Below, piece after piece: positions 1 through 64,000 of a stretch of 64,000 bases of DNA (position 1 is its first letter; each line of letters opens with the position of its first letter). The notes beneath the pieces are model-generated. The model ran no database searches. It was given only the letters and a program-made list of their open reading frames with translations, and had not been told where the DNA came from. The DNA is from Branchiostoma floridae (taxonomy: Eukaryota > Chordata > Leptocardii > Amphioxiformes > Branchiostomatidae). Both the position numbers and the translations under genes were made by a program. Where the stretch lies: assembly GCF_000003815.2 (NCBI RefSeq), contig NC_049988.1, positions 14,516,803 through 14,580,802 on the forward strand, given 5' to 3'.

Positions 1-279
1 TTTATGAATAATTTAGAAATGACATGATAACGTAGAGACCTACTTAAACGAAGGTAAATGTATTTATGTAGGTAAATGTAGGTAAAGGTATTTTCCGTAT
101 ATTGATATAATGTTTGTTATTCAACCAGCTTTAAAATGTTTCATCGGAAGCAAAACGCATATTGTCCACAAGCTGGCCTCTTTTCAATTAACAAGGACAG
201 TACTGACTTGTGCATTTTGACCTGTTGTAGGCCATGATAGCTGTAGACTAGAGTCTAAGAAGGGGCGGTGTGTACAAAC

Positions 280-426
280 CTTCCCCACAAGCTGATGAAC
301 AGGAGCTCCAAGCGTGCCAGTTTCCCCACTCACACGAGCAGCACGGCTGGGTGTTACATGTCGCGGTCTCACTGTCGGAGCTGGGGGAACAGCACACATC
401 CCGATCCCTCCTACGTGTCTTTGTTC
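280..426 (-). CDS. TSP1 half-repeat exon
   Basis: A 147-base phase 1-1 exon. It opens with the basic strand of a TSP1 repeat (TKTRRRDRDVCC), passes through paired cysteines, and ends in the WxxWxxC core of the next repeat (WHAWSSCSSACGE). The acceptor is ..ATCTTAG and the donor GTTTGT. The length and phase match the exon at 968-1114, which indicates duplication of a unit exon. Confidence 0.75.
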
Positions 427-2191
427 CTAAGATACGTACATTTGGAACCCGTTTTAGCAGCACTAATGTGAGCAAGTCAGTCTGATTTATCAGATAACCC
501 ACCTTCACTTCTTCTGCAGCTAAGAAAAATAACTCGTTTAATATTCGTAGGTCATCATCTGTATTTAGGCCCATACATTTGTAATGCTCTAAAAAAGAGA
601 GAATCTATTGTACAGTAACAGACCAACTTGTTAAACTTGCATATTTCATTATGTCAATACGCCATTTATGTTCACATTTCTATACTATATTTGTATGTAG
701 TTATAGAACTTAGACGAGTATCATTGTATTAATTGACTTGTTACTGTTGCCTTACAATTGTACCATGTACAAATGGTGTGCAATAAAGTTCATTCATTCA
801 TTCATTCATTCATCATCATTCAGAGGTCATCATTATCATCGTTCAGAGGTCATTCAGATAGAGTTGTGTCAAGCCAAGTAGCACAAGCATTCAATCGTGT
901 GTTAAGACCTTATAATGTCACAGTGCTTTTCTTTTTCGGATTAAGGATTTTCTCACTGCTAACCTACCTCCGCCACAGGTGCGTGAGCAGCTACTCCATG
1001 GGCCCCAGGACCTCCAGCTGCAGCTGCAGCAGCTGTGGGTGCGGCAGGTGCCCGTCTGGCTTTCCTGGCTCGGTGAGCAGCAGGCGTTTCGGGACCTCGT
1101 TCGGTGCTGAGTTTCTTTATGGAAGAAACGTGGTGATATGTACCGCATTGAAATATGAATGCAGTGACGACAGCAAAGGTAGTGATGCCCTTTCAACAAA
1201 TACAACGGTGTTTGAGAAGGCATTTGACCTCTCAAATACTAAATTTTCATGATAATGCTCTTCGACTATACGAGTCGTTTGTCCAATTTTGCATCGTTAT
1301 ATGTCTACCACAATTGAAAGCAGATGTAGAGAAGACAATGGAATGTAAAACTATGCCGACCTGGTACACCGCGCCGGTCGTACATGTTACCGTGTGCCAC
1401 ATACGGTTTCACAGAGCAGACATTTCTTTTCGTGAAGCAATCGCGAAAGGTGTTGTACTGGAACGACAAGCATGTTGGGTCTCTGCAGCAAGCGTTCATA
1501 CAGAACTCCAATGAGACCCGCTCGCCCGGATAGCCGGCTATGTCGAAATTGTCACAATCAGTCTGTGGGTAGTGACGAAAAGACAATGGTCCACACGTAT
1601 CTGGAAAGCAGAAGGCATATTTTACAGGAGGAAACATCACTTGCACATGGGCGAACGTTTAATGTACCTGTTGTAATGTTGTAATTGTGTTTGCTTGACC
1701 AAAAATTCATGCATCGGATTTGATTTTACATCACAACAGCTAGCTACGTTATCATCTGATAGGTGATGACTTGAATTAAAGTTAGTCAAACTCATCGACT
1801 AAAGCAATGACATTTTTTCACCTCACGGTGTGTGTTCTTAGCTTATCTGACATGGTACAGAATGAGTCATGCAAAATATTATAAACGTATTATTTGTAAA
1901 CTGTTGTTTAGTTTGAACTAAACTCAAGGCTCCTGATACTACAATTGCAGTTAGAGAATAAAAGAGATGTAAGTAATTAAGGCATCGTTGTGCTGAAATA
2001 ATGATTGTTTCTGTGACAGCTGCAACAACAACATAACTATGCACATATCATCAATGTATGACTACATTGAAATACTTCTCAAGAGCGCAACGTTCGTTGA
2101 AAGAAAATGGTAGGCTCTCTCTCACCACAGTCTACTGAGCAGCCAGTCCACGAGCCCCATGAGCCCCACGGACAGTCGCAGCCCTCTACTT
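280..2191 (-). CDS. TSP1-repeat and PAN/Apple-domain extracellular protein, partial
   Basis: Four exons are supported, read right to left: 2126-2191, 1370-1600, 968-1114 and 280-426. Each starts and ends in phase 1 between AG and GT sites (lengths 66, 231, 147, 147). Exon 2126-2191 carries a TSP1 start (CPWGSWGSWTGCSVDC). Exons 968-1114 and 280-426 each hold the end of one TSP1 repeat and the start of the next, with CSWRSWGPWSSCSRTCGG and CEWGNWHAWSSCSSACGE. Exon 1370-1600 is a PAN/Apple-like module. TSP1 and PAN modules are typical of secreted or cell-surface proteins that bind other proteins or glycans. The gene continues past the left edge and its 5' end is unknown. The 1370 donor could instead lie a few bases away at another in-phase GT. 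Between 2191 and the PAN exon the second half of a TSP1 repeat is missing, so an exon may be unrecognised or the PAN exon may be a cassette. Confidence 0.72.
968..1114 (-). CDS. TSP1 half-repeat exon
   Basis: A 147-base phase 1-1 exon with acceptor ..CATAAAG and donor GTAGGT. It encodes ETQHRTRSRNACC, a cysteine cluster, then CSWRSWGPWSSCSRTCGG, the Trp-rich core of the following TSP1 repeat. It is organised exactly like the exon at 280-426. Confidence 0.78.
1370..1600 (-). CDS. PAN/Apple-like domain exon
   Basis: A 231-base phase 1-1 exon encoding about 77 residues. It contains DCDNFDIAGYPGERVSLEFC, then NACCRDPTCLSFQYN and a further cysteine pair. This is the spacing of a PAN/Apple fold: C..F.......S...C...C..D..C..F.Y......C. 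The acceptor is TTTCCAG. Apple modules mediate protein or carbohydrate binding in secreted proteins. The donor GTGTAC is the best choice, but a second phase-1 GT lies 9 bases further on. Confidence 0.7.
2126..2191 (-). CDS. First half of a TSP1 repeat, short exon
   Basis: A 66-base phase 1-1 exon with acceptor CTTCTCCCAG and donor GTGAGA. It encodes EVEGCDCPWGSWGSWTGCSVDC, split as the Trp core of a TSP1 repeat. It is too short to appear as an open frame and rests on the motif and splice sites. It is the most upstream exon I can recognise for this gene. Confidence 0.6.
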
Positions 2192-2349
2192 CTGGGAGAA
2201 GTACCAAGATGACAAGTGCCCCGAGACGGATAATTCCTGTAGTCATGCCTCAAGTATACGGCATACGTATTAATGAATAAAACACATTGATCTCGAAGAC
2301 ATGGATATGAAGCCAGCAGGACAGCTCTCACTCTGAATCTTTTTCAATT

Positions 2350-4008
2350 TCCCTTGTTCATTGACTCGGTTGGTCATAACCTCGACATAAGATCACAATG
2401 CTTTAATCCTTGAAGAAACAGTTAACGCGAAACTTGAATATTACTGACAAAGGAACTGTTTTCTATGCATTGGACGACTGACGTGGTCTCAGGAGGAATT
2501 AACCATTTTGTGACTACTCAGCCCATGAACGAAAACGTCAGAAGGGTTTAACTAACAAAATGTTTGCCAACGTCACCTTTACATCAGGGTGGTGCTGGTA
2601 CAAAACACTTACAAATGCGTGTGAGAAAGATCTGAATAAATCAGTCAAGTATTTATCTTATACCTACCTTCGTCAAAGAAGCTCTCGAATCCGTTGTAGT
2701 AGTCAGTTCAATCTTGTATTTAGTAGTTTTACTGACAAGTATCTATCAATGAACGTAGAAAGATTAGAGAATGACAATATTTTGAACACTCTCGTTCCCA
2801 CACGTGTTTAGTTCACACGCTCTGTAGGTCTACGTGATGTGTACAGGGAGAGCCGAAGAGTGCAGAGTGTAGGGCACAGTACAGTACTAACGAAAGTAGC
2901 TGACAAGATTTACGCAGTTGTTCAGGCATGCTTTCGGTTCACGACATGTCCACTGACTGCTCCATTAAAGATTACATTTCTTCACTACTTAAGATCGGCT
3001 TACAACTTTTTAACATACGTATATTCGCTAGCAAAGTAGTACTGAGCCATCACCTTTCGAGGCGAAGGTTATCATTGGTTATCACAAACACCATGGTGAC
3101 GTCATAGTCATACCTTCCGGCCGTTGCTTGTGAACGTACACCTGGTCCAAAGTCAACAACTGTAGGACGTCGTAATTAAGCTTAAGAGTTACGGATTTGT
3201 AAATAGATTAAGGCACATATTCCGAAAGGGCAGTGTATTCATTATCCAGAATATCAGTAAAAATGACACAATGATATGTTATCAGAAAAGCGTTCTTTAT
3301 TTGAACACAGGATAGCAAAATCTTAGCAGACACGTCATAACAGAGCATTCCACAGATCTACCCATAGTTACTAACTACTATTTCATTGTCCACTAAAGTC
3401 AAGTTTTTCTTCAATTGTGTAGTTCATAGCACCTTTGTTTGTTCACGTTCTTGCTTTCTCTGCAATTGTTCCACATCGATCAACACGTCAGGAAAACTAA
3501 CCTCCAAGCAGATCCTGCGGTGCCGTAAGATAGTATCAAAGCTGGCCAAGGAGTATAGCCGACCAAAGGGCGTCAGACGGGATCCTGAGTCCTGTAGCAT
3601 ACACACTTATAAGCCGGCTTCACTTCTCTGGCAGCTTTTGATACTATCTTATGCTACCGTAGGATCTGCTTGGAGATTAAGGAAAATTGTCATTACGACA
3701 AGCATTGTCGTAAAGTTTGTATGAAAAAAAAGCATTTTTTTACAACTGTACTGTCGATTGGAAGCTTAAACATAACAAGTAATCCAACAAACACACGTAG
3801 AAAAATATTCAAAACAGCGTACTAGTACGAATAGATCAAATACTGTAGCCCAATGCATGATTGTAGAAATTCAATGTTTTCTTTCATTGAAAAAGTGGTC
3901 TTTGTTGATCATTCTTACTGATCGTGTTCGACATTGTCATGCCTAAAAAGTATCAACGGTAGATATTACAAGAAAAAAGTATTTAAGAAGAGCTAAAAAA
4001 TGTTGACA
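2350..4008. other. Spacer between TSP1/PAN gene and VAP-like gene
   Basis: There is no recognisable coding exon. The right part should include the 3' UTR of the VAP-like gene. A reverse-strand AATAAA at 3296-3301 is a possible poly(A) signal. A hairpin repeat occupies 3501-3683. Confidence 0.5.
3501..3683. repeat. Long terminal-inverted-repeat (MITE-like) element, copy 1
   Basis: Arms of about 44 bases are near-perfect inverted copies. The left arm starts CTCCAAGCAGATCCTGCGGT and ends in TAGTATCAAAGCTG. The right arm, read on the other strand, starts CTCCAAGCAGATCCTACGGT and ends TAGTATCAAAAGCTG. The roughly 90-base interior has no coding capacity. The same arm sequence recurs at 43369, beside the assembly gap. 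It is probably a non-autonomous DNA element. Confidence 0.75.
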
Positions 4009-4497
4009 TTATTTTGCTAAAAGCGGTTCCATAAGTCTCAGATTTAGTTCGTTCCCGTTGTCGTTAATGTTATTGTCATCGAAAGAACCGTCGGAGTCGT
4101 CGTCCTCTACTTCGAACTCCTCTTCCGCCGCCATGTTGTTGTTCTTTGACACGACGTCAGCTATGGCCACCTGATTGGCGTTTTTGCTGTCGTAGGCGGA
4201 GTTAGACATACCCGTGTGATACTCGTCGTTGCCTTGGAAACCCGGAAATTCGTCCGGGTCAGGAGCGCCCTCTCCCGAGAAGAGTCGGTACCGCTTCTTA
4301 CGACGCAGCTTCATACAACTCAATGTCCTCCCGAGCCCGGTTTGGAATCTTCCGTCTGTCTCAAGGTCGGAGTCTTCGGACAGGTCCCCGCCGGTAAAGG
4401 CGCAGCGAAGGTGTAAGATTGCGGGACGTTTGTTCTTAAAGAGATCTTCGTACATTCCTCTGCCGACTGGGTTCACTCCGTCAGGTTTGGGTAAGAC
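4009..4497 (-). CDS. Terminal exon of VAP-like gene
   Basis: A 489-base exon with acceptor TTATTCCTCAG and stop TAA at 4009-4011. It completes the MSP domain (MYEDLFKNKRPAILHLRCAF), matching the VAP segment that ends LRCVFE. The rest is a low-complexity tail with a basic cluster and an Asp/Glu/Asn-rich region. No hydrophobic helix is present, unlike tail-anchored VAPs. Confidence 0.8.
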   Translation of the reverse strand, partial: VLPKPDGVNPVGRGMYEDLFKNKRPAILHLRCAFTGGDLSEDSDLETDGRFQTGLGRTLSCMKLRRKKRYRLFSGEGAPDPDEFPGFQGNDEYHTGMSNSAYDSKNANQVAIADVVSKNNNMAAEEEFEVEDDDSDGSFDDNNINDNGNELNLRLMEPLLAK

Positions 4498-7400
4498 CTG
4501 AGGAATAAAACAAATACAATGTAGTTAGCTGAAAATTGTCAGAAGCATGGCTGTCAAAATATTCCAATCGATAAGACTACGATCATAAGGTTATAAGACT
4601 AAGATAATGAGTACAGCCAATGTTGAATAAATTACCGTAAATCATGACGTACTAGAGTGCTAAATATGAACAAACTATTTCTTATCTTGCTATGTAGACC
4701 TATGCTACAGAACATGCACTAAATACACAAACAAACAAACAAACAAACAAAATTACGTGATAAGTATGTAGTCAGATTATGCCACATACATGGATATCAA
4801 TATATTATGTATTTTAATCCAAAGACGGCTATATTGATTGCAATTAATGGTAAATGAACTATCTTCAAAAAAAAAAAAAAAAGACGTAAAGGGTTCTAAA
4901 TATGAAAAAAAAATGTTTTTAACTCGCCATGTATGCAAATGCTACATATCAAGGGTCACATTGTGCGGTAATCATACAAATTTTTAGAAAATATCCAAAG
5001 GGCGATACCTATGAATGATATAAGACAAATGTAACACCGGTGATAGAATATTTGAATAGTTATAAGTAGCTATGAAACTTACCTCTATATGGAACTTGTG
5101 TTTGATTTTCTCCTTCGGGTCGTAGCCGTTCTCCTTCAGTTCGAACGTGATCTTGATGCAGCACTTCGGCCCGATGACGCCCATGTTCGGGTCGCTATAG
5201 CAACGGCCGGGCGCGCACGACTTGACGATAAAGCACACGTGGTGGTCGGAGGGGTTACAGACGCGGACGACCTGAAAATGCAGAATGAAAAAAAAGACAT
5301 ATTTTGAGTAAAAGGTAAATGTAACGTCTTTAAGGATGGGGAGGCAGTGGTTTGCTACCCATCGTGTCTTGCTTTCTTGCTTAAGGCGAGTCCTTCCGGC
5401 CTCGAGTTGTGATGGCAGACCATCTGTCTCTGTCAATAATTGCTTGTTGTAGACTGTCAACTTCTGAGGCTGATGTGCCGAAGCCCTGTGAACATTGTGT
5501 CTTTGGAAAAATGGTCGAACCCAATAACTTAGAATTTAGATTTAGCAATTAGACTAGAGTAGACATTTTCCATGTTTGTACCTGCAATTAGCCCACGGGC
5601 AAGAATTTGCAATAAACTCTTCACTATAAATTCTACAGTATAAACGGACATCATCTTTACACTAAAGTGGTGTTTGTAATACTATCAATATGGAGTGTGA
5701 ACACTTTCTGAACATGCACGCCCAACCCATTTTCTCATAAGACTTCATTTAACATTTTGGTTTCTGCCTGTCTGATCTTGAATGGGACCTTGAATAATGG
5801 ACATTGACAGTGAGTCTTATCTACACTAGACCTACACCAGTCATCTTGTTACTGGCTGTCAGTGGCCATAAAAACCAGTACAGACGGCGCATTGTAAACA
5901 TGACACGGCCTTTCAAAACGATCTTATGGCCTATTGAATTTGCTGTGTAGAAGATCTAACCCCCCGTAGGGGTTAGTTAATCAGCCCATGATAAGATCGT
6001 ACCGTGGCTTTCTGTCTTATCAAAGTCCATGTAAACATGAAATAGCCGTAATTCATGAAAGCAAAAGTGTCATATAGCTTTATTGGTTATTGGCTGCTTA
6101 TTGGGTGGGCCGACTTCTCATTCTTCGCAGCCAGGGGCTGAATTGCGAGGCGCTCACAATATGCGGGGCTTTCGACAATGATGCTAAATGCTAGGCGTTT
6201 ATTACTTTTATTATTCTTTAAGATGTATGGTATTAAGTGAATTAGTTCTCGACATCCTTGGCTTACAGATTGCTATTGAAAGTTTGAAAAGTTTTCTTCA
6301 GGAATGGGCAAGCTTTTCGTCTTGTCAGTGAAGCAAAAATGAGTCACATGGTTTGAATCATTCATTCCTATAGAAAGCTAGCTGGCATCAGTGTCATCTC
6401 CTGCTGTCTCGTCATCATGATCATCTACTATCATTGCACACCGTTGGTAACGAACACACAAATCGTTATGCCAACAGCAAGACGAATTGCCCATTAACCA
6501 GTTACACTAGATAACTGACGAGAGGGGTGTCGCCCAATTAACCTACATCCGGGGTAATGGCGTGTCCATGGCAACGGGTCATTGATCAGAATACTAGTAT
6601 TGGAGAGCAAGAAGGTGTCGGAAAGTCTCACATTTTAAATGTGATGAGAATTGAGTGAGAAAGCCGACACCGCCTTAAGTTCGACATGTTTTATGGGTGG
6701 CGTTTTCGTCTTGTATGGTATTTTACAGTTAGTCGTTTATTACGTTATCGATACGCCTTGAATTAAATGCTTAATGCTATTATATGCGTATTGTTTGAAT
6801 GCATGACCAAAAAAGGTAACATAGCATCTTATACTGCCGTTCAAAAATGAACTTGCTATGTCTTCAAACTTTAAAAGATCCTAGACTGATGGATCCGACC
6901 GAGCAATAAATCCATTCTATACCTACAGCAGCAGAATAGAAACTGTCATGACTGTAGCTTTTATATGTTAAAACAAGTTGCAGGAAAGTTTATGAATTAT
7001 GTATGTTACCAGTTGAATTGCAATCATAGACTTCAATGACCTCCTCGTCTGCCCACTCAGCACAATCATCGTCCTGTATATGTAAATACAGTTTGGGTTC
7101 GCCTTTTTACTCACCGTACTCGTTACAACTTCAATACATCAAAAGCTCCGGCCGCCACCCCTTTATACATCAGTGTCCAACCAACGAATTGATCTTCAAG
7201 ACATAAACTCAGATGGCTCCCTCGTGTGAAGGCCTCCGTAGCCTTGGACATTATAGAGTGAAGAATTCTCCTTTACCTGGCAAGGAGGTAGGTTTTGATC
7301 GGAAGGTCAGGACGTTTGGGACATCTTTGGTATGATGAGAACTCCCGAGAATTGCTTGAAGTGAAAATGACTATTTTAACTACCAGTTGGTTCCTTTGAA

Positions 7401-10400
7401 GAACATGAATCAGACTTTGGCTTCAGTAAAGTATAATCATGAAATGGTATACGGTCTCTGGCGTAGAGCTATATACTTTCAACCACAATTGTTGGAATAA
7501 ATGAATGTCAAGATTTTTCGAATTTTTTTTAGATTTTGTCATCTTCACATATATATATGGAATAGTGAAATGAACTAGTGTTTTAGTATCTGGTTTGGTG
7601 GCTCAAACTCTTAAATCTTCAATGTCGATTTCTTGAGACCATCAATTATCGTAAGATTTGTGTAGTGTTTGACAAATCTTGATCATGTAGGTAAGAAGAT
7701 CCAGTAAGATCGTCATGGTTATCTTTAGAATTTTAGAGATTTTGAACAGCAACTATGAACGTATCATTTGCATATATAATGTTTTGTTATCGCTGTGTAA
7801 GATCGTATGATCATCTTAAGAATATAAGAGGCAGCTCCTTTTTGAATTCCGACCATCAAAGTATGATTTACAGTCTTATATGTCTTTGCAGGCGGAGCCA
7901 GTTAACTATATTCTATTAACCTATATGTTTTACGATCCCGGTACATATAATACAAGATGTATACGACCTTATTCCGTTGGCAATGCTTCAAACGACGTCT
8001 ACATCCAACCGCCCATAATCTTTAGATGAAGTGGCCCTTAGAGGCACATTAGGCTTCAGATACCTTTTCTTGATGTCCGATTACTGACCATACATCGACC
8101 GGGAAGATCCATAAAACATTAAGGAAAGCCATGAGCATAGAATTACTCGGACCATGGTCATAAATCAAACATGGACTTAAGTGTGTTGGGCAAATTTCTG
8201 TTTCATCGTGCAAGGGATAAAATGGTTATTATTGAGCGTCTTGAGAATATGATTGGCAAAAAGAAATTAGGGCTCTGAGGTGCACAGACAAAACAATATG
8301 GATTAGCTTTCTGGCAGTAGAGAATTTATGCGTATACATATATGGTCAAATCTACCCAAGTTTATTTTGGAGTTCCAAGTCGAGATTCACAACCATAAAA
8401 CTTAGGTACCTGCATACATCATTACCATACAGTATTAGTAACATGCGAAGAGCTATGCGCAATTTGTAATCGATATCATACTAATATAATCTTTCATACG
8501 TAATCAATCAAACATTGTCTTTGTTACCAGTATAACAAATGTTGATAATAGAACGAAGTCATATACCCCTTGTCTATGCCGCAGACATGGCCAATAATGA
8601 AGTTTTATGAGGTCGAATGCTATAATTAATAATCAGACGTATTGCAGTGGATCAGTAATTGTATTTATAGTTTTTATGTCAAATTTATCTGGCGCCTTTG
8701 ATCAAACGCACGTAACTAGTTTGCAACCATTTGTTCTGCTCTAGTTACTGAATAGTAAAACCAGACGCCGTAATATAGAATGCTCATCAAGGTGGAACTG
8801 ATGTTAATCAAAGTTTAAAGAGGTCATTGAAGAATTGGCCAGGATGAATGTAACGTTGTATATATATATCAAATACTAGATTGTTCTGTGAAAATTGCTG
8901 TTTGTTACAAGTCTCAACATTCTAAATGGGTCTCTGAAACATAATATCTAGGAAACCGTGTTGGTGCAGAATTATGCCTGACATTGTTTTGACATTGGTA
9001 GGAACACTATCAAGTTTAAGACATCTCTTACCCCAGATAAAAGTTGCTCAAGCAACCGAATAGCTTTTTTATTATATCATAACCGTATACAAAAATCAAT
9101 CCAGTTGCCTGCGTAGCTGTTATCACGCGTATGTGAATGGCTTTATTGAGAGACAAACTCAGAGTCTAACACTAGCAGCCCAGGGGCTGAATTGTTGTTA
9201 GACTTTACATACACAATGTTAAACTTGGCATACATATACAAATCAGCCAACGATCTGGTATACAAAATAATCTGGCATATAATAGAATAAAATATCATAA
9301 TCGAATTGGTAAAAGGCAAGCTAGATAAAAACTGCTCTAATTCGAGAGGACTGGTTTGAGAAAGACGTTCACACAATTAACCATTAATTATAAAGTGGCA
9401 ACAGTAGGCTTTGGTACAGTCATGAATCGTTCAACAATCGGGTCATGTGGGAAATAGCACTGTTTCTGTAGCGCTCAGTTCTGCAACGTTGCAAGTTCAG
9501 TTTCGTAGATGAACGAGTTGACCGACTGCTGATGTTCCCTCGCATGTCAGGCAGGATCATATTACATGTCTAACTCTCATCGATGTGAAGCAAAGTTTCT
9601 TTGAAAAAGACAAATCACCAGGAATGATTGTGATGTGTTGCTATTTCAATTGCCGTAATAGCATATTGATTCGTGTTATCTTTCATCCAGTAACATTAAC
9701 ATTGATCTGACGTCTGGAGATGGGACTAGAGATAATGTTATCTATTGACATTAGGATGTATGACACGTAGGGCGTACAGAAGAATTAGAGCGGCGTGATT
9801 GTAGACTGTAATCAAACAATCCATCCACCTCGGCAAACTAAGGAAGACATTAAGGAATTCAGTTTTTGATATTTGGACATGGAATTATCAAAGCAATGGT
9901 TAATATAGCATTGGTCAATAAAGTGCATGTGAAGATTGTCCTGCGGTATCTGCTGTAACCTAAACATTAGATACAGTCAAACCCATCCAAGAATGCCACC
10001 CAGGGGAAGCTGGTCTATGTGGACAGGGGGTCACTATAGACAGGGTTTTTTAACGGTGCTTGTGAAATGCGAAAAAGTATCCTAGGAGACCACCCAAAGC
10101 ATTTATATTGGCCAGGTGGTCTCTATGTAGAGCTAGTCACTCGCACCGCACTGCACTGTTCATATTGGCCAGGTGTTCCCAATGTAGAGCTGGTCACTTG
10201 TATCACACTGCACTGCACTATACGTAATCATATACTGAGATGAAATACAACCATGCTGCACACTGAAAGTCACCAAGTCAAACTTCGCAGCATCTTGTAG
10301 CTCCCGAGGCAAACTACCCGTTAAATTGGATTAAACATCCTTGGCGCCCAACCCAATTATCTCCGCCCATCTTTGTTTTGAAGATATGATTTCGGATCGT

Positions 10401-13400
10401 TTGATTTCCCTCTCCCGGGGGTGCACGGGTGGGTGAGCTGTAGACAGCGGGGCGGGAAAACCGCGACGGTTCTTGAGAATCGATGAGTCGAAGGTCTGCA
10501 GTGTCGCCAGGCTGTATTGATGTGGTGGCCACCCGAGCGAGCCTCTGTCAACATTGGTGATATTTGTTTAAGGCTCCTTAGATTGGAACGGACCAGGAAA
10601 ATATGCTGCGTTTAAGTTCAAGAAATAGGGCCGCAGGTATGGATTATTTTGTTTTTATAGTTTTTTTTTTTTTAGATTTCGGATGTGAAAATAAATGTGA
10701 TGGTGTTTTCAACATCATATTCCCATTATACAGATTGTACAAGCACAATTTTCTATTTTAACAGAAATGAGTAGAACATAGTAGAAAACGATTCTATAAC
10801 ATTATCATTTTTCACTCAGATGTCAGATCGAAAATTTTACGTTACTTACCAGCGCTAGCGGTCGACCAAATAAAGACTAAGGCCTGCAGGTTTTTCGTCT
10901 GCACGGTTGGTCGGTTAACCGAAAACACATCATTTCTTCATTAGGCCTAAGCAATCCTACGGCATCTTTAAGATTTTAGCTAAATGAACACTTCAACTTC
11001 TAGAAGTTACTCAAATGTCAAATACACTATCAAACCAGCACATGCATGTACAATAATTTCCAGAAGGAACATGACGATAACCACATCCAATAGTTCAAAC
11101 CAATTCAGTTTTGGAAGATAAGGCACTGGGAACCTATGGAAATCCCAGATACACAAAATTTAAGCAAGAACTCCAGACCGTATTTTCAACATAGCTTAAC
11201 CCATACCAGATAGCGAGAACTGCTTTTAAGCATGTCAAATGAAATAGATGATGGCTTCACCATGCCTAAAGAATTCTGCAAGACTAACATTATTCTATAC
11301 GATCGACTTATGCCCTTGATCCAACCATGTTTTATGACCACATTATATTGAATACATGGTATTTGATTACATGCATTTTATCGTACTTAAGAAACGAGAA
11401 TTGAAAAGAGATCTAGAGCAAGACGTCATTTACGATGAAAGTTTACTATGGTTATCATATCACTTCTTTTGAGACCCAGTTGTTAAAATAAGATTGTATG
11501 TAGGATAGTAGTGTTGAAGTAAGATTGTAGTATTATGTAATAGCATGTGAAAAGCTCTTTCAAGCAGCTTCTATTTTCTATGAGGGCACTGGTACGAAAC
11601 GTAGCTTATCTGACGCAATGAAGAGATTTTACGTGCAAGAATTGAAACTTTTAAAGAGCAATTTTCTCACGTTGCACCCTCGAGGGACAGGTAGTTGCAA
11701 TTAAATTGCAGGATGCAACTTTTGGCGCAGCTGGTAAGGTCTTACATGCAGCAGTATGATGAGACAACAACACAGTCACGTAGCGTTTATGGCGTAATGT
11801 AGACATTTTATAAGCAACTAGGGAAATAAGAGGGGCTTTAAGATTAAGGCGTTCTTGACAACCACTGGGTAGCTGGCCAAGACGGTTTGATGCTCATGGA
11901 GGGAAAAAGAGATTTTTATTACGTAACCAGATTTTTATTACGTTGCTGACGTAGATAATTGCCAGATTGTTGTACGAATTGTTGTTTCCGTCATATCTGA
12001 CTCCGTAAGGTCAATGTTTCATTGCCGACAGTGGAAGCTGATGTGAATCTTTTAAGGTCTAAAGACTACGCAAACACGGTGAAATGCGTCAATGGAAATT
12101 CCTTACCCTTGATATATGAATATAAAACCGATACAGTGCTCAGCAAATCAACCGACTGCATCTTCATCTAACTCGTTTTGTAGTTTTATCAGTTTTATGG
12201 GATCAAATGGTGGGAACTTTTTTTCACATACTTATCCCATCATTAACATGTAAGCGGACACCAACTTTGATCAATATAGTCCAATATATTATCATATGAT
12301 GGTACTAAAGATGTCCCTTGTAAGTTGGTTCGAACGTTGGAAAGCTAATAATCTTCTGCTAACATCCCCTGAAACTATTTCTCTAGTCCATAAAACTCTC
12401 CACTGTGCTTTGTTAATCTATGGCCATCTATTTATACCGTCGTATTGCCGCCAACATAAAAGTTGATTATCACGCATCAAACTGTTTCTATTTCAGGAAC
12501 ATTTCATCATACATCACTTACAGTTTTTTTTTACAATCTAAGAATTAAAGACCTACATATTAGAACCAGATGGTCACATTTCACAGGCTTATTGGCGCAG
12601 AAAATTGAAAGACAAGCAAAAGTCAGAAACGGTTTCAGACGAATTCTCACCACTTTGTGCAATGGGGTACAACAGGTGGTAATTATCTACAATAAGGTGT
12701 GCGTGCTAATGATTGATATAGGGATGGTTGCATTGTGCCATTTCTGTCCGTATGACACAGCCCGGAAAATTGGAAAGCAGGGCGAGACAGTGTAATTTGT
12801 TGTGATGGGGATTTTATGGTGAAAGCGCAGCTGGTACGCCTGTAAAGTTACGGTGAAGTGTGGCAGGATAGGACGGGGATTGGTACAGCTTTATGGAGTG
12901 GGGGAGACGCAGAATGGCCGGTTAATCAACTCTAGAGAAAGATGAGTGGTGATAACTCTTCCGTGAACACTCGAAGGTTGTTTATATTCATCGACTTTTT
13001 GGCACGATACCACAGTACACTAATCAACGCAGCAAAATTATAGCTAAAAGGTAAAACTTGCCAGCAAATACATAATGTTTACTTTCACATGGTCTATTGC
13101 TCCATTCGTACTTACTCAAACATATATTCGTATACACGACAACCAGACTCTGTCCTAACACTTGCTACATAATGTAATCGAACAACACACAGCAAAATTA
13201 CATCTAAAATGGTAACATTTGAAGCAAATACATAATGTTTACCTTCACATAATGTTTACATTCGAATTCACACTTAACAAACTGCTGCTCCGTTTGTTCT
13301 TACTCAAAGACATTCACACATATATATGGCGACCAGCCCCTCCGGCTGTGTCCTTACACTTGCTACAATGTAACCGAACACCATAGGGTGTCTGCTACTT

Positions 13401-16400
13401 TATCAGTATCCGTATATAGTGACAGCTGAGTCTGGTCGTTGTCCTTCTTTGTTTAGAGACTATTTAGACAAAGAAGAAGAAAAGGGAGAAACAGAAAAAG
13501 AAAAGTATGTTTCCCTCCCATGAAGGTAGATATAGATAAGTATAGACACATAAAATATTATATTCCATTACAGAAAAAGAAATTATCATTATAACCAATT
13601 ATTAAATCACTATAACCACACATCACCTTTGAAGCAATAACGCCATTGGCAGGTAATCAAGAGGTGAATATTCGAATCCGCACGAGCTATTCCCAGCACG
13701 TTTGTGAGAGCACAAACTTGTCGATAAATGCAAATAAAATCGAGGAAATGGCACATGCTGATAAGCTGCGAAGTTGGTCCCTTGAGGATGCAAAGGTGGC
13801 ATATGCATTGACGGCAATAAATGAGATCGAGAGGTCTCTCTGAAGGAAAGGGGATTGGCTTTTGGGAGGAACACGGAAGAAATGACTCTCTCTTTCTCTC
13901 TGTCTCTCTCTCTGTCTCCCTCTGTGTGTATGTACGTATGTGTATGTTTGTGTACGCGGTTTCTAACCGCCTATTTCGTTCGCCTCAATACCCAATGTTT
14001 TATGATGTGTCATCGCAGAAGATACTCGACTTTAGGTTGTGGAGGTATCTATGAAACCTATGACGGCATTCTCTAAGTGATGCACTAGTAAACGACTGTC
14101 ATACACCCACAATCCCAATGGTTATCTGTGTCCAAACCACTCAAAGTATGTACGTAAAGGTAGGGTGTAAAGTATATATACGTAGTACGATAGAGTAAGA
14201 ACATACACATTTATTTGGACGTGTCCTGACTGTACAGAAGGGGCAATAACAGCCCAGGGTGATCATTGAACACTCTGTAGATTATAGTGCTAGTGATGAA
14301 TAAAATTGTTATTTTCCAAATATGGTCTGACATGATTTGAATCTGGTATTGAATCATTCACTTTTGTTGTCGTAAAACTGTTTTCTTTGGCGTCAGTCCC
14401 TAGGCTCGTTCGTGAAGTTATAAACCACTTAGTGGATACAAATGACTTTTTGAGTGATGCAGTTCAGGGACCTCAGTGCTCGAAATTTCGCGGTGCTTAG
14501 CGTTGGATAAATGAAACCAACATTCAGAATTTGAGATCTGATTTGAGTGTGAATGTAAATTCCATTGTAAAAGCACTCCGCTTTCTTCGGGTATAATCCA
14601 AGAACCACGACCTTCCCCTCGTGCTGCAAATTAAGGCCACGACATGTAAATCTTTTGGACGACATCATTGCGTATCAATTTTCGCCTGGATCTATAGAAA
14701 CAAAAAAAAAGTAAATAAAAGATAGATCCTCTGCAGGACCGGGAATGGGAAGAATGTATCAGCCGGGGACCAGGAAAAAGCGGTCGATTTGGACAGGTGG
14801 TCGCTGAGAAGAGGTGGTCGCTCGGGCAGGTTTATCTGTACTTGCAGAAAGTGATACAACAAGTGAGAGACATGAGTGGAGTGGTATTAGCAGAAGCGAT
14901 ACTGATGTGGCAGCCTTCAGTGTAGTTGCTAACTTGCTTCTGTTTAGTGATACCAGGCTACCGCACTATACTGTTATTTCTAAGGAATAAAATAGCTGGT
15001 TTCTCGCTTCATTTCTTGTCACAAAGTTATTTGAAAATTTACCCATCTTGTTTTTTTGCCCACTCTTGCGTTATATTTGGAGTCTGTCATCCATAGAATT
15101 TACTTGCTACCACCTAATCAAAATATTTCTACAACATTGATGCTTCATATTTCCAGCACTAAGGAAAGAGGCGAATGAGTTTTACAAATTTATGTATCGA
15201 TGTATCATGAGAATCTTATTCAGGCCACGTAAACCGTTATCTGTGTCTGTCTAATGGACGGGTGTTCTGTTAGACACATTATCGAACCCATTTCCGCTCG
15301 GGTAATAAGAACCCCATAAAGATGGCGGATTGGGACCGTTACGTCACGTGACCCCTGGATCTTGAGTGACAGATCTAACTAGGTTACTATGGCGATTGTC
15401 ATTTGACATTACACAGAAAAGCATGGGTAGTGGGTCTATCACCTATGGTATGGCTGTGGGTCCATTGTATGATTCTCTAAGCAGATGACAATATTTGTCG
15501 ATTCTGATGAATATTAGACGTAGCGTACTTCCAGTAGTGACCAGATTGCCATTACGAAAGTTATCTACTATGCATGTTACAAAATACAGATAGAAACGTT
15601 AAGCACAGACAGAATGTAGAATGTGAAAGTCTGTCTAATGATACAGTCGGCGCTACAATGATGCAATTTGGGACTTGCAATGACCACAAATACATAAAAT
15701 TTTATATAACAGTTACTCAACGTCACCTATAGTCCCTCATAAACTAGACGTCATGTTTTTAATATCCCTCCAAGACGGCACAGATTGCCAGAGCACCTCC
15801 AATCTGCCAGAGAATACACCAGGGCACATTCATAATAGGCTCACAGGCTTGGCTAAGTTCCCAGCTGTAAAGCCTACACGTGAGGGGACTTCTGAAAGAT
15901 TCTAAATTCGATTCCCAATCTCACTTCTCTTTCATCGTTACATTGTTCTGTTCAAATGTGCACATTAAGTCCTTTACCAATACACTATACAAATTTCTCG
16001 GACGCGTCATACATGTGAGAGTATAGATTGTATATTTATCAAGAAAGAGTTGTTACCAAGGTATTGAAAAGTACCGAACAAGGTAGATTCTCTTTACCGG
16101 GACGGGTGGCGATACCGACAACCTTTGACCCATTGCTGACGTCACACATACAGAACGACACGTGTCACACAGCCAAAGAGTAAGTAGAAATTTTCAGTGA
16201 GTCCAAATTTTGAGTTGCAGAGCAGTTTGATTTTTCATAATGAGTAAGGTACTAAACACATGGCCATTGACCAACCAATGATTCCAGCAAATCTCTTGAT
16301 CCAATAGGTCACTCAATTCTATAGGGTCAAAATGTAGACATTTTGTAGTTTCATTTCATTTAAAGGTCACATACTCATATATGGTATTGGCACATCCAGC

Positions 16401-19400
16401 CAAATCTGTCTCGTTTGTATCTAATGATTTATTGTAGATCGAAGAGTAAAATCGTTGGAGGAATGTCCTGGACATCCGCTGCGCCTTATCGTAGGATCAC
16501 CCGTGCCATGTGGATGACAGACTGTCGTTTTCTATTGATCAGGTGATCTCGGGAACTCTTGAATTGTAGTCATAACCGTGACCGTTCACCATAGCTATTA
16601 TTTTCCCGCCCATTAAAATCATATTTTTTAGTCATTGTAGTTTTTAGTTTTGATCTTAGTGTTACCTTGTCCTCCAACGACGACGAGGTCAAAGGACTAG
16701 GTAGGCAGGTAGGTAGTTTACTGAGCCATAGTGCACTGCGCTTATTCGCGGTTTGTCATATTCAGATGCTCCTACAAGAAGAAGCTTAATTGACACAAGA
16801 AGAAAGCACAGCGACTTTCTTAAGGTCCACTTCCAAGTAAACCCCAAATCGTAGAATTCTGCTTAAGAAACTATCATGACTAACATAATTAAACCTCCCC
16901 TATCTTGATGGAATCAGGTGGGCTAATCGTAGGTTTTAGTAGAAGAGTGGTACTGATCTTAATGTTGATCAACTTATAATTTTTCCTCCTTGAGCTGCAG
17001 AAATTCCTTGAATAAATGAATTTTCCAAAATAAAGCTCCAGGCTTCAAGACGTTGTATATTTCCAGGAGTCCAACCTGATATCAACGTCACTGCCGGAAC
17101 CAATCCAAGGCAGCTGTAACAAATTGGAGAGAACGACTTTGCTGACATGACAGTATCTAACACATGACACGTAATTAACGCGTCTTGGGGCGATCTGCAA
17201 CCCCGGGCTGGGGATTAAATATGGATGCAGCCATCAACTGTCTTATCTGCAGGCGTTAACGGTAACGTGACGAATCTTCGTGGGCGAATTATTCACTCGC
17301 TTCCGTCAGCAGCCTGTCTATTACAAGATCAAGGGCATGGAAGCTAATCGACCGAGGAACTTTGGCTTTAACGTCTAGTTAAAGTAGCATAAATATCTGT
17401 CTTCGGGACAAAACACACAAACTTGGAGCGTGTCATTCGAAAGCTTTTCAAAGTTCCGTCTTTTTCTACGAAGTATGAGTTTAATTTTCGTACTATAAAC
17501 ACACAAAAATCTGCATATCTCATTACAATATGAGGGGAGTAAAAAACTATCCGATTAGATGAAACAAGTAGAACAAAACATTACTTCACTACAGCGCTGA
17601 TTATATGTTTTCGTTGGTATTCAGCGTAGTCTTGTGTTAGTATTTTTAGCACTTTCTTATCGAGTTGCAACATTGGGGAGGGCACTTGCTTCATGTAAAA
17701 ACGTCTACGTACACAAATAGGTGAAACAAGCTTGAGTTGAAAGGAAATGAAGTTCCTGAGCAAGCTGTTAGCTTAGGAGGCCCAAACATAAACCACTGTT
17801 ACCTGTCCTCAAAAGCCGTATCTGCCACCAAATCCGGACCATACCATTTCGAGAACACACGATACCAGAAATTATGCTACAATACCATTGATAGGCACTA
17901 GGGGACCCAAACTTGACCTTTGTCGTCCCAAGACCTACCTACATATCACAAATACTCAGATACACAAAGAGACAGAAACAGCCACACACAAAACAATATT
18001 GCCTTCAAACAGATCTTGGGTATAGCACAGCAGTAACGCTTCGCCCTGATACAGGTATACTTAACTTGGAATGGCACAGTGGGCATACAATTGATGACTT
18101 GAAGGCATACAAGTATTGCAATTTACACTTTCTTATTGATCGTCTTTTCCCTGGGGCTTGAAGGTCACGCCAGGTCATACGTCAATGTACATGTCACGAT
18201 TAATCTTGGGCAAGGTCATGTCTATCCGTTCTGTGGTTGGATGATTTTAATCAATGAGATGGATTTCGAAATGGTATACAGAACAATCTGCCCTTCATCC
18301 GAATTGGGTGAAAGGTCATCTGTCAACCATCACAAGTCATCAAGATTGCAGAAAGAAAGGTCGCCATTTTGACTTTATTTTCTGCCGTATCACCAAAACT
18401 TTGGGAGGGGGGTTGTTTGACATTGCTATCTATTAACCGAGATTGACTGGAAAATATATTATCTTTGACGGGAGGAAGGCTATGCGCCATTTTGAGTTTA
18501 TTCTATGCCGTATCACCAAAACTTTTTTGAGAAGAGGGTTGGGGGTATTTGCCCTTGCTATCAATCAATCGAGAATGACTGACAGATATCTTGTCGTTGA
18601 CAGGAGAAAGGCTATGTGCTGGGTAATCATTGATCATAGTCATGTGGAATAGGGGTGATGAATGTTGGTTGGATCACACGATTCGGACACTGCCACAGTC
18701 AATGGAACTTCGATTTTCTTCAACTGATCAAGGAGCAAGGAACGTTGGAGGGCAGTTTCAGGGGACAGAGAGCATTGGGTAAGGCCATGTCCACCCGTGC
18801 TGTGGTGGGATGATTCTCTAATCAATGAGATGGATTCCGGAGTGTTATACAGAACAATCTGCCCTTCATCGGAATTGGGTGAAAGGTCATCTGTCAACCA
18901 TCACAAGTCATCAAGATTGCAGAAAGTAAGGCCGCCATTTTGAGTTTATTTTCTGCCGTATCACCAAAACTTTAGAAGGGGGAGGATGTCTTTGCTATCA
19001 GTCAACGAGATTGACTGAAAAAATATCTTCTTGTTGACAGGAGGAAGGCTATGCGCCATTTTTAGTTTATTTTCTGCCGTATCATCAATTTTTTTAGTTG
19101 TTGAGGGGTGGAGGTAGTTGCTTTTGCTATCATTCAATCGAGATTGACTATGATATCTTGTCGTCGACAGAAGAAAGGCTATTTGCTGGGCAATCTCTTT
19201 ATATTGTGACATTGATCATAGTCAATTGGGATGACAGAGAAAATGGTGATAAATGATGGTTTGGACTCTGCTACAGTCAATGGAACTTCGATTTTCTTCC
19301 TCTGAAGGAGCAAGAAGCGTTGGAAAGCAGTTTCAGAGAACATGGAGCAATGCACTCTGCTCATATCGATCTTACAAGAATGATGTTGAAAAATGGCAAA

Positions 19401-22400
19401 GGCTATATCAGTAGACAGACCCATCCATTGTTGCCTCGTGTCCTCATGTCTTATCGCCCAGCTCATCTACATTCGGGCCAGTAAGGTTTCCTAAAATCGC
19501 TGTCCTAAATTGTTACGTGTTCAACCGAAGCCCTTTAATATCCCCGTCTTGAAACCAATCTCTCGTTCTGTCAGACAGTTTTCCGCAGGGACTCGTAAAA
19601 ACTGTGTATGTGCGCAGTATCAACTTCGGTGGGCGTAACTCTAACGCCTACTCGTTTTTATTTCACCCGGGTGTAAGGTTGGTTGTTCCCGCGGCTTCCA
19701 TTGTACGCTAGATTAACCTGTTACTCGAATATACACTTGATAAATCACCAATAGATGAAAAATACAAAGAAAAGGCACAGGGGCATCGCCAGGGGAGTGA
19801 TATGTCATCTGTGTTGAAACAAGAGCGTGGGAAGATAAAATCGCAACCATCTGTCTTCTGAGCCACATTTTGGTACTTTTGGACTGCAGCTTAGGCCACA
19901 GCAAGTAGATTCTATAGATGACATCCTATGCAGAGTGCAGAAATAATAAGATAGCGCGAAAAAAAAGATGGGTAATAAAAAAACAAAATGGCTGTTTTTT
20001 AAATAGGCACCATAAACGTCGTAACAAGATTTGAAGTGCTAGAGACAAAACGTGGCATCACAACCAACCAACAAGGAATTGATTCCTGTATTCAAGAAGT
20101 GAACTAAATGTAGGAAAAGTGACACTAGTGTGGTAGACTGGTATCACTAATCATGTAGGCAACTACACTGCTCATGCCTTCCATATTGGTGCCACTTTTA
20201 CCAACAGTTTCACTTCTGCAACTATAGTCATGGCTACCTCCCAAGTGTCATTTAGTATTTAGTATAATTATTAGGCTACCACACTACATGTATGCCCATT
20301 TTGGTCGATCTTGACCATCCCGGAAGAGGAAAAACTTTTTTCTTCTGAAATCAGGTGAAAATTAATGAGCGCGCTGATGTCATCCATAAAATTTACTTGC
20401 TGTGGCCTTACTCGACGTTGTCCCAGATCTCGTTCCCATGGGAGTCATCGATTCCCGTGACGCTAACATCATTTCCCGTGACGTAAGCAGTTTCAGTCCT
20501 GTTGAATGTACGGATTGACTTCTTGACATTGGACAGCAAACTTCGAGACATTATGATTCAATAGGGAGTTTTAGAAATTTATCGATCGTTTGACTCTGCT
20601 TTCTGTCAAACTTGCCTGTATCCATGGCGTTGTCTGTATTTGTAGTTCTATTCTATTGAAGACGGCGCCGTTATAGGAGTGCATTTTGTGCTGCAAATAT
20701 CAAAGTGGTTCACGGTAAGACTCGCACGCTAAAAGCTACAGTTGAAACGCTAATCTTCAAATTGGACATGACGCCCATTAAAGCGTTACAAACCTACAAG
20801 GGAGCTGCAACTATCTCAATTTGTCACACATTAAAGTGCAGATGGGAGAAACCCCGGACGAACTGCTTGTTCCATTAAGTCACAATTCTGACCAATTTCT
20901 TCTGCTGTCACGAAGCATTACATAAAACGAACAGCTATCTATGAACTTCCCTGCCTCCATTAAAAATGAATGTTTTGCTTTGGGTGTTTCTATCTTTCTG
21001 TCGTCTCAATATCCGTATTTTTCTTGTCAGCAATAACTCTAGAACTTTGGGTTGGATTGTACATATATATGTGGTGATATTTGGCATATATGGATGGGTA
21101 CTGACAAGACAACGGTCAAGGTCGACTTTGGGTCGCCTGGAGGCTTTTCTTTGTATCAGAGCAGACTTGTGAAGTGGAGCCACACAGGGCATAAGTATGT
21201 GTCACATGCACTGACGAATTCTATAATCAACAAAGGAATGACATATATTAATCTATATTTGAAAGGTGACAAAATTCATACGGCTGCAGACAATACATGC
21301 GTAGATTGGTACCTCGTATGCAAAGATTTTCGAACAGCTGTGCTTAAGGAAAACAAGTACTTATATGCTCTATTTATTAAAAGCTAATACAACGCTTTAA
21401 TCATATTAGAAATGTAGTGTTTCGCACTAATGAACGATATTGCTGGTAGCGAACGTCAATACATTTTGATAGTGTCCATTGATTTGTCTTAAATTGGTTT
21501 AAAAAAAATCAGCAATAAAATAAGAAATCCAACTATAGCATTTCAAATATACGACAAAACATGTATTTTACAAAATATGTAAAATTGTAAATAAAGTGAA
21601 TTCAAAATTGTACATAATAAATACTTAACAATAACATTTCGTCTACAAATAATAATCAAACCGCTTATAAATTGTTAGAATACAATTAGAACGAGTGCAA
21701 ATTCAGCAGTATCCAGGATTATAAAGATAATTCCCCGTCACTAAATATTCATTTTGTACAATTAATTAGTTATATGGCCCCCTTAGGTCAGTATTGTCAA
21801 TTGATTACGGTCATTAAAATACTGTGACAAATTCTGCAGCAAGAGTTATTGTAGATTAGAAACATGACGCGACGTTGTAAATGTGGTATCTCACTGCGCT
21901 TGTGGCACCGGTGCGGCACTGCGGGGTTCATTTACTGCGATACTGTTATTTTCCCCGAATTTCGATATTGCGTAATACGTATAAGTATGACTTACACGAC
22001 AGCAAAATACACAAAACATAAGAAATTAAAATTTGTTCTTCAACTCTGAAATTCATTGAATATTCATTGACAAATTCTTCAGCAAGGGTTATTGCATATT
22101 GGAAGCATGACGCGAGGTTGTAAGTAATACCTATGGTAATGTCAGCATTAAGGTAAGCCTTCCGCAGGGCGGTAAAACGCAACGCAGGCCAAATTGATTA
22201 CACAGGGCGGCTTAAGTATGCTCCCTTCCCAAGGATTTAGCTCGGAGGCTGACATGAAATATTAGGGTACCTGCGCAAAGTTTGACAGATTGTGCTCTTA
22301 CTATTCTTCCCGATTCCTTGTTTCATGTCAAAATCTTACTGTAGGACATACTGTCAGGCTTTGTACACAACCGAATTTTGACCTTCTGCCTTTCTGAGGA

Positions 22401-23990
22401 ATATCATACATTATATTGACGCACGTGTTGTGATGAGAATTTGACACAGAGAAATCATTACATTCTATGGCTTCTATTTCTGCCGCTGTATAGAAATGTC
22501 GACTTTCGTGCATATAGAGATACATGCAAATACATTTACAAAATACATATACACATTATTAAGGTAGTTTTGTTTTCTCAAGGGAGCTTCTATATCTTCT
22601 ATTTTGTGCAGTTACATGGATATATAGAGTCTGAAAAATCATGCGATGTTTATGAACATTCTTCCCAATTCTAAAGCAAACAAATGTGTAAGTCAGTGGT
22701 ATGGAGTGGGAGAGAGGTCAGGAGCCCCACCATACTAACTAGAAAGACACCCAGGCTGCGTTCTTGGCATCGCAACAATGTCTATTGGCTACTTTTCACA
22801 TCGTTTAACGATGATGCATCCACCTCTGTGCAAAGTTCATCGCATCAATTTCTACATGGCCGATGCTCCAAACCCTCACTGTTCCGTTGTTGTCTCACCG
22901 TAATCGGAGTTCCGATAGTTTGGCGGGAGGAAAGCGCCGGCCGACCCGGTATTATTTGCGCGGAAGCCGCCTTAAGTGACACTAATGCACGTCGTGATCT
23001 CCCGGCGCTGGTCTAATTCTGTTTTATCATCCACTGACCTTATTTCTAACGGGGAGGGGACTGTGAATATACGAGATGGGTTCGCCCTACCAAAATCCCT
23101 TTCCCAATACAACTCGCCTTGGAAGACTAAGGATAAAGATAAGACTAGTAGTAACAATTTCCAAATCTTCAAGCATTGCACAGCGCGCGAAGCCATTAAA
23201 CTACCTTTATGAATCGTTATAATATTAACGATATTAGCGAAGAATGGCAACTTCTTTGCTGGCAAAACATTTGTATATGATACCTCAAAAGTGAGAAGAC
23301 ATCTTCAATGTGTTTTGTAACATGTACTGATACAGAACAACAAGGGTATTACTCCTGAGTATTTACAAAATGAAGTAGCTTTGGTGGTTCATCTGATTAT
23401 AAATATGTTTTACATGGCGACAATAAATGTCTGTGCAACGAGAATCTCTAATGCAATATATGAGTCATTTTAATTGTTTAAATTTCATCAGTATATACAA
23501 CCGGCGCCAGTATCATAACTAGCATGTAAAAAATGTATAAATCTACATTAGGCGGATTATTATTTTTCTACTCCCCCGTATGAATCTGTTTTTGTATATC
23601 AATGAAGATTATTCTCATATCACAGAGACACGTGTAGAATATATTAACTTTGCCGTTAAGGATACAACGTAAATTTCACACACTATTTCATACTTCAATT
23701 GCCACACCTTAGCACCACAGGGTATCAATACTGGAACAGCACATTTATAAACGCCAAAATTTTCCAGATTCTGTTCAATTTTACACCATCATTTGATGTA
23801 TAGTATCTCGCTGTAAAACATATATTGTAACGCGTATCGACCCACATTAGAGCCACTCCCTAGTGCAAATAACACATACACATGAAACGTGCCAGCATAC
23901 CTGGGTTTGTCTCCGGTCGTACGGCGCGAAGAAATTCAGCACGCTGCGGTCCAAGGAAACCGTCTTCTGCTCCTTATTGTGTTCCTTCAT
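4009..23990 (-). CDS. Divergent VAP-like MSP-domain protein
   Basis: Three exons join in phase 0: 23901-23990 (ATG at 23990, TAA in frame seven codons upstream), 5083-5271 and 4009-4497 (TAA). The product is 255 residues. Residues about 10-125 form a major-sperm-protein (MSP) domain like VAPA/VAPB: SLDRSVLNFFAPYD, then NPSDHHVCFIVKSCAP, YDPKEKIKHKFHIE and ILHLRCAF. VAPs sit in the ER membrane and recruit FFAT-motif proteins to membrane contact sites. Aligned without gaps to human VAPB as I recall it, the FFAT-pocket residues K43, T46, K87 and M89 correspond to I45, S48, K89 and H91. The Pro mutated in ALS8 (P56) is kept (P58). The tail (about 126-255) has a basic stretch (KLRRKKRYR) and an acidic stretch (EEEFEVEDDDSDGSFDD), but no coiled coil and no membrane anchor. 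It is a VAP relative or an MSP-domain paralogue with possibly altered ligand choice. The exon-1 join rests on phase and homology only. Confidence 0.75.
4727..4751. repeat. (AAAC)n microsatellite
   Basis: About six tandem AAAC units lie in intron 2 of the VAP-like gene. A similar tract lies at 31262-31305. Confidence 0.85.
5083..5271 (-). CDS. MSP-domain core exon of VAP-like gene
   Basis: A 189-base phase 0-0 exon encoding the body of the MSP fold. It begins VVRVCNPSDHHVCFIVKSC and ends YDPKEKIKHKFHIE. The acceptor is CATTTTCAG and the donor GTAAGT. This exon gives the strongest VAP similarity in the gene. Confidence 0.85.
10080..10220. repeat. Tandem pair of a ~59-base unit
   Basis: Two adjacent imperfect copies each run TATTGGCCAGGTG..TGTAGAGCT.GTCACT and end in CACTGCACTG. 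Similar 'GGTGGTC..TGTAGAG' fragments occur upstream near 9990-10050 and at 14780-14830 and 39590-39650, which suggests a dispersed repeat. Confidence 0.55.
13028..13385. repeat. Diverged tandem duplication, unit ~165-190 bases
   Basis: Two copies share, in the same order, AGCAAAATTA, GCAAATACATAATGTTTAC, CTTACTCAAA, CGACCAG or CAACCAG, and ACACTTGCTAC. The second copy has an extra internal segment. Confidence 0.65.
18199..19345. repeat. Two-copy tandem duplication with ~570-base period
   Basis: The block at about 18199-18372 recurs at 18769-18942, and the block at about 18640-18780 recurs at 19205-19345. A sub-motif, CGCCATTTTGAGTTTATT then CTGCCGTATCACC, appears four times, starting near 18362, 18485, 18933 and 19054. 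A shorter ~120-base repeat is therefore nested in the longer one. No stable reading frame is kept. Confidence 0.75.
21827..22130. repeat. Truncated GCACCGGTGC-type MITE arm between direct repeats
   Basis: At 21886-21930 there is one arm of the element described at 24445-24677 (GGTATCTCACTGCGCTTG). A ~60-base direct repeat (GACAAATTCT.CAGCAAG.GTTATTG, ending in CATGACGCGA) lies at 21827-21880 and again at 22068-22120. No second arm is visible. Confidence 0.55.
23901..23990 (-). CDS. First coding exon of VAP-like gene
   Basis: Thirty codons start at ATG 23990 and end at a GTATGC donor. The sequence TVSLDRSVLNFFAPYD matches the N-terminal strand of VAP MSP domains, which in human VAPB runs SLEPQHELKFRGPF. 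The exon ends in phase 0, as exon 5083-5271 requires. It is GC-rich like the other two exons. This placement implies an 18.6-kb intron. Confidence 0.68.
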
Positions 23991-24120
23991 CTTCAAGACA
24001 TCAAGATGCTCCAGCCCTTCTTATGAGCGTATCTTTCCTTCCTGGCCCGCGCGCTAAGATGAATCTCGTCGCCGGCCGGTAGTACGCTGTCCTATCACTG
24101 TGTAGAGTGAAGAAGAGTAC
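23991..24120 (-). promoter_or_regulatory. Probable 5' UTR and promoter-proximal region of VAP-like gene
   Basis: A locally GC-rich block with CGCGCG-type steps and GGCCGGCGACGAG lies directly upstream of the ATG at 23990, in otherwise AT-rich DNA. It holds the in-frame TAA stop upstream of the ATG. No TATA box can be defended. Confidence 0.35.
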
Positions 24121-24444
24121 ACGAACGATAACATGGATGAATTCAGGTCACATGTTTTGCGCGTAATGAAATATTACGGCAGGCGCTAGACACGGGGTAG
24201 GCTGTGTCAGAGAAGTGCCAGAGGGGAGAATGAGGGCACGAGCCGCCAATTTGACGGTACGGAGGAATAATTGACGTGACGTTATGCTTAATTTGAAGAT
24301 CATCGAAGGATTAAAATGATACTCATTAATAGGCTAAGCATGTACAGTATTGACATATTTTATTCAGCTATAGATGAATTCTTGTAACAGATAAAACATT
24401 AATGCAAATGCCATAAAACGAATAATTTGCGACCATGAACGTTG

Positions 24445-24677
24445 AGGTGGTATCTCACTGCACTTGGGACACCGGTGCGGCACATAGGGTTGGAAATTAA
24501 AGATACGAATTTCAGAGATGGGAAACGAATTTTCTTATGTTTTGTGTATTTTGTTAACCTTTAAGTCATACTTTTTCGTATTGCGAAATGTCTTAATTGT
24601 AAACAAAACAGTGCTGCATTGAACGAACCCCGCAGTGCCGCACCAGTGCCCCAGGTGCAGTGAGATACCACCCTCAG
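24445..24677. repeat. MITE-like element with ~45-base inverted arms, full copy
   Basis: The left arm starts GGTGGTATCTCACTGCACTT and includes the palindrome-bearing ACCGGTGCGGCAC. The right arm reads, on the opposite strand, GGTGGTATCTCACTGCACCT. The interior is AT-rich with no open frame of note. It is probably a non-autonomous DNA element. Other copies lie at 21886 (half) and 43583-43760. Confidence 0.75.
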
Positions 24678-25419
24678 AGCTTGGCTGCATAACTCGTGAA
24701 AAGACAACCCGGGATTGATGAATTCAGCAAGGCTCAGAGGTGTTATCATAGCGTCTGGCTTATCAATTATTAAAGCATCTAATAAAGTGATGATAGAAAC
24801 ATGATACGTGATGATGGTTATATGTTCTTTTTGAAACAACACAGAACATAGCGAAATATCAGTTTGTATGAAACAGGTAAAAGTAGAGATAAATAATGAC
24901 CGTTTTTAAAATAAACCTCAGTTCCTTTGAAAGTTTGAATATAATTAATCAAAATAATTTCGATTGTGGTATCTTGAAAAACTAACGACTTATCTGAAGG
25001 TAAACCTGGCCTAAAATACATGCAAAGCCCCATCTATGAAGTAATGAATTTACAAAGTAGGTTGCTTATCAAACGCTTTTAGCAAGCATAACATGTTAGA
25101 GACATAAAGTTTACAGTACACTTGTATTTCAAGTCGAAAAACTGTTACAAGCGTGTGCTATGAATCAACGAAAAACAATAAAAGATAAAGATCTTAAACG
25201 TGAAACACAGTATTCCTTGTCTCGGCCTAACAAATCCACCGCCCTGGATTCGCGCCAGTGACTCCGGAGTCCCGATATTGATTAATTGGTTTCTGGTCGT
25301 GCCAGGATATTGGATGAGCAGACGGGGGGTCACCAGATTCTCCTGATAAAGGTCATCAGCAGACAGGGTGTGTGTGCATGGGGGGAGGGGATTTGTCCAG
25401 TCTACTTGTTGTAAAGTGA

Positions 25420-25632
25420 CACCTGTCTTAGGCCTAGGTCCCATTTCCCAACCCGGGGCCTGGCCGGGTAGCTATCGGAAACGAAAAATATGATGATAGG
25501 CAAAAACAGACAGAACGTAAAAATGGATTAGTAAGATTAGTTATTTGTGTATCACCTCACCTCACCTATATTCCTTGGTAAACGCTTGTATTTTTCGGGG
25601 TCCCGTTTCGGAAATGGGACCTAAGTCTTAAG
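25420..25632. repeat. Inverted-repeat element flanked by CTTAGG..GGTCCCATTTCC arms
   Basis: The left arm CTTAGGCCTAGGTCCCATTT is mirrored on the right by GAAATGGGACCTAAGTCTTA. The element is about 210 bases and non-coding. It separates a stray unit of the downstream satellite (25300-25425) from the main array. Confidence 0.5.
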
Positions 25633-25689
25633 AAGAAACCTATCTTAAAATGCAAACGACAGGGATGCCATTTACTGATGAGGTGATGA

Positions 25690-26440
25690 CCAGATTTTAC
25701 TGATAAATGTCTTCAGGGGAGAAAACTTGTGTGGGGGAAGGAGATCGAGAGGTGGTCCTATTCATCTGTTTTAAAAAATACATTACTAGAAGAGCAGTGT
25801 ACGTGTATTAAGAAGCCTCCGATAGAACTTATGCATCTTTTAAATGTAAGCGAAAAATTACTTTTGCTGGTTGAGCAGATTCTACAGATAAATGTCTTCC
25901 GGAGAGAACAGTTGTGTGGGGAGGAGCAGAGTCCAATCTATTCGTCGTAAAAATACATTTGATTTACTGGAAGGACAGTGTATTAAGGAAGTCTCCGATA
26001 GAACGTATGCATCTTTTAAATGCTAGCGAAAAATTACTTTTACTGGGTGACCAGATTCTACCGACAAATGTCTCCAGGAGAGAACAGTGTTGTGGGGGCA
26101 AGAAGAGAAGGTCCAATCTATCCGTCGTAAAAATACATTTGATTTACTAGAAGGACAGTGTACTAAGAAGTGTCCGGTAAAACTTATGCATCTTTTAAAT
26201 GCTAGCGAAAAATTACTTTTACTGGGTGACCAGATTCTACCAATAAATGTCTCCAGGAGAGAAGAGTGTTGTGGGGCAGAAGAGAAGGTCCAATCTATCC
26301 GTCGTAAAAATACATTTGATTTACTATAAGGACAGTGTAATTAGAAGCCTCTAGTAGAACTTATGCATCTTTTGAATGCTTGCAAAAAATTACTTTTACT
26401 GGGTGACCAGATTCTACCGATAATAGGAGGAGAAAACTAT
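25690..26440. repeat. Satellite-like tandem array, unit ~174-181 bases
   Basis: Units begin near 25811, 25985, 26166 and 26343 with AGAAGCCTCCGATAGAACTT-like sequence and include GCGAAAAATTACTTTT.CTGG and CGTCGTAAAAATACATTTGA. A partial unit starts near 25690. Each unit can be translated on the plus strand, but the frame changes from unit to unit because lengths are not multiples of three. This is therefore a DNA satellite and not a repeat protein. Confidence 0.85.
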
Positions 26441-26935
26441 GTGTAACTGTGTGAGTAGGCCACTCTATCTGTTGTCAAATGGCATTAGGAGAAGGAATCA
26501 GTGTGCTCATCTTACAAATAGCCACCACCGCGGACACTTCTATGGGTGCAGTGGGACAAAACATGCATTGCTAAGCTCATGCAGATGGCCATTCGTGAAC
26601 AGAGATCAGTGATATTTTACTTCGCAATTATTATGCGATATCTGTACAAATGTTACAGAGCTAGATGCATGAACTGAATTGTAATACTACAACTACAAAA
26701 GCAAAGAGACTGCCCTTTCTGCAGTTGAAATAATTGAGATTTGATTTTCGTACTTATTTAAGTGCTTCATAAAACTTTTGACAAGGATTTCTCAACTTAA
26801 TGAATTTGAGGTGTGAAACTTCAGATCACTTTCCTTTCAACTGGCCTCTCAAAACCAATCAGCCAATACTTATGAGCTCATCTAATTAAATGAATGAAAA
26901 TCTAACTGGCGGCAGAATTCCCGGAACTAGGGCAG

Positions 26936-27254
26936 ACAGACGATCGATATATGCTGTTCTACAGCTTCCCTTAAGATCACTAGAACTATCCAGAATAGAA
27001 GACTGGCTCTTGCTGGCCATGTAGCCCGTCATGAGGAGATGGCCGCCAAAGTTCTCCTCTGGGAACCTGATGCGAAGAGAAGAATGGGACGACCGAACCT
27101 GACACTTAAAAAAGTATTGGAGGAGGAGGTCGGTCTGATCTATAAGGGACCACACAACCTGCTAGCCGCCATGCAAGACAGAGATGCCTGGTCGGACATC
27201 TCTTACGTGGATGAACTGAACTGTTCTAAAGCTTCCCATAATAACCTTAATTAA
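26936..27254 (+). pseudogene. Non-LTR retrotransposon remnant, C-terminal end of endonuclease/reverse-transcriptase ORF
   Basis: An open stretch of about 100 codons encodes IQNRRLALAGHVARHEEMAA, then KVLLWEPDAKRRMGRPNLTL and a tail ending AMQDRDAWSDI. The pattern 'RR...GHV.R......KVLLW.P..KRR.GRP..T' is the conserved C-terminus of many animal LINE-type polymerases, just after the reverse transcriptase. The catalytic domains are absent, so this is a 5'-truncated dead copy. It gives no evidence of activity. Confidence 0.75.
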
Positions 27255-28471
27255 CATTGCGTTGTACAGAGAGTTTTTTCCAAGTCTTATTGCATATGCG
27301 ACACACAGTGTCCTACGTGGAAAGAAAGTTTTGATGGCGAGTACCAGTTCTTAAGGGCATGCCCTATCTATAAGAAAGGAAGAATGTAACTAATGGAGAT
27401 GATCAAGTTTAAGACCTTAAGGTAGTGGAACATTACCTGTTCAGAGATGTTTTCTGTACTAATGTCATATCCCGACATGATCTGTCTATCTACTAGACCA
27501 ATCCATATTTACCTCTATGTAACCGTAGAATAACGATTTCAAACGTGCACCAACATATATGCAGCTGTATTATATACATGTAGTAGACATAATATAAAGG
27601 TAGGTAGGTAGTCCCATAGTCTTTAATACCGTAGAGGCAGCTGATTGTTATCCACTGTGTCTGGGGCACAATACCAGGAGATGGAGCCCAACCCTCTCAT
27701 TCCACCGCCTTTTACAACCAAAGCCAGGTACCATTATAAAGTACCTGTCTCAAGGGCACAAGATCGGTAATTGACAGGTAGACATACAACTTCTAATTGC
27801 GTATTCTACCAATATACTTAAGCGCTTAAAATCCTCGCGTAGATTTTGCTACATCAATGTATCTAGCCAGTAGTATTATACAAAACCTTGCCTTATATAG
27901 ATTTAGTATCCGTCACGTACAATTGTCACACTTTTACGACAAAGAGAAACACGAGCCTTACAATACCGTAAAAACTACATTAACCACAGTTTTATTGATA
28001 CAGCAAAGGGCGTATGAAACCATTCACGCGTTGCTGTCCATGTATTATTGGAAAAAAGTAAAGATTTCCCCTTGGTGCTGATTTGACCTTCCAGATATCG
28101 ACAAGCTGAGTACAATTTCAAGGTTATCATATTCCGGTCGTTATAGAAAAACGCCTTTATAAAAGTTAATGTCAGTTTATTAACACTGTATGCCCTTATT
28201 ACACAGTAAAGAGGCCCAGTTGCCCAACAATGTAAAGTTCAGAGGCGTTCATAGGAGATTTAAGAGCGTTTTATAGCCCCACAGCAGTATACTTGATCGG
28301 ATATTCCTAATGAAATTCGCAAAAGTGCTTTGAACATACATGAATGACGAACCGTTGTGCCGCACTTTATCACGCAATAATCTATAAAGATATCTTCAAA
28401 TTTCATATACTTCGTCTTTTGCGGAAAGCCCAATGGATTAGAACATGAAAAATGGAGATTAAGTTATGGAT

Positions 28472-28500
28472 GTGTCTATCTGTCTGTCTGTCTGTCTGTT
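28472..28500. repeat. (CTGT)n microsatellite
   Basis: About six CTGT units directly precede the SINE at 28505. Such tracts commonly border inserted short elements. Confidence 0.8.
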
Positions 28501-28504
28501 TATG

Positions 28505-28785
28505 TTAACTGAGCAGAGTGTTCGCCTTGCATTCGGTAGGTCGTGAGTTCGATCCCCGGCCGAGTCACACCAAAGACTTTGAAAATGGTACATGCTGCGG
28601 TCTCTGCTTAGCACTCAGCATTCGCGAAACAGTATAGAAGTTGAACACACACCACTACCAGTGAACTATCCCCCTTCTGTAGTGGTTGCACAAAGTTGTG
28701 TGGCCCAGGGCTACTGAAACGGAGATGGGCGCCGCCCTATGCGCCATCAGGCGCGGGACTTCAACTAACTTTGATGTAAAGATAA
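28505..28785 (+). mobile_element. tRNA-derived SINE, copy 1
   Basis: The head resembles a tRNA: GAGCAGAGTGTTCGCCTTGC (A-box region) and GAGTTCGATCCCCGGC (a good B box), as used by RNA polymerase III. It is followed by a body CTCTGCTTAGCACTCAGCA ... CACACACCACTACCAGTG ... TTGTGTGGCCCAGGG. The body is shared with the reverse-strand copy at 38205-38417, which confirms a dispersed family. The tRNA part has lost a proper 5' stem, so it is not a tRNA gene. Confidence 0.8.
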
Positions 28786-30485
28786 CTCTAGGGGGTATGC
28801 AGATGTTATACTAGTTGCGATATTATTCCGTATATGATTGATATTCATTCCAGCGCCTTGTTTGTGATTCAGACTTGACCCAAATTCGTAAGAGAATTGC
28901 GATGTACCCGATAATAACCACATTTCAGCTTTCCATAGCTCCAAATGGAATTGGTGGAACACAATGTGGTTGTACTATAATTGCAGCGTTGTCAGAATGG
29001 CTAAAATAGTACATGGGGGAGTTGAAGCATCTGATTTCCATTCCCGAAACCACTGAGAGAATGACAATGTTACTTCGATCGATTAGACAAATGGATTAAC
29101 AGTCTTGTCATGCTTCTCATATTGGATGTTATGAAGGTACCACGATATATCACCACCATTGTTTATTGACTGCACTTGTTACCTAATTTACGTTAACACA
29201 GCTGAGGGTTTAGATGCTTTTTATTATATTTCACTCTATATACCATGGTTGCTTCATATCTGAACGTACTATTATACATATATGTGAACGCTTGCACTTT
29301 TATATTAAATACAACCATCCTCGCGTACTGGTAACCCGCGTTTGGAACCCGCGTTTGGAATTGATTCTACAGGGATGAATGCATTTTGATTAAAAGTCAA
29401 ATGATAAACCCATTTCTAATCGCCATGTCAGACACAAGTGGTCTGCACCAGTGGTGGTTAATTGTGAAGAAATTAAATGGTCAGTTTCTTGGCCCTAGCT
29501 CGGTTATCTTGTAGTCCAAAAGTCGGCAGCTGGAGGCTTGTCATTACGAATTGCCATCAACTTGTCTGTGCCACATAAATGTCAATACAGACATTCGTCT
29601 AGTGGTCAGGATTAGAAACTTTGTATATCATTGGAAGATATAATCAGCTACAGAACAATGAATTTCCACTTCGAGACGCGTTAGTAAACTATAGCCATGT
29701 CAGAGAAAGGTTTGGAGGTAAATCTAAACGAGAAAATACGTCTTACCCTTCGGACCCTTTCTTAGTTTTACACAAAAAGGGAAAGAAGATAAAGTATACC
29801 TTAGGCTTAGCTTACCTTTCCACAACAAAAGTACTCTGATGCAATATAATATTCAGATGAGAAGCTTGCCTGAGAGCTCGAGGCATACAGCAAAAATGCA
29901 TCGGAAAATCTAGAGAACAGATATATCTATCTATAAGATACAGATTAGCCTCTAAAGGCTCTGTAGCATTTCAACCGGATGCATGATGAAGAATAATCAC
30001 ATTCAAGTACGTCGTCTAAGATGGTACGCAGCATGCAACTCACCACGATTGTGTTCCGAAGAAAGTAGGGTCTGTCATGCAACATTTACCACATCGGTAT
30101 TCCATTCCCGGAGACGTAATTAAATCACTGTTCATTGAAGCTTTCCTAATTTGGTTTTTCTGTTGGCATTCTTCCGGAAATGATTGGCGCCGGATTTCCA
30201 TCAATGATTCAAGTTGTAAAATCATTAGAGTAATAGCATAAACATATTCTTTCTAACATATTTCTTCTTTTATTTATGCAGGGCCGGCCTGGTAAGCAAT
30301 CTTCGATATGTGTCAATGTTTCTCTTTATGCTATCAGTCTAGCAGATACGTGTATATGTTTAGTAATGCCAAGGATCATGATACCCTTAATTATGAACAC
30401 GTATTACATCGGCAAGTTCAGTGCAAAGAACTTAACTCTCATACAAATCGTCAAAATGTCTGGATTTAGAGCTGGACATCATCAA

Positions 30486-30990
30486 CAAAGGCAAAAATGC
30501 CCGTCCTGCGTTGAACGCCATCCACGCGGAGGTAAAAGGCCTGTCCTTGGTGCTGAACACCATCCACACAAAGGAAAACATGCCTTTCCTTGGTGCTGAA
30601 CACTATCCAAATACAGGCAAACATGTCCGTCTTTGGTGCCATTCACACACAGGGAAACATACATGCATATTGTTATAAAATGTGCTCTCAACATTTCTAT
30701 ACAGTCAAACAGATCTGTTTTTATTGCTGAACGCCATTCACACACACACACACAGGTTAACACGCCTGTTCTTAGCACTGAATACTGATATCGACCACAA
30801 ACAGGCCTGTACAGGAGTAATGCTCACACTTGAAAATAAATCTCCTGCCTTTCATGACAACCATATAAAGTGCGGCCAACCATGTACACATAGCTGCCTG
30901 TCCTTAGTGCTAGCTGAACACCATCTAGACACAGATAACAGGCCCGTACTTACATGTACCACTGAGCACAATCAGCATGCAGACAAACAA
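30486..30990. repeat. Degenerate minisatellite, unit ~50-60 bases
   Basis: Repeated blocks read GCCTGTCCTTGGTGCTGAAC then ACCATCCACAC and AAACATG-like ends. The clearest are at 30486-30660 and weaker copies continue to about 30990, including a short CA run. Frames are not maintained. Confidence 0.65.
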
Positions 30991-32326
30991 TTATTGTTAT
31001 TAATGTTAGTTTTGTACATTTCGTACACTTTAACCCCCCCCCCCTCCCCCAAGTCTTGACAATCATTTACTCTGACAGTTATCAGTAATCAATGGCGTAA
31101 CAACTGTCTGAGCCCAGCTCTGACAACATGTCTGGTACTAACCAGTTCACAGCCTTGACTTTGTGACGCTTAATTTATCTGGCAGCGCCGCATGGTAAAG
31201 TAAACACAATTTATCATATTAAATGCGGTATGTAACAACATGATCGGTCCATATTTTATACCCTAAACAAACAAATTTAACAAACAAACAAACAAACAAA
31301 CAAACGAATCTGGGCCAGGAGCTGAAAATTTCTGACAAACCTGCATGAAACAATAACGTTATACATACAAACCCCTCAAACTTTCGACTCAAATTATCTA
31401 AGTTATGATAAGTCGAGAAATTTACAACTATGAAGTGTCAATTATTTCTTTTACAAACAAATCAAAGATGCCTCGCCCCCACCAGTGGCACTTCCGGTGT
31501 CCTTGACCCATAACCCCCTGCGCGGGACATTTGAAGTGATTTGCATACAGGACAACAGCTGGTAAGCTGAGGCGTGTGTGTGTGCGGACTGTGGACTTTC
31601 TCCTCTTCTGTCAGTATTAGAAAGGTAAAACCCTTCTTCTTGCATGGAACACATAACACACATGTTACAGAAGCCTTTTCGCATTGCTAGTGTTATTGAT
31701 AAATGCTTTTGTCCGCTTTTGCGCGCTGGAAAACTGAACTGTGTATGAAGTAATGAGGGAGGGGGGCGTCGGATTCTGTTGCATAACAGATTTTATTCTG
31801 AGTAGAGTAGAGTAGAGTAGAGGTCCTTCGGTTGGGTAGGAGTTCGCACTCCATGGAACCGCAAGTGAGCCCCAAAACACATGTAAAACAGTATTTTTGT
31901 TAATAGTGTATTGAGTTGAATGTCTCACGACAATCTGAAAGATATCTTGGCCTATAGATATCAAGAAAATATTGTACGGGTGAAAGAAATTTACGTCTGA
32001 AGTATAAGTATCGATTTCAGGATCCTCCTGCGTAAGGCTAAGCCTGGCCATGTCGAGTGTTAGGTAACAAGAGGAAAAGTGGCTTCTCCCCGAACGTGTT
32101 GTCACGGAGCATTTAGTGCGCTACAGCGTGCTTACTTTTATGTTTGACGGAGTAAAACAATTTGGTTTTGGAATGAAAACACCATCATATTATACGTTTG
32201 CTGGCATGGACGAACTTCTATAATTTAAGTACATGTAGGTTTTAAAAGCTAATACTAACTTGTCATGTAACTCAGATTTTAGAGGTCTCAAATACAAGTT
32301 ATTTCATTGTCAGGCAAAGTAATATC

Positions 32327-32754
32327 ATGGCGAACAAGGTTCAGCACAGCACCATCCACTGGTTCCGTAAGGGCCTTCGCTTTCACGACAACCCGTCGCT
32401 TCTACACGCTCTCCGTACCTCCCGCCACGTTTATCCCGTCTATGTGGTGGACCAGAACTGGATGAAGGAACACGATATCCGCTACGGCGCTAACTGGTGG
32501 CGGTTCGTCATACAGTGTCTTGAGGAGTTGGACACACGTCTCAGGAAGTACGGCCTGCGACTGTTCGTCGTACGCGGGAGCGCTGAAGACTTCTTCAAGG
32601 AACACTTCCGAAAGTGGAAGGTCACGCAGCTCACTCATGATGTGGACACGGAACCTTTCTACCGTATACGGGACGTGGCGGTGAGAAAGATTGCGTCAGA
32701 CATGGGGGTTGAAGTCGTGACTCATGTGGCTCATACGCTCTATGACATTGACAG
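32327..32754 (+). CDS. phr6-4: Photolyase exon 1: antenna domain
   Basis: It starts at ATG 32327, in context AATATCATGG, and encodes residues 1-143 (last codon split). It covers most of the N-terminal Rossmann-like domain, including [33 protein letters not shown] and [13 protein letters not shown]. The donor is GTTAGT. Confidence 0.92.
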
Positions 32755-33884
32755 GTTAGTACACAGTAGTACGGAGTTGTGTATAAATTGTCCATATGAA
32801 CAAAATCCTGGCTAATTAATGGATTTTCTATCAACCTATAAGTATATTTTCTGTTCCACTTTTGCTTCTATCCTATGCTGCAAAGTAAAGGAGTGACAAC
32901 TGAACCGGACCTTTTTGAAACTCTCTTCTATAAGGTGGAAAAAAAGGTGCACGCATACATACCGGGTAGCAGTCATCAAGTATGATACTTTCTCTGTCTT
33001 ACCGGTATGTGTCAGTCAAGAATTTCCCTCAAGTTGCCTCCTACTGTAAATTGTGCTCCTATCGTGGTCATGGACTGCTATTGTGGGATCATACGAGAAA
33101 TACTATAGATTTAGTTTTGAAAGAAGTAGACCTACTAGTAATGTTACATGCAATTCTTGATGTTTGCTGGAGTTTGTTATAATATGCTAGCTGAGATATT
33201 CTGTGATAAGATTCTTAATGTGGCTTCTGTCTCTCTTCAGGACTGTAGAACGGAATGGAGGAACACCACCACTAACATACAGGAAGTTTCTGAAGGTCTA
33301 CAACGAGATGGGCAAACCTCCCAAGGAAAAGGAAACAGCTACAACAGAGCACTTTGCCAACTGTACCCTACCCCCAGAGGCCCTGCAGGATAAGAAGTTT
33401 GACATGGTAACGTTAGAAGAGTTGGGGATGAGGTGTGACTTTCCTGCCAAGTTTGTCGGAGGGGAAACAGAAGCACTGAGAAGACTAGAGAAAAGTCTGG
33501 AAGACAAGGTAGCGTATTAAACGTACTTACTATACTTGATTGCTCCGGAAACTTTGCAACCATGCAGTACAGTATTTATGTATTTGTCTCACATTGCTAT
33601 GCTAGATGAAAGGTTGAAATAAGCAAAGCCCCATCAAGATAGTACAAATGTTTGATTACAACATGCATATGTATGTTAAACTTAAACGTAGTAAATGCAT
33701 ATGGACAGTGGTAAAAGTATGTTGATGTAGGAGAAGTTAACTGACCCACATTTGCACATTATAGGAAAAACAATTTCTGTTAGAAAGAAGAACTATTATT
33801 TATAAAAGCGATTAGAGTTACTGTAACAGTAATGCTTGATTGAGACGTCAAATACACAAAAAAGAAAGTTTTTTATGTACTTGT

Positions 33885-33917
<33 letters not shown>

Positions 33918-36900
33918 TCAAATCATGGAATACAATAGATTTAATTTCCATTTTGTCCTATGTTCCAGGACTGGGTCCTTAAGTTTGAGAAGCCCAAGAC
34001 GTCCCCCAACTCCTTACTGCCCAGCACCACTGTCCTCAGTCCATACATAACAGTGGGATGTCTGTCTGCACGGCTGTTCTATCATCAACTGGACAAGATA
34101 TACTCAAAGGTAACAAACATGACAGCGAACTTATACAAAGATAGGATGGATAAAAAAAATCAAAGGGAATGACTGTCTCTTCCCTGCTACTGTCCTATTA
34201 AATCAAAGTACATTTTAGAAACTTAACAATAATTTTCTGACTAGCAATCAAGTTAGCATATTCTTTAAAGCAAGCATGAGACTTTTAAATTTTAGATTTA
34301 GTTTGCAACCATGTATTTTCCTGTATTTTGTTTACCATAATAGGCAAGGAATTGAGTTCAACAGACGTTCTTGATATGTTTCCTGCCTTGTTAATACATG
34401 TAACTTGTCTCGAATTGCTGAGTACTAAAAGGCTGCCAAAATGGTAACATCACATTTTTTGTCAGTGTTTTTATAAATGATGCTTTTCTTATCTTCACAA
34501 AAACGGTGCTTGTAATACGTTTTGATATTTTCTCCAGGCCAAGAACCACTCCCAGCCTCCAGTGTCCCTGCATGGTCAGCTGATCTGGAGGGAGTTTTTC
34601 TACACGGCAGCGGCGCACACACCAAACTTTAACCAGATGGAGGGCAACCGTGTCTGTCTGCAGATCCCATGGAACAAGAACGATGAACATCTCACCAGGT
34701 GGAGAAATGGTATGTTCTGGATCATCCAGGGTGACCCGGTCATAAAAGTAAAACTCTGTCTGCTTCTAATAACCCCTGCATAGTTCCCTACACAGAGAAC
34801 AATGAACTTTAGCCAGAATACATACTTAAGCTAGACTAGATCTGTTACTAAGGCTAGAGTCCTAAACAGTTGTTTACTATTTTAAGTACTACTGACAATG
34901 ATTAAGAATAATGAACTTTTCCCAGTCTTAGTTCTAGCCAAAAAGAGTCCATGATGTGTTCATCCAACTGCTCTAGGTTCGTTTGTAAGGTGAACAATGT
35001 TTGGCTGAAAATTAGGTTGTACAAAATTATCCTTTTATGCAACTGCTTGAAATTCATGTTCAGAGACCTCATACATGTACCTCCTTCAATCCAAAGTTCA
35101 ACCCCTCATGGACCACAGAACCAACCCATAAATTAACAAGAAAAACTGCAAATGCTATTGGCCTTTTCACAGTTGGTTACACTTGTTTTTTTCCCTAACA
35201 TTTCTTTATTGTCTTCTCCACAGCACAAACTGGCTTCCCTTGGATTGATGCTGCCATGACCCAACTGCGCAAGGAGGGGTGGATCCATCACTTGGCACGG
35301 CATGCTGTGGCATGTTTCCTGACCAGAGGGGACCTGTGGATCTCCTGGGAGGAGGGGATGAAGGTGTGCCAATCACTGTACACACTCCCCATCATTGACT
35401 TGTTGAAATGTTAACTTGTTTGGTTCCCAAAAGTTCTGAAAGGAAACAACTTAGATTTTTTTGAATTTTGAATTTTTTCCAAACAAATTGTCTTTCATTT
35501 GGCTAAGCACATCTTTTTCATTACACTAGCCAAAGATTTGTCCATTGGGAGGATTTTTAAACTTAGACATTGAGTTAGGGTCCATTCCATCCCTCAGTCC
35601 TGGAATGGAAATTCACTTGTTTGGATGGAAAAAACTTCACCCCATTCCACCAAAAAATCAGAACTTCAAAGCTTAAAATTACAGATTTGATAATAATAGA
35701 TTTAATAATTTAATTACCAACGCGGGCTACCAGACAATAAGTGAGATGGAAAAAAATTTAAAGCTGGAAACAGCCCATACTTAAACTTCATATATAGGCC
35801 CTTATTCATCTGCCTTGTCCCATAACCATCAGGTATTTGAGGAGCTTCTTCTGGATGCAGACTGGAGCCTGAATGCAGGAAACTGGATGTGGCTGTCAGC
35901 CAGCGCCTTCTTCCACCAGTACTTCCGTGTCTACAGTCCCATTGTCTTCGGCAAGAAGACCGACCCAAAGGGGACATTCATCAGGTGGGTTGGTGTTCTG
36001 TTTATTGGTATCTTTGGTGCCTGCCTGTCTTTCTTATCTGGACTGCTTATACTCAAAATCTGTTACACTCTGTACTTGCTGTACCTTGTTCTGCAGTGTG
36101 TTCTTTCAAAGGGCAAAGAGAAGGACTATATTTTATTTTAAAGCTTATGTCAGTTCGTCCACTCACTTTTCAAGAAGAGAGAAGAAGAAGCATGTAAAAT
36201 ATAGATGTAAGTAAGGCATAGCATAGCTTTCCTGTTATTCTCATTGTATACAACTTTCACTGCATTTAGCCCCAATGGGACATAAATTTGATATGCAATT
36301 CAACTTCATTGCCATCATCACTTTATGCTAATACCACACATAGCTTAAGTTGTTACATGTATTCCTATGTTTAATTTTTTATATTTATTTTTTACAGGCA
36401 CTACCTCCCAGTCCTGAAGAACTTCCCAAAGGAGTACATCTACGAGCCGTGGAAAGCCCCACGTAACGTCCAGGAGAAGGCAGGGTGCATCGTGGGTAAG
36501 GACTACCCCCGCCCCATAGTGGACCACAAGGAAGCCAGCCAGCGGAACCTGGACATCATGAGGGATGTTCGCAAGGATCAGAAGGAGACGGCATCAGTCA
36601 CTCTGGGTAGGAAGTCTTCTTATTCTGTATCTCTTGCTGATTCTGTTGCTCAATTAGAAATGTTTGAATAAGATGTTTATTGAATGAAGATATTCTTTCG
36701 TGCATAATTCAGCCTATGACTGCAAGATCGTTGTTTTATCAACCATTTGATTGATGTATTGTATCTTAGGCAAGTTTAGACCACCACGGTTTAATTTTGT
36801 AGTTCTCGGATTTTCAAGAAGTATTGTTGAGCTGGTAAATCAACGAGAAAACACTGTGAAGAAAAAGTCTGTACCTAAATGGTACTTACAGTGTCAAGGC

Positions 36901-37137
36901 ATATTCAGACTTGTGGATATGGTCAAGTCCATATGAGTTGCAAATTGATGTACATTTTTTTTGTTTAAGTAAAGTTTGAATTTTTTTGGAAATGATGCTT
37001 GCAGCTTTATAGCAGAATCTGCACTATGTATTGTCTTATATATATGAAACTGATAGATGCCTACTTTTACAGCCTTGTATGGAAACTCCTTTGTATTGAT
37101 CCCCTTTTTCTGTTGTTCTACAGGCTATGGAAAGTAA
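32327..37137 (+). CDS. phr6-4: (6-4) photolyase, complete eight-exon gene
   Basis: Exons: 32327-32754, 33241-33508, 33969-34109, 34538-34709, 35224-35363, 35833-35984, 36398-36606 and 37124-37137 (TAA). All junctions are GT..AG and the phases agree (2,0,0,1,0,2,1). The product is 507 residues. These flavoproteins use blue light absorbed by FAD to reverse UV-induced (6-4) pyrimidine-pyrimidone lesions. Residues about 8-143 form the antenna (photolyase) domain ([20 protein letters not shown]). The rest is the FAD-binding helical domain: [51 protein letters not shown] and [19 protein letters not shown]. The active-site pair corresponds to H359 and H363. The [15 protein letters not shown] segment and the [14 protein letters not shown]-terminus are, as I recall the family, closer to (6-4) photolyases than to circadian type-2 cryptochromes, and there is no long cryptochrome tail. 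A photoreceptor role cannot be ruled out. The final exon encodes only the last few residues. Confidence 0.92.
33241..36606 (+). CDS. phr6-4: Photolyase exons 2-7: linker and FAD-binding domain
   Basis: Residues 143-503 lie in six exons. Exon 2 starts right after the CTCTCTTCAG acceptor and contains [13 protein letters not shown] and the FAD-phosphate-binding GGETEAL. Exon 4 has [18 protein letters not shown]. Exon 5 holds the active-site His pair. Exon 6 holds [14 protein letters not shown] near the flavin N5. Exon 7 ends in a charged tail. Intron 3 carries a (TA)n tract at 33885-33915. Confidence 0.92.
33885..33915. repeat. (TA)n microsatellite in photolyase intron
   Basis: About fifteen TA units lie in the intron between photolyase exons 2 and 3. 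Confidence 0.9.
37124..37137 (+). CDS. phr6-4: Photolyase exon 8: 14-base terminal coding exon
   Basis: After the TGTTCTACAG acceptor, GC TAT GGA AAG TAA completes a split Gly codon and adds Tyr-Gly-Lys before the stop. The phase (1) fits the donor at 36606. The long 3' UTR that follows has an AATAAA at 38059-38064, a candidate but distant poly(A) signal. Confidence 0.75.
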
Positions 37138-38204
37138 AGTCCAGTCCAAATATGTGGAAAGTGGACCAAATGGGGAGATGATGGCAAACAATGGAACCTG
37201 ACAAGAAAGTGTAAAGTCTTAAGACTTGTAAGTATGAAAGGCAAGGACAGAATTACAAGTTTGTTGCATCCGTCAAAGATGCATGTTTCCTGGTCAGTTT
37301 GTTGTTTTTAATGTATTGTAGGAGTTACAAGTTCAAGTTCAAGTTACAAGTTAACTATAGTATGTTGGCTGTTCTGGTTTGATCTATGTTCTGGTCCAAA
37401 CTGAACAGTTAAATGCTGTTTTTAAGTAATTTAGACACATTGTTTGGTTCGATTTTAGTGTACACTATAGAAGCTGTTTTTAAAGATTAATGGACTCATT
37501 TATGGTCTTTAAGCCTTATTTTCTGAGTTAATACATTGTCAATTTTCTTGTTATTGCACAGTGTTGTACAGGTACAGTACAGTATAGTATGTTACATGTA
37601 CCATTTTTATTGAACTTGTTGCAAAGCTATCTTAAGCTATTGACAGCTTTGCAGATGTGTCAGAAATAGTGAGTCCAATATTTGTTGTTCTATTTGAGCA
37701 ACATAGCAATTTGAACCTTTCTTATGTTGGTAATTTGTACAATGCACAATGTATTACTACTACTAGTACTATTTTGACTGTATGCCTACTCATATTTCAA
37801 ACTGACAGGACAGTCCATTGTCACCGTTGTACTAGTTAGTAACACTAACTAGAAAGCAACAACACTGTTATATTTGTATGTTGCTAGTAATTAATATTAA
37901 CTTATCTGTGTATTGAAGCACAGAATTCTTTAAGCATCAGTGGTCTACCTCACTTATCATTAAAACAAAGCTACAAGCGCACAAACAAGATAGACTTGTT
38001 CTGAATTTATTTCCTTTCTTGTTGCCTTTCTAGTATGAATATGAGCGATGATTTGACAAATAAACTTGTTTGTCATAGTGCCGACATTGATACTAAAATA
38101 ACGTTCTTCTTTCTCTCTCTTTTTGTCCAATATACATGCTGGTACCAACAACACTTGAAACGTGTATAAGCTCAAAGATACTGTGTGAAGGATAGTGCCC
38201 ATCT

Positions 38205-38417
38205 CCATCTATATGACCCTTGGGCCACAAAGTTGTGCAATCTCTACAGCAGGGATAGTTCACAGCAGACACTAGTAATGGTGTGTGTTGAACTACCATA
38301 CCCTAACTGCTGAGTGCTAAGCAGAGAAAGCAGTATGTTTCCTTCTTAAACACTTTGGTATCACAACGACCCAAATGCAAATCAAGTAGCTCTACCCACT
38401 AGGCCATTGCGCCAGTT
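38205..38417 (-). mobile_element. tRNA-derived SINE, copy 2
   Basis: Read on the minus strand it begins TGGCGCAATGGCCTAGTGGG (A-box-like) and continues into CTCTGCTTAGCACTCAGCAG, AACACACACCATTACTAGTG and CACAACTTTGTGGCCCAAGG. This is the same body in the same order as the copy at 28505-28785. Its B-box region is more decayed. Confidence 0.75.
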
Positions 38418-41215
38418 GATACATGTCTATGGATGTATGTTAAAACTGATCGTATATCAAAACCTGAATCAGGGTCACCCAACCTAATCCGAGATCACAG
38501 GAGATAAATTATACATACTGATTACAATGGACTCTTGCTTCCATCTCCATGGTAACGGTTAATCCCCTGGTTTGAGTGACAGGTCAGATTGATTCTGCTG
38601 GATTTGATATAATCCTGTACATAAGACTACAAACTAATATGTTTGTCCAGGGAATATCTTTTAGCTGGCATTATATATATGTATACTGCTAGCTAGGAAC
38701 ATTGTTTGCTTACATGGTATGCATAGTATACATGTATAAAGGCAGCTTACAACTAGTAATTGATTAATTGAAATAATTTTGTTATTCTTTAATCTGTATG
38801 CTTATTTCTGTATGATATTCCTTTTAGACCCCACTGAGCATAATACTGTATTTTTTTATTAGAGCTTTTATAGAGTGTAATGAGATTTTGTAAAGAAATA
38901 AGACAAGAAAAATGTGAGGTATAACCATTTTACCCAATTATGCAACTGTCTTTAGTTTAAAGATGTTGAGATGACAAAAGATACACGTCTTTTTTTAATG
39001 AGGCACTGAACTACAATGTATGCTGACTGTGGCAGCACCTCTACTACCTAAGTGAGAAACATCGAGCTTCAGCATCTTGCTTTGTGTTTTGTTTTCCTAT
39101 TGCCAGGAAACAAAGTATCTAGATGGCAGGGCCTGTATGCTGATTAATTTGATTTGATATGACAGTGGATCCAGACGATACAGCCGTGGGTGGTCACGTG
39201 ACTACAATTGATCAGGCCATTCTCCCCATGTGCACAAGGTCATGCCATAAATCATTTATTGTCTGGTCATGTGATACTGGGATCAAACTATATATCTCTC
39301 ACACAGTGTAAGAGGTTATATTCCTGTCTGAAGTACAAAGCATACTTAGAATTGTGGGTAATCATTTTATCTTCTGTGATGCAAAGGCAAAGATTTTTAT
39401 CTCTTTACCATTTATTCTATGAATCACCATGAACAGCCTGCCACAAAGGTGGGATCATATTCTGATGGTTCAGCAATCAAGTCATTTTGTGTTACTGATA
39501 TAACTCCGTTATGTACTCACCACCAATGCTTTTCCTACATACTGATTAAACTGGTTGTTCATTCAAGCCAACATTTCAAGTACAGTCAAATCTGTGCTAC
39601 ATGTAGAGACCAGCTCTGCATAAGGGCCACCTTGTCATTGTGGGCCCAGCTTTAGATGTCTTTCCCACATTGGCTCAAGCATTAAGAATCCTGCCTATAC
39701 ATTTTGTAATGTCCACCTGTCCACTGCCGTAACGCTACTGAATAACACCATGTCCTTATGACGGCCCCAGACTAAATCAGTTCCGACAGGCAGTAAATGT
39801 TCTAAATAGTCCCTCGATCTCTTATCATATAAAACGCTATTAGTAGCATCTGATAACGTAAGCATGGCACTTCGGTGATATTTCATATCAGATAAGGGGA
39901 CGAAGTCCTTAATGTCTAGGTCAACACACAGGTCTCTTAGATGAGAAGAAGAAAAATTATTCAAAAACAATTCAGTCTATACAACTGGATAAAAAACGGA
40001 CAATTACTTTCGGACGTCTTGAGTGACATCCATCACTCTTCTTCAGCTCTACTGGAATGAACTGGCAGGACAATTCAATACATCTAACTCGAAGAACTGG
40101 TTGAACACGTCAAAGTCAATAACTGACGGGATCGTATGCAAGAAGTTCACCTTCTAAGATCAACATACTGTAGTTACAGCCAGTATCAATCAATATCCTA
40201 TATTAGTATTCTAGTAGTGACATTTTGACTGATTCAACAGAAACTCCCAGCTTCCAAGTGAAATTGCACTCAAGGATTGCACATCTGTATAGCGTGGACA
40301 TAACAGAGAAACTTCCCATGCGAAAGGTCAGATATTAAGAATTCAGAAAGAACGTCGTGTTGAAAGAAGATATTTATTTGAACATTTGCCTTTTGCCAAT
40401 GGACTGCTGTCAATTCGAATTACTCAAGTCACTTAGCTAGTTTGTTATCAAATTTGGCAGTTAATCATTCAAAATGACAGTCAAGTTTCTACAGGCATTG
40501 CAAAAAAATCACTTAGTCCGTTATCAAACTCAAATGACAGTCAAATTGCAAATGGCATTGCAAAAAATAATAAAATCACCGTTATCAAATTTGACAGTTA
40601 ATCATTTAAAATAACCGGCATGTCTCTATAGACGTGTGGTTGTTTTTGCAAAACATCGTAAAAGGGTCAAAAGTTTAGGTAATTATTCACCACATCTGGT
40701 CACGCACATGTTACCTGTCTTCTTACGTGACAGGAGAGTTCAACGGAAGGGCGGCTGGACTTCCGCATTGTTGTTGTGCATCGTTACTTTGGTTCCGGGA
40801 ATGTTACGGGAATTAGAAACCTCGTGGGAGACACGAGCTGCCGGTGAAACATTCTTTCAGTAAAATATTCATAAACCTCCAGACTTTACAATCTGAGTGT
40901 AGCAGGAAATGTCTCGAGGGATAGATAAATCCCATAAAGTCCGTTTCTGCAGTCGATTGCTTTTGACCTTGATGCACAATTTTGGCACTACTGTAGCAAT
41001 CAAAACATAAATCATACTGTTACAATGTTATGGAAAAGTAGCAAGAACGAGCCATTTTTTAACGATAAATTTTAATGTGTCAGTATTTGCCAGCGCTTAG
41101 TAGTCAATTGCAACGGCTATCATCCTATCATCAATCATCATTATATTGGTATCATAGGTACCTAAATTGTTTGGTTTAAGTTTCAAATATGGAGAACGGT
41201 CTAGCCACGACACCT

Positions 41216-41480
41216 CCATAGCATACGCTACGAAATTGTACAGTAAATGTTGAGCTAGGTGCCTGATATGTCCCACATACAATCCACGCTAAGGTGGCTT
41301 GGCCATACTTGAAACTTGAAGTAAACCGGGCACTTAATATCTATTCGGTTTACTTCAAGTTTCTGACAGTTTAGAATCCCCCCCCCCCCCCCCCCCCATA
41401 GCACATACGCTACGGAATTGTACTATTAATTTTGAATAAGTTGCCTAATATGTCTCACACGCTATTCACGCTTCCGAGGG
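41216..41480. repeat. Direct repeat enclosing a perfect-looking hairpin
   Basis: The segments at about 41216-41300 and 41397-41480 are diverged copies (CATACGCTACG.AATTGTAC ... TGCCT.ATATGTC.CACA). Between them, 41308-41362 forms a hairpin with arms GAAACTTGAAGTAAACCG and CGGTTTACTTCAAGTTTC, followed by a 17-base poly-C run. Confidence 0.6.
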
Positions 41481-42987
41481 TGTGTCACGCCGCACTGCAC
41501 AATGTTTGGCACATATCGGCTCAGTGAACCCCAGTAACAAGCACCCGGGTATGGCTTCTTATAGCTTAATTCCACCATAGGGTTTCACGATTATCGAAGT
41601 ACAGCTACAATCACTGCTACGTACACATACTCCAAAGCCCTGCTATACCTAAGTTGCTTTAGTAATCAGCTATGCTCGTGCTTGGACGTTCAAATTTGGT
41701 CTAAATGAAAACATAAGAATAGAATATTCATCAGCCACCAATACTTCATTAGCGTTCGTTCAATATAAAAAAACAAGCTTCCATACGTTTATGTTATAAT
41801 CAAGCATTAGATAAAACATAACCATGTCTACCCCGTATCATCATTATAGGGTACTCAATGGACGAATTAACTTTTATGTATATGTCACGGAGGATAATGG
41901 CGTTGGGGGTAAGCAGACAATTTTCAGCCTTAATACGTCTACATCTAACGGGACGCCCTAGTACTAAATCTATTTTCACACTCAAATGTAGGCAAATCGT
42001 ATAACGTACCTTCGAGGCGTCCGGCTTGTGGTCACCACTGACTGTACCCCTCCAAATGTGTATCCTTCTTTGGACGTACAGTTTGGAAATAGCCGTATAG
42101 AGGGAAAACTGTTGGACCAGATACACACGTACCCACTGGCAGATATTCTGCAGGGTTTAAACGTCAACAAGGGTTTTATTTACGCTTGTCCGGAGGGAGC
42201 GATGCTGATTGGTGCATTCGCCAATACACCTGAGGCGATGAACAGCCGGGGGAGATTAAACCGTTGTTTCGCGTTACTTCACAAATTTATCTGTTTAAAT
42301 TACGTACAAGTATTTGTGTATCGAGGGTTTTGATTATGAAATTATTGAGTCTATTTGAAATTAAATTCTTGGTTTGAAATAGCATCTGATGTACAAACGT
42401 CAAAAAGTATAATATATACAGCAGAAAGGTATAATATCTACAGCAGTTGTGTGGAAGAATGCAAAAAACATGATATGTCAAAATGTTATGATCTTTTCGT
42501 TATTTCGGACCAAAAATACAGACTAACACACTGGTAGTAAGATCTTCAATACGACTAAATGTTAAATGTACGCTACATCGAAGGACGCTGTATCACTTTT
42601 TCTTTCTAAAACGAATATTCTGGATGACTAAAATGGAAGAAGAGACGTGCGTTTGACAAATTGAAAACGAAAAAATAAAAGGAATCTGTTGTGATTCATC
42701 AAAGAGGATAAGCAGGAGGCGTCTAGACGATAGAACGATATGACCTAAGCCATTGCCGTCTGCTGATCTTCCATGATACCAGCAAATGTTGTAGAGTGAA
42801 ACTTATTGTCACCAACGTCGATGTAGGTTAGACATCCAGGTAATAAGATATACCAAAACGTAGTTACTAAAGCAACTGGATATCATTTTAGAAGTATCTA
42901 GTAATCGTCACCAAATAAGTACAGTAAATAGCTTCAAACCAACACTAGGGGTTAGATGCAGCACGAATCCTGTTAAGCGGAAGGGCC

Positions 42988-43160
42988 GTATACTAGCCTC
43001 CACCAGGCCTTCCTGCGGGGTACGAGGATCGTAGAATTCGCAAAGAAAAAAATCAGTTCACGCTTAGTTTTTTGTTTCCCCTCGCGGCCGACTAACTCCT
43101 TTGGTAGCGAAAATCCCCTGGCAAATTTTTCTCCATATAATAGCCAGCTTAGTTAGCTAT
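42988..43160 (+). repeat. Dispersed repeat, copy 1
   Basis: It shares ordered blocks with the reverse strand of 52555-52715: CTCCACCAGGCCTT, ATCGTAGAATTCG, CACGCTTAG or CACGCTAAG, TGTTTCCCCTC, CCTGGCAAA and ATAATA..AGCCAGC. It is non-coding and its family is unknown. Confidence 0.7.
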
Positions 43161-43368
43161 ACAATACAGACACTGATCCGGCAGTAGGCCAGGAAGACCG
43201 GTATCAGTATGATGGGTAGACGACAACTGGGTGAGATAAGGCGCATTCTGTGTGCCCCATAAGCAACTCTGTCCTTCAACACAGGATTTTGTCGCACCAC
43301 CCGTCACATGGGCGGGGGTATCTGGGCGGATAAAGTCGATGGGAAGATTTCTGACGGATTGAATTAAT

Positions 43369-43568
43369 CTCCAAGCAGATCTTGCGGTGGTTTAAGACAG
43401 TAACATAAGCCGGGGAAGGAGTTTAGCCGGGAGAGGAGTTTTATTCCACCGCGNNNNNNNNNNNNNNNNNNNNNNNNNNNNNNNNNNNNNNNNNNNNNNN
43501 NNNNNNNNNNNNNNNNNNNNNNNNNNNNNNNNNNNNNNNNNNNNNNNNNNNNNCTGCTTGGAGATTAG
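43369..43568. repeat. Inverted-repeat element, copy 2, interrupted by the assembly gap
   Basis: The left arm TCTCCAAGCAGATCTTGCGG matches the element at 3501, and CTGCTTGGAGATTAGGA after the gap matches the outer end of its right arm. The N run falls inside the element, as expected if its palindromic arms blocked assembly. Confidence 0.65.
43454..43553. other. Assembly gap of 100 N
   Basis: Exactly 100 ambiguous bases, the conventional length for a gap of unknown size. Any open frame crossing it is meaningless. Confidence 0.98.
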
Positions 43569-43582
43569 GATAGAATGAGGGC

Positions 43583-43760
43583 GCGGTTGTGGTATCTCAC
43601 TGCACTTGCCGCACCGGTGCGGCACTGCGGGGTTTTACGTATTACGCAATATCTGAATTATGAAAAAATGGCGAAAATAACACAACAGTCCTGCAGAAAA
43701 AAACAAACCCCACAGTGCCGCACCGGTGCCCCAAGTGAAGTGAGATACCATCTTAGGAGG
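43583..43760. repeat. MITE-like element with GCACCGGTGC arms, second full copy
   Basis: The left arm GGTATCTCACTGCACTTGCC ... GCACCGGTGCGGCACTGCGG is mirrored on the right by CCGCACCGGTGCCCCAAGTG ... TGAGATACCA. The same arms occur at 24445-24677. It lies immediately after the gapped element at 43369. Confidence 0.75.
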
Positions 43761-44671
43761 GATATTTGATACCAAAAGAAGGCGAGTACTACGGATACAG
43801 TGTATGTCATGTCCTTTTAGCAGCGTTGATAGTTGCAGTAGTTTATTCAATAATAGAACGTAGCAAATCAGCATTGCAGCACAGACTAGCAAAGGTGAAT
43901 TGTCCCGCTTTTTACAGACAGTTCCAACATATAGGATCAAAACAAGGCAATACATAACCAATAGAATATATGTATAAATGGCATAAGTGGCGTTCGCTGT
44001 ACTGCTTTTTAATGTAGTTTCCTAGAATTTCTCTAGGTGTCTCTGCGGACGAGTGTTAGCCAGTGCACTTGATTTTAACAGGATAGAATAGCTGCCTACA
44101 CACATACACAGTTCAGTTGTAGGTAATAGTTTTAGAGATATTCTCACGGAAGGCACAGATCAAATAGTGCAATATAGAGTTCTTCTTGATAGAGTATTCT
44201 GAATATATTAAATTGTGCACAACACAATGACACATCACTGTTGATAACTTATGATAGAATACTTGCGACACTCTGACATTTTGTCAGAATTGTGTTTTGT
44301 TTTCTGTACATTTGCTATGCATATGTCTACATTTGTTACATTCCTTGAAATCAAAATTTTATATACAGTATGTATTTACAAATACTGAAAATATCTAGGA
44401 TCTCAGACCCAACGTTAGAAGTTAAGCGAAATTCAATAATTTTATACAATAATTTCATAAAAATATATCCTATGCATCACCTCATCTTTTTGAGAAATCT
44501 CAAAATCTTTTTACGTCATTCATTTATGAAAATATTCAGCATCTATCCATGTCCATGTCATAAGAAATTCTATGATTCCCCAGTCTTCAAATGGGTAAAT
44601 AGAAATGGAAGGAATTGGGTCCAGATTGGTCTTAATTCAAAATAATTGCATATGTACACAAATGAGAACAT

Positions 44672-44844
44672 CTACAATTCAGTATGGTTTGTTTCTGAGT
44701 ACGAAACATCCCTCCGTCTTCTCCGCCTGGCGCTTGGGAAAGTCAGCTGAAACCTGGCCTGGTCCACTGTGCTGGGGACGAACAGCGGACTGCCGACCAT
44801 CATACCGTGGTGCTGGAACAAACCACTGTCTAACAGGGAGGTTG
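44672..44844 (-). CDS. Candidate terminal exon with polybasic C-terminus
   Basis: It is preceded by a clean acceptor (ATCCCTACACAG) and is open in phase 1 for 57 codons to TAG at 44672. It encodes LLDSGLFQHHGMMVGSPLFV, then VDQARFQLTFPSARRRRRRD and a short tail ending NHTEL. It lies about 400 bases downstream of the stop of the thrombospondin gene, on the same strand. It could be an alternative last exon of that gene, joined from an in-phase internal donor in exon 45244-45471 (AAACG before GTGATT), or an exon of another gene. I recognise no domain. Confidence 0.4.
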
Positions 44845-45243
44845 CTGTGTAGGGATAAAATAGATAGTTATAGAACACATAAATTACTCTGCACAAAGCG
44901 TCTAACAGCGAAGTGTAAAGACACGGGGAAGATTATCACAAGAAGATGAAAATCAAATATTACTACACGACCGGGATGTTTAACTAGTAACAGCAAAGGC
45001 TGCTGTATAGGGATGAAGTAGATACATGGAAGGTATATCATCCATCTCTAAACCAGGACGGGGGGCGATGGAGACTTACGGGCACCTTTGATCTACTCTA
45101 CAGGCACGTGACATGGACAACGTAATGGGTCAATTATCATGAAGAAGGCCAAAAAGATTTTATTATCGCAATAAATTCTAAATATGGATATTGATTCTAC
45201 CGAGTAATGTAAGAAATATTAAAACTAGCTAATATGTTCTATT

Positions 45244-46916
45244 CTAGTCACCCTTTGAGGACAAAACGCGCTTAAAGAAGTCACAGAAATCTACATCAAG
45301 GGTAAGTTCCAAATAATCAGGATGGAAAAAGTAAAAATCACCGTTTGTTCCTTCGGTGTCCATGTTGAAGTGTGCGTTCAGGAAGCGACGAAGATACTGC
45401 CTCTCTCTGCCTGATGTCTGCAGGTCTTCTATAATCTCCTCTTCAAGAAGCTTCAAGCCATATAAACGTACCTGTGGATTTATTATTTGTGATCTATGTT
45501 ATTTTCCTAGTTTTAAAAGATTGCCTCATTAGTTATAAGTCATGACCGACAAATGAATTTCTTTTTTTAAATTTTTGTTTGACAATGAAAAGTATGAATC
45601 CTACCTCATCTAGAGTGCCATTGAAATTCTCGTCCCTGTCCCTTGCGATGTACAAGTTGGTATCGTTGTTTGACTGCAACAAAAAACACTTTAGAACGCT
45701 TGACTCATAATGATATCAAAATAGCAATATTTTCATGTAAAAAATGCCAAAATGTCAATATCAATTAATCTCTAATTTGTCTTACGCTTCATTGATCTGA
45801 CCAATGCAATCTGTTTTTGTTAGCTTCGCCAACGTTAAGAGGGTTTGTCAGATTATGAACAACGTAACTCAAGAAGTTGTTGATGGATCTTTTTGATATT
45901 CGGCAGGTTGGAAATATTGGCAAAATGAAGACAGGAGTAGCTTTTAAGTCCCCTTATGCCTCTCCGGCTCCCTGGTATTGTTAGTATTACTTCTGGTTTT
46001 GATATCTCGGCAAACTAAGAAACATGTATATATATTTTATGCAATCTTATTCTGCAAGGTCCTTACCCAATCTAACGGCAAGATGCCAGACTGTGTGGTC
46101 TCCTGTGTACCGTTAATGTACAGAGAGAGGGTGTACTGTTGTGCGTCAAACAGCATCGTCACGTGACTCCAGGTGTTTTCCTGGAATTCAGTCGAGCCCT
46201 GTATGACGTCATCACCCAGTTGGCCACCTAGATACCTGGAAGTCAGAATCAAAGATAGTCAGACTGTGGGAGTTAAATAGAACACAAAGATAAAAGTTTT
46301 GTAGCAAATGTATGTATTCTCTCTTTTTGTCTTTAGCTACTAATGGGTTTTATGTTTGCAAATTGTACAGAAGTGTAAAAGTTGCGTACCTGTCCTGTAA
46401 AAACAAGCACAGCCTGCTGTCCATGGTACAGATGATAGGCATCTTTGAGGTCGTCACCTCTCCACCCAGCCGGATCCAGGCTTCTATTGTGAAGCTGTAG
46501 AAGAAAATAAAAAATGGAAATGAATATGCAAAAACTTTTAGTTTTTTTAAAAATCTTCAGGGTGTTCCCTTTAGTTAAATCATCTGATTTCCAAGGGACC
46601 CCTCACAAAAATCAAGATACAAGAGAATCATGACAAAAGTAGGATTGAATTAATCATTAATTCACAATTATACAACATAAAGTAGTAAGCATCCTTCAGG
46701 ATCAATAAGTTATACAAAGAACTTTCAGCGTTGTTCATGGCACACTTATGCACTAATGACATGATACATACACCAATGATACTAATAAAATGAGTATATT
46801 GTAATAAAGATGAATAGCATGGATGGAAAAAGTACCTGTCATGCAGCTCCAGTGTAAGAATCGAAGGAAGCTCTACATAGTCGTCCATCCCGTCGAAGTA
46901 CAGTGCCTGGTTCTCT
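45244..46916 (-). CDS. Thrombospondin exons 32-36: C-terminal LamG-like domain
   Basis: Exons 46836-46916, 46390-46494, 46067-46235, 45605-45673 and 45244-45471 (TAG). The LamG/concanavalin-like marks are [64 protein letters not shown] and [20 protein letters not shown]. Such jelly-roll modules bind glycans or proteins. The domain follows the thrombospondin C-domain, where known vertebrate family members simply end. The last ~60 residues are charged and without known motif. A reverse-strand AATAAA near 45158-45165 could serve as a poly(A) signal. Confidence 0.88.
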
Positions 46917-49900
46917 CTGCAGTAGAATGTGATACATTTTTGTACATTGTAAAAGGCACAATTTGCCATTAATTAGCAAAGAAAATGTTTTTAGTCAGAA
47001 TTAGCGAGTCACCATGGGCGGCTGTGCATGAGGATTGTGTACTCTTCGTCAATCCTCCGTAAACAAATGCTGGGAGATTAAGATCGATTGATTGATTGAT
47101 TAAGTCATTAGCTGTATATTAAAAATTCCTTTTTCTCTAACACTCGAAGCTGCCTATGTTCTCACCTGTCTCCACAGGTGTATCGCAGGTTGGACCAGAT
47201 GACTCCTGTCTGGTTGTACTGGAACACCCCCAGCCGACCCCCCAGGATGGTGGTGTCGTACACGTTTCCGGAGTCAGTCAGGACCTCCATGTCGTTGGCA
47301 ATGGTCACCCTTTGTAGAATCACCAAACATCATGATATTATCACCAATCAATTGATGTAGACATCCAAGCTCTAACATACGAAGCTATTCGATCTGAAAG
47401 TGAGAACGTACCAGAAAACCTCTAAGGACTGTGCAAGGTACGATGAATGAACTAAACGGAACGTGTTTAGAACATCAATGTCGTTGGATATTGTCACCCT
47501 TTATAGAATAATCAATTACCGTAATCCCACCAATACATATAAAAACGTAGAAGTCCCGAGAAGTTCGAAACATCACAATCTGAAAGAAGGTACCATAAAA
47601 GTTCTAAGCATTATATAAGGGACTTGGTTTGAACTGACCAAGCTCTGACACTATAACTCTATCCTCCCCAATGATCAGGAAAATTGCACAAGGTTTTTTC
47701 AAGAGATCGTAAGCACGAAAGAGAATATACCTGATCAACCCTATAGATGGCCGATGTATCAAGTGAAACGTGTATGGAGTACGATGTTCCCAACCGCGCA
47801 TGTCCGGATCGTGCCACAGCAGATTGATTTGATCAGCAGTGTCGTGAGTATGCCACAGCGCTGTCGCTAGAGCCGTACCGGGACCCGTGCTAGAGTCTAC
47901 AATCTGGAGGAAATACAGTATTTATTTAGCGTAGTGAACTAGAGTAGAACCTTTATCAAATTCAATGACCTTTGAGAAATTTTTTCCTGACACAGCAGAT
48001 TGATTTGAATAGCGGTGTCGTGAGTATGCCACAGCGCTGTCGCTAGAGCCGTACCGGGACCCGTACTAGAGTCTACAATCTGGAGGAAATACAGTATTTA
48101 TTTAGCGTAGTGAACTAGAGTAGAACCTTTATCTAATTCAATGACCTTTGAGAAATTTTTTCCTGACACAGCAGATTGATTTGATTAGCGGTGTCGTGAG
48201 TATGCCACAGCGCTGTCGCTAGAGCCGTACCGGGACCTGTGTTATAGTCTATAAGCTGTTGGGAATATAACATGGAGTTAGCGTAGCGACAACAGAACCT
48301 TTATCAAATTAAATGACCTCCGTAAAATTTTTCGTGCCACAGCAGGTTGATTTGGTTTGCGGTGTCGTGAGTTTGCAACAGCGCAGTCGCTAGAGCCGTC
48401 CCGGGACCTGTGGTAGAATCTACAAGCTGGAGGGAACACAGCTTTGAGTTAACGAAGCGAAACTAGAACCTTTATCAAAATCAATGGTCTTTCGTAAAAC
48501 ATAGACATCATTTTGCAAAAGAAGGTAGAGAGAGATGTCTAGTTCAATGAATGACGAGACGTTAGCAGGTATATTTTGGGCACATAGCAACTGTAACATT
48601 ATTTCTTCATCTGATTTAACAAACTGTTGTGAAAATAAAGATCAATGATTTAAAGTACCAAAGGCTCACAAAATTACTTTTCTGACGGGAATTGAACATC
48701 ATCGGAATAAAGAAAAGGTTGAGAATACCTTTTTGTGACCGTAATGTGTCAACTGTAAATGTGACATTACCTTTATTTGGAGGCCCTTTATCCCACCAAT
48801 TCCAACACTACCGTCTGCGTTCTCGTTCTCATGTTTCCAGATGACGACATAGAACTTCCGGTTACTCTGATAACCGAACACGAAGCCGATAAAGTCGTTC
48901 CCAGAGTCATCACTGACGAACATGGTGCCCGTAAAGTTTACAGGTCCGAAGCTGTCCCTACCTGCGAGTAAACCAAATTGCGTTTTTAGTTTTGGTAAAC
49001 TATATAAGTAACGAAAAATGACAAATGGTATTGAATGAGTTAGATCCTTCGTGACTATTGCAACGATAACACACAACAATGTACCTGTTCAAGAATGGAT
49101 GATCATTGGTTACCGGAATAGCTATTATTCGTTTTCAACTAATTTTGAACTCGGGTTCAATCCATATTCAGTGTTTGATGAGTGATTTGTCATGGATGAT
49201 GTGTCATGTGCTGTGACGTACCTATCAAAAGGACAGGGCTGTCTGTGTCACTGAGCTGACGAATGTTTCTTCCCTGTAAAGCAACATGTTTAACCAAAGG
49301 TTTTAATCAGAGGATATTAGGATGTGAGAATCTGTAGCAGAATGGTACTTTCAAAAACCCACATGTTGATACATACATACATACATAATTATGATTCGTA
49401 CTAGATTAAATTTGTATTTGTATTCACTTATGTAGTTGTAGAAGCTCTTAAAGATAAAAGTCGCTATACTTCTTTCGTGTTAGCAAAGTACAGATATGAA
49501 AGCATGAACTTAGAGGGCCTGGAAAATGTCTTTGAGCAGAAGAGCAACGCCAATGCGACATTCCAAACAGTTGCGAAATATCATAAATAACTTACATTGT
49601 CTGTTATTTCCCAATCTGGAGCGGTCCCACCATCGAGGTTTACGGAGACGTGATTGGTGAAGCTAGTCACGTGATAGCTGGCGAGCTTCGGACATATGTC
49701 GTCAACATCCGGGACACCGTCACCGTCATAGTCGTATTCACATGCGTCACCGACATGGTTGCCTGGTGACGAAGGTCAAAAGAGTTGAGATTTTTTGGGT
49801 TTACATTGAGACAGCGTTTACATGCTGCCTCTTTCTGTAGAGGATTATGATAATGGATACGCTTATACGTAATAATATCATATTCACCATATGGTGTGTG

Positions 49901-52900
49901 CAAAACTTAACTTTGTTAACTTGAGGCGGTAACAAAAAGATTTTTTACACATTTCACAAGGATTTACGTATAGATATGATAGAATCAGACATGATCATAG
50001 TAGTTTTAATAGTTTTCATAATTTTGATGGACAGCCGTTGGTATATTCTGGAAACACTAGACACTAACCGTCTGCGTCCTCCCAGCCAGTGTTTGAGACA
50101 TAGGGACAGTTGTCCTGATTGTTCGGCATGACGTCATTATCAATGTCGTCATCACACGCGTCACCTATTGGCACAGCACAGAGAATGAAACTTCTATCAG
50201 GTGTAACAAAGGTTACAACGCATTACAATTATAAATACACATGACTCTAAATCACATTGGATGATCATGAACACAAACTACATGCTTCAAATGCATTCTT
50301 GTTAATGGCAAAACGGACTGACGAATTCTATTTCGTGAGAGGCAAATGAAATAGTTACCTATGCCATCACTGTCTGTGTCAGTTTGTTCTGGATTCGTGA
50401 TATCTGGACAGTTATCAACTGTGTTGACAACACCATCGCCATCTCTGTTGAAATATGAATAATATGAATACATTATAATTATTGAGATATCAACTAGTCT
50501 ACAAGCACTACAGATGACCAGAATCCGGTTCAATACATCGATAAAGAAATGTGTGGCTCTGCTGTTGCATTCTATCTTTAACGCTGTACATTGCTCAAAC
50601 AAGATCTCATCTCATGTGAATTTTTTTAACTTTGAGCATCTGTTGGTTGAGACTTTTGAGACTAAAAATAGACAACAACCTGGCCTCATTGCGCAGCAAG
50701 TCTATATAGAGGTCTTACTTGTCGCTCCCATCACAGGCGTCCCCGTATCCGTCCATGTCTGCATCTTCCTGGTTTGGGTTAGGGTCGGTAGGACAGTTAT
50801 CGCAGGCGTCCCCCACCCCGTCACCGTCTGTGTCAGCCTGCGTGTCGTTCACGTTGGGACACACATCGGTGGTGTCATCAACACCTGTGGAAATAATATA
50901 TTGAGTATGATGAAGGATTTCATCATGTTAATACCTTTGTCTTTCTTTATGTTTCTGTGGACGTATTGTCTCTTTTCATAGTAATGTTATTCATTATCAA
51001 TATGACTTGTGAAGTACTATCACTTTGGTCTCGTATCCTATCTGAAGTATGGCTTTACGTCTTCTCTTCAGAGGCTTTTATATCAAGTACTGTATTCCGC
51101 CTGTATAATATGTTCGTTTCATGTTTGATGTTTACGATGCCTGAGTGAATTATAACTGTCTTAAGTCTCAAGTCGACCATCAGCTCTAATATCAATGCCG
51201 ATGTTTTGTCTGATCAGTTTATTATGAATGCTTACAAATTACTGTTTTACTACTGTGTAACACAAAGTAGTTGGCTACCGTCGCCATCGTCATCATTGTC
51301 ACAGGCGTCCCCAACACCATCTCCGTCTGTGTCGGTCTGATCCTGGTTGGCTATGCCAGGACACGTGTCACACACGTCACCGTACCCATCACCATCTGTA
51401 TCTACTTGGTCCCAGTTGGCCACAAAGATGCAGTTGTCCTGAAAATAGCCCGCAGAAATTAATCATGATTCTTTAGTTGATAAGTTCCATACTACTACTA
51501 CTACTTTAACTGTCAGTCGATCTGTACAGACTATGACATAAACTACGCATTTCTATTGCACAAAAAAGTTCCAAAACAAGACACGATTAGCAATAAATGA
51601 GTTAGGCCCAAAGACTGATAGAACCAGCATGTGAAATTTTATGAGGATCGGACTGTTACTCTTAACAAAGATTTTGAGGTCATCTTTTTGCTGGACAGTT
51701 TACTCCCGTACCTCTATATCCATCCGCCCGTCGTTGTCGTCATCAGGGTCACACACGTCACCCATCGTGTCCCCATCATTGTCTTCCTGCCCACTGTTCG
51801 GGTCATTGGGACAGTTGTCCTGAGAGGAGTACAACAAGCTTGGGTTAGAGCTTTTGTGGAAACCAGAGTTAAAGTAGATCGATTACAACCTTCGTCAGAC
51901 CAGGAAGTACGAATCAGCACAGCTTAGTGTGAAATTTGTGTGAAATTATAACACTGTTTCCAACAGTCGATGAGTACTGAATGGATGTCAGAACATTTTA
52001 ATTACAACGTTAGTAATTCATATCGTGCACCATAATTTCAGCAGTTCAGCTGTACATAGAATACATAGGCGTAATGTTAAATGTATGCCCGTACCATTAT
52101 AAGTGTTCCACACTAGATTGCCTGCTACACTTTTTTAACTCCACATTCATCAAGGAGAAAGTAAAGATCTTTGACATAGACCAAGAAAAGAAAACGTTGT
52201 GGCGGAGATATCTAGTTGGATCAGTACAACCTGTGCGCAGTTCCTCGTGAGACATGACAGCGGTTCGTCCGGCCAGCCGTCCTGGTCTGTGTCCCTGCTG
52301 CAGCGGTAACCGTCTCCGCCCTGTCCTGTCTCACACTGTAGGGAACATGTTACAGAGTTCATTGTCTTTTACCGGAAATACGTAAGGTGTCAAGGTTACA
52401 CGTCATTTCCTGTGTGACGTCACATTCTCATTTTCTTTTAGGCTGGGCTCCACTGTGACGTCCAAATTTCATGCAAACTAAATTTACATAAACTTCCAGG
52501 CGTTTTGAGGATGAAGCTGTGCAAAAACTGGTATCTAATTCCTCTAATCTCTACCAGACTGACTAGGCTGGCTACTAGTATTATAAAGAGAATATTTTGC
52601 CAGGAGGGGAAACATGAACCTTAGCGTGGACTGACTCCCCTGGCCAATTTCCCTTTCTTTCGAATTCTACGATACCCGTACACCCGTACAAAGGCCTGGT
52701 GGAGACTATATTTTTCTCTCTCATAGTCTTACAAGCAGATGTTAACTTGTACTCACTCCACATCTGAACTTGCCGTTCCCCAGAGACAGACAGGTGGCGT
52801 TGCTGCTACAGTTGTGCCTGCCGAGTTGACACAAGTCTTCCGGGATGCAGCCCAGGTAGATGTCGCTGATGTAACCTTCAACACAGTTGCCACATCTGTA

Positions 52901-55900
52901 GCTTCCCTGTGAGGGAGTACATATGGTAAGGTTATGTATTTTCTAAAAAAAAAGCTAATTGTTAGTGATACGTAAGAAACACGTGATAGCAAATTACCAG
53001 TTGATAGTAACATTGCAATTAGGTAAAACACCCCCGTTTCTTCAAGGCGAATTCCTTCACTTTAGAGCTAAGGAAAAGAAAACGATGTTGATGTTCAGTC
53101 ACCTACCGGCGTGTTGATGCACTCTGCGAACTCGTGGCATCCGCCGTTGTCAACGTCACATTCGTCAATGTCCAAGCAAACCTATATGTAGACACGTATC
53201 AAAGTTCTTTTCCAGCTGTTTCTTCAAAATGATTAGGAAACGATTTGCGAGTACAGTCTATTATATCTACTTTGTAACACTTATATTTGCAAATAATTCT
53301 GTCTTCTAAAATGTAAACACAGTGATACGGTCAAAATTATAGAAACAATAAAAAGCACCTGTGGGCTGTTCTGCGCATGCTCCAGTCCGTATCCATGGGA
53401 ACTCTCCCCCGTGTATCCCACAGGGCATTTTCCACACTGGTACCCTGGGTCAGAGTTTTCACAGGTGGCATTGGTGAAGCATGGGCTTGCCAAGGAGCAC
53501 TGCAATATAAACAGTAACGTCAAGAGCTATGATTTGTCTATTACAACATATCTATAGCAAGATATAGTATTCATCGATAGACAAGGCACACCAATCATCA
53601 CATATTATTAGATATATCCCTCGTTTTATGATTTTAGACCATTTTGTTCTATTTTTAACCTGGTAATACTACTTAAAAATAATTGAAATGGAAAACTGGC
53701 GTCAGAGAACCGCAAACGCACAGAATCAAAATTGAGAACATATTTACATCAACGTATACTTCAGATGAAACAACAAGATTAAGCCTAAGGACAAACCTTC
53801 TTGAGTAGAACATAGATTAAACTTGATATAAAGCTTTGGAACTTGGGGGTCAGATACGTAGTCTATGTACATATTATCACATGCTTAGAACAGTGCATTT
53901 TAGCACAACAACATATTTATAGTTATCATCAAGAAAACACAGGAAGCAACTAGAGTTCGGCGACCTCATACCTCCATGAAAATTTAGAGCTTTCGTAAAT
54001 TTCATGCAATTGACTAACACATTAACATAATTTATGCATGGTATTTTTCATCATTTACTAACGTACACATGTCACAATTATAAAATTCCCATTATTAATC
54101 ATAAAGCGTTTTTGCAATTTTTACATAAATTATGCAAATAAGTTCCTCATTACCATATTTGGTATCTGCTTATATTCCACCTATCATAGTTAACATGTAT
54201 TACATTTATTGAAGTCCAGTTATTGAAAACAATGGCATTATACAATTTCCTCATTAATCATGCAAATTAAGTCCTCATTTGCATAAAATGTATATCATTA
54301 TGAACATCTTTGCATAAGGTAACCGCATGCCTAATATGATGCCAATCCATCAATCCTTTCTGCAGTTATCCTCTTTAGAATGTCTTGACAAAACGCCCCT
54401 GCAGTTCCGCAATTAAATGTTAGGGGGCTGAAACCTGCCCCACTTTGTCATGACACTGCAAGCTATCTACCAGCCAAATGTCAAGACCATATCACATCCA
54501 GGACAAGAGATACATTGAAAAAACTGCCATGATATAATATCCTCATTAATTATGCAAATATACTCCTATTTTGCATAATTAGTATTTAATCTTGTACAAC
54601 ATTGTCTAAGGTACCTATATACAAAAAATGATGAAAATCCGTTGTTCCCTTCTTGAGTTATCCTCGTCAGAAGTTTTTGACAAAAATGCCCCTGCTATTC
54701 CCAAACTAGACGCTAGGGGGCCCAAACTTACGTAATTTTTTCCTGAGCACAAGAGCTATCTAATGCTTAAAAATCTTGACCATAGCATGTTCAGAACACC
54801 GAGATGGCAAAACCGGAAGTTGCGCTGCAGTACCAAGGCCACACACCAGGGGGCCCAAAATTGACCTTGACCTTCGTCTTCCCAACCCCTACCTACATAC
54901 CAAATATCATCGTAGTCCATCAAGAGGTTCTCAAGTTATGATGACCACAAATATGCGGACACACAGACACACACACAAACACACACACACACAAACACAC
55001 AAACACACACACAGACACACTCAAAACTATACCTCCATTTTTTCATGGAGGTAATAAATTACCTCATCTATGTCAACACAGGTGACGCCGTCCCCGCTGA
55101 GGCCTGGAGGACACGGTCCGCACCGGTAGGTGGCGCTGTCTATGTTCTGACAGGTCACGCCTTCAAAGCAAGGCTCTCTGTCCAGGCAAGGGCCTACAGA
55201 CCCGAAACATAGCACGAGATTTTACATGGTGATTTTTACTTTATATATCTATGTAGTCGGGTGCAATGCAGCATAAGACACTGTTTCATTCCGCGTTTCA
55301 TTTTGGTACGATTGCTTTTAATGCGTCTAGGCGGGTGTGCTGTTATATGGTATGATAGTATTCTCAATACATTTTGTTGAAGATACTGCGAAGCACCATA
55401 TTTGGTTGGTGATGATCATTTTTGGATTTTGTACCAATCGGTCTTCAGTGACAATCATTTGGTCGAGACTTTTGTTCCTTTATGTAACTGAGAAATTTGT
55501 TCTTTTATGGAGCAATTAGAGTAAAAACTTTTAGGATCTGTTGCCATAAATTCGTAACTCACATTCTCCAGGATTACAGCCCACACACGGCGTGCAGTCC
55601 CCCCGTGACCACGTGAAGGGATGGCAGGGTTCACACTCGGTCTTGCCGCTGGTGCTGTAGAACCCTGCCGGACAGCACTCACACCCGGCTGATCCTGACT
55701 GATTGTTGTAGGAGCCAGGTGCACACGGCTGGCAGAAATCTACAGGCAAAGAAAGACATGTACAGAGATGTAATTAACTCTCCGGATGGATTGTAATGAT
55801 AATTGGTATGTGGGTAGGTAGGTAAATTGACCCAAAGGCAATGGTCAGAGTAAATTTTGGGCCCCCTGATGTGTGACCTTGGTACTGAAGCAGAACATTG

Positions 55901-58900
55901 AGTTTTTTGTATCTTTTGACCTGGACATGCTACGGTCTTAATTTTATAATGGCAGATAGCTTGTGATGTAAGGGAGAAGTTATGTATGCTTGGGCGCCCT
56001 GGCAGAGCCTGCTCTGGTTTCGTTTGTTTGGTACAGAATAACAGAGCCATGGTCTTTATTCTATTTTGCTATTGGTTTATTAGATGACGTTATAAGAAAA
56101 ACAGTGCCTGACATCCTAACTGGTATGATAGTATAATTTTTACTTTAGTGTCTTTATTCACATTCACCGTTTTCCCAATTTTGTCTTGCTTGTCGGTCAG
56201 TGAATAGCAATAATTCTATTGTTGACTTCTGTTGATAATTGATTTGGCCCTTTAGAAAAATACAAACCAACTTACCAACAAACCAACAAAACACAGAATT
56301 AAGTTTACTATAAAGCTACTGTCTACATACCAGTGAGTCCTGTTCCAAACAGCCCAGCCCGACACAAAGTCTTTCTCCCAAACAGACAAGCGTACCCGGT
56401 TTCACAGTCTGTGCAGCTTGGAGGGCAGTACTATGAGAGGGTTGTGCGGAAACAAAATTTCAGTTAGTACAAGTGATTTTTGTTTTTTAACACCAAGTTA
56501 ACAGTGCTACAGCTATTTGTAAACTAGGTTTATTCATCTGTTAACTTATGAATCTTTGCCAAGCAAATGTATTGGCTTTTCTCATGATGATAATATAATG
56601 AAATGAAATAGTTCGACTCTAAGCAAATCGCTTCTCTGGTCTATCATGGACATCAATGTCAAATGAGGCCTGGTCGCAAGAATCCGTCAAACTTACCGTT
56701 TCGTTACACGGGTCTGCATACTGGTACCTGGAACAGTTGAAGGCATAGCCCTCTTGACAAATCTGTAAAATGTAGAGAAAAATGAAATTGAAATATCTAC
56801 CTTTTCCTTTTACACGTACGTGTTTTAAACTTTGTTACTATTATAGGACCCTAACACCAGTTGCTCCCATAGTGTTCATACCCGAACTGTACTCTCCAAG
56901 CAGAGTTTGGTTAGGACGTTTGTGAATTTTTTATCACATTTTCTCCACCAATCTCTGCTTGGAGAGTTTTCGAACGGGTCCCCATACTTACCCTACCGGG
57001 GGGACACGGACTACACTCCGAGGCGCCGCCGAATGAGTGTTCGGTAGGGGAACGGTCACAGGTCGGGGAGGGAGGGTCACACCTCCCGCACGGCCTGGCC
57101 ACCCCGTCACCCAGGCAGTAGTAGGTAGTGGGGCAGCGCTCACAGCGGGTGTTACCTGTACGTAGGGAATTTATTACCTTCAGATTTAAAGGTCAAATGT
57201 TTGCTATAAACTACATAGAGATATCTATCGTTTTTTGGACGGTGATATGATGGGATGTTTGGCAATGCAGATTCTCATCTTTAATTAGGACTTATTTCAC
57301 ATAGGTAATGGTTAGCGCTGACCGGCTATCTCTTCGATCGCTTGCGATGATCAGATACATTTTTAAATTTGTAGTAGTATGGTTGTCCTCTTCAGCAAGC
57401 TTCATATAGGGTTCAGATTATCACCTGGCTGTTGAAGGTACCAAAGAAATTATTTAAGTGCCACTACGAAAAACATACAACGATACCTACATTGTACAAA
57501 CTCTCAAATTTCTTGTGGCATTCATGTGTAATGTTTGGCATCGATTCCACAACAATGTTTTGCTTACATTCGTTTCAAAAATTGGAAACGGAAAAGACAG
57601 ACACATAAGCAAACCAGACAAACTGATAGAAACGTACGTATATACTGCAGTTCCACAGTACACCCTATCAGTTCCATCCTCATGCTGATACTACCTTGCC
57701 ACGTCAGCGGATGGATCCGGATGTCAGTTACTGTGATAGGGTCAGCAAGATCTTGTTGCACGGTTGAAGAAGAATCTGCATTTCCTGTGAATTCCTTTGG
57801 AGAAATATTAGAAAATGGATCAGTTGTTACGCGGTAAATCTAGTTATTTTAATTCAAACTGTCGTAAATATTTCTAATAGCACAATGTCTTTCGTCTCTG
57901 ATGTACCTTAACTCAACGCAGTTGTCTTACTGTTCATTGTAGCTTTTCAAGTACTTTTTGTAGCATTGGCAACATCAAATGTAAGATGGGCATCACAAAA
58001 ATGAGTTAGATTTGTCTAGTATCAAAAACTTTTGCAACATCAACCACTGAAGATGCCATACTGTTGAGCGTATTTAATGCCATATACGTTTGTATCATAA
58101 TATATTCTAGTTCTGTACCCGTTGTGCCCCTTCAATAAATACCCTGTTATCAATGTATTTGGCACTATTGGTATAGTGTAACATATGCATTCTAGTTCCT
58201 TACCCGTCGTACCCCTCCTTCCGTATACGTGTTCCACGTGTCGTTACCGCTACTCAGGTACGTCAGGTAGTACGTCTGTACCCACGCCGCCTCGTTCGCA
58301 CTCCCTTGTAGGATCACTCCGCTGACGATTGTCTCTTGAAGAAATGATACCTGTAATAAAAACATAATGACTGATGGTAAACGTTCAGCGTTATATAATG
58401 AGTGGTCTGAAAACGTTGAGAGATCGGAAGTTTTTGCGGACTGAGTATACGTAAACAATCGAACTTTGTTCCAGAAAATGCAAAGACCGTCTGAAGCCTT
58501 CCCCTAAAATGAACAAACAGTTAGGAAGGGACTTGCATTTGCAAATGCCTTGTTTTACTTCTGAAAGCCTTTCTTGCTTAGGCTTCTGAAAGCCTTTCTT
58601 GTATCTTTAATAACCCACAAGATCACTTCGGTACACTTTGCCTTGGGCTTAAACTATCGTTCACAATCCTGCAGAATAATAAAAAATGTAAAAAAAATAA
58701 GGTGTCACCAAACTAGAAAAATAAGGCTGACCCGCAAAATAATAAATGGAAATCTTTAGATAAAATATTTCTCACCTGCAAAAAAATATAGGTGGACCCG
58801 CAAAAAATAAATGTGAATGTTTAGATAAAGATATTCCCAACCTGCAGCCATTGGTTCGCATCAGTAATCTTTGCCTTCCAGTTCCCCTGCGCGAACACGC

Positions 58901-61900
58901 CCGTGGTGTCGTTATTGGTGGGCTGGTTGTGCAGACGTGCGTAGTGCGGCTGGTAGTATTCATACGCGGAGGAGGCGGTGATTTGTGTGAAGAAAATAAG
59001 TGCGCTCTGCATCCCCAGTGCTTCGCCACATTCTAGATAATGGCAAGAAAATGACCTCTTACATCATTAACATGACAATTATCATATAGCCAGGTGACGT
59101 AGGCCCATCGGAAGGCCCCATTCATGTTGGTAATGACATTGTAACACATAGAATTCCAACGAGATTGGTGTTAAATAGCTTTCTTGGTGTTTATAGTTTT
59201 GTCAGTTCGACCAGGCATTGGAACCAATCAGAAGGGGCGATACACATGAAATTGACCAATAAGAATGAATGGAATACACGCAGGGACGCTCGGTCATTCA
59301 TTCGGTGTTTTTAGAAACCGAACATAGATCATGGCAGCATATACACCTCATTGCGTGTCATTAACCCTTAAATGTTATCAGAGCGATATTGAAATTAAGT
59401 ATCACAATTAAAGGAAACTCACCAAAATCTTTGACGTAATATTTTGGCACTCTAATGAACACGCCTCCTGTGTCATCGTCTACACTTATCTCGTACGTGA
59501 TTGGTTGGTCCAAACTGTCATAGAGGCATGCGTCATTTATTGTCATGGCAATGGTTGCTATATCTCCGCGGGGCGGCGTCCCTCTGTCGGTCACGATGAT
59601 GTAGAACTCCAACAAAGTGCTGTCGTTTCTTCTGTCGTGTATAGTGCTGCAAAGAAAGAAAGGAACAAACTTACCAGATCTACATGTACAAGCGACATCA
59701 TTAAAATACTTTTGTGGAATTTTTCTTTTGCAAAACGGTTTAACAGACAATACTGTTTAAATGTTCAAACGGCTTCTATTTTAAACAAAGGAGCGAAAAT
59801 GACAGATTGACGGGGAAAAGTAGGGCTAAAACTAACCTGGAGTCCAACCTTCTTCGCTTTGGTCCGCTCCCGAGTGGATCAAAGTGAACAAGCTGGACTC
59901 CAGGTTAGGCTAAAACCTTAAGAATATCATTATATAGCTATTGAACTGCATTGGAACAGTTTTGATGTGGTCAAGACATTCTTGTCTTTTGCCAAGAGTG
60001 ACAAGGCTTCCATCCATCATTATCAAGAATAGTTAGGATCGATACCAAACGATATGCATGCAACTGTACATGAAAAAAGTGTGGCTCAGTCTTACGTTTG
60101 GTTGATGTGCGTCCTGTGGAATGTGGTGTTGGCGTTGTCACCACTGTCTCTGTCCTCCCACACTAGAGTCATCACCGGAGTCAGTCTCAGGACAGGCTGG
60201 GGATGGATGGTAAACATCGTCTCCTCCAGGGTGGGGCAGTTATCATTGACGTCCTCGATAATGATCTATATTGATAAAACGACGAGAAATTTCATTTTTA
60301 GTTTTCTTAGAGTTAAAAATCTGGAAATCTAATGTAGGACTAAGATTGTTCATACATGTATGCCGAAACATATTCTTCATAATTACATTGGGTACTCGCC
60401 GCTAAAGAGCAGGGTGGTGGTAGGATGGAGGTGAGGAGGCTACAGAGGAGCCTAAAGCCACGCACGAGCCACCTGTGCCACAATGACATGTACCTAGATG
60501 AACCCCTCACCTTGTGCCTGAGCCCTCAACTTATTGAAGTTTGGTACGCAGAGGAAGACATATGTCAAGCGTTGCAAAATATTAAGTTTGTTGACTCGTG
60601 CAACAATAGTTCAATCGGCTTCTTTTTGACGGACAGACTTTACTTTGGTTTTGAGTCTTGGTGCCATGACCAACTCTTTTCTGGTTGATAAATGTACCAT
60701 TATTATAATTTGATTTATAAGAATAACACACCTACCTTGATTACTACTGTTCCCGTTCTAGGTGGTGAAGCGCCGTAGTCTTGTACATCCAGTATCAGTG
60801 TGTATTCCTGGGCAATTTCATAGTCCACTTCGGAATCAATACTCAGCAATACCGTCGTTGTGGTCACCTCGAAAGATTCCGTGCCTGAAATGATACATGG
60901 TTTGGGATGAAGATGAGCTTTGCTATCTGTCTGTCAGTTTACTGGAAATATTCTAGTCGGTAAGTGACAAACAACGAAATATCATAGATTCGAAGGAAAA
61001 GATGTGTGAAAGTGTAGGTGTAACTTTTTAAGTAGATTCTTTCGTGTTTGTCTCATGTTGATCCATTTCTGTCAAACTAAAACGTCCTCACTGGTGAAAT
61101 ACAGTTTTGCAAATTCAGTGTTTTAAGACAAATTCAATGTACCTGATAATAACCTAACCAAAAGCGCCTACCTGCAATGTTCAGGTCAGGTGACGGTGTG
61201 GGCGTGTCGTCGTCACAGGTGACAAACGACAGCCCCTCTACTGTCATCCACGGCAGAGGTGCGGGGGAGGGCGCGGCAGCAGCTAGGCGGTTATCAGGAG
61301 TGTCATCTTTGATCGTGAAATGACGAGCTTCATTTCCTGAAAATACGAATTTCATTAGCAGTGTGGAACGGTTAAAGCATTTGACTGTTTACAGCTACAA
61401 ATGCAGTTTGTTTGTTGCTAGATGAAATTTGCGACAAGTAGATAAATGATTGAATTATTTCTCAAGAAACTATGAAAATGCAATTACATCATAAGATAGT
61501 TATAAAGACATCTGTAAGGGAAAAATGGCGAATCAAGACCGTTTAAAGCAAACTCCATGGGCAAATATGAAACAATGTACATCAAATCATGCTATTCCTT
61601 TGGTTGAAGAAAACATGACTCCAGCTTTATGTCTGTAACATCAGAGATGCTTGTACTACCAATATAACAACACCAAATAATTGCTATACACGTACGTACC
61701 TTTTAGGATGGTCACATTGTACGATGGTCCTGTAGAGAAGATGTCAGTCACAACTATTATCTGCACGGTGCCGTTGACATGCAGGTCCTCTCTGATGGTC
61801 GTCTCGTAGTCCAGTGGATATCCGCTGACGTCAGCAGATCTTCGCCTCCTGCTCCCGCCATCGTTTGCAGAGCTGTCAATCACTTGTGAGGAGAAGGTGG

Positions 61901-63713
61901 TACCGGTGATCTCCATGAAGAATGAAGAGACGCATTGCTCCCGCTCAGCAACGAACAGGACAAAGTGGTAAGTTTCTCCTACCTAGGGAAAGAAGATAAA
62001 AAGGTTTGAAATAGGCTATGACCTTGCTGATGCAATACATAAAATAGAGATACATTCGTTTACATTACACAAACTCTCAGCGTCCAGGGCTGTAAGGATT
62101 CCAGCCGGAAGGACCTGCTTGACTTTCAGGGGCCAGTAGAAGAGCTGCTAGAAGCCTACTTTAGTCAGACTCTCCAGTGCCATGGGTTGGAAGTGTTAAA
62201 CATATCTTGATTACGTTATAGTAAGAAGTTTACTTCATATCCGTCCTAAAGTCTCTGTTAAATGTTGATAACGTTACATCATAAGGGAGAAATTGCAACA
62301 TGTGTTTCTGATCTTACCGTTAAGTCTAATGCCACAGTCTCATTCACTTCACTTACTCCTGGAACACATTCTCCACCCGTGACATTTCCGGAAACAGGTA
62401 CAATACTCCCTCCGCCTGAAAAAATGAACAGATCGTCAACAATCGCAAATTAACAAAAACAATAACAGAGACGACAGTAACAACATGGTAATCACAATTT
62501 TGTGTTGAAGTCCGAAAGAATTCTGATGTATTCTATTCTGATGTATTCTATTCTATTCTATTCTATTCTATTCTATTCTGATGTATTCTAACGTATTCTA
62601 TTCTATTTTGATGTATTCTAATGTATTCTATTCGGATCTATTCTAACGTATTCTATTCTATTCTATTTTATTCTATTCCATTCCATTCTATTCTATTCTG
62701 TTCTACTCCTGACCAACGTACCTTCTCCCTGCGCTGGAAGTAGGCTGATTATCCTACACGCAGTGTTTGTGGAACTGTCGCCCTTCTGTCGCCGCAGGTC
62801 AACAACTTTCTGTTTGTCAACAAACAACCACAGCTCGTCCCCACCACCAACGGTGATGATCTCGTTCCCAGTGTAAGTGATAGCTACACGGATAGCCAGG
62901 GTAAATCTGTGGAATAAAGGGAAGATAACATCAAATCAAATACATTTTTTTGCAAGTCCTCTAAAAATTTACTTTTGTGATTAGGAACGTAACTGCTATG
63001 CTTTGTTGCATGGCATTTTCTTGCACATTTGGTCCGTATGCTAGTGCACTCTATAAAAAGGTACAGTTCGGATGCTAACATACGAATCTTATTGACAGCG
63101 ACACTGTGTGTTGTTGTCATCGTCGCACAGTTGTGTGTAGTATGGAACCATTAATGAGAATGATAAATGCAACATTAAGTTCGATAGTGGAGACACCAAC
63201 CCAAAGTTGTGCAGTACATTGTTGCAGTCCCTCTGTTGTTCAGACCTGTATCCCAGTCCGTCAATCGGAAAGAATCTATCGCTGTAATACCTGGGGATAG
63301 AAATGACGGGGAAAATTGCATCAAGAACCGTGGCACATTCCGTTGGCAGACATATTACATTGGTTGATACGTTTTCCATATCATGCAATGACACTGAGTT
63401 TTTAGTAAGAAGATACTCAATTCTTCCATTAGAAAATTAATGAGATTTAATGAGATTCTACTTCGTTAAATTTCAATAAGAGAATGCTAAATTTTGTTGT
63501 TAGATAGATGACAATAGAAGGGTTCTATACTGTTATGCATGTACGAATCCAATTACAGACCTTTTTAGCTTGATAATGCAATCCAAAAGAAGCAAGTGTA
63601 CCTGTAGGTATCCGTATCATTTTGTTTCTCCAGCGTCAGCGTCGCTTCTCTGACGTAGTTCACGTTAGGGACGGACGCGAACCACTGAGAGATGGAGTCA
63701 GTGGCGGGGTTGT
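45244..63713 (-). CDS. Giant chimeric thrombospondin, 36 exons, 5' end beyond the window
   Basis: The exons in protein order are listed with the domain entries below. They run from 63602-63713 to 45244-45471 (TAG), total 5075 coding bases (about 1690 residues), and every junction agrees in phase. The type-3 calcium repeats plus the C-terminal lectin-like domain define a thrombospondin, a secreted calcium-binding matrix glycoprotein. Around this core are a fibro-slime/PA14-like module, two cadherin repeats, a discoidin domain, cysteine-rich modules and EGF modules on the N side, and a LamG-like domain after the C-terminus. Vertebrate thrombospondins 1-5 end at the C-domain and have none of the cadherin, discoidin or fibro-slime parts. 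I recall reports of very large 'mega-thrombospondins' in invertebrates, and this may be one. One gene is inferred because exons stay in phase and closely spaced. The signal peptide and start are not in the window. Confidence 0.85.
47166..49762 (-). CDS. Thrombospondin exons 27-31: C-terminal lectin-like domain
   Basis: Exons 49596-49762 (second half), 49222-49273, 48771-48961, 47731-47903 and 47166-47309. The sequence follows the L-type-lectin-like beta sandwich of thrombospondins closely: [85 protein letters not shown] and [20 protein letters not shown] ending YTCGD. This domain contacts cell-surface partners. Where vertebrate thrombospondin-1 has a cysteine (GRLGVFCF), this protein has Gln. 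Exon 30 is flanked by three partial tandem copies (47998-48430). Confidence 0.93.
47458..47600. repeat. Partial duplicate of exon 31 border and adjoining intron
   Basis: The block CATCAATGTCGTTGG..ATTGTCACCCTTTATAGAAT resembles the 5' end of exon 31 with its acceptor (around 47286-47320). It is followed by a diverged copy of the next intron stretch (ATCTGAAAG..GGTACCA). It lacks the rest of the exon, so it cannot substitute for it. Confidence 0.55.
47995..48432 (-). pseudogene. Three partial tandem copies of thrombospondin C-domain exon 30
   Basis: Copies at about 47998-48080, 48166-48253 and 48338-48425 repeat the first ~85-90 bases of exon 30 (GTCCCGGTACGGCTCTAGCG ... AATCAATCTGCTGTG) with ~80 bases of its upstream intron, at a ~170-base period. 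Each keeps a usable acceptor and an open frame matching [17 protein letters not shown]. Each then runs into TCAGGAAAAAATTTCTC-type intron sequence without the second half of the exon or its normal donor. The two nearest the true exon are almost identical to it, and the farthest is most diverged. Confidence 0.8.
49596..52335 (-). CDS. Thrombospondin exons 21-27: type-3 calcium repeats
   Basis: Exons 52231-52335, 51712-51819, 51279-51438, 50719-50884, 50359-50444, 50069-50164 and 49596-49762. They encode a run of DxDxDG calcium motifs with regularly spaced cysteines: [75 protein letters not shown] and [15 protein letters not shown]. These wrap around many calcium ions to form the wire of the thrombospondin signature piece. 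One loop is degenerate ([16 protein letters not shown]). The series has about the usual number of repeats. Confidence 0.93.
52555..52715 (-). repeat. Dispersed repeat, copy 2
   Basis: The reverse strand matches the repeat at 42988-43160 block for block (CTCCACCAGGCCTTTGTACG, ATCGTAGAATTCG, CACGCTAAGGTTCATGTTTC, CCTGGCAAAATATTCTC). It sits in the intron between exons 20 and 21. Confidence 0.7.
52757..55193 (-). CDS. Thrombospondin exons 17-20: EGF-like modules
   Basis: Exons 55063-55193, 53359-53499, 53107-53181 and 52757-52906. Four EGF-like modules: [40 protein letters not shown]; a calcium-binding type with [12 protein letters not shown] split over exons 19 and 20; and [18 protein letters not shown]. 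Phase 0 junctions dominate. Thrombospondins have EGF modules just before the type-3 repeats, so this position is canonical. The large intron between exons 17 and 18 carries a 1.1-kb repeat element. Confidence 0.88.
53966..55058. mobile_element. ~1.1-kb non-coding element with ACCTCCATGAAAA ends
   Basis: It starts TACCTCCATGAAAATTTAG and ends TTTTTTCATGGAGGTAATA, so the ends are inverted copies of about 14 bases. The interior is AT-rich, with internally repeated blocks (CCTCATTAAT.ATGCAAAT at 54249 and 54540; AAA.TGCCCCTGC..TTCC) and a (CA)n-type tract at 54957-55022. Related fragments occur at 17885-18000 (plus) and 55790-55960 (minus), sharing the GGGGGCCCAAA..TTGACCTT block. It is probably a non-autonomous DNA element. 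Confidence 0.6.
54957..55022. repeat. (CA)n-rich microsatellite
   Basis: ACAC/AAAC-type tandem units lie near the end of the element at 53966-55058. Confidence 0.85.
55563..57155 (-). CDS. Thrombospondin exons 13-16: cysteine-rich GCC2/GCC3-like modules
   Basis: Exons 56992-57155, 56697-56762, 56331-56430 and 55563-55739. They contain [47 protein letters not shown], then [36 protein letters not shown] and [11 protein letters not shown]. The repeated 'C..CP.G.Y......C..C' pattern is that of GCC2/GCC3 (ephrin-receptor-like or TNF-receptor-like) modules of extracellular proteins. Exons 14 and 15 are less regular. Confidence 0.7.
57638..59032 (-). CDS. Thrombospondin exons 10-12: discoidin (F5/8 type C) domain
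   Basis: Exons 58842-59032, 58204-58350 and 57638-57794. The fold starts at [13 protein letters not shown] and continues [67 protein letters not shown] and [20 protein letters not shown], closing with LIGC. The first and last cysteines would form the usual disulfide. Discoidin domains bind lipids, glycans or collagen through loops. In the last exon the reading frame continues past a decoy GTAGTA site, because the domain would otherwise lack its final strand. The donor used is GTACGT. Confidence 0.85.
59423..61336 (-). CDS. Thrombospondin exons 6-9: cadherin repeats
   Basis: Exons 61172-61336, 60736-60884, 60096-60265 and 59423-59646. The marks of cadherin repeats are [29 protein letters not shown], then the calcium-linker [15 protein letters not shown], and in the second repeat [16 protein letters not shown] followed by IAMTINDAC. 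Cadherin repeats bind calcium between modules and give stiff rods. The first repeat is incomplete and its Pro/Ala-rich insert (PSPAPLP) is unusual. The second ends in NDAC in place of DVNDN, so the last calcium site may be lost. The extra cysteines are odd for classical cadherins. Confidence 0.75.
59828..59912. repeat. Short palindromic repeat (hairpin) in intron
   Basis: AACCTGGAGTCCAACCTTCT..CGCTTTG is mirrored by CAAAGTGAACAAGCTGGACT..CCAGGTT around a ~16-base loop. It could be a small MITE or a hairpin in the pre-mRNA between thrombospondin exons 8 and 9. Confidence 0.65.
61700..63713 (-). CDS. Thrombospondin exons 1-5: fibro-slime/PA14-like module
   Basis: Exons 63602-63713, 63201-63290, 62722-62906, 62318-62415 and 61700-61982. 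The sequence [20 protein letters not shown], then [53 protein letters not shown] and [17 protein letters not shown] follows the fibro-slime pattern (W..VP..N, YFP.DG.G, HNF.F, GDD.WVF...LV.DLGG, .Y.F..F..ER). This is a PA14-related beta-barrel that binds sugars or proteins outside the cell. The usual GDDD calcium motif is GGGDE here. A polybasic SRRRRSAD stretch (coded near 61838-61860) follows and could be cleaved by a furin-type protease. The acceptor and donor of exon 2 were chosen to keep the HNFGF frame. Confidence 0.72.
62519..62706. repeat. (ATTCT)n pentanucleotide microsatellite
   Basis: A long imperfect run of TTCTA units with GATGTATTCTA interruptions, in the intron between exons 3 and 4 of the thrombospondin gene. 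Likely length-polymorphic. Confidence 0.92.
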
Positions 63714-64000
63714 CTGTCAAAACGCGAGAATAGATGCTAATGACAAGACTGAGACACTGAGACATCACGTGTAACGCTAAAAGACGTTCTATATATATCG
63801 ATATGGAAGCACAATTTCTACTTACTTCCAATACAAGTTAGTTGTTAATTGATTGTCCTCTGTCACAAGAAGAATTCGTGTAGAACTCTTCAGTTCATGG
63901 GACCATCTTTGCTTCACAAAGTACAGTACCTTTCGTTTGATATTGTCTTACCATAGAAACCTATCTAAACATGATTTACATAATGTGTTACATTTGCATA

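Follow-up and report, generated by a model that had tools for sequence, protein, structure and literature searches.

Mega-thrombospondins (mega-TSPs) are the closest described relatives of the gene reported here, and their published bilaterian architecture corresponds to its module order (Shoemark et al. 2019, PMC6526912). There, mega-TSPs are described as typically over 2,700 aa in length and as lacking both a coiled coil and the DDD motif, with a range that extends from ctenophores to basal chordates and leaves out the vertebrates. Silencing of a mega-TSP stopped head regeneration in Hydra, a PA14 domain has been reported in a Hydra mega-TSP, and the full mega-TSP open reading frame of Nematostella was sequenced from cDNA. 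Branchiostoma floridae is represented by two entries, BfMT1 and BfMT2, of 1,931 and 2,095 aa; both are N-terminally partial, and their accession numbers are consecutive (PMC6526912).

The window discussed below is the whole 64-kb stretch of B. floridae DNA that was analysed (contig C10, 14516803-14580802), and the next 90 kb to its right were covered as well. We are highly confident that the feature in this window is the 3' part of an amphioxus mega-thrombospondin gene, most likely encoding a secreted, single-chain matrix glycoprotein.

Gene models and the question of chance

Comparison of minus-strand open reading frames with plus-strand frames further to the right yielded 71 matches in collinear order. 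A repeat near 87 kb accounts for two of these, which were dropped before gene modelling; the others extend from ~79.0 kb leftward to 44.7 kb and pair with ~88.9 to 137.9 kb (extended window coordinates). Models of the two genes, termed A and B, were obtained by splice-aware search followed by corrections by alignment and by hand; in some places the exon edges come from manual correction or from homology, and the finder missed four LRR exons in each gene, which were supplied in the same manner. Gene A is predicted to comprise 78 exons encoding 2,944 aa on the minus strand, from an ATG at genome position 14595806 (79004 in extended coordinates), preceded by in-frame stops, to a stop codon at 14561474 (44672). 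Its 5' end lies 15,004 bases to the right of the window's edge, and the window holds about 58% of the predicted protein.

An earlier first-pass annotation of the window had proposed a very large protein from a gene that continues past the window with more modules, and the predicted length and flanking sequence bear this out: 41 further exons lie to the right, 35 of them (exons 3-37) forming the LRR region, with an FN3-like region also present. The 36 phase-consistent exons of that annotation agree by count and end points with exons 42-77, exon 42 being located at 63713-63602, whereas the 3' exon 78 (44844-44672) was missed. The 3' end it had placed at 45244 is the end of an open reading frame; exon 77 ends at 45342, an edge set by alignment to the paralogue, and is followed by the terminal exon.

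Because the modelling method itself enforces GT-AG introns (77 in A and 86 in B) and phase consistency, the possibility of chance was tested separately, using a gene finder with no homology bonus whose codon usage was trained only on the model of paralogue B, a model that had itself been built using homology to gene A. This homology-free finder recovered exactly 64 of the 78 exons of gene A, including 34 of the 37 within the window, with a score of 825.7 for the gene region. By comparison, this region read on the opposite strand reached 49.7; the leftmost 36.4 kb of the window, where at least one other real gene resides, reached 129.8 (plus) and 156.3 (minus); and five block shuffles gave 3.0 to 15.7. 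Chance chaining of open reading frames is ruled out by these controls (825.7 versus 3.0 to 156.3). In the reverse test, with codon usage taken from A, 67 of the 87 exons of gene B were recovered, terminal exon included.

Elsewhere in the window, positions 32246-32812 (plus strand) match the N-terminal domain of DNA photolyase/cryptochrome (PF00875, 135.4 bits), and at 921-1658 minus-strand open reading frames weakly resemble the TSP1_spondin and PAN domains, with scores under the cut-offs.

Module order and features in the window

The predicted module order of gene A is a signal peptide, about 35 LRR exons, an FN3-like region, a PA14/fibro-slime-like block, cadherin, discoidin and Cys-rich modules, EGF-like domains, type 3 repeats, the TSP C-terminal lectin domain, a second LamG-like domain, and finally a polybasic tail. 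A domain search of the joined translation upheld the first-pass view that one predicted gene joins the cadherin, discoidin, EGF, type 3, TSP C and LamG-like modules, and that a LamG domain follows the C-domain. By contrast, the cadherin and PA14-like modules, which had been regarded as the N side of the protein, are both central and are preceded by the LRR array. Coordinates of the in-window features are collected in Table 1.

Table 1. Features of gene A within the window (window coordinates)
Feature	Position	Strand	Details
Gene A, in-window part	44672..63713	-	37 of the 78 exons (42 to 78), predicted to encode about aa 1229-2944
PA14/fibro-slime-like block, exons 42-46	61700..63713	-	core exon 44 = 62906-62722
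RRRR(S) basic site, exon 46, convertase-like	61839..61850	-	absent from paralogue B
Cadherin domain, exons 47-49	60096..61336	-	PF00028, 41.9 bits, E 1.4e-10
F5/8 type C (discoidin) domain, exons 51-53	57638..59032	-	PF00754, 80.3 bits
Cys-rich growth-factor-receptor / ephrin-receptor-like region, exons 54-57	55563..57155	-	PF07699, 18.3 bits, cut-off 23.1
EGF-like domains, exons 58-62, running into first type 3 motif	52231..55193	-	PF12947, PF07645, PF00008
Thrombospondin type 3 repeats, exons 62-68	49596..52335	-	PF02412 (TSP_3), 196.1 bits, 7 stretches
TSP C-terminal L-type lectin domain, exons 68-72	47166..49762	-	PF05735 (TSP_C), 257.7 bits; GND instead of DDD
176-bp tandem repeat, 3.6 copies	47815..48441	-	overlaps start of exon 71
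Second ConA-like / Laminin_G_3 domain, exons 73-77	45342..46916	-	PF13385, 82.1 bits
Exon 78, tail	44672..44844	-	RRRRRR 44728-44711; C-terminal HTEL 44686-44675; stop 44674-44672

At the N-terminus, outside the window, the predicted signal peptide is a hydrophobic stretch at aa 13-25 (identified by hydropathy). A 19-residue hydropathy scan of A revealed no second strongly hydrophobic segment, with all windows of mean hydropathy over 1.5 lying inside the signal peptide; in paralogue B, one extra window exceeds this threshold, at aa 1823. The LRR array scores 320.7 bits with LRR_8 in 13 stretches within aa 1-1059 (Pfam), and the FN3-like region falls just below its cut-off (fn3, 23.9 bits versus 25).

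The PA14/fibro-slime-like block is borderline. With the NCBIfam model TIGR02148 (Fibro_Slime; cut-off 45), B reaches 45.4 bits and A only 40.5, and PA14 (cut-off 24) scores 16.9 bits in A and 17.2 bits in B, such that the fibro-slime module named in the first-pass annotation is borderline in A and just reaches its cut-off in B. The region of exon 44 covers positions 2-43 of the fibro-slime model, which has 90 positions; an exon-wise genome search with that model gave no match here and none in the controls either, and is thus uninformative. The PA14 and fibro-slime matches overlap, in agreement with the PA14 domain reported for the Hydra mega-TSP. The basic RRRRS site of gene A sits between this block and the cadherin domain, where the model of gene B has a Thr-rich insert.

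The cadherin domain (44.2 bits, E 2.7e-11 in B) and the second ConA-like domain (Laminin_G_3, 76.2 bits in B) are found in both paralogues, and the Cys-rich region is 73% identical between them. Among the best 60 of 128 matches, the solved relatives of the discoidin domain include factor VIII, factor V and the neuropilins. The EGF-like domains of A score 52.1 bits (EGF_3) and 36.6 bits (EGF_CA), DxDxDG motifs number 11 in A and 9 in B, and N-glycosylation sequons number 42 and 88, respectively. Exon 45 of B (L014:1223-1772; extended 115223-115772) encodes a sequon-dense Asn/Thr repeat beside the FN3-like region. A crude heptad scan of A detected no coiled coil (longest run 2), and no coiled-coil family occurs among its Pfam matches at E 0.01.

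Lectin exon 71 is only partly duplicated by the three upstream copies of the 176-bp tandem repeat, which contain its acceptor and 5' part but lack its 3' half. At 48255 and 48079, the copies would give a 110-nt open exon that shares the phase of exon 71 (0 to 2) and has a weak donor. Mutually exclusive lectin exons were considered and provisionally rejected, for although two of the three copies could splice in frame, part of the lectin core would be lost; the upstream copies are provisionally taken to be a dead partial duplication.

The A/B pair and alternative gene structures

Gene B, with a predicted 87 exons and 3,290 aa, lies on the plus strand from an ATG at 88876 to a stop at 137865 (extended coordinates), head-to-head with A and separated from it by 9,871 bases between the two ATGs. 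Its modules follow the same order as those of A and are collinear with them. Of 2,894 aligned residues, 1,641 (57%) are identical; differences at the three codon positions amount to 0.346, 0.245 and 0.575, and overall dN is 0.36 against a saturated dS of about 3.7. When the alignment was divided into 12 segments, dS was computable for six, the other six being too divergent, and the lowest values were 0.93 (EGF) and 1.18 (lectin). Together, the 57% identity and the high synonymous divergence indicate that the pair is an old duplication.

Assemblies of polymorphic genomes can yield head-to-head copies of identical order, and the second locus could in principle be an allele or an inverted assembly duplicate, with one copy a relic. 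The degree of divergence just described speaks against such an origin, as do the differing exon numbers (78 versus 87) and models that lack internal stop codons in both A and B; an allelic duplicate is effectively ruled out by the 57% identity and the high synonymous divergence, and this explanation is given almost no credence.

A second alternative is that two or more neighbouring genes, one with the LRR, cadherin and discoidin modules and another resembling a thrombospondin, were fused by the predictor. The largest intron of gene A (1,563 b), which follows exon 58, the first exon of the EGF series, speaks for this alternative. In gene B, however, the exon order is retained and the same two exons are only 415 b apart. 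Furthermore, for 76 of the 77 introns of A, gene B has an intron in the same phase no more than one alignment column away, although the construction of each model drew partly on the other. The same core order is reported for mega-TSPs, of which the Nematostella open reading frame is cDNA-derived (PMC6526912). The finder reports one gene per run, and its single chain is evidence neither for nor against fusion. Separate genes are held to be very unlikely because paralogue B is collinear, and the break between the cadherin/discoidin and EGF/type 3 parts, which the first-pass annotation had named as the sign of separate genes, is not seen in the models, the large intron being occupied by a repeat copy. 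This repeat element spans 53931-54935, and a further copy lies at ~97.7-98.7 kb (extended) inside an intron of gene B.

Proposed mode of action, the C-terminal tail and known thrombospondins

As judged from its domains, the product of gene A would be secreted. The N-terminal LRR array and the central PA14/fibro-slime-like, cadherin and discoidin modules may bind proteins, glycans or lipids; a stalk of Cys-rich and EGF modules would lead into a calcium-loaded type 3 wire, and the two ConA-like lectin domains would be turned towards receptors on cells and towards other components of the matrix. Such a protein could act as a multivalent linker lacking the coiled coil used by trimeric and pentameric thrombospondins. 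The 11 DxDxDG motifs and the EGF_CA and cadherin matches suggest calcium dependence, and the product is presumed to be monomeric. TSP-DD of Ciona is described as being secreted in monomeric form (PMC6526912).

Oddly, the ER-retrieval-like C-terminus fits poorly with plain secretion. The tail of A ends in RRRRRRDVSYSETNHTEL and that of B in KKRRRRSAVEDAHEEL; in each, a basic run is followed by eight (A) or six (B) residues and then by H-x-E-L (HTEL in A, HEEL in B), and the homologous terminal exon of paralogue B was predicted exactly without homology. It is tempting to suggest that amphioxus mega-TSPs hold an ER-retention switch, in which a largely ER/Golgi-resident protein would be kept in the early secretory pathway by its H-x-E-L ending and released to the matrix once a convertase cuts the tail at the polybasic run. 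Parallels exist: in human carboxylesterase 2, HTEL was left in place to retain the protein in the ER and was taken off to have it secreted (PMC4624787), Thbs4 has an ER role via ATF6-alpha (PMC5063588), and in an engineered system the proteolytic loss of a retention signal frees the cargo (PMC8904541). If such a switch exists, a retained mega-TSP may act in the ER like Thbs4. Nevertheless, the ending was noticed after the fact in two genes of shared ancestry, and its chance occurrence, about 1.6e-4 per protein for [KH]-x-E-L at the composition of A and B, applies to a motif picked after it had been seen. In addition, KDEL added to peroxidasin lowered its convertase processing and secretion (PMC8533639), and the terminal sequence of mega-TSPs is called nonconserved in PMC6526912. 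After the basic run, five of 10 aligned residues are identical between A and B, three of them in the last four; because residues outside HxEL are conserved too, a retention switch is regarded as improbable, and plain secretion of a matrix glycoprotein remains the preferred reading. At the other TSP loci of the genome, none of 11 C-terminal readings ends in HxEL, and some of these readings appear to enter introns.

A TSP_C search of the genome (513,431,437 bases in 431 contigs) returned at least 42 exon-level matches: five in A, three in B and 34 at 11 other loci. In a query-anchored alignment, the DDD position of the lectin reads GND in both A and B, and DDD in all 10 other loci with those columns; the eleventh, L028, has no such columns and is not part of the tree. 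There, A and B group together to the exclusion of the 10 others (local support 1.000). VGD at the RGD site was discarded as a mark of mega-TSPs, given that several other TSP loci of the genome have VGD too.

The EGF-type 3-lectin part of A is shared with the canonical thrombospondins THBS2, COMP and THBS1 (1yo8, 3fby and 1ux6; E 6.4e-90 to 1.4e-156, with THBS2 1yo8 at 2.3e-156). Unlike these, A lacks the DDD motif and, by the crude scan, a coiled coil, and it possesses extra N-terminal modules; canonical members are described as spanning 840-1,152 aa and having one lectin-like domain, at the C-terminus (PMC6526912), versus a predicted 2,944 aa and two such domains in A. Proteins of the fibro-slime family, whose cut-off only paralogue B attains, are described in Fibrobacter as cellulose-binding (PMC4668043).

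Agreement is closest with the mega-TSPs, the comparison that the first-pass annotation had aptly recommended, and the architecture is hence not new. Eight of the nine hallmarks from PMC6526912 that could be tested are present in A: a signal peptide, LRRs (about 1,000 aa), cadherin, discoidin, the EGF/type 3/L-lectin series, a second ConA-like domain, no DDD and no coiled coil. The remaining one, FN3 plus Cys-rich, scores below the cut-offs. The feature thus belongs, by its sequence, to a known family, and the gene itself is most likely already known as BfMT1 or BfMT2. Within the literature on mega-TSP names and the main text of PMC6526912, which uses none of the terms fibro-slime, KDEL, furin or head-to-head, what is possibly new comprises the predicted N-termini of both copies and their head-to-head arrangement with introns conserved between them, as well as the tail motif, the partial-exon tandem repeat and the fibro-slime match, which is borderline. 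Besides pointing to an old duplication, the models draw attention to the PA14/fibro-slime-like block and to a putative, testable C-terminal processing signal. Finally, the predicted full-length models of the two amphioxus copies begin at the signal peptide and would supply the N-termini that the BfMT1 and BfMT2 entries lack.
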